Assembly: GCA_016223135.1 (NCBI GenBank)
Contig: JACRPQ010000004.1
Coordinates: 372,001-436,000 of the forward strand
Source of the DNA: Chloroflexota bacterium
GTDB taxonomy: Bacteria; Chloroflexota; Anaerolineae; Anaerolineales; Villigracilaceae
DNA: 64,000 nt
Reading direction: 5' to 3'
The notes below the pieces were generated by a model that was not told the DNA's origin, ran no database searches, and saw only the letters and a program-made list of their open reading frames with translations. Each line of letters starts with the position of its first letter. The stretch's first letter is position 1. The translations under genes were made by a program, and so were the position numbers. Positions 1 to 64,000 of this stretch are shown here, piece after piece.

Positions 1-888
1 GTGAAACGAGGGCATCTTTGCGCCGCGCCCGGCGCCGGCGGCTTTGCTGAGGAAGGGTTTCGATAGCCACAACGGTAATTTCGTTGCGAATGCCAGCGCG
101 CGCACCGGCGTGCCGGGCAGGTCCACCACTTTCAAGCCCTGCGCTTCCATCACCGCCAGGCATTCTTTCAGCATGGCGATTTCGATGCGGTACAGGTCTT
201 TGTTTGCAAAGATTTCGGCGGCGGTCATATCAAGGATGGCGGAGGTGGGATTGGCGATGAGATTGGTCAGCATCTTCGACCATTTCATCGAAGCGGCGTC
301 GTCATACAAGCGCGAGTTGAGATATGCCCGGTTGAAGGCGTCGTTCAGTTTTTCGGAGAGCGGATGTCCTTTGGCAATGCCGACGCCGCGCAGTTTTTCG
401 AGGACGATGTCGCCCGCGCCGCGCCGCCCGATGGCGGAGGTCACCGTGCCATAGATGACCTTGTCTGCGCCGAGCGCCTGTGCGATGGCTGGCTCGTTTG
501 CCACGCCGTTTGAAAGGCACAGGATGGGCGGCATTTTATCGGCGAAGGGCTTGATGCCTTCCAAAGCGGCTGGGGTGTCGAACGATTTCAGGGCAAACAG
601 AGCCACGTCGAAGGGTCCGTAGCGAAGCGCTTCCTCCAGCGATCCCACAATGACGAAGGAGGACGGCTCCAACAGGCTTGCCTCGTTGGTCTTTCTTCTT
701 TTGTCGAGGGTCAAGTCGAGCCGCATGCCGCGCCGCCGCAGCTCTTCCACCACTTTGGGCTGTTCCACAAAAACGAGCGGATGCCCAGCCAGCGCCAGGC
801 TCCCGCCAATGTAGGTGCCGATGGCGCCTGCGCCAAAAGTGAGGACTTTGAGTTTTGCATTGAGGGGGGATGAGGATGAAAGCGCCAT
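1..888 (-). CDS. panE: ketopantoate reductase family protein, 3' end cut off by window edge
   Basis: NADPH-dependent reduction of 2-dehydropantoate to pantoate (coenzyme A pathway, cytoplasm) is the usual role of this family. The reading frame starts MALSSSSSPLNAKLKVLTFG and has a Rossmann motif GAGAIGTYIGG near residue 20. Further family landmarks are ALKSFDT, LSNGVANE and the helical-domain SMKWSKMLTNLIANP block. About 296 residues are visible and no stop is reached before base 1, so the C-terminus is missing. Only 2 bp separate it from the phosphatase gene upstream, so the two are probably co-transcribed. panC lies about 25 kb away, not adjacent. Ketopantoate reductase homologues also include other 2-oxo acid reductases, so the exact substrate is inferred. 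Confidence 0.85.
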   Translation of the reverse strand, partial: MALSSSSPLNAKLKVLTFGAGAIGTYIGGSLALAGHPLVFVEQPKVVEELRRRGMRLDLTLDKRRKTNEASLLEPSSFVIVGSLEEALRYGPFDVALFALKSFDTPAALEGIKPFADKMPPILCLSNGVANEPAIAQALGADKVIYGTVTSAIGRRGAGDIVLEKLRGVGIAKGHPLSEKLNDAFNRAYLNSRLYDDAASMKWSKMLTNLIANPTSAILDMTAAEIFANKDLYRIEIAMLKECLAVMEAQGLKVVDLPGTPVRALAFATKLPLWLSKPFLSKAAGAGRGAKMPSFH

Positions 889-890
889 GT

Positions 891-1526
891 TTATCCGTTG
901 AAGTTCCAGTGCGCGTGGTCGTTGACGGCGTCTATGACCCAGCGGTGTTGAGGGGGGTGGTAGAACACCCGCGCGAAGGCGGTGTTTTCAAAGCGGAAGC
1001 GCACGCCGGAAGGGTCCACGTGTGGAGCGATGCCGATGACGGCGTGCATGAGTTGATTGAGCAGCCCGCCATGCGAGACGATGAGGTAACTGCCGGGCGG
1101 TCTGCGCAGCAGATTGTGCAGCGCCTGCCCGGCGCGCAGGAACAGCGCCCAATCGCCTTCGCCATCGCCGCCGACGGGGTCGTAGGGTGTGACGTAGGGC
1201 GGGCGCGGTTTCTGGCGCACTTCCTCGGCGGTGAGCCCTTCCATCTCGCCGATGGCGCGTTCCAGCCAGATCGGGTCGAACTCGAGCGGCGCTTGCAGCG
1301 CCTCGGCGATGATTTCCGCCGTCTCTTTGGCGCGCCCCAGTGGGCTGGAGATGATGAGGTCGAACTTCGCCTGTTCCGCTTTCCAGCGTTCCGCCAGCGC
1401 GCGCACTTGGGCGCGTCCCTTGTCGGTGAGGGGGTAATCGGACTGTCCCTGCCAGCGCGACTGCGCGTTGCCCAGCGACTCGCCATGACGCAGAAATACG
1501 AATTGATACACAGGCGTATCGTTCAT
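891..1526 (-). CDS. histidine phosphatase family protein (phosphoglycerate mutase-like)
   Basis: Protein of 211 aa beginning MNDTPVYQFVFLRHGESLGN. The RHGES motif near residue 13 carries the phospho-accepting histidine. LIISSPLGRAKETAEII and IVSHGGLLNQLMHAVIG are the other catalytic blocks, the latter with the second histidine. The family removes phosphate from small metabolites, sugars or nucleotides through a phosphohistidine; the substrate cannot be told here. The start is set by the ATGA overlap with the stop of the upstream glycosyltransferase, which implies translational coupling. A longer in-frame extension upstream is only the shadow of that gene. Confidence 0.88.
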   Translation of the reverse strand: MNDTPVYQFVFLRHGESLGNAQSRWQGQSDYPLTDKGRAQVRALAERWKAEQAKFDLIISSPLGRAKETAEIIAEALQAPLEFDPIWLERAIGEMEGLTAEEVRQKPRPPYVTPYDPVGGDGEGDWALFLRAGQALHNLLRRPPGSYLIVSHGGLLNQLMHAVIGIAPHVDPSGVRFRFENTAFARVFYHPPQHRWVIDAVNDHAHWNFNG

Positions 1527-2467
1527 TCCGCCCTCTTTTTGAGATGATAGACCGGTCTTTGCTTGACCTGCTGAAAAATGTAACCGATGTACACGCCGAT
1601 AAATCCCAGCACAATCAGGATGACGCCGCTGGCAATCAGAATGACGAACATGAGCGAACTCCAGCCCGGCGCCAGCGAGACTGTGTCGCCTTTGAGCCAG
1701 AACGAATATACATACACCATTTCGAGCGCGGCGAGACACAGAAAAATCACCCCGGCGCTCATGCCGATATACAACGGCACCAGCGAGAAGGAGAAGATGG
1801 CGTCCATAGCCAGACGCACCATCTTGCCCAGCGAATATTTGGAGCGTCCGCCGACGCGTCCCGTTTCATGATAGGGCAGGATGACGCTTTTGTATCCCAT
1901 CGCCGAGACCATGCCGCGCAAAAAGCGGTGATACTCCGGCATGGACTTCAGCGCATCCACCGCCTGACGGCTCAACCCGCGAAAATCCGCCGCGCCGGGC
2001 ACCATCTGCGTTCCGCTGATGGCATTGATGATGCGGTAGAACGCCGCGGAGGTCAGGCGTTTGAAAGATGTTCCGCCCGCCTCCACCCGCTGCGCCTGTA
2101 CCACGTCGTATCCCTGCAGGAACAAGTCAATCATCTGCGGAATCAACGAGGGCGGATGCTGTCCGTCCGCATCCATCGAGATGACGAAATCGCCCTGTGC
2201 GGCGTCGAGCCCGGCGGTCAGCGCGGCTTGATGCCCGAAATTGCGGGAAAGTTCCAGAACCACCACGCGCTTGTCCCGTCGGGCAAGCGCATTGAGCGAC
2301 TCAACAGTGCCGTCTTCCGAGCCGTCGTCCACATAATAGATGGTGAATTTGTAGGGAAGCGCGTCAATGACCTTGCGGACATCCTCATAGGTCTGCTCGA
2401 CCACTCCCTGCTCGTTATAGACGGGGATGACCAAATCAACGCGGAGTTTGGACTTGCGTGGCGACAT
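1523..2467 (-). CDS. family 2 glycosyltransferase of the polyprenyl-phosphate sugar synthase type (GtrB/ArnC-like)
   Basis: Protein of 314 aa. The N-terminal GT-A domain has VDLVIPVYNEQ, YYVDDGSEDGT and the metal-binding DAD at residues 99-101 followed by GQHPP. Two C-terminal membrane spans lie near residues 232-260 and 270-300. This layout is that of enzymes that load a sugar onto dolichyl- or undecaprenyl-phosphate at the cytoplasmic face of the membrane. A TAAAAT box lies 9 bases upstream of the ATG, so the transcript may have almost no leader. The gene overlaps the phosphatase by 4 bp and follows glpD by 24 bp. Donor sugar and acceptor are unknown. Confidence 0.88.
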   Translation of the reverse strand: MSPRKSKLRVDLVIPVYNEQGVVEQTYEDVRKVIDALPYKFTIYYVDDGSEDGTVESLNALARRDKRVVVLELSRNFGHQAALTAGLDAAQGDFVISMDADGQHPPSLIPQMIDLFLQGYDVVQAQRVEAGGTSFKRLTSAAFYRIINAISGTQMVPGAADFRGLSRQAVDALKSMPEYHRFLRGMVSAMGYKSVILPYHETGRVGGRSKYSLGKMVRLAMDAIFSFSLVPLYIGMSAGVIFLCLAALEMVYVYSFWLKGDTVSLAPGWSSLMFVILIASGVILIVLGFIGVYIGYIFQQVKQRPVYHLKKRAE

Positions 2468-2491
2468 AGGGCTTTGATTTTACCACCCGCT

Positions 2492-4183
2492 TCACAAACG
2501 GACCCCGTGCCTGTCTGCCAGAATGGACAGCGTTCGCGCCGCCTCTGCCTTTTTCTGTTCCTCCGTCCAGCCGAGGGCGGCGGCGAGCGCCTCCGCCAGT
2601 TCTTCCAGCCCTGCGCGCGTCAGATGACCCAGCATTGCCAGCATGGAACGCCGCAGGATGAAGTCGTCCAAGTGGATGACTTTTTCGTGCGTGGCAATGA
2701 ATTGAATTTCACGCAGCGAATAATCGGGAAGCGCGGCAAGGGGGCGGTCTGTCCCCTCGGCGATGAAGCCGGCGGCGGCTTCGGCGCGCGTGCCGTACCG
2801 CTCGAAGAGCGTCTGCACGCGTTCGCGCGGCAAACCGGTCCATGCGGCAAGACTCTGGATTTGACGGCGTGTTTCCTCCTCATTGGCGGGGTAGCCGTGT
2901 CCGCCGCCGATGGGCAGGCTGGCGGTGCGTTTGGTGCGTTTGACGCCGAGATACTCGAAGGCTTTGTCTGCCGTCTGCTCGGCGAAGGCGCGGAAGGAGG
3001 TCCACTTGCCGCCCACCAGCGAATAGACCGGAAAGGCAAGTTGTGTCCATTCGCCGCTGAGCACTTCGATGTGGTGGTCGCGTGAGATTTGCCCGGCGCT
3101 CTTTGCCCCGGAGCGGGGGAGCGGACGAACGCCCGAGAATTGGAAAACGATGTTTTGGCGGGTCAGGTTGAGGTCCGGGAAGACGCGTTCGACCATGCCG
3201 AGGAAGTACTCGATCTCCTCATCCGTGCAGCGCACGTCGTCGGGGTCATCCACCGGGATGTCCGATGTGCCGATGAGCACACGGTCATAGAGCGGGAAGA
3301 GCAGCACGATGCGTCCGTCGTTGTTTTCAAAGAAGAATTCGTATTCGCCGATTGCCCGGCGAAGTTCCTCGTGTTGCACGACGATGTGCGAGCCTTTGGT
3401 GCCGCCAATGAAGCGGGAAGACAACCCCAGTTTGCGGTTGGCGAGGTCAATCCATGCGCCGCTGGCGTTGATGACCAGTTTGGGGCGCACCTCGAAGTGT
3501 TCGCCGGTGAGTTCGTCGCGCAGGATGACGGTCTCTTCCATGCCGCTGACCATGCTCATGTAGTTGAGGGCGTGAGCGCGCGGGTTTTCCTGTTCGCCGT
3601 CGAGCAGCGTTTCGATGGCGAGACGTTCGGGCTGGAGGATGGCGCCATCGTAATACACGGCGGCGTGGACAATTTTGGGGTTCAAGCGTTCCCATTTTTG
3701 CAATGCCTTGCGCCGCGGCAGGAAGGTGTGACGCGGCACGACGCGCGTTTTCCCCGTGTAGGCGTCGTAGAGCATCAAACCGATTTTGATGACGACCGAG
3801 CCGCGTTCGGCGGGTTTGGTGAGCGCGCCGATGAATTTGAGCGGCGCGTTGAACAGCCCGGAGAATCGTTTGAAGATGGGGATGACGGTGGGCAGGGGTT
3901 TGACGAGATGCGGCGCGTTTTGAATCATGAGGTTGCGTTCGCGCACCGCTTCGCGCACGAGACGAAACTCGCCGTTTTCGAGGTAGCGGATGCCTCCATG
4001 CGCCATGTGCGAGGAAGCCGCCGACGCGCCGGAGCAAAAGTCGCCGCGTTCCACAAGCAGCACGTCCACGCCGTTCAACGCCAGTTCGCGGAAGACGCCG
4101 ATGCCGTTGATGCCTCCGCCCACAATCAGCACGGAGACTTCGGGGTTTGCTTTGAGGTGAGAGAGGATGTTTTGTCGGTTCAT
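2492..4183 (-). CDS. glpD: glycerol-3-phosphate dehydrogenase, FAD-dependent
   Basis: Protein of 563 aa, the usual GlpD/GlpA length. It oxidises sn-glycerol 3-phosphate to dihydroxyacetone phosphate and passes electrons to the respiratory quinone pool at the membrane. The FAD-binding motif VGGGINGIG is at residues 21-29, followed by ERGDFCSGASAASS and MAHGGIRYLENGEF, typical of this family. The C-terminal helical domain has the YSLREIQF and LDDFILRRS blocks. It lies downstream of glpK on the same strand, so kinase and dehydrogenase form a glycerol catabolic pair. The gap between them is built of 7-bp repeats and no strong ribosome site is visible before the ATG. Confidence 0.95.
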   Translation of the reverse strand: MNRQNILSHLKANPEVSVLIVGGGINGIGVFRELALNGVDVLLVERGDFCSGASAASSHMAHGGIRYLENGEFRLVREAVRERNLMIQNAPHLVKPLPTVIPIFKRFSGLFNAPLKFIGALTKPAERGSVVIKIGLMLYDAYTGKTRVVPRHTFLPRRKALQKWERLNPKIVHAAVYYDGAILQPERLAIETLLDGEQENPRAHALNYMSMVSGMEETVILRDELTGEHFEVRPKLVINASGAWIDLANRKLGLSSRFIGGTKGSHIVVQHEELRRAIGEYEFFFENNDGRIVLLFPLYDRVLIGTSDIPVDDPDDVRCTDEEIEYFLGMVERVFPDLNLTRQNIVFQFSGVRPLPRSGAKSAGQISRDHHIEVLSGEWTQLAFPVYSLVGGKWTSFRAFAEQTADKAFEYLGVKRTKRTASLPIGGGHGYPANEEETRRQIQSLAAWTGLPRERVQTLFERYGTRAEAAAGFIAEGTDRPLAALPDYSLREIQFIATHEKVIHLDDFILRRSMLAMLGHLTRAGLEELAEALAAALGWTEEQKKAEAARTLSILADRHGVRL

Positions 4184-4276
4184 GTTTCAAGTCCCATGTT
4201 CCAAGTTTCATTTTTCGAGTGTCAGGCGTCAGGCATCAAGCGGACAGAAATTGCGAAACTTGAAACCTGGAAGGTG
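4184..4276. repeat. 7-bp tandem repeat filling the glpK-glpD gap
   Basis: Degenerate heptads such as GTTTCAA, GTCCCAT, GTTCCAA and GTTTCAT run from 4184 to about 4243. An inverted copy (CGAAACTTGAAACC) follows near 4254-4268, so the spacer could fold as a hairpin in the glp mRNA. The same heptad family recurs at 20951-21015. Confidence 0.7.
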
Positions 4277-4285
4277 ACAATCTTG

Positions 4286-5866
<1,581 letters not shown>

Positions 5867-5903
5867 GGCGAACCTCCGATGAGATTTGCCCCATTTTACG
5901 CCC

Positions 5904-5940
5904 AAAATAAAAACCCGTTCTCCTCGAAAGGAGAACGGGT
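5904..5940 (-). terminator. rho-independent terminator of katG
   Basis: Perfect 12-bp stem (ACCCGTTCTCCT with its complement) and a 4-base loop. Read on the minus strand it is followed by TTTTTATTTT. It lies 34 bp past the katG stop and before glpK, separating the two transcripts. Confidence 0.85.
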
Positions 5941-5973
5941 CGGAGTGAACGAGCGAAAGCCGAACTGCTACGA

Positions 5974-8300
<2,327 letters not shown>

Positions 8301-8370
8301 TCTCATTGGGTGAATGATTCGAATCCAATGTGTACGACTACATTGTACGGTTTTCCCGTATAGATGTAAA

Positions 8371-8407
8371 ATATATGTTGCCTATATTGTTTATAGGCAA
8401 AAACTAT
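8371..8407. promoter_or_regulatory. OxyR-type operator between katG and oxyR
   Basis: Four tetramers lie at exact 11-bp spacing: ATAT at 8371, CTAT at 8382, ATAG at 8393 and CTAT at 8404. The Escherichia coli OxyR consensus is ATAG-N7-CTAT-N7-ATAG-N7-CTAT, so 15 of 16 specified bases match. A fifth ATAG lies a further 11 bp out at 8360. The middle pair is a perfect inverted repeat, TTGCCTATA with TATAGGCAA. Its place between two genes of the OxyR regulon supports the assignment. Confidence 0.8.
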
Positions 8408-8443
8408 ATATTGCCTTATGAAAGCGCCTGAAAAGTCTTTGGA

Positions 8444-8534
8444 AACCACAGATAAACACAGATGAACACCAATTTTGAGATGAACTGCCGCTTTTGGTCG
8501 CCGAAATCCTTTTTATCTGTGTTCATCTGCGGTT
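8444..8534. repeat. palindromic repeat upstream of oxyR
   Basis: Arms AACCACAGATAAACACAGAT and, inverted, AACCGCAGATGAACACAGAT flank a roughly 40-bp centre. The arms themselves show an 11-bp internal period. Related sequence forms the core of the transposon-like elements at 35238 and 36406. Confidence 0.6.
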
Positions 8535-8592
8535 GATTTGAGTTTTCAAACACTAAGACGGACGCCCCCCTGCCAAACCAAAGAGAATCAAC

Positions 8593-9477
8593 ATGGAAAT
8601 TCACCAACTGATCTATTTTGTCGCGGTTGCCGAAACGGGTAGTTTCAGCCGCGCCGCGGAACGCTGTAACGTTGCCCAGCCCTCACTCAGCCAGCAGATT
8701 CAAAAACTCGAGCAGGAATTGGGCGAGCCGCTTTTTGACCGCCTAACCCGCCGCGTGGTGCTAACCGACGCGGGTCGCAATTTGCTCCCTCGCGCCACAA
8801 CCATCCTTGCCGAACTGCAGGATATCAAACACTCAATGAAACAGGAAACGGACGCCAGTAATGGCACATTGAACGTCGGTTTCATTCCCACCATCGCGCC
8901 TTTTGTCTTGCCGCAAGTCATCAGGCATTTCAGCCAAGACTTTCCCAAAGCCCGCCTTTCCGTGCATGAAGATTTGACGGATGCCCTTGTCCGCGATCTG
9001 ATAGATGGCAAACTGGATGTTGGTATTACCAGCACCCCCATCCACAACCGACTCATCCGCACCCAGGAATTGTTGAGTGAGCCGTTATTGGTGGCTTCCT
9101 CCAAAGCCAATGACATCATCACCCGCGCCAATATCCATGTCAAAGAATTGGACGAGTTCCCTTTTATCGCGTTGAGTGAAGTGCATTGTCTCGGCGAGCA
9201 GGTGCAATCTTTTTGCTATCAACAGAATTTGGAAATGAAAATTGTCTGTCACACCGCTCAACTATCCACTGTACAAAATTGCGTCGCAATGGGATTGGGA
9301 GTTTCCCTTGTGCCAAAAGCGCTGGCAGTGAGCGATCAATCAAAACAGGTTATCTATCGTGAATTGAGCGGCGCCGCCCCCCAGCGAAAAATCGCCGCCG
9401 CGACTCACATCGAACGGACGCAATCGTTCCTCGCCAAAAAATTCATCGAGATCGTGCGCGCGGAATATCCCGCCTAA
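8593..9477 (+). CDS. oxyR: hydrogen-peroxide sensor LysR-family regulator OxyR
   Basis: Protein of 294 aa with an N-terminal winged helix-turn-helix (SFSRAAERCNVAQPSLSQQI, residues 17-36) and a C-terminal substrate-type domain. The two redox cysteines fall at residues 199 and 208 in HCLGEQVQSFC, the same positions and 8-residue spacing as Cys199/Cys208 of E. coli OxyR, whose disulfide activates transcription. This and the divergent katG make OxyR much more likely than a generic LysR protein. It is transcribed away from katG across the operator at 8371-8407, so autoregulation is likely. A perfect terminator follows the stop. Confidence 0.93.
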   Translation: MEIHQLIYFVAVAETGSFSRAAERCNVAQPSLSQQIQKLEQELGEPLFDRLTRRVVLTDAGRNLLPRATTILAELQDIKHSMKQETDASNGTLNVGFIPTIAPFVLPQVIRHFSQDFPKARLSVHEDLTDALVRDLIDGKLDVGITSTPIHNRLIRTQELLSEPLLVASSKANDIITRANIHVKELDEFPFIALSEVHCLGEQVQSFCYQQNLEMKIVCHTAQLSTVQNCVAMGLGVSLVPKALAVSDQSKQVIYRELSGAAPQRKIAAATHIERTQSFLAKKFIEIVRAEYPA

Positions 9478-9480
9478 AAA

Positions 9481-9514
9481 CAGTCCCCGCTGAGAAGCGG
9501 GGACTGCGACTTTT
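9481..9514 (+). terminator. rho-independent terminator of oxyR
   Basis: Perfect 11-bp stem CAGTCCCCGCT with its complement around a GAGA loop, then CGACTTTT. It separates oxyR from the convergent fmt gene. Confidence 0.8.
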
Positions 9515-9529
9515 ATGACGGGGCGGCTT

Positions 9530-10441
9530 TCATTTCCATTCTCGTCCGCCAGCCAGAAAGGACTTGCCGTCCATGACCTTCTTCCCCGCCGGCTGGACTT
9601 CCTCGAGGACGAGCGCCGCGTCCGCGCACATCACGGCGGGTCTTCCCTCGACGGTGAGCCGGGTTCCGCTCGCCAAGCCTTTCCCCACGCTGACAATTCT
9701 TCCGCGCATCACTTTGAGCGGACTCCCGTTCCACTCGAACCACGCGCCGGGCCAGGGGTTGAATGCCCGCACTTTGCGTTCCAACTCTGCGGCGGGACGG
9801 GTGAAGTCGAGGCGCCCATCCTCCTTTTTGAGCATGGGGGCGTAGGTGACGCCCTCCGCAGGCTGGGGAGTCGGCGTCAGTTTGCCGGCGAGATAATCTG
9901 GCAGGATGTCGAGGAGCAGGTCCGCTCCGAGGGTGGATAAGGCTTGGAAGACCGAGCCGGCTGTATCGTCTGGTTTGAGGCGGATGGCGCGCTTTGCTAG
10001 GATGGGACCGGTGTCGAGTCCCGCGTCCATTTTCATGATGGTCACGCCGGTCTCTTCATCGCCTGCGAGGATGGCGGCTTGGATGGGCGCGGCGCCTCTC
10101 CAGCGCGGCAGCAGGGAGGCGTGAACGTTGATGCAGCCGAAGCGCGGCAGGTTCAACACGTCGGGTTTGAGAATTTGTCCGAAGGCGGCCACGATGATGA
10201 GGTCGGGATTCCACTCGCGCAGTTGACTCATCGCTTCAGGCGCGCGTAATTTTTCGGGCTGGATGACGGGAAGATTTAATTCGAGCGCGAGGACTTTGAC
10301 CGGCGGCGGTTTGAGTTCGCGTCCGCGCCCGGCGGCACGGTCGGGCTGGGTGACGACGCCGACGACGTTATATGCGCTGGCAAGCGCGCGCAGGGTGGGG
10401 AGGGCAAAATCGGGAGAGCCCATGAAGACGATGCGGGTCAT
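9530..10441 (-). CDS. fmt: methionyl-tRNA formyltransferase
   Basis: Protein of 303 aa, typical for Fmt, which formylates initiator Met-tRNA with 10-formyltetrahydrofolate. Visible landmarks are the N-terminal MTRIVFMGSPDFALPTL, the folate-site block INVHASLLPRWRGAAPIQ with the SLLP signature, and MDAGLDTGPIL. The C-terminal OB-like domain has FNPWPGAWFEWNG. A TAAAAT box (10449-10454) lies exactly 7 bases before the ATG and no ribosome site is present, so the mRNA is probably leaderless. def, its frequent neighbour, is not in the window. Confidence 0.95.
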   Translation of the reverse strand: MTRIVFMGSPDFALPTLRALASAYNVVGVVTQPDRAAGRGRELKPPPVKVLALELNLPVIQPEKLRAPEAMSQLREWNPDLIIVAAFGQILKPDVLNLPRFGCINVHASLLPRWRGAAPIQAAILAGDEETGVTIMKMDAGLDTGPILAKRAIRLKPDDTAGSVFQALSTLGADLLLDILPDYLAGKLTPTPQPAEGVTYAPMLKKEDGRLDFTRPAAELERKVRAFNPWPGAWFEWNGSPLKVMRGRIVSVGKGLASGTRLTVEGRPAVMCADAALVLEEVQPAGKKVMDGKSFLAGGREWK

Positions 10442-10529
10442 GAGGGTGATTTTACCAGCCCGGCGGTATCCACGTTCGTGAGGGTGACGAAGATTTCCCG
10501 GTCAACGCCGAGGAGGTCTTTGTGTGCAT

Positions 10530-10563
10530 AAAAAAGCCGGGTCCGCACGGACCCGGCTTTTTT
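10530..10563. terminator. bidirectional rho-independent terminator
   Basis: Stem AAAAAAGCCGGGTCCG with its exact complement around a 2-base loop. A-tract and T-tract on the two sides let it work in both directions. It lies 20 bp past the stop of the secreted nuclease gene. Confidence 0.9.
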
Positions 10564-10582
10564 ATCGTTTGCGGCGCAATGG

Positions 10583-13500
10583 TTATGGTCTCAAACCAAA
10601 TTGCACTGTGAAGGTCTGCCCGTTATACGGGATGGTGACCGTGATAAGGTATGTGGCGGAGGAGTCGGGCAGGGGCTTCGTGGCGAGGTTGTAGATGTAT
10701 TGATTGGTGCTGAAGCGCATGACGCCGGTGGTATCCGCCGCGCTGGTGGAGATGGGTTCGTTGATTTCGAGCCCGGGGGTTGCGCCGGTGAGCATGGTCA
10801 GTTTGATGGTGGGGGCGAGGTTGTCCGGCACAGAGCCGTTGCAATCGGTAAAGCGGATCTTGACCGGGATGGTGCTGTTGTACTTGAAGACACTCGTCCC
10901 ATCCGCGTTGATCGGTGGGAGGAAGCCGCTGGTGTTGAACTTCACCATGACGGTTGTCGTTGTTCCGCCCGAGCCGCCGTCATCGTCGGTCACGGTCACG
11001 GTGGCGGTGTAAATGCCTGCCGCGGCGTAGGTGTGAGCGAGCGAGAAGGGGCTGACTGCCGGGTTTACGGTTTGGATGTTGCCATCGCCCCAGTCAATGA
11101 CTGCGATATGCGTATCCGCAGCGCCGGGGTCGGTGAAGGAAATATCCAGCACGGCGTTGTTCACGCCGCAAGCGACGTTATCGGCGGTGAAGGAAGCGTT
11201 GACCATCGGCGAGACGTTGAAGACGTTCACGGATGTTGTCGCTTCGGCGGAGAGACCCAGAGGGTCGGTGGCTTTGACTTTGACGGTGTAGGAAGAGGGT
11301 CCGTCGAGCAAAGAGGCGTCAAAGGTCACGCTCTGTCCGCTGGTTTCATAGGAGCCGTTGTTGTCGAGGTCCCAGGTGTAGGTGAGGCTGTCGCCATTCG
11401 GATCGAAGCCGCTGGCAGTGAGGGTGACCGTATAGCCTTCGTTTACCGAGTAGGGACCACTGGCGTCCACCGTGGGCGGCGCATTGGGGTTGAGTCCGAT
11501 GACGAGCGGGTCATGGTCGGAGGAGCGGTAGGGATTCGGCTCATAGAGCGCATCCTGCGAGGCGGGCTTGAAGGATGTGTCGTAGTCCAGCACATCCGGC
11601 TCATCCGAGTTGATATGCCAGTCTGCCGCGCCGGTGATCTGCGGGAACAGGCTTGCATTCGCCAGCGCATGGTCGAGATAACCGGCTTGTCCGTCGAAGG
11701 TGTAGGAGTAGGCGAAGGCACCCTGGAAGTGGCTGATCAGGTTGACGTAGTCGTCGCCTGTCCCAACGGTATCATCCGAGCCAGCCTTGATCGCGTCAAT
11801 CGGGTCTTCCATGGCGTAGGAGTTCAGGTCGCCGATGATGATGAAGTCCGGGTCGCCGCTGCTGGTCGGGTCGGTGGCGAGCCAGTCCACCAATGCCTGC
11901 GCCGCGAGGGTGCGCGTTCCGTTGCAGTTGCCCTGACCATCGCCGAGATCAGGATCGCCCACATCATCGCAGGCGGAACCTTTGGATTTGAGGTGGTTGA
12001 CCACCACAGTGAAGCGTGCGCCAGTGGCATTGACTTCGAAGGTTTGCGCCAGGGAGGGGCGGCTCTTGGTATCTATGAAGCGCGGATCCACAGCCGAGGT
12101 CAGCAGTTTAAAATCGCCAACCGGGGTGACAATCGCCGGGCGATAGATCATGCCCACTTTGATCGCGTCTGTACCGATGACGCCGGTGTCAATGTAGGCG
12201 TAACCGGGCAAACCAGCCACAATGTCTGCCAGCGGTTCGACGCCGGTGGAGTTTTCGAGTTCGTTCAAACCGATGATGTCGGCATCCAGCCCGGCAAGTG
12301 CGGCAAGCAGTTTGGCGCGCTGGCGGGTCAGTTCGTCGGGTTGGTCGCTGTCCCAGCCGCGGCATTCCAGGTTGTTGAGGGGTCCGCATTTGTTATCGAG
12401 CGGATTCCCTGTTGGGTAATCAGCGGTGAGGAAGTAGTTGAGCGTGTTCATCGCCGCGATACGCACACTGCCCCCGACCGGTTCGGGTGCCGCCGGGCGC
12501 GGGTTCACAGCCGTGTAATCCGCAGGTCCGGTGGGGATGATGCGGTAGAGGCTGAAGTCGTAGCCGAGGATGCCGGTCGCGTTGGTGACGATGTCGCCGC
12601 CGCGGAAGCGGTTGCTGAGCGAGAACGGCAGTCCATTCGGGTGGCGAAGAGTTGGCGGGTTTTGTGCGCTCTGTGCATCGTCAAGGGTGATGCGGCTCAG
12701 GCTGTTGGCGAGGGTGCGGGCGTTCGCCGCGGCGCCGGGTTCATCAATGGTTGTCCCTGTGAAGGGGCGGGACTCACCAGGGAGCGGCAGGGCAAGGACG
12801 ATTTCGCCGAAGCGGTCATAGTTGAAGTATTCGGCGATGACCAGGTCCTGCGGGAAGCGCACCAGCATGCCTTCATAGCGTTCGAAATCGTTAATGCTGG
12901 TGACAGGCAGGGTCACATCCACCGGGGCAACCGATCCGCTGCCGCATTGAACGATGTTCGCGGCGGGCACGGCGGCTGTGTTGCTGTTCGAACCGTTGAG
13001 CGTGGTCTGGTTGAAGCGTTCGCGGGCGTAACCGGTCACACGGACAACCTGCCCGACGCTCACGAGGTTGGATGAGCCGGTGTAAACGAAGATGCCGTCG
13101 GATGTGGCGGGATCGCCGTCGCCGTTGAGGTCCTGGAGGTAGAAACCGGATGCGGCGGCAGTCCCTTCGAAGTCACCGACCACGACGCCTTTGGTTGTCA
13201 CGGTGCCGGTGATTGCGGCGGAAAGTCCGCTCCCCTGTATCTGATAGATGGGGGTGTAGGCAGTCGTACAGATGTCAAAAGGCGAAAAGCCAACCGTGAA
13301 GTTGACCGCCATGTTGTCGGGCGGATCGTTCGCGTCCTGGTCGCTGACCTGGTTTGCCAATACGGTCAAGGTGCAGCTTTCGCCGCCGACCAGCGGAACG
13401 CTCGGGTCGAGCGTAAAGGTGGTGGGTCCGCCGCTGAAGGTTGTCGAAACGTTTCCGCTTGTCGAACAAACCAGCGTGAACCACGAGGAGGTCACGTTGA

Positions 13501-14266
13501 CGGGTTCACTGAACGTCACGGAGAGGTTGGCGTTGACGGGGAAATCTGTGGCGCCATTGAGCGGATAGGTGCTGGAGACTTCGGGCGCGTCATCTGCAAC
13601 TGCGCACGGGTTCAACGGGGATGAAGTGTTGCGCGGAGTGGGGACGCCTGCGGCGAAATCCATGGCGTTGCTGTCGGTTTCGGTGCAGCCGTTGCTGAGG
13701 CGCAAGACAGCAGTGGAACTGTTCGTTGCAGGGGCGGGGGCGGTTTCATAAAAATTTGCGCCATCCCAACCTACCAAATCCTTGATGAGCGCCAATTGCG
13801 CAGCCGTACAGGGAGTTGAACTGCCATTGCACGCCAGCCCGCTCGTCGAATTAACCAGGGCAACCTTGCCGCCGGTCGCGCTCATGTTGATGGACCCAGT
13901 GGCGTTGGGAGTCGGAAGCAACGCCCCGTTTGTTCCACCCGAAGCAAGTTGAACAAGATAATACTGTCCGGGCGCAAGCGACCCAGACAACAAGACCACC
14001 GGTTGCTGGCTGAACAGACCTGTTCCTGTTGCGCTTGTGTATTGGATGGATAATCCGTTCAGGGATACGGTTGTTGTCCCGCGGTTAAACAATTCAACGA
14101 AATCATTTCGTAGAACCGCTCCAGCGTTACCGCCGCCGCCATAGACCTGGCTGATGACGACATCGGCAGATAAGGCTTGAACCGGTCTTGAAGTGGCTGG
14201 CAGCGCCCCCAGCACCAGCGCCAGAATTAGCGCCAGCGAAAAGATTTTTGAAAACATTTTGGTCAT
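10583..14266 (-). CDS. secreted multidomain nuclease (ExeM/NucH-like endonuclease-exonuclease-phosphatase protein)
   Basis: Protein of 1227 aa starting MTKMFSKIFSLALILALVLG, a signal peptide cut near residue 31. Domains in order: a lamin-tail domain (VVISQVYGGGGN..FVELFNRG), an SbsA/Big_5-type Ig domain (TYPLNGATDFPVNANLSVTF), an OB-type domain (GVVVGDF..GFYLQDLNGDGD), then the nuclease domain, then two PKD domains and a C-terminal beta segment. The nuclease domain shows VVNHLKSKG, IIIGDLNSY, GYLDHALAN and SSDHDPLVIG, the metal and catalytic blocks of this superfamily. The ATG at 14266 has a GAGGAG site. The likely role is extracellular DNA degradation for nutrients or biofilm turnover. No sorting motif is seen, so release or surface retention is open. 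Confidence 0.88.
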   Translation of the reverse strand: MTKMFSKIFSLALILALVLGALPATSRPVQALSADVVISQVYGGGGNAGAVLRNDFVELFNRGTTTVSLNGLSIQYTSATGTGLFSQQPVVLLSGSLAPGQYYLVQLASGGTNGALLPTPNATGSINMSATGGKVALVNSTSGLACNGSSTPCTAAQLALIKDLVGWDGANFYETAPAPATNSSTAVLRLSNGCTETDSNAMDFAAGVPTPRNTSSPLNPCAVADDAPEVSSTYPLNGATDFPVNANLSVTFSEPVNVTSSWFTLVCSTSGNVSTTFSGGPTTFTLDPSVPLVGGESCTLTVLANQVSDQDANDPPDNMAVNFTVGFSPFDICTTAYTPIYQIQGSGLSAAITGTVTTKGVVVGDFEGTAAASGFYLQDLNGDGDPATSDGIFVYTGSSNLVSVGQVVRVTGYARERFNQTTLNGSNSNTAAVPAANIVQCGSGSVAPVDVTLPVTSINDFERYEGMLVRFPQDLVIAEYFNYDRFGEIVLALPLPGESRPFTGTTIDEPGAAANARTLANSLSRITLDDAQSAQNPPTLRHPNGLPFSLSNRFRGGDIVTNATGILGYDFSLYRIIPTGPADYTAVNPRPAAPEPVGGSVRIAAMNTLNYFLTADYPTGNPLDNKCGPLNNLECRGWDSDQPDELTRQRAKLLAALAGLDADIIGLNELENSTGVEPLADIVAGLPGYAYIDTGVIGTDAIKVGMIYRPAIVTPVGDFKLLTSAVDPRFIDTKSRPSLAQTFEVNATGARFTVVVNHLKSKGSACDDVGDPDLGDGQGNCNGTRTLAAQALVDWLATDPTSSGDPDFIIIGDLNSYAMEDPIDAIKAGSDDTVGTGDDYVNLISHFQGAFAYSYTFDGQAGYLDHALANASLFPQITGAADWHINSDEPDVLDYDTSFKPASQDALYEPNPYRSSDHDPLVIGLNPNAPPTVDASGPYSVNEGYTVTLTASGFDPNGDSLTYTWDLDNNGSYETSGQSVTFDASLLDGPSSYTVKVKATDPLGLSAEATTSVNVFNVSPMVNASFTADNVACGVNNAVLDISFTDPGAADTHIAVIDWGDGNIQTVNPAVSPFSLAHTYAAAGIYTATVTVTDDDGGSGGTTTTVMVKFNTSGFLPPINADGTSVFKYNSTIPVKIRFTDCNGSVPDNLAPTIKLTMLTGATPGLEINEPISTSAADTTGVMRFSTNQYIYNLATKPLPDSSATYLITVTIPYNGQTFTVQFGLRP

Positions 14267-14654
14267 GTGTGTTCTCCTCAAACGAAAGCCTTGAAATTGT
14301 ACAGCCGATTTTTCATAGCGCCCTGCTGTTGAATTGTGTGGGTCCACCTCCTCAAAAACTCTGCCAGAAGTTTTCAACAAACGATGCCGCGCTTCCCTCT
14401 CCTTGCGACAAAAGCGATTGTATAAAATACCTAATAAAAATGCAAGGCATTTGTAACCTATTGGTGGCTCAAGAACAAGCTGAATGAATGCTTTTTCGGC
14501 TAGTCGAACAATTCTCTGGGAATGTTGCCGCAGACACCGTAGCGTGACATTAATGTCGCGCCGCACCGCCAAATTGAGAAGCGCTGCTCTGTGCGAATTA
14601 GCGTAGATTAGCGCAGATTAGTGGATTAAATTCAGGTTTTGCGTAAGTCAAGTA
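14267..14654. other. divergent intergenic region
   Basis: It carries the promoter regions of the secreted nuclease (left) and of the membrane protein (right). Near 14590-14635 there is an imperfect AGCGTAGATT/AGCGCAGATT repeat of the same general kind as the 11-bp-period repeats elsewhere. No open frame with coding character was seen. Confidence 0.5.
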
Positions 14655-14660
14655 TATAAT
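14655..14660 (+). promoter_or_regulatory. -10 box giving a probable leaderless transcript
   Basis: TATAAT is followed by 7 bases and then the ATG of the membrane protein, which puts the expected transcription start at the start codon. No ribosome site precedes the ATG. Confidence 0.65.
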
Positions 14661-14667
14661 CTGCCCA

Positions 14668-15498
14668 ATGCAAAACCGGCGGCATCCCCTTTGGACACGC
14701 GACTCCTCCATCCTCCTGGGCGGATTCTTCCTTACCATCTTTCTCATCGTTTACATCTGGTGGCCCCTGGCGGAGGAAGTCCTTTCGTATGTTGACTGGA
14801 GCAGCGCATGGTGGCGTTACCTCGACTGGCTGCTCTTTGGCATCTTCGGCTTCATGTCCCTCACCATCGTCGCCCGCGCGGACCTGCGCACGGACGCGCT
14901 GATTGTCTTCGTCGGCGTGTGCGGCGGTCTCGCCATCGAGAGTTGGGGCACGCAGACGAATCTCTGGCATTACTACACCGCTGAACGCCCGCCGCTGTGG
15001 ATTATCCCTGCCTGGCCCATCGCGAGTTTGTCCATTGACCGGATTACACGGTTTATGGATTGGCTTATTCGAGTCCCTCACCCCTTGCCCCTCTCCCAAT
15101 TTTGGGAGAGGGGTTGGGGAGAGGGCGTATTTAGGATTCTCTACTGGCTCACCTTCGCCTCTTTCCTGACCTTGATGCTGGTCTTCGTTTCCCCAACCTT
15201 CGACAAACCCTATACCCTTCTCTCCCTCGCCCTGTGCATTCTCCTCATCCTCACGCCCACCGACCACCGTTACGCCTTGCTGACCTTCCTCGCCGGCGCG
15301 GGGCTGGGATACTTCCTTGAACTGTGGGGGACAACGCGCGAATGCTGGACGTATTACACCTTCGAGAAGCCGCCGCTGTTCGCGGTGCTGGCGCACGGCA
15401 TGGCGGCGGTCGCGTTTTGGCGGGCAGGGCTGATGATGAAGAGGATGGGGGAGGGGGTGATGAGGATGGTTGGTAAGGGAGTGACTAGTCGTCAGTGA
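14668..15498 (+). CDS. multi-pass membrane protein of unknown function
   Basis: Protein of 276 aa with about seven hydrophobic segments: residues 10-35, 45-70, 75-95, 110-130 and, after an insertion, three more to about residue 240. Two similar blocks, GLAIESWGTQTNLWHYYTAERPPLW and GYFLELWGTTRECWTYYTFEKPPLF, show an internal duplication, each with an acidic-W-G-T and a YYT-E-PPL motif in a membrane setting. I do not recognise the family. Residues about 136-153 (PHPLPLSQFWERGWGEG) are encoded by a palindromic repeat and probably form a loop between the duplicated halves. The last codons and stop fall in a heptad repeat, so the C-terminus may have been altered. Confidence 0.75.
   Translation: MQNRRHPLWTRDSSILLGGFFLTIFLIVYIWWPLAEEVLSYVDWSSAWWRYLDWLLFGIFGFMSLTIVARADLRTDALIVFVGVCGGLAIESWGTQTNLWHYYTAERPPLWIIPAWPIASLSIDRITRFMDWLIRVPHPLPLSQFWERGWGEGVFRILYWLTFASFLTLMLVFVSPTFDKPYTLLSLALCILLILTPTDHRYALLTFLAGAGLGYFLELWGTTRECWTYYTFEKPPLFAVLAHGMAAVAFWRAGLMMKRMGEGVMRMVGKGVTSRQ
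15075..15125 (+). repeat. in-frame palindromic repeat (CCCTCACCCC..GGGGAGAGGG type) inside the membrane protein
   Basis: Arms of about 24 bp are near-complementary around an AATTTT-type centre and encode PHPLPLSQFWERGWGEG. A related copy lies in the aconitase leader at 29851-29898. Confidence 0.85.
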
Positions 15499-15534
15499 AT
15501 CAGTTATCAGTAATCAGTCATCGGTAATCGGTGG
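15491..15534 (+). repeat. 7-bp tandem repeat
   Basis: Heptads of the type AGTTATC, AGTAATC and AGTCATC. The first copy provides the TGA stop of the preceding membrane protein. Confidence 0.75.
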
Positions 15535-15570
15535 TGGTCGTTCAGGAAAAATCCATTCCATTTACCCTCA

Positions 15571-15598
15571 TTGACACGCCGACAAATCTGCCTATAAT
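15571..15598 (+). promoter_or_regulatory. consensus sigma-70 promoter of the efflux operon
   Basis: TTGACA at 15571-15576 and TATAAT at 15593-15598 with a 16-bp spacer, both perfect hexamers. The expected start of transcription falls inside the operator directly downstream. Confidence 0.85.
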
Positions 15599-15599
15599 G

Positions 15600-15629
15600 T
15601 GACCTGCTGGTCATGTGACCAGTAGGTCA
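15600..15629 (+). promoter_or_regulatory. TetR-family operator, double palindrome
   Basis: TGACCTGCTGGTCA at 15600-15613 and TGACCAGTAGGTCA at 15616-15629 are inverted copies of each other (13 of 14 positions), 2 bp apart. Each half is also a palindrome (TGACC-N4-GGTCA). It overlaps the expected transcription start and lies just before the regulator gene, so it should be its autorepression site. Confidence 0.8.
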
Positions 15630-15635
15630 TTTTGT

Positions 15636-16313
15636 ATGCCCAAGCCCACCTTTTTCAACCTCCCCGAAGAAAAACGCGAAAAGATTATCAACGCGGCGAT
15701 TGACGAATTCGCCGAGTACGGTTTGGAAAACGCCTCCACCAACCGCATTGTCGCCAACAGCGGAATCGCCAAAGGCAGTTTCTACCAGTACTTCACCGAC
15801 AAACAGGACGTATTCCTGTACCTGCTGGCAGCGCTGGAACAGGAAAAACTGGAATACTTCAAGGAGAAACATCCGCCAGCCCGAAACATGGATACCTTCC
15901 AATACTTCCGCTGGATGATCAAGACAGGCATGGAATTCAACTCTGCCTATCCGCGCCTGGTGCAGGCAATCAGCCGCGTGATGTTCAATGAAGGCTTGTA
16001 TTACCAGAATTTTGCCAATATCCGCGAACGCTCCATGCAGGGACTGCGGACGATGATCCGCCAAGCCATCCAAAACGGCGAAGTGGACCCCAGCGTGGAT
16101 GTGGACCTGGCGGTGATGATCATGGAGACGTGGAGCAACGTCATCAGCAATTACATTTTGCAGGAAGGCATGAAACAAAAGGACATCATGAAATGGGTGC
16201 GTTCCGCAAAGACGCAGGAAACGATTGACAAACTGCTCTACGTGATGGAATACGGATTACGCAAGACCGAATCGGATTTTGCAAAAAGTTTTCAGGAAAG
16301 GACAACACCATGA
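15636..16313 (+). CDS. TetR/AcrR-family transcriptional regulator
   Basis: Protein of 225 aa beginning MPKPTFFNLPEEKREKIINA. The N-terminal helix-turn-helix is typical: AAIDEFAEYGLENASTNRIV then GIAKGSFYQYFTDKQDVFLY. The C-terminal ligand domain is of the type found with multidrug and lipid regulators. The ATG at 15636 is chosen because an earlier in-frame start would lie within the operator. The stop overlaps the ATG of the first permease (ATGA), so regulator and transporter are one operon. The regulator probably represses its own operon until a substrate of the exporter binds; the ligand is unknown. Confidence 0.92.
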   Translation: MPKPTFFNLPEEKREKIINAAIDEFAEYGLENASTNRIVANSGIAKGSFYQYFTDKQDVFLYLLAALEQEKLEYFKEKHPPARNMDTFQYFRWMIKTGMEFNSAYPRLVQAISRVMFNEGLYYQNFANIRERSMQGLRTMIRQAIQNGEVDPSVDVDLAVMIMETWSNVISNYILQEGMKQKDIMKWVRSAKTQETIDKLLYVMEYGLRKTESDFAKSFQERTTP

Positions 16314-17539
16314 CCCTTTACCTGCGCCTGGCATGGCGCAACGTGTGGAGACAGCGCCGCCGTACCTTTCTCATCGCCGCCGGCATGGGCGTGACGATGG
16401 CAATGCTCGTGTTCTATGATGGACTCATCGGCGGGTTCGAGCAAGCCATCTATGGCAACGCCATTCAACTGCTGGGCGGCAACATTCAGGTTCACGCAGC
16501 CGGATACAACCAAAAGATCGGACGCAAACCTCTGCTCCCGCTGGCAGACCCCGATGCGGTGGTGCAGGCGGCGGAGGCGCGCCCGGAAGTGGTCGCCGCC
16601 TCGAAGCGTATCGTGACCGGCGGACTGGTCACCAACCGCGAGGGCGCGTTCGCCGTCTCCATCATTGGCATCGAAGCAGACAAGGAAGCCCGCATCACCC
16701 CCGTCGCCGCCAACATCACGAAGGGACGTTACCTCAACGCCGATGACGGCGATGTCATCGTCATCGGGCAGGGACTCGCCGCCGCCATGAACGTGGAAGT
16801 GGGCGACCGCATCACCATGGTCGGCAACGCCGCCCACGAGCAGACGCGTCAACGCACGATGACCATCGTCGGCATTTACGATGTCGGCGTGCCGTCGGTG
16901 GAAAAAGCCATGATTTATCTGTCGCTGAAAGAGGCGCAGGACCTCTTCGGGCTGGATGGGCAAGTGACCGAAGTGGTCGTCACCCTCAAACAAATCGGGC
17001 AGGAACCGCCGGTAGTGGCAGCCATTCAACGCGCCGCGCCGGGCTACGAAGTGGACACGTGGGAAAACTCCTTCCCCGACTTAAAGCAAACGATGGAAAT
17101 GAAAACCGGCGTGATGCAGGCGCTGGGCATATTCCTGCTGGGCATCGCCGCCATTGGCATCCTCAACCTGTTGATGATGGCGGTCTTCGAACGCACGCGC
17201 GAGATCGGCATCATCGGCGCGCTGGGATTGAAGCCGTATCAGATCACCTTCCTGTTTTTGCTCGAAGGGATTTTGATTGGCTTGCTGGGCGCGTTCTTTG
17301 GTGCAGTCCTCGGCACGCTTCTCAACGGGACCTTGAGCGTGGTTGGTCTCGATTACGGTCAATTCGCCAACCTGACGGAATACACCGCTCTCATCAGCGG
17401 ACGAATTTACCCGCAGCTCGCGCCGCTGAAAGCGCTTCAACACGCCATCACAGTGGCGGTCATTTCTGCGCTGGCGGCGTTGTATCCTGCCATCCAAGCC
17501 TCCCAGCGCGAACCCGCCGAGGCGCTGCATTATGTGTAG
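16310..17539 (+). CDS. ABC exporter permease, FtsX/MacB-like (first of two)
   Basis: Protein of 409 aa. It has one N-terminal span (LIAAGMGVTMAMLVFYDGLI), a large extracytoplasmic MacB-type domain, and three C-terminal spans (ILLGIAAIGILNLLMMAVF with the ERTREIGIIGALG motif, FLFLLEGILIGLLGAFFGAVLG, and one near ALQHAITVAVISALAALYP). ERTREIG is the cytoplasmic coupling segment of LolC/FtsX permeases. It probably pairs with the second permease as a heterodimer energised by the ATPase two genes on. LolC/E-type systems move lipoproteins and MacB-type systems export peptides or drugs; the cargo here is unknown. Confidence 0.9.
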   Translation: MTLYLRLAWRNVWRQRRRTFLIAAGMGVTMAMLVFYDGLIGGFEQAIYGNAIQLLGGNIQVHAAGYNQKIGRKPLLPLADPDAVVQAAEARPEVVAASKRIVTGGLVTNREGAFAVSIIGIEADKEARITPVAANITKGRYLNADDGDVIVIGQGLAAAMNVEVGDRITMVGNAAHEQTRQRTMTIVGIYDVGVPSVEKAMIYLSLKEAQDLFGLDGQVTEVVVTLKQIGQEPPVVAAIQRAAPGYEVDTWENSFPDLKQTMEMKTGVMQALGIFLLGIAAIGILNLLMMAVFERTREIGIIGALGLKPYQITFLFLLEGILIGLLGAFFGAVLGTLLNGTLSVVGLDYGQFANLTEYTALISGRIYPQLAPLKALQHAITVAVISALAALYPAIQASQREPAEALHYV

Positions 17540-17573
17540 TGAGATGTTGCCTAATCGGCGTTCTCCGCGTAAT

Positions 17574-17591
17574 CGGCGTTCTCTAACGCCG
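17574..17591. repeat. TCTCTA-core hairpin between the permease genes
   Basis: CGGCGTT and AACGCCG pair as a 7-bp stem around CTCT. It is a solitary copy of the hairpin unit that occurs in pairs at 23137, 41622, 53680 and 61595. A partial copy (CGGCGTTCTCCGCG) lies just upstream. Confidence 0.7.
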
Positions 17592-17623
17592 AAGTGCGCG
17601 ATCGCCACAAAAGAGACCCTCCT

Positions 17624-18838
17624 ATGATCAACTACTTCAAACTTGCATACCGCAACCTGGGCAGGCATCGCCGCCGCTCGTTCCTTTCGGGGCTGGCGCT
17701 TGCTCTCGGCACGGCGCTACTCATGTTCATCGCCGCCTTCTTCCAGGGCGAGATGCGCAGCGCCATGGAATCCACCCTGCGCCTCAACAGCGGACACCTC
17801 CAGGTGCGCGACGCCGACTACGACCCCGATAAACTCAGCGTGGCGTGGGAGTATCTGATTGAAAATCCCTCGCACATCGCCGCGCAGATTCAGACTCTGG
17901 ATGTCGTCCAAACAGCGACGCCGCGTCTGTTTGCCAGCGGCATCGTCTCGGCGCGGGATGAATCGGTGGGAGTCCAAATCATCGGCATTGACCCCGCCTC
18001 CCCGGCGAACGATCCGTATCGCACGCTGACGGCGGGCGAGTTCCTCACCGCTGACGACCGCGACGGCATCCTCATCGGGTATCCGCTTGCGCAAAGTTTG
18101 GGACTGGGCGTGGGCGATACGCTTACTCTGCTGGTCAACACCGCCGACGGCAGCGTGGACCAACAACCGTTCACGGTGCGCGGCATTTTCACCACCGGTA
18201 CCACCGCCTACGATAAAGGCATTGTGTTTCTGCCGCTCGCCAAAGCGCAGGCGTTTTCGGGCGCAGGCGACCGCGCCAGCATCATCTTTGTCCTGCTCAA
18301 AGACCGAGAACAGGCGGAGGCGGTCGCCGCTGCGATTTCCAGCCCCAATTATCAGGTCAAGACTTGGCGCGAGTTGAATCAACTGCTCGTGCTGGTCAAC
18401 GATTTTTCGGACGCCTATCTGGTGGTCATCAATTTCATCATCCTCGGCGTGACCGTCACGGTTATCGTCAACACGCTGCTTATGTCGGTCTTCGAGCGCA
18501 CGCGCGAGATTGGCATCCTCTCCGCCATCGGCATGAAGGGACGCCAAATCGTCACGCTGTTTTTGACAGAAGCGTTCCTGCTGGCGGTGGGTGGCGTAAC
18601 CGCCGGCACGCTGATTGGCTGGGCGGCTTCTGCCTACTTTGGCAAGGTCGGAATTTACTTCGGTGACTTGGGCTTGAGCGCTGAGATGCTCCTCGAAGAC
18701 CGCATCTACACCTACCTGACGCTTGAGTCCGCCATCAACCTGATTATCACCGCCTTCGTCATCACCCTGCTTGCTTCACTCTACCCCGCGCAGATGGCTG
18801 CCCGCATGGAGCCGGTCGAGGCGTTGCATGGAAAATAA
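17624..18838 (+). CDS. ABC exporter permease, FtsX/MacB-like (second of two)
   Basis: Protein of 404 aa beginning MINYFKLAYRNLGRHRRRSF. Topology matches the first permease: one N-terminal span (GLALALGTALLMFIAAFF), an extracytoplasmic domain, and three C-terminal spans with the ERTREIGILSAIGMKG coupling motif. The ATG at 17624 is preferred because the preceding in-frame sequence derives from the hairpin repeat. The 84-bp gap from the first permease is unusual in an operon otherwise joined by 4-bp overlaps and is accounted for by the inserted hairpin. Confidence 0.9.
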   Translation: MINYFKLAYRNLGRHRRRSFLSGLALALGTALLMFIAAFFQGEMRSAMESTLRLNSGHLQVRDADYDPDKLSVAWEYLIENPSHIAAQIQTLDVVQTATPRLFASGIVSARDESVGVQIIGIDPASPANDPYRTLTAGEFLTADDRDGILIGYPLAQSLGLGVGDTLTLLVNTADGSVDQQPFTVRGIFTTGTTAYDKGIVFLPLAKAQAFSGAGDRASIIFVLLKDREQAEAVAAAISSPNYQVKTWRELNQLLVLVNDFSDAYLVVINFIILGVTVTVIVNTLLMSVFERTREIGILSAIGMKGRQIVTLFLTEAFLLAVGGVTAGTLIGWAASAYFGKVGIYFGDLGLSAEMLLEDRIYTYLTLESAINLIITAFVITLLASLYPAQMAARMEPVEALHGK

Positions 18839-18931
18839 GGTACACAGGTACACAGGTATACAGGTATACAGGTAGACATGTGTACCTGTCTACGTGTGTA
18901 CTTGTGTACTTGTGTACTTGTCTACCTGTAT
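18838..18931. repeat. 8-bp tandem repeat in inverted halves
   Basis: Units AGGTACAC and AGGTATAC run five times, then continue as inverted units of the type GTGTACCT and TTGTGTAC to about 18931. The whole could fold into one long hairpin between the permease and ATPase genes. It is the only 8-bp-period member seen. Confidence 0.75.
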
Positions 18932-18950
18932 CCCCCCAAGGAGAATCAAC

Positions 18951-19658
18951 ATGGAAGTCGCAAAACTGACCGATGTCACCCGCATCTATAAAGTCGGACA
19001 AGTGGAAACCCGCGCCCTGAATGGCATCAACCTGACCATCGAAAGCGGCGAATTCACCTCGCTGGTCGGTCCCTCCGGTTCGGGCAAGACCACCCTGCTG
19101 CAACTCATCGGCTGTCTCGACCAGCCCACCAGCGGCAGCGTGGTCATCAACGGCAAAGAGACCACCGGACTCAACCGCAATCAGCGCGCCGATTTGCGTA
19201 AAGGCACAATTGGCTTTGTGTTCCAATTCTTTGCGCTCATTCCCACTCTCACCGCCTACGAAAACGTGGAAATGCCGCTCCTGCTCAACGGCAAGAGCGC
19301 GGCGGAACGACGCAAGCGCGTGATGGAATTGCTCGAAGCCGTCGGCATGGCGGACCGCGCGAACAACCGCCCCGACCAACTCTCCGGCGGACAACAGCAG
19401 CGCGTCGCAGTCGCCCGTGCGCTTGCCACCAACCCCAAACTGATTCTCGCCGACGAACCCACCGCCAACCTCGATACCGAAAACGGCGAGCAGGTCATGG
19501 AAATCATGAAGAAACTCAACAAAGAGACCGGCGCCACCTTCGTCTTTGCCACACATGACCCGCGCGTCATCAAATACGCCAACCGCGTGGTGACGCTGCA
19601 GGATGGTCTCATCCTGAAAGACAGTCAGGCAAACGGGAAACAGCGGGGTGACCAATGA
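18951..19658 (+). CDS. ABC transporter ATPase, LolD/MacB type
   Basis: Protein of 235 aa with Walker [10 protein letters not shown] at residues 40-48, Q-loop in [17 protein letters not shown], signature LSGGQQQR and Walker [16 protein letters not shown] 18951 has a strong AAGGAG site. The length and motifs are those of stand-alone ATPases that drive FtsX-type permeases. It overlaps the adaptor gene by 4 bp (ATGA). It should power the two permeases upstream. Confidence 0.95.
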
Positions 19659-20830
19659 AACGACTGATCACTGTCTACTGTTTACTGATTACTCTTCTCA
19701 CCGCCTGCGGCTCATCCGCTACACCGACGCCCATTCCCACCCTTGTGTTGGGGAGCGGCGACGCCACCCCTGCGCCTCGTCCCGTTTCCAGCGGAGGGAA
19801 TGTTGTCGCTTCGGCAGTCCTCGTCCCGGCGCAGGAGGCGCATTTGGCTTTCGCCGCCGGCGGGATGGTGGTCAAAGTCAATGCCAAAGTGGGAGACCGG
19901 GTCACGGCTGGATATATCCTGGTGGAATTGGATGACACCCTCGCGCGACTGGAAGTGGAACGTGCGCAGCGCGTCCTGCGTGAACTGACCTCTCCTGCCG
20001 CCGTTGCCGCAGCGGAACAGGCTGTGGCAAACGCTCAGGAAGCCTACGACGAAGCCAAAAAGAAAGCGGAGAGCCTCAACCGCCGCTTTGCCGATAATGT
20101 CACCCGTGACTATCTCGAGGCGCAGGTCACTTTGGCGCAGCAGGCGTTAGACCTGGCGCGGGAGGCATACAACCGCACTCGCGGGCTTTCTTCCGCCGAC
20201 CCTGCCCGGGCAAAAGCCGCCGCCGACCTCTACAACGCGCAAAAGGCGTACAACACCGCTCTGGCAAACCTCAATTGGTTCACAGAAAAACCATCCGAAA
20301 CCGAAGTCGCCCGCATTACAGCCGACCTCAATGCCGCTTCCGCCGCCCTGCAGGAGGCAAAGTGGTATCTCGCCGCGCTGAAGGGTGAAACGCTCCCCGA
20401 CGAAGCCAGCGGCGCGCAGCTTGCTCAACTGCAGCAGGCGCGCGCCGACCTCAACGCCGCGCAGGTGCGACTTGCCCAAACCCGTCTCACTGCGCCGATT
20501 GACGGTATTGTGGCGCAGGTGGATGTGATTGCCGGCGAGTATGCCGCGCCGGGCAAAGTGTTGATCGTGCTCAGCAACGTGGATCAGTTGCAGGTCAAAA
20601 CCACCGACCTCAGCGAGCGCGATGTCACCAAGGTGAAGGTGGGCGAGCCGGCGGTCATTCTCATTGATGCGCTCAATCGGGAATTCAGCGGCACGGTCAT
20701 CAGCATTTCTCCGTTGGCGTCTGTCCTCGGCGGGGATGTGGTGTACGAGGTCACGCTTGTCTTCGATGAGCAACCCGTCGGCGCGCTGGCTGGCATGACG
20801 GCGGATGTGAGGTTTGGGGAGGGGGAGTAG
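19655..20830 (+). CDS. HlyD/MacA-type periplasmic adaptor lipoprotein
   Basis: Protein of 391 aa. The signal peptide ends in the lipobox LLTAC with Cys18. A lipoyl-like half ([25 protein letters not shown]) is followed by a long alpha-hairpin (residues about 110-260, Ala/Glu-rich heptads), the second lipoyl half ([20 protein letters not shown]) and a beta-barrel. It is the membrane-fusion partner of the ABC exporter encoded just upstream. Much of the signal peptide ([10 protein letters not shown]) is encoded by an inverted copy of the ATCAGTG heptad repeat, yet it keeps a working hydrophobic core. Confidence 0.9.
19663..19697 (-). repeat. heptad repeat encoding a signal peptide core
   Basis: Read on the minus strand the units are AGTAATC, AGTAAAC, AGTAGAC and AGTGATC, the same family as in glpK. 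On the plus strand it encodes [10 protein letters not shown] of the adaptor lipoprotein. Confidence 0.7.
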
Positions 20831-20840
20831 TGGTCCAAGT

Positions 20841-20912
20841 AATCAGTGATCAGTGGTCAGTAATCAGTGGTCAGTAATCAGGGAGCAGTAATTGGTGATT
20901 GGTAATTGGTGA
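20841..20912 (+). repeat. 7-bp tandem repeats, two families joined
   Basis: AGTGATC/AGTGGTC/AGTAATC heptads run to about 20885 and then change to ATTGGTG/ATTGGTA heptads. They lie just after the efflux operon stop. Confidence 0.75.
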
Positions 20913-20950
20913 CGCGGATGATTGTATAATCACCGCGTCTCTTGTTTTAA

Positions 20951-21015
20951 CCTGACACTTGAAACCTGAAACTTGGAACTTGAAACTTGGAACTTGGAAC
21001 TTGAAACCTGACACT
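20951..21015 (+). repeat. 7-bp tandem repeat of the GGAACTT family
   Basis: Units GAAACTT, GGAACTT and GAAACCT repeat about nine times and end just before the GH4 gene start. The region probably also carries that gene's promoter, since TATAAT occurs at 20925-20930. Confidence 0.75.
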
Positions 21016-21026
21016 GGAGCATTCTC

Positions 21027-22421
21027 ATGACTCTCCCCGCAAAAATCACCGTCATCGGCGCAGGCTCGGCATCGTTTGGCGAGAACACCCTCTCTGCCAT
21101 CATGCGCTCGAAACGCCTCAAAGGCTCCACACTCGCGCTCGTGGATCGAAATGCCGAGGCGTTGGATATTGTTCATCGTCTGGCGAACAGGCTCAACGTC
21201 GAGTGGGAAGCGGGGTTTGTCATCACGGTGCATACGCATCATGCCGAGGCGCTGCCGGGCAGTCAATTCGTCGTCAACGCCATCGAAGTCGGCGCGCGTG
21301 AAAATTTATGGAAGCGCGATTTTGAAATCCCGCTCCAATATGGCGTGCGTCAGCCCTATGCCGAAAACGGCGGACCCGGCGGCTTTGCCCATGCCGCGCG
21401 CAACATCGGACCCATTCTGCAGATTGCGCACGATATGGAAACGGCTTGCCCCGAGGCGTGGTTCGTCAACTTTACCAACCCGATGATTCGCATTTGTGAT
21501 GCGGTCAATCGTCACAGCCGCATCAAGGCGGTGGGCTTGTGCCATCAAATTTATGCGGGCTATGTGATGGTCGGCGTTGCGCTGGCGAAAGACCTCGGCA
21601 TCGAAGTGCCAGACGGACTCAATGGCGTCCATGCCGCTGTGGATCAGCATCCGCTTCAGCATCGCGTGCGCGAGCAGATTGTGCCGTTGGTGGATATTCG
21701 CGCGGCGGGACTGAATCACTTCACTTGGATTCTTTCCATCACAGACCGACGCACAGGCGAAGACCTTTACCCGCTCTTCCGCCAACGCTTCTTTGAACTG
21801 GACCCGAACTTTGAGCCGCTCACGAGGGACGTTTTCTCCGCCTTTGGCTTGTTCCCCGTGCCTGGCGATACGCATCTATGCGAGTACCTGCCGTGGATGA
21901 GCGACCCCAACACCAAACCCTGGGAAAAATACAACATCCGTTTGTACGACTGGGACTTGATGGCGGCGGTGCGGGAGTTTGAGCTGTTTCGTTTGAACGA
22001 AATGGCAAACGGCGACGCCACCATCGAAGGTCTGCGCGATACGGATTCGGAGGGCGCAGTGGAAATGATCGAGAATGTGGCAGGCGCGGGCAATCATTAT
22101 CACCTTGCCGCCAACCTTCCGAACGCAGGACAAATCTCCAACCTGCCGCTCGGTGCAGCCGTTGAGACGCCGGTGCATGTAAACGGCGCAGGGATTCACC
22201 CCGTCCACGTCGGCGCACTGCCCGAACCGATTGCAGAATTATTGCGGCGTGAGATCACGGTTGCCCAACTCTGTGTGGATTCCGTTGTCGAAGGTTCGAG
22301 GGAGAAGGCGCTGCAATGTCTACTGCTCGATCCGGTCATCACCGATATTGAGACTGCGAAGAAGATTCTCGACGATTATCTGACCGAATACAAGGACTAT
22401 CTTCCGCAGTTTTGGAAGTAA
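21027..22421 (+). CDS. glycoside hydrolase family 4 enzyme
   Basis: Protein of 464 aa with an N-terminal NAD-binding motif ITVIGAGSASFG, then IDRNAEAL-type acid (LVDRNAEALDIV), NAIEVGARENLW, WFVNFTNPMIRICDAV and AVGLCHQIYAGY. GLCH holds the metal-binding Cys/His of GH4 enzymes, which use NAD and manganese in an oxidation-elimination mechanism to split glycosides. Members act on alpha-galactosides, alpha-galacturonides or phosphorylated glucosides. The NFTNP and GLCH context is closer to the non-phosphorylated alpha-galactosidase/galacturonidase branch, but the substrate is not certain. No sugar transporter is adjacent. Confidence 0.88.
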   Translation: MTLPAKITVIGAGSASFGENTLSAIMRSKRLKGSTLALVDRNAEALDIVHRLANRLNVEWEAGFVITVHTHHAEALPGSQFVVNAIEVGARENLWKRDFEIPLQYGVRQPYAENGGPGGFAHAARNIGPILQIAHDMETACPEAWFVNFTNPMIRICDAVNRHSRIKAVGLCHQIYAGYVMVGVALAKDLGIEVPDGLNGVHAAVDQHPLQHRVREQIVPLVDIRAAGLNHFTWILSITDRRTGEDLYPLFRQRFFELDPNFEPLTRDVFSAFGLFPVPGDTHLCEYLPWMSDPNTKPWEKYNIRLYDWDLMAAVREFELFRLNEMANGDATIEGLRDTDSEGAVEMIENVAGAGNHYHLAANLPNAGQISNLPLGAAVETPVHVNGAGIHPVHVGALPEPIAELLRREITVAQLCVDSVVEGSREKALQCLLLDPVITDIETAKKILDDYLTEYKDYLPQFWK

Positions 22422-22430
22422 GCCTCGCGA

Positions 22431-22460
22431 ATTACCATTTACCATTTACCATTTACCAAT
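22431..22460 (+). repeat. short TACCATT heptad repeat
   Basis: Four units TACCATT/TACCAAT lie in the gap between the GH4 gene and the acetyltransferase and occupy the place of a ribosome site. Confidence 0.7.
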
Positions 22461-22465
22461 AACTT

Positions 22466-23017
22466 ATGGACATCAAAGACTTGCATGCTTTCGACGAGGA
22501 ATTAATCCGCCAAGCCGCACAACTGCTGGTGGATGCCTTTCGCGAGCATTGGGCTGACGCATGGCAGACCTTCGAGGAGGGGCTGGAGGAAGTTCGGGAA
22601 ATGCTGGTCCCCGAACGCATCCTCCGCGCGGCGGTGGACGCGGATGGTAATCTGCTGGGCGTCATCGGCGGGATTCCCCAATATGACGGCAGGGTGTGGG
22701 AGTTGCATCCGTTGGCGGTGCAGCCGTCCATGCAGGGGAGGGGTATTGGACGTGCGCTGGTGATGGATTTCGAGGAGCAGGTTCGGCAGCGCGGCGGGTT
22801 GACCATCACGCTTGGCACAGATGACGAAGACAACATGACTTCGTTGGCAGGCGTTGATTTGTATGAAAACACGTGGGAAAAGATTCGAGACATCCGTAAT
22901 CTGAAGAGACATCCCTACACGTTCTATCAGAAGATGGGCTTTGTCATTACCGGCGTCGTCCCCGATGCGAACGGCAGAGGCAAGCCGGATATTTACATGT
23001 CGAAGATGGTGGAATAA
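22466..23017 (+). CDS. GNAT-family N-acetyltransferase (AAC(6')-like)
   Basis: Protein of 183 aa. Acetyl-CoA-binding motif A is HPLAVQPSMQGRGIGRALV (residues about 75-95), and the C-terminal HPYTFYQKMGFVITGVV is motif B. The combination WELHPLAV, SGVDLYEN-like (LAGVDLYENTWEKI) and PDANGRGKPDIYMSKMV resembles chromosomal aminoglycoside 6'-acetyltransferase-like proteins of Gram-positives as I recall them. That is a family resemblance only; the substrate is not established. It may be co-transcribed with the GH4 gene 44 bp upstream. Confidence 0.75.
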   Translation: MDIKDLHAFDEELIRQAAQLLVDAFREHWADAWQTFEEGLEEVREMLVPERILRAAVDADGNLLGVIGGIPQYDGRVWELHPLAVQPSMQGRGIGRALVMDFEEQVRQRGGLTITLGTDDEDNMTSLAGVDLYENTWEKIRDIRNLKRHPYTFYQKMGFVITGVVPDANGRGKPDIYMSKMVE

Positions 23018-23136
23018 TCATCCTTCGTTTTGCGAAGGCGAAATCTGCTTCACTGTCAATTGCTGTATTTGCTTGAATTGACCCTGCGCTTTCATGATGA
23101 ATTCGTGAAAGACATGGACTCATTTGTGTTTGAATG

Positions 23137-23224
23137 GACCTCTTGCAAAAGTGCGCTAGAGAGCGCACAATACGCCTTTGCGTAAGAGACGTTCTCTAAC
23201 GTCGGCTGACTTATGCAAGAGGTC
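23137..23224. mobile_element. paired-hairpin element with GACCTCTTGCA terminal inverted repeats
   Basis: Perfect 11-bp terminal inverted repeats, GACCTCTTGCA at 23137-23147 and TGCAAGAGGTC at 23214-23224, enclose two hairpins. Hairpin 1 (23151-23168) has stem GTGCGCT around AGAG. Hairpin 2 (23188-23203) has stem GACGTT around CTCT. AATGG occurs at 23133-23137 and again at 23226-23230, a possible target duplication. There is no reading frame inside. Non-autonomous transposon-like origin is inferred. Confidence 0.65.
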
Positions 23225-23495
23225 AAATGGAATCTTTATGCGTGTTGTTGTGATTCGAATGCTTGATCGAAGATGTTATGCAGAAAATTTTAAAGTTATT
23301 TCATCATCAAAAAACCTTTACATAAATTCAATAATAGATACAATCTGTAATGGTTATACATCATCATTGCATGATTCAATACAACAGATACATTGAATCA
23401 GATCAAACAACATACTGCATGATGATTGTATAAAACAATCAAGATGCAAAAGCAATTTCACAAAAGATCATCTTGATTGGAGAAAAGGACTCGAC
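23225..23495 (+). other. AT-rich region with a hairpin before the ATP-grasp gene
   Basis: This stretch is far richer in A and T than its surroundings. Perfect 11-bp arms CAATCAAGATG (23436-23446) and CATCTTGATTG (23469-23479) form a hairpin that ends 16 bases before the ATG at 23496, next to the AAAAGGA ribosome site. It could control translation. No coding frame was convincing. Confidence 0.5.
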
Positions 23496-24518
23496 ATGTA
23501 TATTTGTGTACTCTCCTCTCTTTCAGAGGACCCCAACGACAAACCCTATGATCCATCGCCGCACATGAACGGCTTCAAATGGAAGCACCATCCTGTGCAG
23601 CCGTTCAACGTGGAAAAACAATTGCGCGACCTTGTCAACGAAGGCGTGGATGTGTTTGTCAATCTTTGTGACGGCACTCCCGACGATGCACTTTCCGGCA
23701 TTGGGTTGGTGCAACTCATGGAGAAAATGGGATTGGCTTTCACCGGCGCCGATTCGAAATTCTTCGACCCCTCGCGCCGGGAAATGAAAGCCTCTGCCAA
23801 AAAAGCAGGCGTGCCTTCACCCAATTGGGCGATGGTGGATTGCGTCGAAGACGTGGAGCGCGCTGCGAAAAAATTGCGTTATCCGGTCCTTGTCAAACCG
23901 CCGCACGGCTACGCCAGCGTCGGCATCACACGCAAATCCCGCTGTGAGAACCTCGAGCAGCTCAAAGAGCAGGCGGCAGTGGAGATCGAACAATTCGGGC
24001 GCGCCCTGCTTGAAGAATTCATCGAAGGACGGGAGTTCACCTGTCTCATTGCGGAAAATCCGGACGACCCGAAGAACCCCATCACGTTCAAGCCTGTGGA
24101 ATTTATCTTTCCGGAGGGCGAGTCGTTCAAGCACTACGACATGAAATGGGTGGAATACGAAAAAATGTCGGTTGCGCCAGTGGATGACCCGCGCATCGAA
24201 AAAGTTTTGCGCGAGCAGACTGCCCGTCTGTTCAAAGCCATGAACGGCAACGGCTATGCCCGCTGCGATTACCGCATGGGCGCCGACGGCACGATCTACA
24301 TGCTCGAAATCAACCCCAACTGCGGCATTTTCTATGCCCCGCATGAACCGGGCTCGGCAGATTTTTCCCTGCTTAACGACCCCGTCTATAACCATCACAA
24401 ATTCCTCAACCTCATCATCCGCGCCGCGATAAATCGTCAAACCAGAATGCTGGCTGCGAAGATGAAAAAGAAGCAGGTTCGCAAACAGCCCGCCGAACAG
24501 CAAATGGTGTATGCATAG
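23496..24518 (+). CDS. ATP-grasp ligase, D-alanine-D-alanine-ligase-like
   Basis: Protein of 340 aa. The middle domain has YPVLVKPPHGYASVGI (ATP-binding lysine), RALLEEFIEGREFTCLI, then GNGYARCDYRMGADGTIYMLEINPNCGIF with the acidic metal ligands. The N-terminal domain has DGTPDDALSGIGLVQLMEKMG. These match the D-Ala-D-Ala ligase branch of ATP-grasp enzymes, but the protein is isolated from cell-wall genes and lacks an obvious N-terminal ddl signature. It could join a carboxylate to an amine in a peptide or metabolite. A hairpin lies just upstream of its ribosome site and a clear terminator follows. Confidence 0.8.
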   Translation: MYICVLSSLSEDPNDKPYDPSPHMNGFKWKHHPVQPFNVEKQLRDLVNEGVDVFVNLCDGTPDDALSGIGLVQLMEKMGLAFTGADSKFFDPSRREMKASAKKAGVPSPNWAMVDCVEDVERAAKKLRYPVLVKPPHGYASVGITRKSRCENLEQLKEQAAVEIEQFGRALLEEFIEGREFTCLIAENPDDPKNPITFKPVEFIFPEGESFKHYDMKWVEYEKMSVAPVDDPRIEKVLREQTARLFKAMNGNGYARCDYRMGADGTIYMLEINPNCGIFYAPHEPGSADFSLLNDPVYNHHKFLNLIIRAAINRQTRMLAAKMKKKQVRKQPAEQQMVYA

Positions 24519-24522
24519 CGCA

Positions 24523-24553
24523 AAACTTCCGAGGGAAACCTCGGAAGTTTTTT
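24523..24553 (+). terminator. rho-independent terminator
   Basis: 12-bp stem AAACTTCCGAGG with its complement around GAAA, followed by a T-run, 5 bp after the ATP-grasp gene stop. Confidence 0.85.
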
Positions 24554-24770
24554 CTGCCAGACAACATTTTATCTTCGCAGGGCAGTCATCGGAGCATCAC
24601 CCTTACCCGAATTTCATATTCCTGTGGTTAAATAACGTCAGTTTGGGATAAGGGCTTTGTCACCGCCGAGGCATGGAGAACACTGAGAAATTAAAAAATC
24701 TCTGCGGTAAAGTTTTGGATTTGAGCCGTTTATCCCGCATACTGTTATCAACTCACAGGAGAGAAGAAAT

Positions 24771-25295
24771 ATGCCAACAGAACGTAACAATTTTTTCAAA
24801 TTGGGCGATAACTTCGCCACCATCGTCGGCGACGATGTAAAAGTCGGCGACCCGGCTCCCGAATTTACCTCAGTCGTGCCGGGCTGGGGAAAGGTCAATC
24901 CGCTTCAGGAATCCAAAGGCAAGGTCATTATCCTTTCCGCCGTCCCCTCGCTGGATACTGATACTTGTGATCGCGAAACCCGCCGCTTCAACCAGGAAGC
25001 CGCCAAACTCAGCGATGACATCGTCATCTACACCATCAGTTGCGATTTTCCCATGGCGCAAAAGCGCTGGTGCGGCGCCGCCGGCGTGGACAAGGTGAAG
25101 GTGGTTTCAGATGTGGTCGAGGCGGAATTTGGCGTCAAGTATGGCTTGCTCATCAAAGAACGCCGTTACCTGCGCCGCGCGGTCTTCATCGTGGGGCGCG
25201 ACGGGAAACTGACCTACGTCAACTACCTGCCGACGCTTGGGCAGGAACCCGATTACGACGAAGTGATTGCCGAAGCCAAAAAAGCGCTTGGGTAA
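24771..25295 (+). CDS. tpx: thiol peroxidase (Tpx-type peroxiredoxin)
   Basis: Protein of 174 aa. The peroxidatic cysteine is Cys66 in PSLDTDTCDRETRRFN, and the resolving cysteine is Cys101 in PMAQKRWCGAAG, the arrangement of bacterial Tpx. It reduces hydrogen and alkyl peroxides with electrons from thioredoxin, in the cytoplasm. A GGAGAG ribosome site precedes the ATG. It stands alone between an ATP-grasp gene and the convergent panC, with a strong shared terminator. Confidence 0.94.
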   Translation: MPTERNNFFKLGDNFATIVGDDVKVGDPAPEFTSVVPGWGKVNPLQESKGKVIILSAVPSLDTDTCDRETRRFNQEAAKLSDDIVIYTISCDFPMAQKRWCGAAGVDKVKVVSDVVEAEFGVKYGLLIKERRYLRRAVFIVGRDGKLTYVNYLPTLGQEPDYDEVIAEAKKALG

Positions 25296-25316
25296 GCGCC
25301 GCTTTCGCTCGAGCCG

Positions 25317-25354
25317 CATCCCGAAGGTTCTCAAAAAACCTTCGGGATGTTTTT
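25317..25354. terminator. rho-independent terminator made of a CCCGAAGG hairpin
   Basis: Stem CATCCCGAAGGTT with its exact complement around a 7-base loop, then TTTTT. It lies between tpx and convergent panC, whose stop codon it touches. Similar CCCGAAGG stems recur at 37574 and 39790. Confidence 0.85.
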
Positions 25355-26186
25355 ATCCCAGCACAAAATTGTCAATCAGCCGCGTCTTCCCGATGAAAAC
25401 CGCCATCGAAAGCAAGGCTTTGCCCCTGACTTCACTGAGTTCTTCCAGCGTGTCATAATCGGCGCACGAGACGTACTGTACCTGCGCCAGCGGCTCAGCC
25501 GCCAACACTTCCTTCATCTTCCTGCGCAGCGCCTCCGCATTTCGTTCCCCGCTCTCATACAGCTCCTTTGCCGCGCTCAACGAACGGAACAACACCGTCG
25601 CCGCCTTGCGCTGTTCGGGGCTCAGGTACACGTTGCGGCTCGACATCGCCAGCCCGTCTGCTTCCCGCACCGTTGGGCAGACCACAATCTCAATGGGGAA
25701 GTTCAAATCCAGCGTCATCCGCCGAATGACCGCCGCCTGCTGAGCGTCCTTCTGCCCGAAATATGCCTTGTGCGGCTGGACAGCGTTGAACAACTTGGCG
25801 ACCACCGTCGTCACCCCGCGAAAGTGACCCGGCCGCATCGCTCCCTCCAGCGGACGCGTCACCGCCTCAACCTCCACCCAGGTCTGATACCCTGGCGGAT
25901 ACATCACCTCCGCTGTGGGCGTCCACACCAAATCCACGCCGAGGGGTTCGATCAACCTCAAATCGCGTTCCAGGTCGCGTGGGTATTTGGCGAGGTCCTC
26001 GTTCGGTCCAAATTGGGTGGGGTTGACGAAGATGGAGACGACGACAGAGTCGCATTCCTCCTTCGCGTGGCGGATGAGGGAGAGATGCCCTTCGTGTAGG
26101 TAACCCATCGTGGGGACGAATCCAACCGTCCCGTCGAGAGAGAGGCGGGCAGTACGGAGTTCCTCCAGCGTAATTACGTTTCGCAT
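25353..26186 (-). CDS. panC: pantothenate synthetase
   Basis: Protein of 277 aa, which joins pantoate and beta-alanine with ATP to make pantothenate. The nucleotidyl-transferase HxGH motif is in PTMGYLHEGHLSLIRHA. VSIFVNPTQFGPNEDLAKYPR, GHFRGVTTVVAKLFN, AYFGQKDAQQ and MSSRNVYLSPEQR (KMSKS equivalent) complete the signature. It is not next to panB or panD here. A panE-like gene is at the left edge of the window. Confidence 0.96.
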   Translation of the reverse strand: MRNVITLEELRTARLSLDGTVGFVPTMGYLHEGHLSLIRHAKEECDSVVVSIFVNPTQFGPNEDLAKYPRDLERDLRLIEPLGVDLVWTPTAEVMYPPGYQTWVEVEAVTRPLEGAMRPGHFRGVTTVVAKLFNAVQPHKAYFGQKDAQQAAVIRRMTLDLNFPIEIVVCPTVREADGLAMSSRNVYLSPEQRKAATVLFRSLSAAKELYESGERNAEALRRKMKEVLAAEPLAQVQYVSCADYDTLEELSEVRGKALLSMAVFIGKTRLIDNFVLG

Positions 26187-26203
26187 AGTTTATCCTCCAG
26201 TCG

Positions 26204-26233
26204 TTGACAGATATAGAAAATCTGTGCTACACT
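26204..26233 (+). promoter_or_regulatory. promoter of the 70-aa protein gene
   Basis: TTGACA at 26204-26209 and TACACT at 26228-26233 with an 18-bp spacer, 29 bp upstream of the ATG. Confidence 0.6.
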
Positions 26234-26262
26234 GACTTACAAACCAATTCAAAGGAGAAAAA

Positions 26263-26475
26263 ATGGCTTACGCACATACCAATTCCAAAGGCACCACCTA
26301 TTACCTGCACTCCAAAGGCAAGATGTTCTTCTTCTCGCGGGAGGTCAAGGAAGGCGCGCTCGATGCCGTCCCAGCCGGTTATACAGTGGTGGAAATGAAA
26401 ACGGGCATGCTTGCCCTGAAGAAAGTTCAGGCAGAAGAAGCGGCGGCTGAAACACCCGCCGACGTTCAATCGTAA
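26263..26475 (+). CDS. small protein of unknown function, 70 aa
   Basis: The frame begins MAYAHTNSKGTTYYLHSKGK after an AAAGGAGA ribosome site and a good promoter, so it is very probably expressed. The first 50 residues are compact, aromatic and basic (YYLHSKGKMFFFSREVKEG), and the last 20 are Ala/Glu-rich and likely disordered. I do not recognise the fold. It lies 125 bp upstream of ssb on the same strand, which may mean shared regulation rather than shared function. Confidence 0.75.
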   Translation: MAYAHTNSKGTTYYLHSKGKMFFFSREVKEGALDAVPAGYTVVEMKTGMLALKKVQAEEAAAETPADVQS

Positions 26476-26600
26476 CCGAAGTATAACCCGTTCGCCGCCT
26501 GGTCTCTTCCACCGGAACCCACGTTGCGCTTTTAGATCAACAAGAACACGACCCATAGCATTGCGTCTAAAAGAACCTGTAACCAGAAAGTGAGGAAAAC

Positions 26601-26981
26601 ATGCCAGCATTAAACCGCGTGCAGCTCATTGGCTATCTGGGCAAAGACCCCGAGAGCAAATACACCCCCACCGGCAAAAAAGTAGCGCACTTCAGCCTTG
26701 CTGTCACCCAGCGCTGGAAGACCGGCGGCGAAACAAAGGAATACACCGAATGGGTGAACATCGAAGCATGGGGGCGGCTCGGTGAAATCTGCCAGGAGTA
26801 TCTCAAAAAAGGAAGCCTGGTCTATATCGAGGGACGGCTCAAGACGGATAAGTACGAAGACAAAGGGGAAACGAAGTACTACACCAAGGTCGTTGCTTTA
26901 GCCATGCAAATGCTCGACCGCAAACCCAGCGAAGAACCCATGCTCACCGTCGAAGAAGAGGCTGCCGAGTACGAGGCATGA
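26601..26981 (+). CDS. ssb: single-stranded DNA-binding protein
   Basis: Protein of 126 aa with the OB-fold landmarks NRVQLIGYLGKDPESKYTPTGK, FSLAVTQRWKT, EWVNIEAWGRLGEICQEYLKKGSLVYIEGRL and YYTKVVALAMQML. It coats single-stranded DNA in replication and repair. The C-terminus ends EEEAAEYEA and lacks the acidic DDIPF-type tip through which most bacterial SSBs recruit partners, although it is acidic. It may be one of two paralogues in the genome, the other carrying the tip. A strong terminator follows. Confidence 0.92.
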   Translation: MPALNRVQLIGYLGKDPESKYTPTGKKVAHFSLAVTQRWKTGGETKEYTEWVNIEAWGRLGEICQEYLKKGSLVYIEGRLKTDKYEDKGETKYYTKVVALAMQMLDRKPSEEPMLTVEEEAAEYEA

Positions 26982-27040
26982 TTTCAGGAGAGAACTCCAA
27001 AGGTAGCATTTTGGGATTCTTACGGCACAATTGAATAACA

Positions 27041-27072
27041 AAAAGCGTCATGCCTAAACATGACGCTTTTTT
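27041..27072. terminator. rho-independent terminator between ssb and acnA
   Basis: Stem AAAAGCGTCATG with its complement around CCTAAA and a T-tract; it can serve both convergent genes. Confidence 0.9.
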
Positions 27073-27115
27073 TATTCCTGTTCTTTTGGCAGGTCTCAGG
27101 CGGACGCCGCTTCGG

Positions 27116-29824
<2,709 letters not shown>

Positions 29825-29850
29825 GAGGATACTCCTTTTGGTGATATTTG

Positions 29851-29898
29851 CCCTCGCCATTACGCCCCTCTCCCATTGAGAGAGGGGAGGGGTGAGGG
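29851..29898. repeat. CCCCTCTCCC palindromic repeat in the acnA leader
   Basis: CCCCTCTCCC and its complement flank ATTGAG-type bases. It is related to the in-frame copy at 15075-15125 and lies upstream of the acnA ribosome site. Confidence 0.7.
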
Positions 29899-29961
29899 AT
29901 GTCACCACCTTACGAAGAATACAAAGGAGCGCCTTTGCTATCCTTGCTGTTGTGGTGTTGT

Positions 29962-31002
29962 TTACAAATTCAGTTCTTTTTTGAGTTGTGAGACGAGTTT
30001 TGTCTTTTCGTTTGCCGGCAGGAAACCTGCCTGCGCCGCGGCGACGATGCGTTCCTTGAGGGTGTATTGCGGCATTTGAAGCGTGTCACAGGCGTTATAG
30101 TATTCGTGGCTGAGGGTGATGCGCGAGATGCTCGGGTCGTCGGTGTTGATGGTGACGTTGAGACCGCTTTCGAACATTTGCATCAGTGGATGCGCTTCGA
30201 GCGACTGCACCACGCCGGATTGATAATTGCTGGTGATGCAAACTTCAAAGACGGTCTGCCGTTCGCGCGCCAGAGCGGTGACGTTTTCATCTTCCAGCGC
30301 CCGCACGCCGTGACCGATGCGTTCCGCGCCGAGTTCCTCGATGGCTTCGCGGATGTGCGCCGCCGGTCCCCATTCGCCGGCGTGGATGGTGACGTGCAGC
30401 CCAGCCTGACGGGCTTCCCTGAAGATGCCGTAAAAAGGCTGGGAGGGAAATTCCGCTTCGTTGCCAGCCAGGTCCAGCCCCACCAGCCCATCCTGGATGT
30501 GCTGCGCCGCCAGCCATGCCACCTGCTCGGCAAGTTCGGCGCTTTCATGGCGGTTGACCGAAGCAATCAGTTTGACGTTGATGTTGTAACGTGCGGCGGT
30601 TTCGCGGGCGCTGGTCAGCACCCAGTCAATCACATCATGCAGGGGGAAACGCTCGGCGCGGCTCAGGGCGACGGGCGTGAAACGCAATTCCAAATAGCGC
30701 ACATTGTCTCTCGCTGCATCCTCCACTGCCTCGCGCGTGATGCGGTGAATGGCATCGGGCGAGCGGTAGAACATGCGCAGAGTGTTGAATTTGGAGAGGA
30801 AATTTTGAAAGGTGAACTTGTCCTCTTCCTGAATCTGCACCAGCGTGCTCAACCGCAGCACATCCGCCGGGATGGTCATGCCGTGTTGTTTGGCGATATC
30901 CAGCATGGTGGTCAGGCGCAGAGACCCTTCGAGGTGGCGGTGCAGTTCCACCTTGGGCAGGATGCGGTACGAATTCAGAGAGGCAGTGACGCGCTCGTTC
31001 AT
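29962..31002 (-). CDS. add: adenosine deaminase
   Basis: Protein of 346 aa. The zinc-binding HxH is in [15 protein letters not shown] near the N-terminus. [34 protein letters not shown] and [10 protein letters not shown] are the remaining metal, substrate and catalytic blocks. The enzyme turns adenosine to inosine in purine salvage; a related branch deaminates adenine, so this substrate assignment is likely but not certain. It starts 16 bp after the secA stop on the same strand and may be transcribed with it. No clear ribosome site is seen, so the start at 31002 rests on the protein alignment by eye. Confidence 0.92.
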
Positions 31003-31017
31003 AATAATCAATAAGGG

Positions 31018-35025
<4,008 letters not shown>

Positions 35026-35085
35026 TCGATACCTTTCGGGGCAGGATTATAGCATGGCGGTATTTTTCCCCATATTTGACTTTCA

Positions 35086-35237
35086 TTAGAAGCGCAGGAG
35101 ACGTTCTCTCACAGGTCTGCCGGCGTAAGCCTGCCCTGAGCCTTGCCGAAGGGAGAACACCTTCCACCAAGGGCACAAAAGCCACGAAGTTTTGTAAAGC
35201 TACCTTGTGCCGAATTTCAAGATTCTGAATTTTTCCT
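35086..35237. repeat. mosaic of short repeats upstream of secA
   Basis: It contains GACGTTCTCTC (partial TCTCTA hairpin), GCCTGCCCTGAGCCTTGCCG (35129-35148, the repeat also inserted in mutM) and ACCAAGGGCACAAAAGCCACGAAG (a repeat also between the fumarase genes, 35167-35190). No gene is seen. Confidence 0.5.
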
Positions 35238-35356
35238 CTAGCCACCCGACACTTTTGTTTTGGGACGCAGATGAACGCTGATTTGCGCTGATTTAGTTTT
35301 TTTTCTGCGTTTATCTGCGTTTTTCAGCGTCCCATTTGAAACTGTCAGGTCGCTAG
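35238..35356. mobile_element. 119-bp MITE-like element with 8-bp target duplication
   Basis: The ends are imperfect inverted repeats of about 30 bp: CTAGCCACCCGACACTTTTG and, inverted from the right end, CTAGCGACCTGACAGTTTCA, each leading into GGGACGC. It is flanked by perfect direct repeats TTTTTCCT at 35230-35237 and 35357-35364. The interior is a palindrome of the GACGCAGATGAACGCTGA type. It has no coding capacity, so it would depend on a transposase elsewhere. Confidence 0.85.
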
Positions 35357-35467
35357 TTTTTCCTTTGGGAATTTCTCTGTGTACTTTGTGCTCTTCCTGG
35401 ACGATCGTCTTTGTGCAGTGGACTTACGTGTGTTTCAGAAACAAAAACGACGCGGCGCGCCGTCTCT

Positions 35468-35644
35468 TCAGCGGGCTGGGCGCTTTGACTCAGCCGCTGC
35501 ATTTGATGAAGCCCTCGCTGTCTCGACCTGTCGCAGGTATGTGCGGCGGCGCATTCGCAGCATTCTGGCAGGGTAACGGCTCTCGAGGTGTTTCAGGGTG
35601 GAAAGAATCTTCAGAATACTGCGGTCGCTGAACTTCGATTTCAC
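35468..35644 (-). CDS. 58-aa partner of the ECF sigma factor, probably a truncated anti-sigma-type gene
   Basis: A GTG start overlaps the sigma gene stop by 4 bp (GTGA), which strongly suggests coupled translation. The product reads VKSKFSDRSILKILSTLKHL, then ESRYPARMLRMRRRTYLRQV, and ends AESKRPAR. In my recollection Chloroflexota ECF sigma genes are often followed by a membrane protein whose N-terminus has a similar short helical segment ending in a YPxxLLxxRRxxF-like motif; here the frame stops before any membrane span. It may be a remnant, possibly shortened by element insertions nearby, or a genuine micro-protein. Confidence 0.55.
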   Translation of the reverse strand: MKSKFSDRSILKILSTLKHLESRYPARMLRMRRRTYLRQVETARASSNAAAESKRPAR

Positions 35645-36207
35645 AAGTCGTCCTGTTCACTGCCAATTTGATGTTCGAGAGCCTTTCTCAATTTGGCAAT
35701 GCCGCGGTTCTGGATGACCTTCACGTTGTTGACTTCCTTGCCGATGATTTGCGCCGTTTCCTTGAGGCTGAAATCCTCCAAGAAACGCAGGATGATGACG
35801 TGCCGCTGGTCTTCGGTCAATTCCGAGTTCATGGCAGAGACCAGCGCCTCCATCAGCACGCGTTCCTCGATCTGGGTCGCTGTGGAAACGGTGCGTTCCT
35901 TTTCCTGGACGTTGATTGCCACATCCAGCGGCGCGGTGTGTTTGTTGCTGCGCGAGCGGTCCACCACCAGGTGGTAGGCGGTCTGGTACAGGTAGGAACG
36001 CAGGTTGGTGCGAGGACCCTTCCCATTGGCAAATTGTTCCAGAAGTTGGGAAAACACATCGCCGACAATGTTATCCGCCTCAATGGGGTCGTGACACAAC
36101 CGCAAGGCGTATTTGTAAATTGCCGGCGCATACGTATCGAAGATGGCGGTAAGCGCCTCTTCGTCCAGTTTTTGCGCGGCTTTCAATAGAGTAACCCCGT
36201 CGTTCAT
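35641..36207 (-). CDS. ECF-type RNA polymerase sigma factor
   Basis: Protein of 188 aa beginning MNDGVTLLKAAQKLDEEALT. Region 2 is IFDTYAPAIYKYALRLCHDP..ADNIVGDVFSQLLEQF, and region 4 is LTEDQRHVIILRFLEDFSLKETAQIIGKEVNNVKVIQNRGIAKLRKAL. No region 1 or 3 is present. The ATG at 36207 gives the usual ECF N-terminus; a GTG 8 codons upstream is possible but has no ribosome site. The gene is bracketed within 1.4 kb by two copies of a transposon-like element. Its own target promoters were not identified. Confidence 0.9.
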   Translation of the reverse strand: MNDGVTLLKAAQKLDEEALTAIFDTYAPAIYKYALRLCHDPIEADNIVGDVFSQLLEQFANGKGPRTNLRSYLYQTAYHLVVDRSRSNKHTAPLDVAINVQEKERTVSTATQIEERVLMEALVSAMNSELTEDQRHVIILRFLEDFSLKETAQIIGKEVNNVKVIQNRGIAKLRKALEHQIGSEQDDL

Positions 36208-36405
36208 GATGGCAAGCGACTCCCAATCCACAAAAAGGCTTGTTCGACAGTAAAATAATTGTGATACATAAAGGCTGAGTTGACATTTGTATTATAAACC
36301 GTCCTGCTCCGATGGTCTAATCAAAAACGGAGGAATTATGGGGGATTGGCGCTTCGTTGGGTTTCTTATATTACAACGCAAATTCCGACAGACACTCAAG
36401 GTTTT

Positions 36406-36632
36406 CTAGCCACCCGACGCTTTTGTTTTAGGACGCAGATGAACGCTGATTTAAGTTATTTTTTCTTCTTTACCGTATACAGAAACCCTAAAGGTCTGCT
36501 TTCCCTTCGTGAATTTGAGAATTTCCAAAAAGACCTTTAGGGTTTTTCACGAGAGAAATGTACAGTAGAGAGTTTTTTTTCTGCGTTTATCTGCGTTTTT
36601 CAGCGTCCCATTTTAAACTGTCAGGTCGCTGG
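36406..36632. mobile_element. 227-bp derivative of the 119-bp element with its own 8-bp target duplication
   Basis: Both ends match the element at 35238-35356 almost base for base, from CTAGCCACCCGAC to GCTGATTTA and from GTTTTTTTTCTGCG to CAGGTCGCTGG. About 108 bp of extra sequence lies in the middle. It is flanked by perfect direct repeats AAGGTTTT at 36398-36405 and 36633-36640. The extra part contains a perfect 15-bp inverted repeat, AAACCCTAAAGGTCT (36483-36497) with its complement at 36531-36545, a stem also found inside acnA. Confidence 0.85.
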
Positions 36633-36640
36633 AAGGTTTT

Positions 36641-36843
36641 CTTTCTCGCCACTCTGTGCCTTGTCTGGCAAAAGGCGCCGGTTCGTCAGGCATTTTGGCA
36701 GCCCGGGAAAACCTTTCGGGATGGAAAAGGCGACCTTGCCTGTAATGCTGGTTAATGATGTGGTAAGGAATTTGCAGTAACATTTACAGAAATCGCATCG
36801 TCATATTCGGCAGATTTTGTAATCATTTCGACAAGGAGTTGCC
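36641..36843 (+). other. leader region of the sulfite-oxidase-like gene
   Basis: No coding frame seen. It contains a GGGAAAACCTTTCGGGATGG fragment of the CCCGAAGG repeat family (36704-36723), and ends with AAGGAG 7 bases before the ATG at 36844. Confidence 0.4.
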
Positions 36844-37488
36844 ATGTTTTCATCATTTGAAGGACCCGACCGCCGCCATTTGGAAGAGCGCATCCGCAGT
36901 GAGGGGCGTCTCCCGCCAGGCCAGGCATTGACTCTCAAATTTCCGGTTCTGCATTATGGACCCGTTCCGCCGTTCAACCCCGCCACGTGGGACTTCCGCG
37001 TGTGGGGCGAGGTGGAGGAGGAAAAACGCTGGACGTGGGATGAGTTCAACCAATTGCCCCGCACCAAAATCCAGATGGACATCCACTGCGTAACGCGCTG
37101 GAGCAAGTTCGATACCGTTTGGGAGGGCGTCTCCGTCCGCACGATGGTGGAGAACGGACTGTTCAAAATCAAACCGACCGCCGCTTATGTGATGCAGCAC
37201 GCCGAGTACGGCTTTACGGTCAACCTGCCGCTGGAGGTGGTGCTGCAGGATAACTTCCTGCTCGCCACCCATTTCAACGGCGAACCCCTCACCCCCGATC
37301 ACGGCTACCCTCTGCGCGGCGTGGTGGGATACATCCCCGGGCGCGAAGATTTGAACACCCCCTATTTTTGGAAGGGCGCCAAATGGCTCCGTTCGCTGGA
37401 GTTCATGCCGCACGACCGGCGCGGCTTTTGGGAACAAGCCGGCTATCACAACCGCGCCGACGTGTGGAAGGAAGAACGCTTCGGTTAA
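36844..37488 (+). CDS. molybdopterin-dependent sulfite-oxidase-like oxidoreductase
   Basis: Protein of 214 aa covering the Moco domain of the sulfite oxidase/MsrP family. The molybdenum-ligand cysteine is in MDIHCVTRWSKFDTVWEGV (about residue 81). AEYGFTVNLPLEVVLQDNFLLA, GEPLTPDHGYPLRGVV and YFWKGAKWLRSLEF are the other family blocks. There is no signal or Tat peptide and no membrane anchor, so it should be cytoplasmic, unlike MsrP. Partner cytochrome or flavin genes are not adjacent. Substrate is unknown. A perfect hairpin terminator follows the stop. Confidence 0.88.
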   Translation: MFSSFEGPDRRHLEERIRSEGRLPPGQALTLKFPVLHYGPVPPFNPATWDFRVWGEVEEEKRWTWDEFNQLPRTKIQMDIHCVTRWSKFDTVWEGVSVRTMVENGLFKIKPTAAYVMQHAEYGFTVNLPLEVVLQDNFLLATHFNGEPLTPDHGYPLRGVVGYIPGREDLNTPYFWKGAKWLRSLEFMPHDRRGFWEQAGYHNRADVWKEERFG

Positions 37489-37491
37489 AAC

Positions 37492-37522
37492 AATCGGATG
37501 GCAGATCTGCCATCCGATTTTG
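37492..37522 (+). terminator. perfect palindrome terminator
   Basis: AATCGGATGGCAGA and its exact complement, with no loop bases between the arms, followed by TTGTTT, 3 bp after the stop codon. Confidence 0.7.
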
Positions 37523-37573
37523 TTTCCCATTCCGACGCTGGAGAGCGTCTCTTCCGCAAGGTACTTGTTGAAC

Positions 37574-37627
37574 CGTCCCGAAGGCTTTGTGCAAGCACTT
37601 CAAACGTAGAACCGAGCCTTCGGGACG
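37574..37627. repeat. CGTCCCGAAGGCT hairpin repeat
   Basis: 13-bp perfect arms at 37574-37586 and 37615-37627 around 28 bases. It lies between the sulfite-oxidase-like gene and the convergent protease gene. Confidence 0.7.
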
Positions 37628-37670
37628 CTTATCTCGAACTGACGTACCAGAAATGAGCGTATGTCTGCCT

Positions 37671-38801
37671 TTATGGACGTTTGCCCAGCGTGACGGTGAT
37701 GTCCATCTCTTTACCGTCGCGCAGGACGGTCAGAACTACTGTATCGCCGGGCGACTTGGTGATGAGCAGATAACTCAGCAGCTTATCGAAAGATGTGACC
37801 GGTTTGCCGTCGAAGGCAATGATGAGGTCGCCGCCGGCGTTCAGCCCCTCGAGGCGGGTGGGGGTGTTGCCGGCGCGCACGCCCGCTTGGTCGGCAGGAC
37901 CGCCCGGCGCCACCGCCAGCACATAGGCGCCGGTATAAGTGGTCAAGCCCAGCGCTTCGATTTCCTCCAGACTCAAATCGCTGGTGGAGGTAATCCCCAG
38001 GTAGGGATATTCATACTTTCCATCGCGAATCAGAACCGGCACGATTTTCTTTACAAGGTTGATCGAAATCGAAAAGCCGACGCCGGAGTTGACGGCGTTG
38101 CCGGTGATTTGGTTGAAACTGTTCGTTTCAATGGATTGGTTGATGCCCACCACTTCGCCGTTCATGTTGAAGAGCGGACCGCCCGAGTTGCCGGGGTTGA
38201 TGGCTGCATCGGTTTGGATAATGTCGGCGGTGCTGAAGAATCCACCGCCGCCGGGCGCGGCGCTGGCGCGTTGAGTCCTGCCCAGCCCGGAGACAATGCC
38301 AAACGTCATCGTGCCGTCCAACCCAAAGGGATTGCCGATGGCGACCACCGGCTGTCCCACTCGCAGCGCCTCCGAATCGCCGAGCGGAAGCGGGTGAAGT
38401 TCCGAAGCGGGCGCATCCACTTTGATGACAGCCAGGTCGGCAGCGGGGTCGGAGCCGATGACTGTGCCGTGTGCCTTGAAGCCGGAAGAAAAGTCCACTT
38501 CCACTGTGGCGGCGCCGTCAATGACATGCTGGTTGGTGACGACATGTCCCTGTGCGTCATAGACGAAGCCGGAGCCTTGTCCTGTATCCGTGCGGATGGA
38601 AACCACGCCGGGGATGACGCGTTCATACAGCGCCGTCAGCGTTCCATCCATGGCGAGCGGGTTGGGGGAACCCGGCGGAAGGGTGGGAATGGCTGAGGGC
38701 GCCGATTCAGGCGTCGGCGAAGAAAGAGGCGCAACGCCCGGCAGTTGACATGCCAGCGCGGCGAGGGTCAGAATCAAAAGTACGGGTAAGACACGTTTCA
38801 T
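37671..38801 (-). CDS. HtrA/DegP-like serine protease lipoprotein with PDZ domain
   Basis: Protein of 376 aa. The signal peptide ends in lipobox LAALAC with Cys18, so it should be tethered to the outside of the membrane. A Pro/Ser-rich linker (21-50) leads to the trypsin-like domain with His92 (VVTNQHVID), Asp122 (DPAADLAVIKV) and Ser206 (INPGNSGGPLF). One PDZ domain follows (GAYVLAVAPGGPADQAGVRAGN..GGDLIIAFDGKPV). It degrades or protects misfolded exported proteins. It lies 8 bp downstream of the DnaJ-like gene on the same strand, which makes a small protein-quality-control operon. Confidence 0.93.
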   Translation of the reverse strand: MKRVLPVLLILTLAALACQLPGVAPLSSPTPESAPSAIPTLPPGSPNPLAMDGTLTALYERVIPGVVSIRTDTGQGSGFVYDAQGHVVTNQHVIDGAATVEVDFSSGFKAHGTVIGSDPAADLAVIKVDAPASELHPLPLGDSEALRVGQPVVAIGNPFGLDGTMTFGIVSGLGRTQRASAAPGGGGFFSTADIIQTDAAINPGNSGGPLFNMNGEVVGINQSIETNSFNQITGNAVNSGVGFSISINLVKKIVPVLIRDGKYEYPYLGITSTSDLSLEEIEALGLTTYTGAYVLAVAPGGPADQAGVRAGNTPTRLEGLNAGGDLIIAFDGKPVTSFDKLLSYLLITKSPGDTVVLTVLRDGKEMDITVTLGKRP

Positions 38802-38809
38802 TCCTGCTC

Positions 38810-39691
38810 CTAAAATTTGATCTTCGAGGCTTGCTCGAGAAGTTCTCTCTGCTTGGACGAGAGGTATTTGGGGATTTGTACCTTGACTTTGACGTAGAGG
38901 TCGCCCTTGCTCTTCGGGTCGCGGACGTGCGGCATGCCGCGCCCGGCAAGACGAAAGACCTGCTCCGGTTGGGTGCCAGGCGGGATGTTGAGCTTAATCC
39001 GCCCGTCGAAGGTTTCCACAAGCGCTTCGCCGCCCAGAATGGCGGTGAAAACGTCTATTGTGGTGGTGGTGTGCAGGTCGTCTCCGTGCCGCTCAAAGCG
39101 CGGGTCATCGGTGACATGCACGATGAGATACAAATCGAGCCCATCGGGACCCGCGCCCGCCACGCGCACCTTCGACCCTGTGCGGACGCCGGGCGGGATG
39201 CGCACGCGCTTCTGCTTGCCGCCGCTGGAAATCAGACGGGTGGTTCCCTTGTATGCCTCTTCGAGGCTGATTTCCAGTTCCTGTTGATAGCCCTGCGGCG
39301 CTGTCCGCGCGGAGGCTCTTGCGCCCCTGCCGAAGAGGGTTTGGAAGAAATCGGAGAACCCGCCGCCGAACATGTCGTTGAGGTCGTCTATGTTGACATG
39401 CACGCCGCCGGGGAAGCCGCTGTACTCGCTCCAGTTGAAATCGCCGGGCGCGCCGCGTCTCTGCCACTGTGAATAATCGGCGCCCAGGCGGTCATAGTGC
39501 GCGCGCTTTTTCGGGTCGCTCAAAACCTCGTACGCCTCGTTGATTTCCTTGAATCGTTCCTCTGCCTGCTTGTTGTTCGGGTTATAGTCCGGGTGATACT
39601 GCTTTGCCAGTTTGCGGTATGCCTTGCGAATGTCCGCCTCGCTGGCGTTGCGGTCCACACCCAGGATTTTGTAATAATCTTTATATTCCAT
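38810..39691 (-). CDS. cbpA: DnaJ-type co-chaperone of the CbpA class
   Basis: Protein of 293 aa. The J domain spans residues 1-70 ([22 protein letters not shown] in [12 protein letters not shown]). A glycine-rich linker follows (residues about 70-130, [15 protein letters not shown]), then two C-terminal client-binding domains ([59 protein letters not shown]). There is no CxxCxGxG zinc finger, which separates it from DnaJ proper. It stimulates the ATPase of DnaK. It heads the two-gene unit with the HtrA-like protease. Confidence 0.93.
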
Positions 39692-39789
39692 GAGACAATT
39701 CTTATCACCGGGCAGGATTCAAGTCAAGCGCTTCACTGGTTGATTAACGCAACTCTAATTCGTGAAAAAAAGACTTCGGAGAAGTCACC

Positions 39790-39861
39790 TTACGCAGAAC
39801 GTCCTGAAGGCTCTCGTAATTTAGGCTTGCCTTCCTTCCAAACCTTCGGGACGGTGCGTAA
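39790..39861. repeat. TTACGCA..GTCC-GAAGG palindromic repeat
   Basis: Arms TTACGCAGAACGTCCTGAAG and, inverted, TTACGCACCGTCCCGAAGG enclose about 30 bases. It combines the CCCGAAGG stem with the TTACGC end motif seen in the paired-hairpin element at 41622. It fills the gap between the DnaJ-like gene and Elp3. Confidence 0.6.
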
Positions 39862-39919
39862 CATCAGTTCCGAAGCCTGGAAATGCCCGCATCTTTCGTG
39901 ACCTGACGCCTGTTCCCGC

Positions 39920-41584
39920 TCAACCGACCTTTTTCACCAGATAGAGTTCTCCCCGCTCGAAGCCGCGGCTGAGGTAGTATCTGCGCGTCCCCACCGCCGC
40001 AATGACCGCCAGCCGCGTGAAGCCATTCGCCTTTGCGATGCGTTCCGCCTCTTCCAGCAGGCGCGTCCCCAACCCGGCGTGTTGCGCCGCTCCTTCCTTT
40101 TCTGCTCCCACCGGCAGCGATTGACCATAGACATGCACCTCCCGAATCAACGCCGCGCCTTCGAGGTCGGCGATGCCCGTTGAGGGCGATGCTTTTCCGG
40201 GCAAAGAGAGGCGCACAAACCCCGCCAGTTTGTCATCGGGTGTGACGAACGAGATGAAATGCTCCTCCGCCGCGCCCGCCCGATAGACCAAGTCGTCCAG
40301 TTGGAGGGAGTCGGGCTGCACCGGCTTGCCTTTCACTTCGCGGCAGCGCACGCACTGACATTGCGTCCCGCGCCGCTTCATCTCCTCCTGCACGTCCTGC
40401 CGCAGGCTGGTGCGGCGGTTGCCCTCCACCACATTGGTGGAGGGGATGTCGCGGATGACGCGGTTGACGCGGCAGTAGCGCGGGATGGTCGGCTTGATGT
40501 CGGCGAGCAGGTCTATGAGTTCGGTCGTCGAGTATGGCTTGAACTCGCCGCGCTGCCAATACTCATACAACTCGGCGTTTGCCAGCAGTTGGTTGGGGTA
40601 GATTTTGATTTCATCGGGGCAGAAGTCAGTCCACAGGCGGGCAAAGTCCTCACGGTCCGATTGGGGCGTTGCGCCCAGCAGGTTGGGCATCCAGTGCAGG
40701 ACGATTTTGAAGCCCGCCGCGCGCAGCAGGGCAGTCGCCCGCCGCGTGCATTCCACATCGTGACCGCGCTTGTTGAGTTCGAGGATGCGGTCATCGAGGC
40801 TTTGCGCGCCCATCTGCACTTTGGTCACGCCCAAATAGCGCAGCCAGCGGATTTCATCGGGGGTGATTTCATCCGGGCGCGTTTCGATGACCAGTCCCAC
40901 GTTGCGGTGAGGCGCGGTTTCGTTGAGCGCATGGTCTTGCTCCAGTTCTCCGCTTTCCACCTTCCATTCTTGACCCCCCTCTTTCCCCCCATTTTGCGGA
41001 GCAAAATGGGGGGATGAAAGGGGGGTATTCATCGCATCGAAACAACGCTTGACGAACCACTCCTGATAATCGCGCCGGTAGGAAGACCACGTCCCGCCCA
41101 GGATGAGCAGTTCGATCTTGTCGGTGGGATGTCCCAAACTTTGTAATTGCTCGATGCGCGAGCGCACCTGTGCATACGGGTCGAATTGATGCTCCACGGC
41201 GCGCATGGCGCCGGGCTCGTCGGGCAGGTACGACTTGGGCATGCGCACATCGGTGGGGCAGAAGATGCATTTGCCGGGGCAGGGGTAGGGCTTGGTCAGC
41301 ACGGTGACGGTGGTCACGCCGGAAAGAGTCCGCATGGGCTTCATGCGCAGGCGTTCGAGCAGACGCGGGTCTGCCTCCAACTCTCCCACCGCGACCATTT
41401 CATGATACAGCGTCACCAGCATGGACTTGTTGAGGTAACCGCCGTTGGGCAAGGGGTGACTGCGCAGGGTGCGCGTCACATCACGCCCGGCGCGGATTTG
41501 CTCCAGCACGGTGCGCGCCAGTTCCTTTTTCTCGGGGGTGAGCAGATGAGTCTCTCGCCAGAGTTCTCGCCGTTCGGGGTGCAT
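39920..41584 (-). CDS. elp3: Elp3-family tRNA uridine(34) acetyltransferase (radical SAM + GNAT)
   Basis: Protein of 554 aa. The radical-SAM cluster cysteines are Cys102, Cys106 and Cys109 in PYPCPGKCIFCPTD. LLILGGTWSSYRRDYQEWF, IETRPDEITPDEIRWLRYLGVTKVQMGAQSLDD and the C-terminal GNAT domain (EVHVYGQSLPVG..GLGTRLLEEAERIAK) complete the family. Elp3 makes the carboxymethyl modification on wobble uridine, and bacterial Elp3s are known from Chloroflexota such as Dehalococcoides. Residues about 185-213 are an insertion encoded by a palindromic repeat. The TATAAT box lies 10 bp before the ATG. Confidence 0.94.
   Translation of the reverse strand: MHPERRELWRETHLLTPEKKELARTVLEQIRAGRDVTRTLRSHPLPNGGYLNKSMLVTLYHEMVAVGELEADPRLLERLRMKPMRTLSGVTTVTVLTKPYPCPGKCIFCPTDVRMPKSYLPDEPGAMRAVEHQFDPYAQVRSRIEQLQSLGHPTDKIELLILGGTWSSYRRDYQEWFVKRCFDAMNTPLSSPHFAPQNGGKEGGQEWKVESGELEQDHALNETAPHRNVGLVIETRPDEITPDEIRWLRYLGVTKVQMGAQSLDDRILELNKRGHDVECTRRATALLRAAGFKIVLHWMPNLLGATPQSDREDFARLWTDFCPDEIKIYPNQLLANAELYEYWQRGEFKPYSTTELIDLLADIKPTIPRYCRVNRVIRDIPSTNVVEGNRRTSLRQDVQEEMKRRGTQCQCVRCREVKGKPVQPDSLQLDDLVYRAGAAEEHFISFVTPDDKLAGFVRLSLPGKASPSTGIADLEGAALIREVHVYGQSLPVGAEKEGAAQHAGLGTRLLEEAERIAKANGFTRLAVIAAVGTRRYYLSRGFERGELYLVKKVG
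40973..41026 (-). repeat. in-frame palindromic repeat inside elp3
   Basis: Arms at 40973-40997 and 41001-41026, each built of C6 or G6 runs and ATTTTGC, are nearly exact complements. In the coding direction they give NTPLSSPHFAPQNGGKEGG. A degenerate TTCCACC-type tandem repeat adjoins it at 40948-40971. Confidence 0.85.
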
Positions 41585-41621
41585 AGTGAGGCGGATTATA
41601 CCCGTTATGCCGCGGGCATTA

Positions 41622-41721
41622 TATACAGGACTTACGCAAAACCTTGCGTAGAGCGCGTTCTCTAACGCGCAGACTGGATCATCAACGTTAGAGAACGTTG
41701 ATTACGCGTAAGTCTTGTATA
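41622..41721. mobile_element. paired-hairpin element with TATACAGGACTTACGC terminal inverted repeats
   Basis: Terminal repeats at 41622-41637 and 41706-41721 match at 15 of 16 positions. Inside are hairpin 1 (41653-41670, stem GCGCGTT around CTCT) and hairpin 2 (41681-41702, 9-bp stem ATCAACGTT around AGAG). The right end supplies TATA of the TATAAT box that serves the methyltransferase gene. Confidence 0.7.
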
Positions 41722-41723
41722 AT
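41718..41723 (+). promoter_or_regulatory. -10 box giving a probable leaderless methyltransferase mRNA
   Basis: TATAAT, 6 bases before the ATG at 41730. Four of its six bases belong to the terminal repeat of the element at 41622-41721. Confidence 0.65.
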
Positions 41724-41729
41724 CGCCGC

Positions 41730-42464
41730 ATGGATTCTGCCGTTGCGGCGCGACTGCTCCAACTCAACCGCGAGTTTTACACCCGCTTTGGCGGTTCGTT
41801 TTCCGCCACGCGCCAGCGGATTCAGCCCGGCGTGCGCCGTGTGTTGGAAAGGCTGAAAGGGGACGAAAACATTCTGGATTTGGGATGCGGCAATGGATGG
41901 TTTGCCCGCGAACTGGCAAAGCGCGGTCACCGCGGAACGTATCTGGGCTTGGACTTCAGCCTGCCGCTGCTTCGAGAGGCGGAGTTTCACGCTGAAGGCT
42001 TTTCCGCCCGATTCATGGAAGCGGATTTGAGTCAGTTGGCAGTGAGCAGTGATCAGTTATCAGTTATCAGTTATCAGTGGTCGCTGGTTACTGCTTTTGC
42101 CGTGCTTCATCACATTCCCTCGCGCAAACTACGGGTGGAGATTTTGAGGGCGGTTCACTCGCTGCTCCCCCCCGGCGGGATGTTCATTCATTCGAACTGG
42201 CAGTTTTTGAACAGCGAAAAACTGCGGGCGAGGATTCAGCCGTGGGAGGCGGCTGGAGTCTCGAAGTCCGAAGTGGAGGCGGGGGATTATCTGCTCGACT
42301 GGCGCAGCGGGGGGCAGGGTCTGCGTTATGTCCATCATTTCAGCGAGGCGGAATTGCAAGGTCTCGCAGAAGAAACGGGCTTCGCGGTGCAGGAGGTCTT
42401 CTATTCGGATGGGGAGACGGGGGATTTGGGATTGTACGAGGTCTGGCAGGCGGTTAGAAACTGA
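41730..42464 (+). CDS. class I SAM-dependent methyltransferase
   Basis: Protein of 244 aa. SAM-binding motif I is ILDLGCGNGWFARELAKRG (residues about 48-66), with motif II YLGLDFSLPLL and post-motif LVTAFAVLHHIPS. The C-terminal half has PGGMFIHSNWQFLNS. The substrate is unknown. Residues about 104-119 ([15 protein letters not shown]) are encoded by a heptad repeat that breaks the usual FDLVTAF stretch between motifs II and IV. The frame is open, so activity may survive. The 3' end overlaps the convergent GGDEF gene by 11 bp. Confidence 0.85.
   Translation: MDSAVAARLLQLNREFYTRFGGSFSATRQRIQPGVRRVLERLKGDENILDLGCGNGWFARELAKRGHRGTYLGLDFSLPLLREAEFHAEGFSARFMEADLSQLAVSSDQLSVISYQWSLVTAFAVLHHIPSRKLRVEILRAVHSLLPPGGMFIHSNWQFLNSEKLRARIQPWEAAGVSKSEVEAGDYLLDWRSGGQGLRYVHHFSEAELQGLAEETGFAVQEVFYSDGETGDLGLYEVWQAVRN
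42041..42083 (+). repeat. in-frame 7-bp tandem repeat inside the methyltransferase
   Basis: Units AGTGAGC, AGTGATC, AGTTATC (three times) and AGTGGTC. It encodes the same [10 protein letters not shown] decapeptide as the copy in glpK. Confidence 0.85.
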
Positions 42465-44859
42465 CGGCGACGCGGTTGCGCCCTTTGTGCTTGGCAATAT
42501 ACATCGCCTGGTCGGCGCGGGCAAGCAGGCTTTCGACGTCGGGGGTATTTTGATTTTGTTCGGCAATGCCAATGCTGATGGTGATGCTCAGGTTGTTACC
42601 GTCAACGGGGATGGTCATTTTTTCCACCACCTGTCTCAGCCGCTCTGCCACTTGGCAGGCGGTTTCGGCGTTGATTTCCACGAGCAAGCCGGCGAATTCC
42701 TCGCCGCCGTATCTGCTGAGCGGGTCGGCTTCGCGGATTTCCTTGCGGCACAGGTTGGCAAGGGCGCGCAGGACTTCGTCGCCGGCGGCGTGACCGTAGG
42801 TGTCATTGACTTTTTTGAAGTGGTCCACGTCGAAGATCATGGCGGAGAGGAAACGTTTATAGCGGCGGGCGCGCTCGAATTCCCGTTTGGCAATTTCCAT
42901 GAAGTGACGGCGGTTATATAACCCCGTCAAGCCGTCTGTGACTGCCAGGCGCCGGGTTTCTTCGAACAGGCGGGCGTTTTCGATGGCGACTGCCACCTGG
43001 TCGGCGAAGGCGCTGACGAGTTCGAGGTTGGCGTTGGTGAAGTGGAAAGGTTCGACGCTGTCAATTGCCAGTAAGCCGATGAGTTGGTCGCGCACCAGCA
43101 AAGGCACGCCCAGCCAGGAGCGGATGTGGTCGTGGGGCGGCTGGTTGAAGGCGGGGAAATGTTTGTGCGCCTCGTGCAGGATGTAGGGCTGGCGGGTTTG
43201 GATGACGACGGTGTTGGGGTTATCGCCGGGGACGGGGAAACGAATGCCAACGACCGGAGCCCTGAATCCTTCGCCGCCGATGATTTCCAACTCGCCGTTG
43301 CGCAGCAGTTGAACGGAGGCGCTGTCGTAGGGGAGCACATGGGCAAGCTGTTGCAGGATGCGGCTGGTTGCCTCGCGGATATCGAGGGTTTCTACCACCG
43401 CCGCACCTGCTTTGCGCAGGGTCTCGGCTTCCTCGGCGCGGCGGCGGGCTTGTTCCATTGCCTGCAGTTTAGCAACTGCCAGCGCCGCCAGGTTGGTTGC
43501 CTGTTCGCTGATGATGATTTCATCTGTTGAAAAACGGTGGGGCTGGGCAAAACCGAGAAGCACCGCTCCCAATTTTTTTTCGTTGGCAATCATGGGGACT
43601 GCCAGCATGGAGACGATGGGGAATTGTTCGGCAATGTGGCGGCTGATGAACGGTGAGTTTCTTATATCGTCAATGACCAGGGTATGTCCAACCTCCAACA
43701 CCGAGGCGCTGAGGGTTTTTTCGTCTGGCTGGAAGTGCAGGCACAGGCTGCGGTACGTATCGCGCATGGGACCATAGGCTGCCAGCGGAATTACCTGCTT
43801 TTTCTTCTCGTCCCACAGGGCGAGAAAACAATCGTCTGCGTTAATGAGGAAGCCGAGGTGATCCACGAGGAACTGCGCCATATCTTGAATGTCTTCCTTG
43901 CGCAGGGCGGCGCTCAAGATTTCCTGAAGCAGGTTCAGGTTTTGTTGGCGTTTGAGCAGGTTGGTTTGGATGGCTTGGCGATTGAGCGCCGCGCTGAAGA
44001 TGTCGGCGGCGGTGTGCAGGGCGTCCAGTTCGGATGCGCTCCATATTCGTTCATCCCGGCATTCGTCGAAACCGATGAAGCCCCACAGCGTGCTGTCAAT
44101 GAAGATGGGCATGATGGCAAGCGAGAGAATATCCTGTTCGGTAAGCAGGTCTTTTTCTGATGGGGGGAAGTCCTTTACCCGCCCGGCGATGTATTTGCCC
44201 TGTAGCAGCGTCTCTTCCCAACGCGTGAAGCCCGCCTCGCGCCATGCCAGGTTTTGGAGGGCGGGATTTTGGATTTGCGGCGAAATGCCCTCGTCCACCC
44301 ACTCGTAGCGCTGGCTGATGAGCGAAACGCCTTCTTCTGAAACATGACGTTCAAAGATGTACACGCGGCTGGCGCCGGCAGCTTTGCCCAATCCTTCCAG
44401 CGCTGTCATTACGTTCTGTTCCCAGAGGGAGGTTTTGAGGAATAATTCGGATGCGGCGCTGACGGCGCGCAGGATGGTGTCGCGGCGCAGGAGGGCGCTT
44501 TCGGCGGCTGTTTTTTCGCGCAGGAGGGTTGACATGCGCCCGACGATGAAGGCAAGGATGAGCAGAATAAGGTTGCCAATAAGGTATCCCTCTCCCTCAA
44601 AAAACACCCGTATCGAACGGTCGAATACCCGCAGGGCGGCGATATTGGCGAGGATGGACATGATGGTGGTGATGATGCCGCCCCAAATGCCGAAGTACCA
44701 ACTACCGGCAATGATGGGGATCACTGCCAGCGCGGTGATCACCATGCCGACATCATTATGAAACCAAGTGAAGACCCCCACATACACGGTGAAGAGCAGC
44801 GCTACGATGATGTAGCGGCTGGTCCGCTTGGCAGGGGCAAGAATCTTTTGTGGCAACAT
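42454..44859 (-). CDS. membrane-anchored GAF-domain diguanylate cyclase
   Basis: Protein of 801 aa. About four membrane spans occupy residues 15-105 (YIIVALLFTVYVGVFTWF, MVITALAVIPIIAGSWYFGIWG, GYLIGNLILLILAFIVG). GAF-type sensor domains follow (about 140-300, 320-480 and 490-640), then a GGDEF domain with active-site motif RYGGEEF. An allosteric RxxD (READ) stands five residues before GGEEF, so product inhibition by cyclic di-GMP is likely. A TAAAAT box lies 7 bases before the ATG with no ribosome site, so it may be leaderless. No EAL domain is present. The sensed signal is unknown. Confidence 0.92.
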   Translation of the reverse strand: MLPQKILAPAKRTSRYIIVALLFTVYVGVFTWFHNDVGMVITALAVIPIIAGSWYFGIWGGIITTIMSILANIAALRVFDRSIRVFFEGEGYLIGNLILLILAFIVGRMSTLLREKTAAESALLRRDTILRAVSAASELFLKTSLWEQNVMTALEGLGKAAGASRVYIFERHVSEEGVSLISQRYEWVDEGISPQIQNPALQNLAWREAGFTRWEETLLQGKYIAGRVKDFPPSEKDLLTEQDILSLAIMPIFIDSTLWGFIGFDECRDERIWSASELDALHTAADIFSAALNRQAIQTNLLKRQQNLNLLQEILSAALRKEDIQDMAQFLVDHLGFLINADDCFLALWDEKKKQVIPLAAYGPMRDTYRSLCLHFQPDEKTLSASVLEVGHTLVIDDIRNSPFISRHIAEQFPIVSMLAVPMIANEKKLGAVLLGFAQPHRFSTDEIIISEQATNLAALAVAKLQAMEQARRRAEEAETLRKAGAAVVETLDIREATSRILQQLAHVLPYDSASVQLLRNGELEIIGGEGFRAPVVGIRFPVPGDNPNTVVIQTRQPYILHEAHKHFPAFNQPPHDHIRSWLGVPLLVRDQLIGLLAIDSVEPFHFTNANLELVSAFADQVAVAIENARLFEETRRLAVTDGLTGLYNRRHFMEIAKREFERARRYKRFLSAMIFDVDHFKKVNDTYGHAAGDEVLRALANLCRKEIREADPLSRYGGEEFAGLLVEINAETACQVAERLRQVVEKMTIPVDGNNLSITISIGIAEQNQNTPDVESLLARADQAMYIAKHKGRNRVAVSF

Positions 44860-44952
44860 TAAGTTTATTTTATGGATTTGTCAGAACACAAATATTACAA
44901 GTTGGGGGCAATTTGCTTTCCTTTCGGTTTCGAAAGTTTTGATACGGAAGGC

Positions 44953-45966
44953 TCAAGCAGTCTTAACGTGGTTGGGATTCATGATGTACATCCACCAGTT
45001 ATGGTGGATGCCGTTTAGGCGTCCCTTCGTTTTTGGGAGGTGACTCAGCCACCAGAGATGATGTTTGCGGATGTCGCCGCCACCCCATTCGGTGGTAGTG
45101 ACCTGGCGGATGAACTCGCCGCCTTTGAAATCGGGGAAGTTGTACAGCCAGTCATCGCATTCGCTCAGCACAGGGCGGGGGTTGTTCCAGTCATAGTCGC
45201 GCAGGCTGTTCGGCGCAAAGTGGACGCTGCCGCAGGCGGCTTGACCGGGATGGGTAAGTTCGCGGCGGATGAAGCGCTTCCACAGGTTTTGCTCTTCGGG
45301 CATTCCTTCAAAGACTTTTTCCATGATGGATTCGGCGCGGTGTCCCATGTTTTCGAGCATTTCGCCAACGCCGCGCTCGCAGGAAAATCCCATGACGACA
45401 AAGCGCCGCCTGGCGGCTTCGGTGTGTTTGAGGGGCGGGGCGTTGCACCAGAAGGCGCCGGGTCCGCCCATGATGGATTCGTAGAAGCCGGCGTGAGGGA
45501 AATTGAAGATCCAGACTTCGTCAATCTCGCCGTTGGCGACTCGTTCCAGAACGCGAAATTCCTTGAGGATGGCGTGATAATCCGCTTCCTGCGGGATGTG
45601 AGGACGCGCCGCGCCGCGCACGACGTTGAGGTAGGTCTGGGCATCGTATTTGTAGCCGTCCACTTTTGGGGGGAAGTCGTCCACCTCCAGCCGTTCGATA
45701 ATTTTGTAGCGGGCGAGTTCTCCGCTGGCAAGCAGAATATCGGACATGAAGCCCACTGCCAAGTCTTCCACGCGGTTCCAGCGCATGAGTTCGGAGAGTT
45801 TCTTGCCGCTTGCCTTATCCACCACAGGGTCGTAGGCAATGACGAGGGTGTTGAGAGTCGTTGTCAGCGGCGGGATGGCTGGGTCGTCGGGGTCAACTGC
45901 CGGCGGGGGAGGAGGCGGGGGAGTCCGTTTTTTGAAGAGACGGCTGAGGCAGGAGAGGAGGTCCAT
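44953..45966 (-). CDS. uncharacterised protein, 337 aa
   Basis: The frame starts MDLLSCLSRLFKKRTPPPPP at ATG 45966; earlier in-frame codons come from the adjoining heptad repeat. A proline linker (16-32) leads to a single globular domain with VWIFNFPHAGFYESIMGGPGAFWCN, FVVMGFSCERGVGEMLENMGHR, CGSVHFAPNSLRDYDWNN and HHLWWLSHLPKTKG, followed by a C-terminal HHNWWMYIMNP. The E-R-G-V-G-E-M-L-E-N block and paired histidines look catalytic or metal binding, but I do not recognise a named family. The N-terminus could be a weak membrane anchor or a signal peptide with Cys. Confidence 0.7.
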   Translation of the reverse strand: MDLLSCLSRLFKKRTPPPPPPPAVDPDDPAIPPLTTTLNTLVIAYDPVVDKASGKKLSELMRWNRVEDLAVGFMSDILLASGELARYKIIERLEVDDFPPKVDGYKYDAQTYLNVVRGAARPHIPQEADYHAILKEFRVLERVANGEIDEVWIFNFPHAGFYESIMGGPGAFWCNAPPLKHTEAARRRFVVMGFSCERGVGEMLENMGHRAESIMEKVFEGMPEEQNLWKRFIRRELTHPGQAACGSVHFAPNSLRDYDWNNPRPVLSECDDWLYNFPDFKGGEFIRQVTTTEWGGGDIRKHHLWWLSHLPKTKGRLNGIHHNWWMYIMNPNHVKTA

Positions 45967-45971
45967 GGGTT

Positions 45972-46050
45972 GAAAGTCTAAAGGCAAAGGTCTAAGGTCT
46001 AAGGTCGAAGGTCGAAGGTCAAAGGTCTAAAGTCGAAGGTCTAAAGTTGA
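45972..46050 (-). repeat. 7-bp tandem repeat of the AAGGTCT family
   Basis: About ten units AAGGTCT, AAGGTCG, AAGGTCA and AAAGTCG fill the gap between the PP2C-like gene and the uncharacterised gene. Confidence 0.8.
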
Positions 46051-46054
46051 AGGG

Positions 46055-48475
46055 CTATGGAAGGTTGACAGCGAAGTAGACTTGGTTGCCGATGGCGAGG
46101 TAGAGGACGTAGTTGGGGCTGATGGTCATGGCGCTGACGGGTCCTGCCTGGAAGGGGCTGGCGCTGCCGGCGTAGCCGGTGACCTGGTTTTGCAGTTCGA
46201 GCGAGCGCGGGGTGAGGCGGAAGACACTGCGGTTTTCAGCGTCGAGCAGCAGGACGACCGGGTTGGGCGGGTTGGTGAGCGCCATTTGGGTGAAGTGCGC
46301 CTGTGCGAAGATGTCCATGTCGCGGTGGGCAGGGAAGTTGTCAATGCGCGGGGCGGGGTCTATGCAGCGGGTAGGGACTTCGTTGAGGCGGCTGTAGGCG
46401 CAAGTGGAGAGATGCCCGTCGGCGTGGAGCAGGTAGAGATCGTCGCCGCTGACGGCGAGGTCTATGGCGGTGGAGATGTCGGGGATTTGGCTGCCGAAGA
46501 AGAAATAGGGCGGTTCGGTGAAAGAGCTGTTTTTGCCGCGATAGACCCATACGGAGCGGGTCTCGGAGTCGAGGATGTAGAGGTTGTCGTTATCCAGCGC
46601 AAAGGCGGTGATGCGCCCCCAGTTGAGGTTGGGCAGGGCGGGCAGTTTGGAGGCGCGGGGGACTTGCCCGGGCGTGCAGTAGAGCAGCGTGCCGTTGGCG
46701 TCAATGCCCAGGACGCTGGCGCCAAATACGTTGACTTTGGGCAGGGCGAGGATGTCCACCAGCGTGCCGACTTGCACACCGCTGTGTGTGCCGGGCTGGC
46801 AGGTGAAGGCGGCGTCGTATTCCAGGCTGCGCCCGTTAAAAGCAGCGTGCAGGATGGCGCCGCTTTCGGCGTTGAGCATGTACAGGTCGCTTTCGCTTGC
46901 CGCCATGCGGCTGATTTGCACCGCGCCGCCCAGCCCGTTGGTGAAGGCAGGGATGAACTCGAGGCGGACGACGCCCATGAGCGCGTCGAGTTTCGCCTGC
47001 GTGTCGCTGCGCAGAATGCGGATTTCGTCGGTTTCGCGGTATTGTTCCGCCTGGGCGGCGCGTTCCAGCACACGCAGGTAGGCGTCGCGCTGGCGGACGG
47101 GGTCGGTTTCGCTGGATGCCTGGGCGTTCTCCACCAGCGCCCGCTGGTACAGTTCGTTGTAGGTTTCGTTGAGTCCGTAGTTGCTATAGACGAGCCACGC
47201 CACCACCGAAACCGCCAAGGGGATGAAAACCGCGATGAACACCATGAGATAGTTGGGGATGACCAGCGGCTGGGCAGAATCGGCGCCGGGCAGGAGTTTG
47301 GGGATGAAGTTCCGCAGAAAGTCGCCGATGCGTTCGTTCAGACGCCGCCCGGTCCTGATTCCTCCCACCACGGCTTTTGCCATCTGACGCGCCGCCTCGG
47401 CATGAGCGTCGGGTTTGGCGGGCGGGAAGAGGCGGAAGCGGGTTGGGGGGCTGGCTTGCGGCTCAAAGGGTTCTTCTGCTTGCGCAGGTTCGGTTTGGGG
47501 TTTTGGCGCAGAGGGTTTGATGCGCGGGATGGACGGCGGAAACTCGCGCCCAGCGGCTGGTGCAGGCGCGCTGAGGGGAGGTTCTTCTGTGCGGGGCGGG
47601 ATGGCATAGGCGGAAGGCTGGACGAAGTGTGCGCCCATCTCTGCCAGCGCATCGAGTTCTTCCTCTGTGATGGCAGGGTTGGAGGGGGCTGTTTCAGCGG
47701 CAGGAGGGGGAGCCGGCAATGTTTCGGATGGAGGCGGCTCCTGAATGGCAGGAGCAGGCTCAGGCTGGGAATGCGAGGCGCTCACCTCGGGGCGCAGAAT
47801 GGTGATGACGCCATGTCCGATTTGCGTCTGGATGAGCGCGGCGTGCACGTCGCTTTTGGTGAGCATTAACTTGCGGTAACTTGCCTCCAGCGAGATGGGC
47901 GGGCGGGCGTAAAGCAGGTCGGCTTCCCAGTCTTTGGGGAATTTGCCGCACAGCGCAATCAGGTCGCCGGACTTGAACTCGATTTGCGAAAAATAGGTCT
48001 GAGCGCTTTGGCTCGATCCCAGCCCTCTGCCCGAAAGCGCCGGCTCGTGAATGTGACGCTGACCGCCCTCGCTCACCCACACCACATGCACGGGACCGCT
48101 GAGGGAGAGCGTGCAAATATTCTCGCGCACCGCTGCCAGAATGAGCGAACCGAGCGCATACTGCCCGCGTCCGCTGGTCGAAAGGTTGCGTTCCAGAAGG
48201 GCGGCGTTGACGGCTTCAACCGTCCGCCGCATGGCAAAGGTCAGCGAGCCGTGTGTTTGATAAAAAAGGTCTGCCGCGCGGCGGGAGAGTTCATTCACCT
48301 CCGCTGCCGAAAAGTCGGCGTTGCCAGAGAGCATGAGATACAGCGCCAGGCTGTCCCGTTCGCGTCCGCGGGCGGTTTTGCGCGGCGGCGTCACAGCCCA
48401 CAGACCGGGCAAGTCGGGGTAGGCTTGTCCGTTTTGACGGTGAAGAGGGAGGAGGGTTAAATCAAAGGCTGACAC
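46055..48475 (-). CDS. PP2C-like domain, transmembrane anchor and extracytoplasmic beta-propeller protein
   Basis: Protein of 806 aa with a GTG start. Residues 1-230 resemble a PP2C phosphatase fold (ERDSLALYLMLSG, YALGSLILAAVRENICTLSLSGPVHVVWV, FKSGDLIALCGK) but lack the usual DGMGG metal motif, so it is probably a pseudo-phosphatase or a divergent enzyme. A Pro/Glu-rich linker (240-380) follows, then one membrane span (YLMVFIAVFIPLAVSVVAWLVY, about 425-447), a helical stalk and a roughly 320-residue repeat region with propeller-like blades (ITAFALDNDNLYILDSETRSVWVY). The layout suggests signalling across the membrane. No kinase is adjacent. Confidence 0.7.
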   Translation of the reverse strand: MSAFDLTLLPLHRQNGQAYPDLPGLWAVTPPRKTARGRERDSLALYLMLSGNADFSAAEVNELSRRAADLFYQTHGSLTFAMRRTVEAVNAALLERNLSTSGRGQYALGSLILAAVRENICTLSLSGPVHVVWVSEGGQRHIHEPALSGRGLGSSQSAQTYFSQIEFKSGDLIALCGKFPKDWEADLLYARPPISLEASYRKLMLTKSDVHAALIQTQIGHGVITILRPEVSASHSQPEPAPAIQEPPPSETLPAPPPAAETAPSNPAITEEELDALAEMGAHFVQPSAYAIPPRTEEPPLSAPAPAAGREFPPSIPRIKPSAPKPQTEPAQAEEPFEPQASPPTRFRLFPPAKPDAHAEAARQMAKAVVGGIRTGRRLNERIGDFLRNFIPKLLPGADSAQPLVIPNYLMVFIAVFIPLAVSVVAWLVYSNYGLNETYNELYQRALVENAQASSETDPVRQRDAYLRVLERAAQAEQYRETDEIRILRSDTQAKLDALMGVVRLEFIPAFTNGLGGAVQISRMAASESDLYMLNAESGAILHAAFNGRSLEYDAAFTCQPGTHSGVQVGTLVDILALPKVNVFGASVLGIDANGTLLYCTPGQVPRASKLPALPNLNWGRITAFALDNDNLYILDSETRSVWVYRGKNSSFTEPPYFFFGSQIPDISTAIDLAVSGDDLYLLHADGHLSTCAYSRLNEVPTRCIDPAPRIDNFPAHRDMDIFAQAHFTQMALTNPPNPVVLLLDAENRSVFRLTPRSLELQNQVTGYAGSASPFQAGPVSAMTISPNYVLYLAIGNQVYFAVNLP

Positions 48476-48504
48476 GGCGTAAGAACATTGAAAAACTTGC
48501 CATC

Positions 48505-48512
48505 ATTATACT
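48505..48512. promoter_or_regulatory. overlapping divergent -10 boxes
   Basis: ATTATACT reads TATACT on the plus strand (48507-48512) and TATAAT on the minus strand (48510-48505). It could start both the acyltransferase gene and the PP2C-like gene, so that only one polymerase can bind at a time. Confidence 0.5.
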
Positions 48513-48586
48513 GGTAAAATTCAAGCGCAACGCAGGGGCATGGCGGCTTTCTCGCTGTGCCCCTTCATTCTGCCAAAGATACAGAC

Positions 48587-49594
48587 ATGGAAATCAAACG
48601 ACACAACCACTTTTCTGAAATTGACTTCGCCGCATGGAACGCGCTGGTCGAAGAAAGCATTGCCAATACGCCCTTCTCGCGTTACGAATACCTCAGCGAG
48701 TGGTGGAAAACGCTCGGCGGCGGCGAATGGAAGGACGCGCGCCTGGCGCTCCTCTCTGCCTGGGAAAACGACCAACTTCTTGGCATTGCCCCGCTCTTCC
48801 TCCATGAATACGATGGTCAACAAGCGTTGCTGCTTCTCGGCAGCATCGAAATTTCCGACTATCTGGACTTGATTGTCCGCGAGGCAGACCTGCCGCGCTT
48901 CCTCTCCGCCTTGCTGGATTACCTCGCCTCTTCCCTACCTGAAGCCTGGTCTGCCCTCGATTGGTATAACCTCCCCGACGCCTCTCCCACTCTCCCCGCA
49001 CTGCGGGCGGAAGCCGAACGGCGCGGCTGGAACTATCACGAGGAAATTTACCGTCCCACCCCGCGCATTCCCTTGAACTGCTCCTTCGACGAGTACCTCG
49101 CCCGCATAGAAAAAAAACAGCGTCACGAAATCCGCCGCAAGATGCGCCGCGCCGCCGAAAGCGGACGGGTGCGCTTTTATGTGGTGGACAAGAACGCCGA
49201 CATCGAACCCGAACTGGAAGCGTTCTTCCATCTGATGGTGCAGGAACCTAACAAGGCGCTCTTCCTGCGCGATGTGATGCGCGACCAGATGTCGCGTTCC
49301 ATCCGCGCCGCGCATGAGTACGGTTATCTCTGGCTTGGCTTTCTGGAGGTGGATGGAGTCAAAGCCGCCGCCTCGCTCAATTTCGACTACAACAACAAAC
49401 TCTGGGGCTACAACTCCGGCGTCAGCCGCGACTTCATGGAACTTTCGCCCGGCTGGGTTTTGCTTGCCCACACCATTGAATGGTGCTGTGAAAACGGGCG
49501 TTACGAGTTCGACTTCATGCGCGGCGATGAGGAGTACAAATATCGCTTTGGCGGGGTGAATCGGTTTGTCATGAGGGCGAAGGTGACGCGTTGA
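48587..49594 (+). CDS. FemAB/CelD-type GNAT acyltransferase
   Basis: Protein of 335 aa beginning MEIKRHNHFSEIDFAAWNAL. It has two GNAT-like halves: N-terminal ARLALLSAWENDQLLGIAPLFLHEY, and C-terminal KKQRHEIRRKMRRAAESGRVRFYVV, LGFLEVDGVKAAASLNFDYNNKLWGYNSGVSRDF and EFDFMRGDEEYKYRFGG. This is the pattern of BioF2/CelD-like proteins found in polysaccharide or cell-envelope loci. Substrate is unknown and no such locus is next to it. Confidence 0.82.
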   Translation: MEIKRHNHFSEIDFAAWNALVEESIANTPFSRYEYLSEWWKTLGGGEWKDARLALLSAWENDQLLGIAPLFLHEYDGQQALLLLGSIEISDYLDLIVREADLPRFLSALLDYLASSLPEAWSALDWYNLPDASPTLPALRAEAERRGWNYHEEIYRPTPRIPLNCSFDEYLARIEKKQRHEIRRKMRRAAESGRVRFYVVDKNADIEPELEAFFHLMVQEPNKALFLRDVMRDQMSRSIRAAHEYGYLWLGFLEVDGVKAAASLNFDYNNKLWGYNSGVSRDFMELSPGWVLLAHTIEWCCENGRYEFDFMRGDEEYKYRFGGVNRFVMRAKVTR

Positions 49595-49675
49595 TCAGGT
49601 ATTGCTGCGCTGCCTGCTTTTTTTCTTAATGGCGTTCTTACGGATTTGGAGTATTATTTCGTCATCGGAGGCGCC

Positions 49676-50554
49676 ATGCAAAGAGACTATACCAATGAAA
49701 TTCTGGAGTTGATCCGCCGCACGTCATCCAGCCTGCCGAAGGATGTGGAGGAACGTTTGCGGGCATCCATTGAAAAAGAGGAGCCGGGTTCGGCGGCGCG
49801 CGGCGCGCTGGAAACGATCCTCAAAAACGTCGAACTGGCGCGCGCCAATTCGACACCGATTTGCCAGGACACCGGCACACCCATCTTCTACGTTCATTAT
49901 CCTGAGGGGATGAGCACGCGCAAATTGCGGGAACAGATTCGAGCCGCAATGGCAGAGGCAACCAAACGATCCTACATGCGTCCGAACGCTGTGGACGCCA
50001 TCTACGACAAAAACACCGGCAACAACCTCGGCGGCGACGACTTCCCGTACATCCATTTCGAAGAGGTGGACGCCGACCAGCCGCTGGTCATCGAATTGAT
50101 GCTCAAGGGCGGCGGGTGTGAGAATGTGGGACGCCAGTATTCCCTGCCCGATAACAGTCTGGGCGCCGGGCGCGACCTGGCGGGAGTCCGCAAGGTGGTG
50201 CTGGATGCGGTGCAAAAGGCTCAAGGTCAGGGCTGTGCGCCGGGCATTTTGGGAGTGTCCATCGGCGGCGATCGAGGGTCGTCGTATATCAAATCGAAAG
50301 AGGTGTTGTTCAGCGAGATTGGCGCGCGCAACCCCGACCCGAAGATTGCGGAACTGGAGGAGCGCCTGACAAAGGAAGCCAACGAGTTGGGCATCGGTCC
50401 GATGGGCTTCGGCGGCAAGACGACCGTGCTGGATACGAAGATTACCGGCATGCACCGTCTGCCTGCCTCGTATTTTGTGTCGGTTTCTTACATGTGCTGG
50501 GCATACCGCCGCCGCAAGATGACGGTGAAGGGCGAGGAAGTGAAATACGATTGA
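49676..50554 (+). CDS. class I fumarate hydratase, alpha subunit
   Basis: Protein of 292 aa beginning MQRDYTNEILELIRRTSSSL after a GGAGG site. Iron-sulfur cysteines fall in TPICQDTGTPIFYVHYP, MLKGGGCENVGRQYSLPD and GQGCAPGILGVSIGGDRGSSY. It corresponds to the N-terminal half of FumA and to the TtdA subunit, and pairs with the beta subunit encoded 92 bp downstream to hydrate fumarate to malate. L-tartrate dehydratase is the alternative; with aconitase in the window and no tartrate genes, fumarase is more likely. Confidence 0.92.
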   Translation: MQRDYTNEILELIRRTSSSLPKDVEERLRASIEKEEPGSAARGALETILKNVELARANSTPICQDTGTPIFYVHYPEGMSTRKLREQIRAAMAEATKRSYMRPNAVDAIYDKNTGNNLGGDDFPYIHFEEVDADQPLVIELMLKGGGCENVGRQYSLPDNSLGAGRDLAGVRKVVLDAVQKAQGQGCAPGILGVSIGGDRGSSYIKSKEVLFSEIGARNPDPKIAELEERLTKEANELGIGPMGFGGKTTVLDTKITGMHRLPASYFVSVSYMCWAYRRRKMTVKGEEVKYD

Positions 50555-50560
50555 TTCGTT

Positions 50561-50633
50561 TACCACGAAGTACACCAAGAGCACGAAGGAATCAATTTGA
50601 GCTTTGTGTTCTTCGTGTCCTTGGTGGTTGAAA
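50561..50633. repeat. palindromic repeat between the fumarase subunit genes
   Basis: Near-complementary arms ACACCAAGAGCACGAAGGA (50572-50590) and TTCTTCGTGTCCTTGGTGGT (50609-50628). Related sequence lies upstream of secA near 35167. Confidence 0.7.
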
Positions 50634-50646
50634 AAAGGAAATATCC

Positions 50647-51276
50647 ATGCGCGAAATCCCCATTCCCATCAGCGATGAAGTCATCCGCAGTCTGCACGCC
50701 GGTGACCCGGTGCTGTTGAGCGGAGTCATGATGACGGGACGCGACGCCGTCCACAAATGGATGCACGACACCTTCATCAAGAAGACCCGTCAGCCGCAGG
50801 GAAATGACCTGCGAGTGTACGAAGAAATCAAAAAGATTCTCGATCACGGTGTTTTGTATCACTGCGGACCCGTCGTCTCCGGGCTGGATACGAAAGAATA
50901 CAAATTCGTTGCCGCTGGTCCCACCACTTCCATTCGCGAGGAGCCGTATCAGGCGGACGTGATGCGCCATTTCAATATCAAGGGCGTGATCGGCAAGGGC
51001 GGCATGGGCGCAAAGACCCTGCAAGGCTGTGTGGATACGCCCGGCGTCTATTTCCATGCCATCGGCGGCGCGGCGGCTTTCCTCGCTCAGACCGTACAGA
51101 AGGTGCTGGGGGTTTACAAACTGGAAGAGTTCGGCGTCCCCGAAGCGATGTGGGTGATCGAGGTGAAAAATTTCCCCGTTGTGGTCACCATGGATGCGCA
51201 CGGCGTGAGCCAGCACTCCACGCTGGACGAGCGTTCACGGAAGGTGTTGGACGAGTTGTTGGCACAGCCGTATTAG
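50647..51276 (+). CDS. class I fumarate hydratase, beta subunit
   Basis: Protein of 209 aa. GDPVLLSGVMMTGRDAVHKWM, LYHCGPVV, AAGPTTSIREEPYQADVM, KGGMGAKTLQGC and YFHAIGGAAAFLAQTV are the substrate and catalytic blocks of the C-terminal half of class I fumarases. An AAAAGGAAA ribosome site precedes the ATG. It forms a heterodimer with the alpha subunit. The 92-bp spacer from the alpha gene is unusually long for such a pair because of the repeat between them. Confidence 0.92.
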   Translation: MREIPIPISDEVIRSLHAGDPVLLSGVMMTGRDAVHKWMHDTFIKKTRQPQGNDLRVYEEIKKILDHGVLYHCGPVVSGLDTKEYKFVAAGPTTSIREEPYQADVMRHFNIKGVIGKGGMGAKTLQGCVDTPGVYFHAIGGAAAFLAQTVQKVLGVYKLEEFGVPEAMWVIEVKNFPVVVTMDAHGVSQHSTLDERSRKVLDELLAQPY

Positions 51277-51394
51277 CGACTGTAAATACTGTCGAAAACC
51301 CGTATGGCAGCGCTACAGCGCATATTGTCCACGACATCTTTGTAGCTCACGGCATTCTCCAGCCGTAAGAAGTTAATCGAATTTTACAGAAACT

Positions 51395-51423
51395 GGGTAC
51401 ACCTCAATTTATAAGGTGTACCC
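51395..51423 (+). terminator. hairpin between fumarase and the lipoprotein gene
   Basis: 10-bp arms GGGTACACCT and AGGTGTACCC around a 9-base AT-rich loop. The T-run is weak, so it is a possible terminator for either convergent gene. Confidence 0.6.
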
Positions 51424-51466
51424 GCTATTTGTTTTACCAGTATGTATAGGACGACAGTCCTTTTTG

Positions 51467-52522
51467 TTATCTGGTAATCATGCCTTGGATTTCTAGCGTG
51501 GAAAGAATCCTGCCATTGGTATCCATCAAGAAATTTTCCTCGGTATAGGGTTTGTTGACAGATGTTCGATGCAAATAAAAACTTTCTTTATTATTCCAGG
51601 CGGTAGCGACAAAGTGATACGTTGGATCGCCGGTGAGTTGCTTGAGGGTGCCTGTCTTCCAATCAAGAAGGTACACATTGAGCATATGATTTTGGTCCGC
51701 GCCATCGATGAGAAGGGAATTGCCATCTCTTGGGAGTAATACGGTATGAAATTCCCAAACTGCATCTTGTGTTTGGCTATCTAAAATCTTTGCAGATGTT
51801 TTTGATACCATGTCATAGATGTACACTGCAAAAGGCGCTCTTTGTCCCTGTTCACTGACAATGGAACAAGAATAAACTATTTTTGTTCCATCACTGCTTA
51901 TATCTTGGAAGGCAATGATGCTGTTGATGTTGACATGGCAAATCTCATCTGTATTCTTTTCATTGAGGAGAACATCGATTTGTCCGTTCGAAGTATCAAT
52001 AACACAAACAGCCATACTGGGCTGCTGACTATTAGCGCAGGACATGAAGAGCTTTTTGCCGTCAGGTGACCACTTGATGTTGCCTTCCGCGCTGCCAATA
52101 ACGTCTTTGTTCAGGGCAAATGTTGTCCGAGTTTCAATGTTTTGAATGTAGATGAAATTATCTTTGAAATAGGCAAATTGGGTTTGATCTGGCGAGAGAC
52201 TTGCCATCTCGATGGGGGAATCTTTGCCTGAGAATAAAAGTAGAGATACCAAGCCGTCTAGTGTGGAAAGGTAGTAATCACGCTGATCGATGATCAAAAA
52301 CTTTTCGTTGATCGTTGAATTGCTTGTTGATGTGTCACTGATTGGGGATGGAGCAATTGTTGCAGTCATGGTATTGACCGCCGTTGCTGTTATTATCGAA
52401 TCAATGCTTGTTTCTGTTTCCTTAATGACTGGCTGTGTAGTGGCAGTAGCATACCGATTCGTGCAACTTGCTAGCAGAAAAAGTCCTGCTAACAAAATTT
52501 TATAAAAAGTATTCCGTGTCAT
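51467..52522 (-). CDS. lipoprotein with TolB/WD40-like beta-propeller
   Basis: Protein of 351 aa beginning MTRNTFYKILLAGLFLLASC, with lipobox LLASC and Cys20. A Ser/Thr-rich linker (about 21-75) leads to blades of the type MASLSPDQTQFAYFKDNFIYIQNI, IKWSPDGKKLFMSCANSQQPS and DISSDGTKIVYSCSIVSEQGQ, with SPDG/SSDG turns as in TolB-like propellers. It should be anchored outside the cytoplasmic membrane. Codon use and base composition are more AT-rich than the flanking metabolic genes. Function unknown. Confidence 0.8.
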   Translation of the reverse strand: MTRNTFYKILLAGLFLLASCTNRYATATTQPVIKETETSIDSIITATAVNTMTATIAPSPISDTSTSNSTINEKFLIIDQRDYYLSTLDGLVSLLLFSGKDSPIEMASLSPDQTQFAYFKDNFIYIQNIETRTTFALNKDVIGSAEGNIKWSPDGKKLFMSCANSQQPSMAVCVIDTSNGQIDVLLNEKNTDEICHVNINSIIAFQDISSDGTKIVYSCSIVSEQGQRAPFAVYIYDMVSKTSAKILDSQTQDAVWEFHTVLLPRDGNSLLIDGADQNHMLNVYLLDWKTGTLKQLTGDPTYHFVATAWNNKESFYLHRTSVNKPYTEENFLMDTNGRILSTLEIQGMITR

Positions 52523-52542
52523 TATTTTCACAATTCCTATTA

Positions 52543-52579
52543 AACTTCAAGTCTCCTCATATTGAAGAGACTTGAAGTT
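52543..52579 (-). terminator. rho-independent terminator after the secreted paralogues
   Basis: Perfect 13-bp stem AACTTCAAGTCTC with its complement around 11 bases. Read on the minus strand it is followed by TTTAATAGG. It also lies just before the lipoprotein start. Confidence 0.7.
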
Positions 52580-52587
52580 AGTTCATT

Positions 52588-53097
52588 TCAAGGGACAGTA
52601 GTGTATTCCATACTATCCCAAAGTACTTTCTTGCCGCAGGACCATCCTGTACAATCGTTGTTGAGAGTTAAATATCCGCCGCTATTTGTTAAGTAATTGT
52701 CAGAAAAGCCAAGGTAAACCCATTTGCCTTTGTTAACAACGTTCGCCTGATTTACAGTAACGTTCCAGGTTCCTACAGCTCCAATATCCGTCCATTTATA
52801 CTTGGCTACTGATTCGCCGATTGTTGGGTCATAAGCCCAAATGCCATACGTATGCACTCCTGTATAAGCCCATCGGAGCCAACTTACGCCAGTAGTAGTG
52901 CCTAATTTATAACGGCAAGATCCGCCTACGCAAGCAGAACTGAAAAGGCTAGTAGGAGAAGTCGTGTTTCCGCTGACGTAATAGAGTGTGTTCTCTGAGA
53001 TGAGATATGGACCGAGAGCTTTGGCGGAAAATGTGATGGATGTAGCAGTAAGTATCGCAATAAAAATAGAAACAGTAAATCTTTTTAGTTTGTTCAC
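52588..53097 (-). CDS. small secreted protein of unknown family, paralogue A (169 aa)
   Basis: GTG start at 53097 with an AGGA site 8 bases upstream; longer in-frame starts lack one. A signal peptide (KLKRFTVSIFIAILTATSITFSAKA) leads to a domain with two C-x4-C pairs: CVGGSC and CTGWSC. AYTGVHTYGIWAYDPTIGESVAKY and WVYLGFSDNYLTNSGGYLTL are strongly shared with the next gene. I do not recognise the family. The cysteine pairs probably form disulfides outside the cell, and the aromatic-rich beta pattern suggests a binding role. Confidence 0.75.
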   Translation of the reverse strand: MNKLKRFTVSIFIAILTATSITFSAKALGPYLISENTLYYVSGNTTSPTSLFSSACVGGSCRYKLGTTTGVSWLRWAYTGVHTYGIWAYDPTIGESVAKYKWTDIGAVGTWNVTVNQANVVNKGKWVYLGFSDNYLTNSGGYLTLNNDCTGWSCGKKVLWDSMEYTTVP

Positions 53098-53136
53098 GGT
53101 CAATGTCCTGTTTATTACCAAAGCAGATTGTTTGAT

Positions 53137-53640
53137 TTACGGATTGGTATTATAGCGGATACTATCCCAGAGTACTTTTTTGCCGCATGTCCAGCCGGTA
53201 CAGTCATTGTAGAGGGTCAAATATCCACCTGTATTTTGTGATACATAGTCAGAAAAGCCAATATAAACCCATGTACCTTTGTTGGCAACATTGGCTCGGT
53301 TTACTGTGACACCCCATCCGTTTATATCTCTCCATGTATACTTCGCTACGGATTCTCCTATTATGGGATCATAAGCCCATATTTGGTAAGTGTGTGCTGT
53401 GGTATATGCCCAACGGTATCCGCTTATGGTAGTAGTGGAGCCCAACTTATAAGCGCAATAACCGCCTTTGCAGGCAGAATTGGTAAGAGTAGCAGGCAAG
53501 CCACTAGATCCGTTGACATACCATAGTGTATCCTCTGTTATGGTGTAGGGGCCGCTTACCGCCTGCGCTACAAAAGTAATTGAAAGTGCAGTCAGTAAGG
53601 CGATGACTATGGAAATGGAAAACCGTTTTGTTGTGTCCAT
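53137..53640 (-). CDS. small secreted protein of unknown family, paralogue B (167 aa)
   Basis: Begins MDTTKRFSISIVIALLTALS, a signal peptide cut after about residue 28. It has the same two cysteine pairs as its neighbour (CKGGYC and CTGWTC), the block YDPIIGESVAKYTWRDI, and the C-terminal GKKVLWDSIRYNTNP. By eye about 60 percent of mature positions match paralogue A, so the two arose by tandem duplication. They are 39 bp apart on the same strand and share the low-GC character of the block. Confidence 0.78.
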   Translation of the reverse strand: MDTTKRFSISIVIALLTALSITFVAQAVSGPYTITEDTLWYVNGSSGLPATLTNSACKGGYCAYKLGSTTTISGYRWAYTTAHTYQIWAYDPIIGESVAKYTWRDINGWGVTVNRANVANKGTWVYIGFSDYVSQNTGGYLTLYNDCTGWTCGKKVLWDSIRYNTNP

Positions 53641-53679
53641 TGAATTTATCTCTTTGCTGAGTTGATAGTTTACTGATTT

Positions 53680-53773
53680 TCAGTACTTCACGAAAGAACG
53701 TATTTGGTGGTCTCTACCACGCACATTTACGCTAGAGAGCGCAAATTACGCGGGGTTTTCTGTGATCTACTGA
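53680..53773. mobile_element. paired-hairpin element with TCAGTACTTCACGAAA terminal inverted repeats
   Basis: The left end TCAGTACTTCACGAAA (53680-53695) is inverted at the right end with one extra base. Hairpins: GTGGT around CTCT (53707-53720) and TTT-CGCT around AGAG (53726-53745, one mismatch). It is an inverted homologue of the element at 61595-61686. Its right end contains the TAG stop of the adjacent gene. TACTGATTTTC occurs at both borders (53671 and 53768). Confidence 0.7.
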
Positions 53774-54552
53774 TTTTCTGACAGGCGATACTTGGTTTTA
53801 TCAGGGGCTGAGAATTTCTGGTTGTCAATTTTCTTATTAAATTGAGCCCAGATAAACTCCATTTCCACAACTGTCTGTCCGCCCGACTCTTGGAAGTATT
53901 TGAGAATAATACCAGTATCCTGATCTATCCAGGCGATAACATGATCTGTCTCAGTCAGAAGGTCAACTTTCCAAGTAGGGCGTTCTGCAACGGTTTCTTC
54001 ACCCAGTAGTTGATATTTTGAGCCGGAGCGAGCCTGCGCAAACCACACGGGATATACGTACTCCATAATCGGATTCGATAACAGCATTTCAAATGGATGA
54101 TGATAAACCTCATCTTTTTTTACATCTGCTAACGATTGTGGAATAAAGTCAAGTTTCATGGCGAAGCCCGGGATATTACTTTCAGTGTAGGAAAGGTTTT
54201 TGTCGTCTATTTTGAAGATTTTTACCCCGTCGGAAACCCATTTGTTATTGGTTTTCACTTTGTCGTCAGATGCCTTAAAAGCGACATTTGCTTTCAACGG
54301 CTGTTCAACTTCAATTGTAATTAAGTCAATGTGCGGGTTATTATCCGTATCGTATTGTGTTAATTGCGCTTCACCTTGAAATGATGACCATTTCTGGTGA
54401 CTTTGCAATGTTTTTGTTAAAACCTTTTCGACATCGCCTGCGGCTTGAACGTTGGCTGCTTGTGGCAGATAGCCAAAGGCTTGAAGCGCTATTATGGCAA
54501 CTCCAAGTATGATTCCTCCCACAACTGAAGCCAACCAGTCTTTTTGTTTCAT
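53767..54552 (-). CDS. membrane-anchored LolA/RseB-like protein
   Basis: Protein of 261 aa beginning MKQKDWLASVVGGIILGVAI after an AAGGAG site. One N-terminal membrane span (about 10-30) leads to an extracytoplasmic domain that resembles the LolA/LppX/RseB half-barrel: WSSFQGEAQLTQYDTDNN, VEQPLKANVAFKASDDKV, LGEETVAERPTWKVDLLTETD and AWIDQDTGIILKYFQESGG. Such domains bind lipids or sense lipoproteins. The terminal stop codon falls within the end of a repeat element, so the last residues may have been set by its insertion. It lies just downstream of the response regulator gene. Confidence 0.75.
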   Translation of the reverse strand: MKQKDWLASVVGGIILGVAIIALQAFGYLPQAANVQAAGDVEKVLTKTLQSHQKWSSFQGEAQLTQYDTDNNPHIDLITIEVEQPLKANVAFKASDDKVKTNNKWVSDGVKIFKIDDKNLSYTESNIPGFAMKLDFIPQSLADVKKDEVYHHPFEMLLSNPIMEYVYPVWFAQARSGSKYQLLGEETVAERPTWKVDLLTETDHVIAWIDQDTGIILKYFQESGGQTVVEMEFIWAQFNKKIDNQKFSAPDKTKYRLSENQ

Positions 54553-54599
54553 GTCATTGTCTCCTTGGAAAACGAATGTGTTCACAGCAGGGCTGCATT

Positions 54600-55304
54600 C
54601 TATTCATCCTTCACAGGAACTTCAACAAGGGAATCCCCTAGTCTTTTTTTGATCCAGGGGTCATCAGGCTGATGGGTGTACATCCAAACAATGGCTTCCT
54701 CACGGGAGGTTAAATCCAACTTCTTCAAAATATTGGTGATATGAAATTCCACCGTTTTGATGGAAATAGCCAGCGATTTGGCTGTTGTTTTATTATCTTC
54801 TCCTGAGGCTAGATGCTGCAACACTTCCCGTTCCCGTGCTGACAGGTTCTCCCACCTGGCTTCGACATCCTGTTTCCATTTTTGCGCTCTTTCGACCTGT
54901 TCTTCAGTAAAAAGAGGCGTTCCATTTGCCGCATTGCGGATGGATTGAATCAATCGCTCCGCTTTTTCGTTTTTTAGTAGAAATCCCACCATGCCGGAAT
55001 CAATGGTTTCCGACAGATAGGCATCATGGTTATGGGCAGTGAGAACCAAGGCGGTGGTTTGCGGGTAATTTTCCCGTATCCATTTTTCAAGATTGTATGC
55101 GCCGGGACCCGGCATTTGGTAATCCAACAAAAGGATTTTCGGGAGAAGTTTGGGAACCAATTCCTGAACTTCAAAACCGTCCTGCGCTTCACCGACGACT
55201 TCAAAATCCTCTACCTGTGAAAGAATGGCTCGAATCCCTGCACGTGCCAGGGGTTCGTCGTCTGCGATGAGAATTGTGATAGTTTTCATTGATTTGGCTG
55301 ACAT
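54600..55304 (-). CDS. NarL/FixJ-family response regulator, orphan
   Basis: Protein of 234 aa with ITILIADDEPLARAGIRAIL, phosphoacceptor Asp in KILLLDYQMPG, Thr/Ala switch in ALVLTAHNHDAYL, Lys in GFLLKNEKAERL, and a C-terminal LuxR helix-turn-helix (LSAREREVLQHLASGEDNKTTAKSLAISIKTVEFHITNILKKL). A GAGGAG site precedes ATG 55304. No histidine kinase is adjacent. The genes downstream on the same strand encode only secreted or membrane-anchored proteins, which may be its targets. Confidence 0.92.
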   Translation of the reverse strand: MSAKSMKTITILIADDEPLARAGIRAILSQVEDFEVVGEAQDGFEVQELVPKLLPKILLLDYQMPGPGAYNLEKWIRENYPQTTALVLTAHNHDAYLSETIDSGMVGFLLKNEKAERLIQSIRNAANGTPLFTEEQVERAQKWKQDVEARWENLSAREREVLQHLASGEDNKTTAKSLAISIKTVEFHITNILKKLDLTSREEAIVWMYTHQPDDPWIKKRLGDSLVEVPVKDE

Positions 55305-55489
55305 CTAAACTCCTCTCACATTGTCTCAATATGCTATCACTGTTTTTTTTGTGTGTGTCAAGACAACATTTGTGAATTGCAATAAGCTAACTCCTTCAAA
55401 GCTTGTTTTGTTCCCTTTATCATAAGGAGACCGACTGATCGCTCCTGTTTTTTTTTGTCCTGAATTGCCGTTACAATTATGCCCATCCC

Positions 55490-56008
55490 ATGGACCAGCT
55501 TCTTCAACTTTTCTGGATCTTCCTCAAGGTTAACCTGCTCAGCACCTCGGGACCGGCTTCGGTCGGTTTGCTGTATCACGAAACGGTAGGGAAAATGGTG
55601 ACAGAGGGACAGTTCGTGCAGGCGGTGGGACTTTCGTCCGTGCTGCCCGGCAGCGACGCGCTCCAGCTTGCCATGTACATCGGCTATGCGGTGGCGGGAG
55701 TCCCCGGCGGGCTGGTCGCGCTGATTGCCTCGATCCTGCCGCCAACGGTCATCATCCTCGGCGTGACAATGATCCTGCATCGCCTGCGGCGTCAGGCGTG
55801 GATCAGCAATTTTGTGGATGGTCTTGCCCCCGCCATTTCGGTGCTTATGCTCTTTACGGCTTGGAAAATCTTTGAAAAGGGCGGCTCCACCGGCTGGGAG
55901 GGCTGGGCAATTGGCGTCATCAGCCTGGCTGCCATGCTGTCCGATAAAATCCCCGAACGAATTGTCATCGTCATTGCTGGGATTGTGGGCGTGCTTTTTC
56001 TTTCATGA
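55490..56008 (+). CDS. chrA: chromate transporter family, short subunit 1
   Basis: Protein of 172 aa with about five spans. LLQLFWIFLKVNLLSTSGPASVGLLYHE and VGLSSVLPGSDALQLAMYIGYAVAGVPGG are the CHR-family blocks, including the PGSDALQ/PG variant of the conserved PGP. It is one half of a split ChrA; the two halves are predicted to insert in opposite orientations and work together. Members export chromate in some bacteria and their role is unknown in many others. It overlaps subunit 2 by 4 bp (ATGA). Confidence 0.85.
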   Translation: MDQLLQLFWIFLKVNLLSTSGPASVGLLYHETVGKMVTEGQFVQAVGLSSVLPGSDALQLAMYIGYAVAGVPGGLVALIASILPPTVIILGVTMILHRLRRQAWISNFVDGLAPAISVLMLFTAWKIFEKGGSTGWEGWAIGVISLAAMLSDKIPERIVIVIAGIVGVLFLS

Positions 56009-56547
56009 AACCATCGAAGTTTGTCATCTGGGTCAGGTTGTTGTGGATGTTCTTGAAAGTGAACGTCCTCTCGCCTTCTGGGCCCGCCTCCATTGGTTTG
56101 TTGTATAAAGAAGCCGTCGGCAAAATCATGACGGAGGAGCGCTTCGTGGAAGCCGTGGGTTTTTCGAATTTTTTGCCGGGCAGCGAGGCGTTGAAGCTTG
56201 CCATGTTTGTCGGTTTTGCGGCAGGCGGCGTGCCGGGCGTTTTCACCGCTCTGTTGGGGGCAATCATCCCGCCGACGTTGTTGATGCTCATTGTTTCCGC
56301 CTTTCTCCAGCAATTTCAACATGAGAACTGGCTTCAGGGGTTCGTGGCAGGGATGAGCCCGGCAGTGGCGGCGCTGATTGTGGTAGTGGCGTGGCAGTTG
56401 TTCCGCACGAGTTCGAGAAAAAAGACCGATCACCGCGTCGTCCTGATTGCCCTGCTGAGCGCGGCAGCGTTTTGGCTTGAGATTCCCTCTCCTCTGGTGT
56501 TGGTGGGCGCGGGAGTGCTGGGCATCATCCTGTTTGGACGGAGATAA
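56005..56547 (+). CDS. chrA: chromate transporter family, short subunit 2
   Basis: Protein of 180 aa, parallel to subunit 1: LLWMFLKVNVLSPSGPASIGLLYKE, VGFSNFLPGSEALKLAMFVGFAAGGVPG, then three further spans (LLGAIIPPTLLMLIVSAFL, FVAGMSPAVAALIVVVAWQLF, SPLVLVGAGVLGIILFG). It has arisen by duplication of the same half-size gene. Five bp separate it from the universal stress protein gene, so all three genes are probably one operon. Confidence 0.85.
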   Translation: MKPSKFVIWVRLLWMFLKVNVLSPSGPASIGLLYKEAVGKIMTEERFVEAVGFSNFLPGSEALKLAMFVGFAAGGVPGVFTALLGAIIPPTLLMLIVSAFLQQFQHENWLQGFVAGMSPAVAALIVVVAWQLFRTSSRKKTDHRVVLIALLSAAAFWLEIPSPLVLVGAGVLGIILFGRR

Positions 56548-56552
56548 GCATC

Positions 56553-57404
56553 ATGGCGGAGATTTTGATTGCGACGAACGGATATAAAGAAACACGCAAC
56601 GCCATCGAGTATGGGATATGGCTGGCGCGCACGCTGCGGACAAAGGTCACGCTTCTGGGTGTGACCGAGAAGCTGAGTCCCGCCGCGATAGACGATCACC
56701 ACCCTTTGGAGGACATCTTTGAAGAAGCCGTCGGGTTGTTTCAGGAACGGGGCGTGGAATACCGGCTCGAGGTCCAGAATGGGGAGGCGGAGCAGGTGAT
56801 TCCACAGAAGGCGAACAGCGGTGATTTCATCGTGGTGGTCAGTCCGCTGGGGCGTCCGTCCCTCCGCCGCTGGTTGACCGGACGTTCCATCCGTCCGTTG
56901 ATGGAGCGGGTGCGTGTGCCTATTCTGTACGTGCCGCAGATGCGTCTGCCGGTGAGGAAGATGCTGGTGAGCATTGGCGGGCTAGAATATGCCGAGTCGG
57001 CGGAAAGCCTCGCATTTCAGATTGGAACTGCCTGCCAGGCGGATGCGGCGATTTTGCACGTCATCCCGCCGACGGATTTGGATTATCCAAGTGCGCGTGA
57101 GGTGCGGGCGCACGCGAAGGACTTGTTGGAAACGGATACTTTGCCGGGACGCAGTTTGCGGAAGGGGCTGGAACTGGCGCAGAAGGCTGGCTTAAATGCC
57201 CGCGCGGTGATACGCCAAGGCGATGTGGTGGAACAGATTTTGGCGGAGATCAAAGAGGGAAATTACGATTTGGTGTGCATGGGTTCGCCTTATAGCGCCC
57301 ATTCCCTGCGGCAACTGTATGCCCCCAATGTGACTGCCGAGGTGGCGGAAGCGGGTCTTTGCCCCGTGTTGACGGCTAGGTATAAGCCTGTGGGACGAGA
57401 TTAA
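56553..57404 (+). CDS. tandem universal stress protein
   Basis: Protein of 283 aa with two UspA-type domains. The first (1-135) starts MAEILIATNGYKETRNAIEY and ends ILYVPQ. The second (about 138-283) has KMLVSIGGLEYAESAESLAFQIG, ILHVIPPTD and the ATP-type loop VCMGSPYSAHSLRQL. The C-terminal GxxG-9x-GS motif is degenerate, so ATP binding is uncertain. It probably serves in stress survival; its operon with the CHR pair suggests an envelope or oxyanion stress link. Its stop codon lies in a perfect palindrome shared with the next gene. Confidence 0.85.
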   Translation: MAEILIATNGYKETRNAIEYGIWLARTLRTKVTLLGVTEKLSPAAIDDHHPLEDIFEEAVGLFQERGVEYRLEVQNGEAEQVIPQKANSGDFIVVVSPLGRPSLRRWLTGRSIRPLMERVRVPILYVPQMRLPVRKMLVSIGGLEYAESAESLAFQIGTACQADAAILHVIPPTDLDYPSAREVRAHAKDLLETDTLPGRSLRKGLELAQKAGLNARAVIRQGDVVEQILAEIKEGNYDLVCMGSPYSAHSLRQLYAPNVTAEVAEAGLCPVLTARYKPVGRD

Positions 57405-57412
57405 TCTCGTCC
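57393..57412. repeat. 20-bp perfect palindrome carrying stop codons of convergent genes
   Basis: GGACGAGATT followed by its exact complement. The TAA stop of the universal stress gene is at its centre and the TAG of the convergent gene begins at its edge. It may act as a two-way terminator. Confidence 0.6.
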
Positions 57413-58134
57413 TACACGCCGGGCGTGTATTTGTTTTCCCATTCAACGATGGCGGCGCGGATGGCGGCTTTGACCGCTTCGTCGGGAACTTCGTCCACGC
57501 TCTCGTATTTATCGATGCCCACATAGACGAGCACGCCGCCCGTGGCGGATTCCATCAGGATAATGCCGGGCGAGGCAAGCGGCGTGCCGGCAATGCGCGC
57601 TTGAAGGATGGCGTTGACTTGTCCCACGATGGAGGTGGGAGCGGGCTCGGGTTCAGCCGCTTTTTTGAGGGGAGCAGGCGCCGGGCGGGAAGGCTGGGGA
57701 GACGGCGGAGGCGGGGCAGAGGCAGGGGGCGGCGCAACAGGCTGCGGCGGGGCGGGAGGCGGGGGCGCGGCGGCGGGTTTCCCTTCCAGCCAGGGACGGA
57801 TGGCATTCAGGATTTCAATCAGGCGTTTGCGCTGTGCAAGGGTGATGGCGGAGGTGTTCACGCGCGCGCCATCGAGGTCAAGGGTGAGCGCGCCGTTCTC
57901 GTTTTTGATTCGCATCAAGCCGGGGTCGTCAGGCGCGGCGAGGGTTTCCGATGTCAGTCTGTCCTTTTCGAGTTCGAGGCGTTTTTCTGCCGCTTGAATG
58001 GCGGCGCGGGCGGAGTCCTCGGCTTCTTTGATTTTTTTGGAAGTGCGCAGGTTGGAATCGAAAAAGCCAATTGCCCACCCCACAAGCAGGGCAAGCAGCG
58101 GAATCAAAATGGGGGAGAGGTTCAAGTCTTCCAT
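57412..58134 (-). CDS. single-span membrane protein with coiled coil and proline-rich linker, unknown function
   Basis: Protein of 240 aa. One N-terminal span (LSPILIPLLALLVGWAIGFF) is followed by a charged helix (KKIKEAEDSARAAIQAAEKRLELEKDRL, likely coiled coil), a small domain with ALTLDLDGARVNTSAITLAQRKRLIEILNAIRPWLE, a Pro/Ala linker (about 120-165) and a C-terminal domain (IVGQVNAILQARIAGTPLASPGI..GVLVYVGIDKYESVDEVPDEAVKAAIRAAI). I do not recognise it. It precedes nothing obvious; mutM ends 8 bp upstream on the same strand, so the two may be co-transcribed. Confidence 0.7.
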   Translation of the reverse strand: MEDLNLSPILIPLLALLVGWAIGFFDSNLRTSKKIKEAEDSARAAIQAAEKRLELEKDRLTSETLAAPDDPGLMRIKNENGALTLDLDGARVNTSAITLAQRKRLIEILNAIRPWLEGKPAAAPPPPAPPQPVAPPPASAPPPPSPQPSRPAPAPLKKAAEPEPAPTSIVGQVNAILQARIAGTPLASPGIILMESATGGVLVYVGIDKYESVDEVPDEAVKAAIRAAIVEWENKYTPGV

Positions 58135-58142
58135 CGGTTTGG

Positions 58143-58970
58143 TTATTTCAACACTTGGCAGTTTGGGCAGATATGCGTACCGCGCTGTCCGACTACGAAT
58201 TTCTGGATGAGAGCGCCGCAGACGAGGCAGGGCTTTCCTTCGCGGTCGTACACGCGGAAGTAGTTTTGGAATTCGCCGCCGCGATAGACCCAGTCTATGG
58301 AGGCGCCGTTGCGGCGGATGCCCTCGCGCAGGACGCTTTGGATCGCTTCATACAGCGCTTCAGCCTGCCGCCTCGAGACCGAATCGGAGAGCCTGAGCGG
58401 ATGCAGTTTGGCGAGGTGAAGCGCTTCGTCGGTGTAGATGTTGCCCAGCCCGGCGAGGAAGGTCTGGTCGAGGAGCAGGGGCTTGAGTTGACGGCGCTTG
58501 GCGTGCAGGGCGGTGTAGAGCCAGGCGGGGGTAAACTCTGCGCTGAGGGGTTCTGGTCCAAGTGCGCCGAGAATCTCCTGCGGGTCTGCAGTCAGCCACA
58601 CGCGCCCAAACTTGCGGGTATCGTTGAACGCCAGCGACTTGCCGCCCGATAATTTTAATATCAGGCGGTCATGGGGGGCTGGTTCGGTTGTACTATTTCG
58701 GAGGAGCAGGTCGCCGCTCATGCGCAGGTGGACTAAAAGGCTGAAGGCTTGCCCTGAGCCTGATCGAAGGGATGAAAGGTGAAGGATGAGATATTTTGCG
58801 CGGCGCGTGACTTCTTTGATTTGCTGTCCTTTGACCAGTTCCTTGAACTTTCGCGGCGAAGGGGCGGCAAGCGTGCGGTTCCAGCGCAGGTCGGCTTCGC
58901 GGATGGTCTTGCCGATTAACTGCGGTCTCAATGTACGGGCGATGGTTTCGACTTCGGGGAGTTCGGGCAT
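58143..58970 (-). CDS. mutM: formamidopyrimidine-DNA glycosylase
   Basis: Protein of 275 aa, usual Fpg length. The N-terminus PELPEVETIARTLRP carries the catalytic Pro2 and Glu3. LLLDQTFLAGLGNIYTDEALH and the C-terminal zinc finger (CLVCGALIQKFVVGQRGTHICPNC) with its QRGTH tip follow. It excises 8-oxoguanine and nicks the strand. Residues about 67-75 (LRSGSGQAF) come from a dispersed repeat and lengthen a beta-turn between KYLILHLS and LLVHLRMSG. The fold-critical residues are untouched. It fits the oxidative-defence content of the window (katG, oxyR, tpx). Confidence 0.94.
   Translation of the reverse strand: MPELPEVETIARTLRPQLIGKTIREADLRWNRTLAAPSPRKFKELVKGQQIKEVTRRAKYLILHLSSLRSGSGQAFSLLVHLRMSGDLLLRNSTTEPAPHDRLILKLSGGKSLAFNDTRKFGRVWLTADPQEILGALGPEPLSAEFTPAWLYTALHAKRRQLKPLLLDQTFLAGLGNIYTDEALHLAKLHPLRLSDSVSRRQAEALYEAIQSVLREGIRRNGASIDWVYRGGEFQNYFRVYDREGKPCLVCGALIQKFVVGQRGTHICPNCQVLK
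58746..58771 (-). repeat. in-frame GCCCTGAGC-type repeat inside mutM
   Basis: GGCTTGCCCTGAGCCTGATC followed by GAAGGG. A near-identical copy is intergenic at 35129-35153 upstream of secA. Confidence 0.8.
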
Positions 58971-58985
58971 AGGAGTTGACGGTAA

Positions 58986-59067
58986 ATAGTGATCAGTAAT
59001 CAGTAATCAGTAAACAGGTAATCAGCAATTCTGATCACTGATCACTGATAACTGCTCCCTGATAATT
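58986..59067. repeat. 7-bp tandem repeats in inverted halves between prs and mutM
   Basis: AGTGATC/AGTAATC/AGTAATC/AGTAAAC units on the left face inverted ATCACTG/ATAACTG units on the right, able to form a long hairpin just past the prs stop. Confidence 0.8.
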
Positions 59068-59069
59068 GC

Positions 59070-60062
59070 CTACTCGTTGAACATCTCTCCCACGCTGCGA
59101 CCTTCGTGCGCGCGCTGGATGACTTCTCCCAGCATGGGGGCAATGGACAGAATGGTAATGCGTCCTTTGAGCAGTTTCAGTTTGTGCGGCGGTATCGGTA
59201 CGGTGTCGGTGGTGATGATGTGTTTGATGGGCAGGGCAGCCAGTTTGGCGGCGGCGTCGCCGGAAAAGATGGGATGGATGAACGCCAAATAGACATCCCG
59301 TGCGCCGTTTTGCTTGACCGTGTTCACCGCCTGCGCCACCGAACCGCCGGTATCCACCTCATCGTCCACGATGAGCACGTCGCGGTCTTGCACGTCGCCG
59401 ATGAGGGTGAGCGCCTCGGCTTTTGCTTCGTTGCCAATGCGCCGCTTTTCAATGAAGGCGATGGGTACGTCGAGCGCGTGAGCGTAGTTGCGTCCGCGCT
59501 TGGCGAAGCCCAAGTCGGTGGCAACGACGACCGGGTTGACCATCTCATGGAACAAGTTTTTCTTGATGTAGTCGCTGACCATGTGAGAAGCGGTCAACAC
59601 ATCGCCGGGGATGGAGAAGAAGCCTTGAATTTGTCCGGCGTGCGGGTCGAAGGTCATGTAGCGGTCGGCGCCGGCAATCTCGATCATATCCGCCACGAGA
59701 CGCGCGGTGATGGGTACGCGCGGCTGGTCTTTTTTGTCGGAGCGCCCGTAACACAAGTAGGGAATCACCGCCGTGATGCGCGCCGCCGAATCCAGCCGCA
59801 GGGTTTGGATCATGATCAGCAGTTCCATCAGGTTGTAATGCACGGGCGAGGAGGTGGTTTGAATGACGTACACGTCCTGTCCGCGCGCGCTGCTCTTGAG
59901 TTTGACGAAGATGTTCTCGTTGGGGAATTGAATCACTTCGCGGGGGCTTAACTTCTGCCCGAGATAATCGGCAATTTTTTGCGCCAGTTCCGGCGAGGCG
60001 GAGCCGGCATAGAGTTTGATTTCTCCGTACATTTTGATTTCATGATGCGGATTTTGCGGCAT
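59070..60062 (-). CDS. prs: ribose-phosphate pyrophosphokinase
   Basis: Protein of 330 aa which makes PRPP from ribose 5-phosphate and ATP. FPNENIFVKLKSSARGQDVYVIQ, YGRSDKKDQPRVPITARLVADMIEIAGADRYMTFDPHAGQ and the PRPP loop RDVLIVDDEVDTGGSVAQAV are clear. VVATDLGFAKRGRNYA matches the family flexible loop region. ATG 60062 has an AAGGAGG site 5 bases upstream and is only 8 bp from the end of meaB, so they are probably co-transcribed. Confidence 0.95.
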   Translation of the reverse strand: MPQNPHHEIKMYGEIKLYAGSASPELAQKIADYLGQKLSPREVIQFPNENIFVKLKSSARGQDVYVIQTTSSPVHYNLMELLIMIQTLRLDSAARITAVIPYLCYGRSDKKDQPRVPITARLVADMIEIAGADRYMTFDPHAGQIQGFFSIPGDVLTASHMVSDYIKKNLFHEMVNPVVVATDLGFAKRGRNYAHALDVPIAFIEKRRIGNEAKAEALTLIGDVQDRDVLIVDDEVDTGGSVAQAVNTVKQNGARDVYLAFIHPIFSGDAAAKLAALPIKHIITTDTVPIPPHKLKLLKGRITILSIAPMLGEVIQRAHEGRSVGEMFNE

Positions 60063-60070
60063 GTTCCTCC

Positions 60071-61060
60071 TTATTTTCCATTCAATAGCGCTCGAACCGC
60101 CTCATACGGCGACCATTCCCTGCGGATGACTTTTTCCAGCGCCTGTTCATACGCTTCGCGATGCGAACCGTTCAGATAGCGACTCATCAATTCCTCCTCC
60201 AAGACCGCCTCCAACTCGGACCTGAGCCTGGCGCGGTCACGAGAAGCCCAATCCCCGCTCTGATGCAAATGCGACTTGTGCCGGGCAATCGCCTCCGCCA
60301 ATTCGGGAATGCCGGTTCCGTCTGTTGCGATGGTTTTGAGGATGGGGGGCATCCACAGCGGGGCATCGGTAACAGGCGCTTCGAGGGTCATCATGCGGCC
60401 GTGGTGGTGGATGATGCGTTTCGTCGGATGAGCCAGTTCGAGCATGGAGCGAAGCGCGCGTTCCGTGTTTTCCACGCCGGGGCGGTCGGCTTTGTTGATG
60501 ACGAGCACGTCCGCGATTTCCAAAATCCCCGCTTTGATGGCTTGAATGTCATCGCCCAGACCGGGCGCTTCGACCACGATGGTGGTGTGGGCGAGCCGGG
60601 CAATATCCACTTCGCTTTGCCCCGCGCCGACGGTTTCGATGATGATGATGTCGTAGCCGGCGGCATCGAAGACTTGCACGAAAGCGGCGGTCTTTTGCGC
60701 CAGTCCGCCGACCGAACCGCGCGAAGCCATGGAGCGAATGAAGACGCCGTCGTCGCCGGAGAGGTCGCGCATGCGCACACGGTCGCCCAGCACCGCGCCG
60801 CCGGTGAACGGGCTGGAAGGGTCCACGGCGATGATGGCAACTTTGTATTGATGCGCTTTTCTGTAGTGCAGGGTGAGTTGATTGACGAGCGATGATTTGC
60901 CTGTACCTGGCGCGCCCGTCACGCCGATGAGGTGCGCTCTGCCGGTATGAGGAAAAAGTTTGGCAAGCGCGCTGCGTCCCTCGGGGGCGTCGTTTTCCAC
61001 CTGCGTCAGCAGGCGGGAGAGGGCAAGGCGGTTGCCTTCAAGAATGGGTTGGGTTTGCAA
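60071..61060 (-). CDS. meaB: MeaB-type G-protein chaperone of methylmalonyl-CoA mutase
   Basis: Protein of 329 aa. P-loop GVTGAPGTGKSSLVNQLTLHYR, switch/base blocks IAVDPSSPFTGGAVLGDRVRM, IIIETVGAGQSEVDIA and LVINKADRPG define the SIMIBI GTPases that load and protect adenosylcobalamin in acyl-CoA mutases. The gene for a cobalamin-binding small mutase subunit lies 49 bp upstream on the same strand, which supports the role. A 12-bp perfect hairpin (61075-61111) lies between the two. Confidence 0.94.
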   Translation of the reverse strand: MQTQPILEGNRLALSRLLTQVENDAPEGRSALAKLFPHTGRAHLIGVTGAPGTGKSSLVNQLTLHYRKAHQYKVAIIAVDPSSPFTGGAVLGDRVRMRDLSGDDGVFIRSMASRGSVGGLAQKTAAFVQVFDAAGYDIIIIETVGAGQSEVDIARLAHTTIVVEAPGLGDDIQAIKAGILEIADVLVINKADRPGVENTERALRSMLELAHPTKRIIHHHGRMMTLEAPVTDAPLWMPPILKTIATDGTGIPELAEAIARHKSHLHQSGDWASRDRARLRSELEAVLEEELMSRYLNGSHREAYEQALEKVIRREWSPYEAVRALLNGK

Positions 61061-61074
61061 ATTGTCCTCTACAT

Positions 61075-61111
61075 GAAATTACGCAACACCTCTTGCGTAT
61101 TGCGTAATTTC
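61075..61111. repeat. GAAATTACGCAA hairpin between mcmB and meaB
   Basis: 12-bp perfect arms GAAATTACGCAA and TTGCGTAATTTC around 13 bases; the right arm runs into the TGA stop of the mutase subunit gene. It could attenuate or stabilise the operon mRNA. Confidence 0.65.
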
Positions 61112-61508
61112 AGGATTTCACTGCTTCGCGTATATCCCGGATGATGTCCTCGGTGGACGCTCCGGGTCCGTAAATGCCTGTGATGCCCATCTCCTTGAGT
61201 TTGGGCATGTCGTCATCCGGGATGATGCCGCCGATGAAAACTTTGACGTTTTCCTGCCCGTTTGCCTTGAGCAGTTCCAGAATACGCGGAGCGAGAGCCA
61301 TGTGCGCACCGGAAAGGATGGACAGTCCCACCACATCCACATCCTCCTGAAGCGCGGCTTCGGCAATCATTTCCGGCGTCTGACGCAGACCCGTGTAAAT
61401 GACCTCCATACCGGCATCGCGCAGGGCGCGCGCCACCACTTTTGCGCCGCGGTCGTGCCCGTCCAACCCGGGCTTGGCAACGAGGACGCGAATCTTTTTC
61501 TCCGTCAT
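61110..61508 (-). CDS. methylmalonyl-CoA mutase small (cobalamin-binding) subunit
   Basis: Protein of 132 aa beginning [20 protein letters not shown] after a GGAGG site. The DxHxxG motif with the cobalt-ligand His is in [44 protein letters not shown] and [27 protein letters not shown] complete the B12-binding domain. As a free-standing B12 domain it must pair with a separate catalytic subunit, which is not in this window. The set would interconvert succinyl-CoA and methylmalonyl-CoA or a related acyl-CoA pair. Confidence 0.93.
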
Positions 61509-61594
61509 GGTTCCTCCATACGTGAATTCTGCCACGATTATACTATGACGGCTTTGCGCGCTGTCTGTCCTCAAATTCGTAACGACACTGATAT

Positions 61595-61686
61595 TCAGTA
61601 GATCACGAAAACCCTGCGTAACTTGCGCTCTCTAGCGCAAAAACGGCGGTAGAGACCGCCGAATACGCGCTTTCGTGAAGTACTGA
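61595..61686. mobile_element. paired-hairpin element with TCAGTAGATCACGAAA terminal inverted repeats
   Basis: Terminal repeats at 61595-61610 and 61671-61686 match at 14 of 16 positions. Hairpin 1 (61623-61640) has stem TTGCGCT around CTCT, and hairpin 2 (61644-61661) has stem CGGCGGT around AGAG. It matches the element at 53680-53773 in reverse orientation, but the second stem differs with compensating changes on both sides. ACTGATATT occurs at both borders (61587 and 61682). Confidence 0.7.
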
Positions 61687-61731
61687 TATTGACATGACTC
61701 ATGGCTGAGACGAGCATCTTCTAAAATATGC

Positions 61732-61737
61732 TATACT
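61732..61737 (+). promoter_or_regulatory. -10 box giving a probable leaderless operon mRNA
   Basis: TATACT is followed by 6 bases and the ATG at 61744; no ribosome site is present. Confidence 0.55.
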
Positions 61738-61743
61738 TCGAAC

Positions 61744-61983
61744 ATGCAATCACGCGCAGACTGGTTGGCATGGGCACAAACATTGCGGCGTTTCAAATTG
61801 GACGGGCTTGCACTATGGTTGTTGGAGGCAGGTTCTCCGCTTGCTCTGTTGGGGGCGCAAATGTTGTATGCCGTTCAGCCGCTGTTGGGGGAAACGCAAA
61901 TCCGTTCGCTTGCACAAATGCTCGAGAATGAACAAGAGACCAAAACCTTTGTGCAATATCTGCGCGGGGAGGCAGCACAATGA
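61744..61983 (+). CDS. small protein, first gene of a membrane-protein operon (79 aa)
   Basis: Begins MQSRADWLAWAQTLRRFKLD. It is mostly helical with one moderately hydrophobic stretch (GLALWLLEAGSPLALLGAQMLYAV, residues about 21-44) that could insert in the membrane. The stop overlaps the next start by 4 bp (ATGA). I do not recognise it. The tight coupling implies it works with the downstream membrane proteins. Confidence 0.75.
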   Translation: MQSRADWLAWAQTLRRFKLDGLALWLLEAGSPLALLGAQMLYAVQPLLGETQIRSLAQMLENEQETKTFVQYLRGEAAQ

Positions 61984-62714
61984 CCGCCCTGATTGTTCTC
62001 TTTCTCGCCGCTGTCCTTTTGCTGACGCTCACTTTCCTGCGCCGTAAATCGCCCGCTGCCTTTCGCAAAATCGAGGCATACGAACGCCTCAACCGCGCCA
62101 TCGGTCTTTCGGTGGAAAGCGGCACGCGCCTGCACATTTCCATCGGACGCGGCAATCTCTTCACAGCACGCGGCGGCTCGGCGCTGGCGGGACTTGCCAT
62201 GCTGCGCCGCCTCACTGAACGGACCTCCCTCAGCGACCAGCCGCCCATCGTCACTTCCGGCGATGCCTCGCTGGCAATCCTCTCGCAAGACACCTTGCAG
62301 TCCGGCTACCGCGCCGCACGCGCGGAAGACCAATTCCGCCTCACCTCTGGACGTTTGACCGGGCTCACCCCATTTGCCTTCGCCGCAGGGACGCTTCCCA
62401 TCATCCGTGATGAAGGCGTCTCCGCCAACGTCATCATTGGCGAACTGGGCGCCGAAGCCGGACTCCTTACCGACGCCGCCGAGCGCAAAAACGCCGACCT
62501 GATTGCCGCCAGCGATAACCTCACGGCGCAATCCGTCCTCTATGCCGCCTCGCAAGCCCCTCTCATCGGCGAAGAACTCTTTGCTGCCGGCGCCTACATC
62601 GGCGCGGGCGCTTCGCACGAAGCAAGCCTGCAAACCCAGGATATCCTGCGCTGGCTGGTCATCCTTGCCATTTTGGGCGGGGCTGTTTTGAAATTTTTGG
62701 GAGTAGGTTTCTGA
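61980..62714 (+). CDS. membrane protein with two terminal spans, unknown function
   Basis: Protein of 244 aa. An N-terminal span (ALIVLFLAAVLLLTLTFL) and a C-terminal span (LVILAILGGAVLKFLGVGF) bracket a soluble domain with AIGLSVESGTRLHISIGRGNLFTARGGSALAGLAMLRRL, PPIVTSGDASLAILSQDTLQSGYRAA and AEAGLLTDAAERKNADLIAASDNL. The Ala/Gly-rich domain has no recognised catalytic motif. It overlaps the next gene by 1 bp (TGATG). Confidence 0.75.
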   Translation: MTALIVLFLAAVLLLTLTFLRRKSPAAFRKIEAYERLNRAIGLSVESGTRLHISIGRGNLFTARGGSALAGLAMLRRLTERTSLSDQPPIVTSGDASLAILSQDTLQSGYRAARAEDQFRLTSGRLTGLTPFAFAAGTLPIIRDEGVSANVIIGELGAEAGLLTDAAERKNADLIAASDNLTAQSVLYAASQAPLIGEELFAAGAYIGAGASHEASLQTQDILRWLVILAILGGAVLKFLGVGF

Positions 62715-63337
62715 TGATGCGAGTTCTGACCGCCGCCCTTGCCATTGCATCCGGCATCATCGTTTTGCTTGGTTACTTCCTCCGCCAGGCGTTCCCTCTG
62801 TTCGAACAACTGCGCCTTCTGCTCACCGATTGGGCAGTGGTCATTGCCGCCGCCGCAGTGCTGGTGGGCATCCTCAACCTCGTCTCTGTGCAAATGGAAA
62901 AACTGCGCAACCGCCAACCGGGCGGACTCTACGGCGCGCTTCTGGTCTTTGCCCTGGTGATTACATTCGGGCTGGGATTGGTCTTTGGAACAGACCATCC
63001 CTTCCTGCGCGCCGCCATGGATGCCGTCATCGTGCCGGTCGAAGCCTCCCTGCTGGCAATTCTTGCCGTCACCCTCGTCTATGCCAGCATCCGCCTCCTG
63101 CGCCGCCGCGCCGACCTGATGAGCGTCATCTTCCTGCTTGCCATGCTCCTCTTTCTGATTGCCGCCATGCCGAAGCCCTTCGGTCCCATCCCGCTGGTGG
63201 ATCAACTCATCCTTGACTTGACCGGCATCCTCTCCACCGCCGGCGCGCGCGGACTGCTCATTGGCGTGGCGCTGGGAACCCTCCTGACCGGCTTGCGCGT
63301 CCTCTTTGGCATGGATCGTCCGTATGGGGGGAACTAA
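62714..63337 (+). CDS. multi-pass membrane protein, unknown function
   Basis: Protein of 207 aa with about six spans, for example VLTAALAIASGIIVLLGYFL, LTDWAVVIAAAAVLVGILNLV, YGALLVFALVITFGLGLVFG, VPVEASLLAILAVTLVYASIRLL, LMSVIFLLAMLLFLIAAM and GLLIGVALGTLLTGLRVLFG. No transporter or enzyme motif is visible. It is coupled to both neighbours by overlapping stop/start codons. Confidence 0.75.
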   Translation: MMRVLTAALAIASGIIVLLGYFLRQAFPLFEQLRLLLTDWAVVIAAAAVLVGILNLVSVQMEKLRNRQPGGLYGALLVFALVITFGLGLVFGTDHPFLRAAMDAVIVPVEASLLAILAVTLVYASIRLLRRRADLMSVIFLLAMLLFLIAAMPKPFGPIPLVDQLILDLTGILSTAGARGLLIGVALGTLLTGLRVLFGMDRPYGGN

Positions 63338-64000
63338 TGGCTGAGATTCGCTGTCCCAACTGCGGCAAAGAAAATCCCGATTTTCTGGATTTCTGCCAAT
63401 TTTGCCAAACACCCCTCGCCTCAGAGGTGATTCACATCGGCGAAGAGCCGACCAAGAAAAAAACCGACGAACTCGAACAAATCCTCCCCGACTGGCTGAA
63501 AGAAATCCGTCAGCAGGGAGTTGAAGAGGCGGCAAACGAAACCCTTCGTCCGCAGAGCAAGCCCAAGGTCACGGAAGAACCGCCCGACCTTCTGGCGGGA
63601 CTCATGTCGCAAGCCGACTCCGACGAAGAGGAACTTCCCGACTGGCTGGCGGACATCGCCCCCGCTCCCAAAAAAGAAGAGACCCCTCCGCCTCCACCCC
63701 AAAAAGAAGAACCCTCCAGCTTTTTCGCCCAATTCCGCGAACCCGAAGCACAACCGCCTGCCAAACCACAGCCGCCTGAAGAAGAAACGCCGTGGAGCGG
63801 GCTGGTTGAACCTGCCGGCGGCGAATTGACGGACTGGTTCGGTCAGGAAGAACCATCGGCTGCGCCTTTCCCCCAGGAAACGGGCGCGCCCGCCGAAGAT
63901 TGGATGAAAGACCTTTCGGCGTTCGCGACAGAGCCTCCGTCCGCACAACAGCCCGAAGACCTGAGTTGGCTCCGCGACTTGGAAGCCACCTCCAAAGCGA
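63337..64000 (+). CDS. zinc-ribbon protein with repeated DWL motifs, cut off by window edge
   Basis: Begins MAEIRCPNCGKENPDFLDFC and continues QFCQTPL, a C-x2-C...C-x2-C zinc ribbon in residues 6-23. The remaining roughly 198 visible residues are acidic and proline-rich, with recurring Asp-Trp-Leu/Met/Phe units: LPDWLKEI, LPDWLADI, LTDWFGQ, EDWMKDL, LSWLRDL. These look like short linear binding motifs in a disordered chain. The ATG overlaps the previous stop (TAATG). No stop is reached by base 64000. It may scaffold the membrane complex encoded upstream. Confidence 0.75.
   Translation, partial: MAEIRCPNCGKENPDFLDFCQFCQTPLASEVIHIGEEPTKKKTDELEQILPDWLKEIRQQGVEEAANETLRPQSKPKVTEEPPDLLAGLMSQADSDEEELPDWLADIAPAPKKEETPPPPPQKEEPSSFFAQFREPEAQPPAKPQPPEEETPWSGLVEPAGGELTDWFGQEEPSAAPFPQETGAPAEDWMKDLSAFATEPPSAQQPEDLSWLRDLEATSKA

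Follow-up and report, generated by a model that had tools for sequence, protein, structure and literature searches.

The two short elements that lie on either side of an ECF sigma factor gene in the window (the whole 64,000-nucleotide stretch of Chloroflexota DNA that was analysed) are independent insertions. Sequence comparison makes it very probable that both belong to one non-autonomous MITE family, here called family A, which would have been moved in trans by an IS4-family transposase. The candidate enzyme is encoded by an insertion sequence (IS) of 1.19 kb found in related genomes. Below, loci and genomes carry L and G numbers, G000 being the window's own genome.

Two mini-elements on either side of a sigma factor gene

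The first element, A1, is a plain A-type MITE of 119 bp (35238–35356, forward strand) that forms a hairpin over its full length and lies between perfect copies of the 8-bp target duplication TTTTTCCT (35230–35237 and 35357–35364). It begins with the terminal inverted repeat CTAGCCACCCGACACTTT (35238–35255, forward strand) and finishes with CTAGCGACCTGACAGTTT (35339–35356, reverse strand), and between these is a palindromic core (35262–35333) made of two inverted arrays of decamers, ACGCWGA plus three bases, with a 10-bp period. The second element, A2, is a composite A-type MITE of 227 bp (36406–36632, forward strand) between two copies of the duplication AAGGTTTT (36398–36405 and 36633–36640), and nested within it is another MITE, B (36466–36572, forward strand), which has the ends TTCTTTACCGTA... 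and ...TACAGTAGAGAG and a strong hairpin. The ends of A1 and A2 are near-identical (CTAGCCACCCGAC... and ...GTCAGGTCGCTAG), A2 terminating in GCTGG, and neither interior has a recognisable transposase gene or any other gene. The first-pass annotation had placed both elements and both perfect duplications at exactly these coordinates and had described them as non-coding MITE copies with near-identical inverted ends, all of which holds; both copies are real, but the element B that causes the extra length of A2 had been missed. Another interspersed repeat (CCACCAAGGGCACAAAAGCCACGAAG..., 35160–35209) adjoins A1 in the window, and at L053 an A copy sits in a relative of this repeat, the uninterrupted site having a single AAACTTCG (78% identity, 50 bp).

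Family A is abundant in the genome of the window. An 18-bp end pattern, allowing up to two mismatches, occurs at 139 places in 3.8 Mb, or about 70 elements, and a control pattern in which the end is read backwards occurs at one. A1 has an identical copy at G000:C1:155124, and a search of its own genome with the A1 sequence gave at least 41 matches (40 of 105 candidates scored). From the matches listed we compiled a set of 65 elements shorter than 400 bp in which both ends are recognised with no more than four mismatches in the two together. Four elements with one recognisable end each (L019, L040, L041 and L072) were omitted and double readings at L036, L059 and L063 were removed, the reading removed at L059 having the better duplication. 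The 65 elements, among the matches listed, are 86–258 bp long with inverted ends. Their 8-bp duplications are perfect in 38 cases, have one mismatch in 11 (49 of 65 at one mismatch or fewer) and have two or more in 16. Pairing left and right flanks across different elements as a control gave one perfect match in 4160 pairs, so that 0.016 perfect duplications, and 0.58 at one mismatch or fewer, would be expected per 65; the flanks of none of the 65 match over 9 bp. Shifting the boundary by up to 3 bp, which favours chance matches too, turns six of the 16 poorer copies perfect (L017, L022, L029, L030, L033 and L066), and the remaining ones look decayed or rearranged. The target consensus is symmetric, with TA, then 8 bp passing from A-rich to T-rich, then TA. 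Relatives also carry related ends with 8-bp duplications. Short, non-coding, bounded by inverted ends and dispersed with target duplications, family A is a family of MITEs.

It might be argued instead that A1 and A2 are REP-like palindromic units with a host function, such as in transcription termination or at mRNA ends, and that their direct repeats arose by chance in A/T-rich DNA. The hairpins are very stable, as this reading would have it (the RNA fold of A1 is at -52.3 kcal/mol, with z of -8.97), and long open frames are avoided: among 61 A copies with enough flank, eight lie within open reading frames of at least 200 codons and 16 within frames of at least 150 codons, the figures for 500 random window positions being 401 and 433, in a crude test that takes open frames instead of gene annotation. 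However, such avoidance is equally expected from selection against gene breakage. A chance origin of the direct repeats is rejected by the flank-swap control, given the excess of perfect repeats at 8 bp and their absence at 9 bp in the 65 listed elements, and neither the ends held in common with an IS nor the empty site of one copy (both described below) fits the REP-like reading. We consider it very unlikely, although the elements could have a host role in addition to transposition.

The empty site lies in Anaerolinea sp. isolate TT109_57_62 (G008), the closest relative by sigma protein. There the flanks of the copy at L033, which in the window's genome are ATGCAGAT and ATGCAGAG, are joined at the orthologous position by a single 8-mer, GTGCAGGT, slightly diverged. 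The first-pass annotation had advised a check for empty sites in relatives, and had held that transposition would be in doubt if element-free relatives already had the 8-bp repeats in duplicate or if further copies were lacking. The single 8-mer at this site and the roughly 70 elements in the genome are the opposite of both, and together with the duplication statistics they uphold its view that these are MITEs and that transposition was real. A search for precise empty sites of A1 and A2 gave none, G008 being the closest relative compared. That genome is without A1 and A2, yet the intergenic DNA around both differs as well (between aligned blocks, 76 bp against 424 in the window and 12 bp against 397), and because this surrounding DNA has also turned over, the site in G008 is not clean. 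Reconstructed empty sites gave only weak matches among all loci examined, and these were within the genome (L053 and L026). At the site of the A copy of L031, the closest relative (L204:1650–2001) holds elements of the C type described below, so different mini-elements have hit one spot.

The gene between A1 and A2 (35641–36231, reverse strand) is an ECF sigma factor gene, as annotated at first pass, its product matching both Sigma70_r2 and Sigma70_r4 above cut-off; it lies outside any mobile unit, and its bracketing by two copies is coincidental. The arrangement does resemble a composite transposon that has A1 and A2 as its two ends and the sigma gene as cargo, since two like-oriented copies lie on either side of one gene with their outer ends 1395 bp apart. 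Each copy, however, has a complete duplication of its own, the outermost flanks mismatch at six of eight positions, and by simple arithmetic about 70 copies in 3.8 Mb should include one or two pairs at such a short distance. We also compared the sigma locus, over a short stretch, in 12 genus relatives that encode a full-length protein close to the sigma factor. All 12 align at the downstream gene and 10 at secA, on the other side, and A-type ends (up to three mismatches) were found within 1.5 kb either side of the sigma gene in none of the 12. Because its neighbours are conserved in relatives without A-type ends, the sigma gene is ancestral and is not cargo. Given two different duplications and an ancestral gene order, we reject the composite transposon, which we hold to be next to impossible.

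The candidate driver in related genomes

It is often difficult to link orphan MITEs of bacteria to a transposase. In the case of family A, the driver is most likely an IS4-family IS of 1.19 kb found in relatives, judging from the sequence of its ends and of its enzyme. A decayed element of 1585 bp with transposase parts (L114, in G014) was found from relatives with single ends, and of 150 genomes examined in the family, 33 have homologues of its N-terminal frame at E ≤ 1e-10. Elements of 1188–1195 bp with perfect 8-bp duplications occur at six loci (L131, L133, L135, L137, L138 and L141); their inverted ends match at 16 to 18 of 18 positions, and each has a stop-free transposase frame of 363–388 codons. 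The element of L137 has CTAGCCACCTGACAGTTT at both ends (18/18), and other ends deviate, reading ACCAGACA in L131 and L133 (the IS of the closest relative), ACCGTACA in L135 and ACATGACA in L138. The L137 transposase scores 165.5 with the IS4 model NF033591 (cut-off 152) and 38.5 with PF01609, DDE_Tnp_1 (cut-off 23), and those of L131 and L135 likewise exceed both cut-offs. Residues D107, D170, Y266, R269, E273 and K280, which make up the DDE triad and the Y-2-R-3-E-6-K signature, are invariant in all nine aligned transposases. By signature, curated models, size and duplication length, the enzyme that goes with A-type ends belongs to the IS4 family. A search by sequence for solved structures resembling it found none, with five weak matches, to Rab-33B.

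The IS66, ISL3, IS256 and IS1595 families make 8-bp duplications, and it was on this ground that the first-pass annotation had named them. That any of them moved the A elements is extremely improbable: ISs with matching ends encode an IS4-family enzyme, the transposases of L137, L131 and L135 gave no match to the models of the four families, and among the elements examined CTAGCCACC ends were never seen on an IS of any of the four. On the strength of the IS4-family enzyme within ISs with matching ends, all four are rejected.

Relatives of the IS4-family transposase are encoded at 66 loci in a collection of named genomes, and 53 of the titles name Chloroflexota or members of it. Of the 47 loci examined, 43 have an IS of 1165–1204 bp by the boundaries of the scan, and 26, including the six above, have duplications of at least 8 bp with one mismatch or fewer, in a scan that favours longer overlaps, has no chance control and yields values of 10 or more partly from shifted ends. 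Copies that have CTAG as their end have 8–9-bp duplications. A single genome, Anaerolineae bacterium isolate FR_5, has nine loci at which an IS has ends of the CTAGCYACCGGACACT type (L235–L237, L244, L249–L252 and L255); their duplications are often of 9 bp, and one end of L244 departs. The interior of A has no likeness to the IS beyond about 18 bp of end, and an origin of A as a simple internal-deletion derivative is for this reason rejected.

The search for a transposase gene between A-type ends that was recommended at first pass succeeded in relatives and failed in the window's own assembly. In the latter, no transposase was matched by profile at E ≤ 1e-3 (none of six candidates), nor any homologue of the L114 frame at E ≤ 1e-10, and a profile search of 18 genus genomes gave matches in five, G000 not among these. 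A-type ends occur in 15 of 120 genomes, and the overlap with genomes that have a close transposase is small. IS and MITEs are found together in G014, where the IS is decayed, and in G133, where contigs break inside the IS and their ends bear terminal repeat and transposase pieces; G013 has only a distant transposase fragment. The G000 assembly has 19 contigs and 98% completeness, and absence from it is weak evidence because short-read assemblies can lose multi-copy ISs; either family A is orphaned in this genome or the IS is unassembled there.

We propose that the IS4-family transposase would recognise the 18-bp ends (CTAGCCACCTGACAGTTT in L137) in trans and would move the A element, duplicating 8 bp of a target that is A/T-rich and flanked by TA, and we infer that an enzyme of this type moved the A copies seen here. 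A likely driver of an orphan MITE family can in this way be named, and it is testable.

Composite elements and a core shared among different ends

Element B represents a separate family, with 8-bp duplications of its own at L049 (ATCATCCA) and L072 (TTTTTGAA), and at its ends it is similar to a second IS4-like clade (L147 and L148; TTCTCTACCGTACA, 8 bp). Two other elements were recognised within A by eye, C flanked on both sides by TGATTTAA and D by AAGTT; in plain A copies the C and D insertion site is unduplicated. The A+B composite is present at four places (the window, L017, L018 and L019) and, among the matches listed, the A+D composite at 13, with perfect A duplications at 12 of them. 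Composites with the same internal junctions occur at many sites, flanked by A-type duplications. Because the same A+B and A+D composites recur at multiple sites, they must have moved after nesting, and from the A-type duplications we infer that the ends of A did the moving: A copies would take up other MITEs (B, C or D), and A's ends would then carry the whole composite. One A+D composite with perfect ends (L045:643–872) has the flanks AAAATTTA and TTTTAAAT, which are base-by-base complements with no direct repeat, possibly reflecting a rearrangement between copies. At L065:269–443, L087, L115 and L116, A-type ends enclose a different interior (GAGTAGGCGATG... and GTATCGAAACC-like).

The core of A is in turn found between other ends. 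We refer to the terminal repeats of a given transposase as its coat, coat I being the A-type ends. The periodicity of the core shows at a shift of 10, where 22 of 28 and 15 of 19 positions match. Of 301 genomes searched in the phylum, 13 have its exact pattern, and 10 of the 13 belong to the window's family. Reading 30 of these core loci revealed the core between ends other than A's as well, and at least four other types of terminal repeat enclose it, one of them that of IS982. Coats II (TTCTCTACCGTACA) and III (TGATTACCTTACA) bound IS4-like ISs, and the coat III elements of L152 and L155 have 9-bp duplications; the enzymes of these clades have NF033591 as their best model, at 150.8 (L149) and 129.8 (L154) against a cut-off of 152, and both exceed the PF01609 cut-off. 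The ends of a 965-bp element in L339 are coat V (ACGTSAGTTCGGGWTA), and its 221-residue frame scores 169.6 for IS982 (cut-off 130). Mini-elements with coat IV (TAGACTTTATCGG) occur in 48 of 150 genomes and have several different interiors (L272, L298 and L302–L331). In G000, coat V ends also delimit a second large MITE family (48 ends, duplications of about 5–7 bp; L003:2171–2271, L029, L034 and L046).

Among elements found by their ends alone, the core is present in 9 of 20 with coat IV and 8 of 22 with coat V (L356 and L359 being one element), against a background of 2 in 530 flanking windows and 3 in 600 shuffles; coats I, II, IV and V carry other interiors besides the core. A strict scan for ends plus 8-bp duplications around 36 core loci (L010–L015 and L272–L301) found coat I or II in three, a scan that misses known A copies (L294 and L300) and other coats, which lack 8-bp duplications. 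No coat was visible by eye around the cores of L276 and L282–L284.

We compared the cores of 42 elements, a small sample of hand-chosen loci with coats assigned by loose patterns, in which repeated decamers inflate identity. Median identity was 0.65 for different coats in different genomes (569 pairs), 0.66 for different coats within one genome (18 pairs), 0.63 for one coat across different genomes (247 pairs) and 0.83 for one coat within one genome (27 pairs), against 0.47, with a maximum of 0.57, for shuffled cores. Across genomes, then, coat does not predict core; within a genome it does. The latter agreement is as expected of recent amplification and argues against very frequent exchange. 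The best pairs across coats reach 0.93 (L345 with coat V and L308 with coat IV; L312 with coat III, exact ends, and L301 with coat V), and coats IV and V within one genome have core identities of 0.91 in G004 and 0.90 in G013. The comparison suggests that cores and ends are exchangeable. We put forward tentatively, leaning slightly against it ourselves, the proposal that these MITEs are modular. A shared pool of palindromic cores, chiefly the inverted array of ACGCWGA units with its 10-bp period, would be exchanged among the coats of three IS4-like clades, of IS982 and of the TAGACTTTATCGG type, the core being a module, selfish or useful to the host, that persists by switching from one transposase to another, and nesting with subsequent re-mobilisation would be one visible route. 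If cores are so exchanged, bacterial MITE families should not be classed by their interiors, and the exchange would account for the persistence of mini-elements after their driver is lost.

Comparison with known systems

The accessible part of De Palmenaer et al. 2008 (PMC2266710) gives duplications of 7–13 bp and sizes of 1150–5400 bp for the IS4 family (Table 1), and the partner IS lies within both ranges and encodes a DDE enzyme with the complete YREK signature. With the ISPepr1 subgroup, described there as having sizes of 1500–1600 bp, YT-AA-YTT ends and 7–8-bp duplications, it shares 5'-CT ends, A/T-rich targets and 8-bp duplications, but not size or end sequence. For the IS50 (1350–1550 bp) and IS10 (1200–1350 bp, 9-bp duplications) subgroups the same part of PMC2266710 gives ends in CW/CT and duplications of 8–9 or 9 bp; the partner IS has ends that start with CT and duplications of 8–9 bp, but a size just below the range. 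Ends of the IS4Sa subgroup start with CA. Compared by description, the partner IS (CTAGCCACCTGACAGTTT ends, 1.19 kb, 8(–9) bp) fits no single IS4 subgroup of the table as given in that part of PMC2266710. It is possibly an undescribed IS4 subgroup, found mostly in Chloroflexota. As for the mini-elements, the MITE-like repeats of Thiohalocapsa, as presented in the accessible part of PMC10907252, are different from family A. The titles and abstract openings of the papers listed, in which the core sequence is unsearchable, gave no Chloroflexi MITEs with IS4 ends and no cores shared by different ends.

Bacterial MITEs, for example those of Pseudomonas syringae, are short and non-coding, with inverted ends, target duplications and many copies, and family A is like them in each of these respects. 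Unlike them, it has an interior unrelated to that of the partner IS, a core that also lies between the ends of other families, and composites of one MITE inside another that have moved as a whole. Nested or composite MITEs are familiar from eukaryotes, where one mini-element inserts into another and is amplified along with it. The A composites resemble these in that a mini-element lies within a mini-element and the two are amplified together, but they are bacterial, and at least three guest families occupy a single host family.
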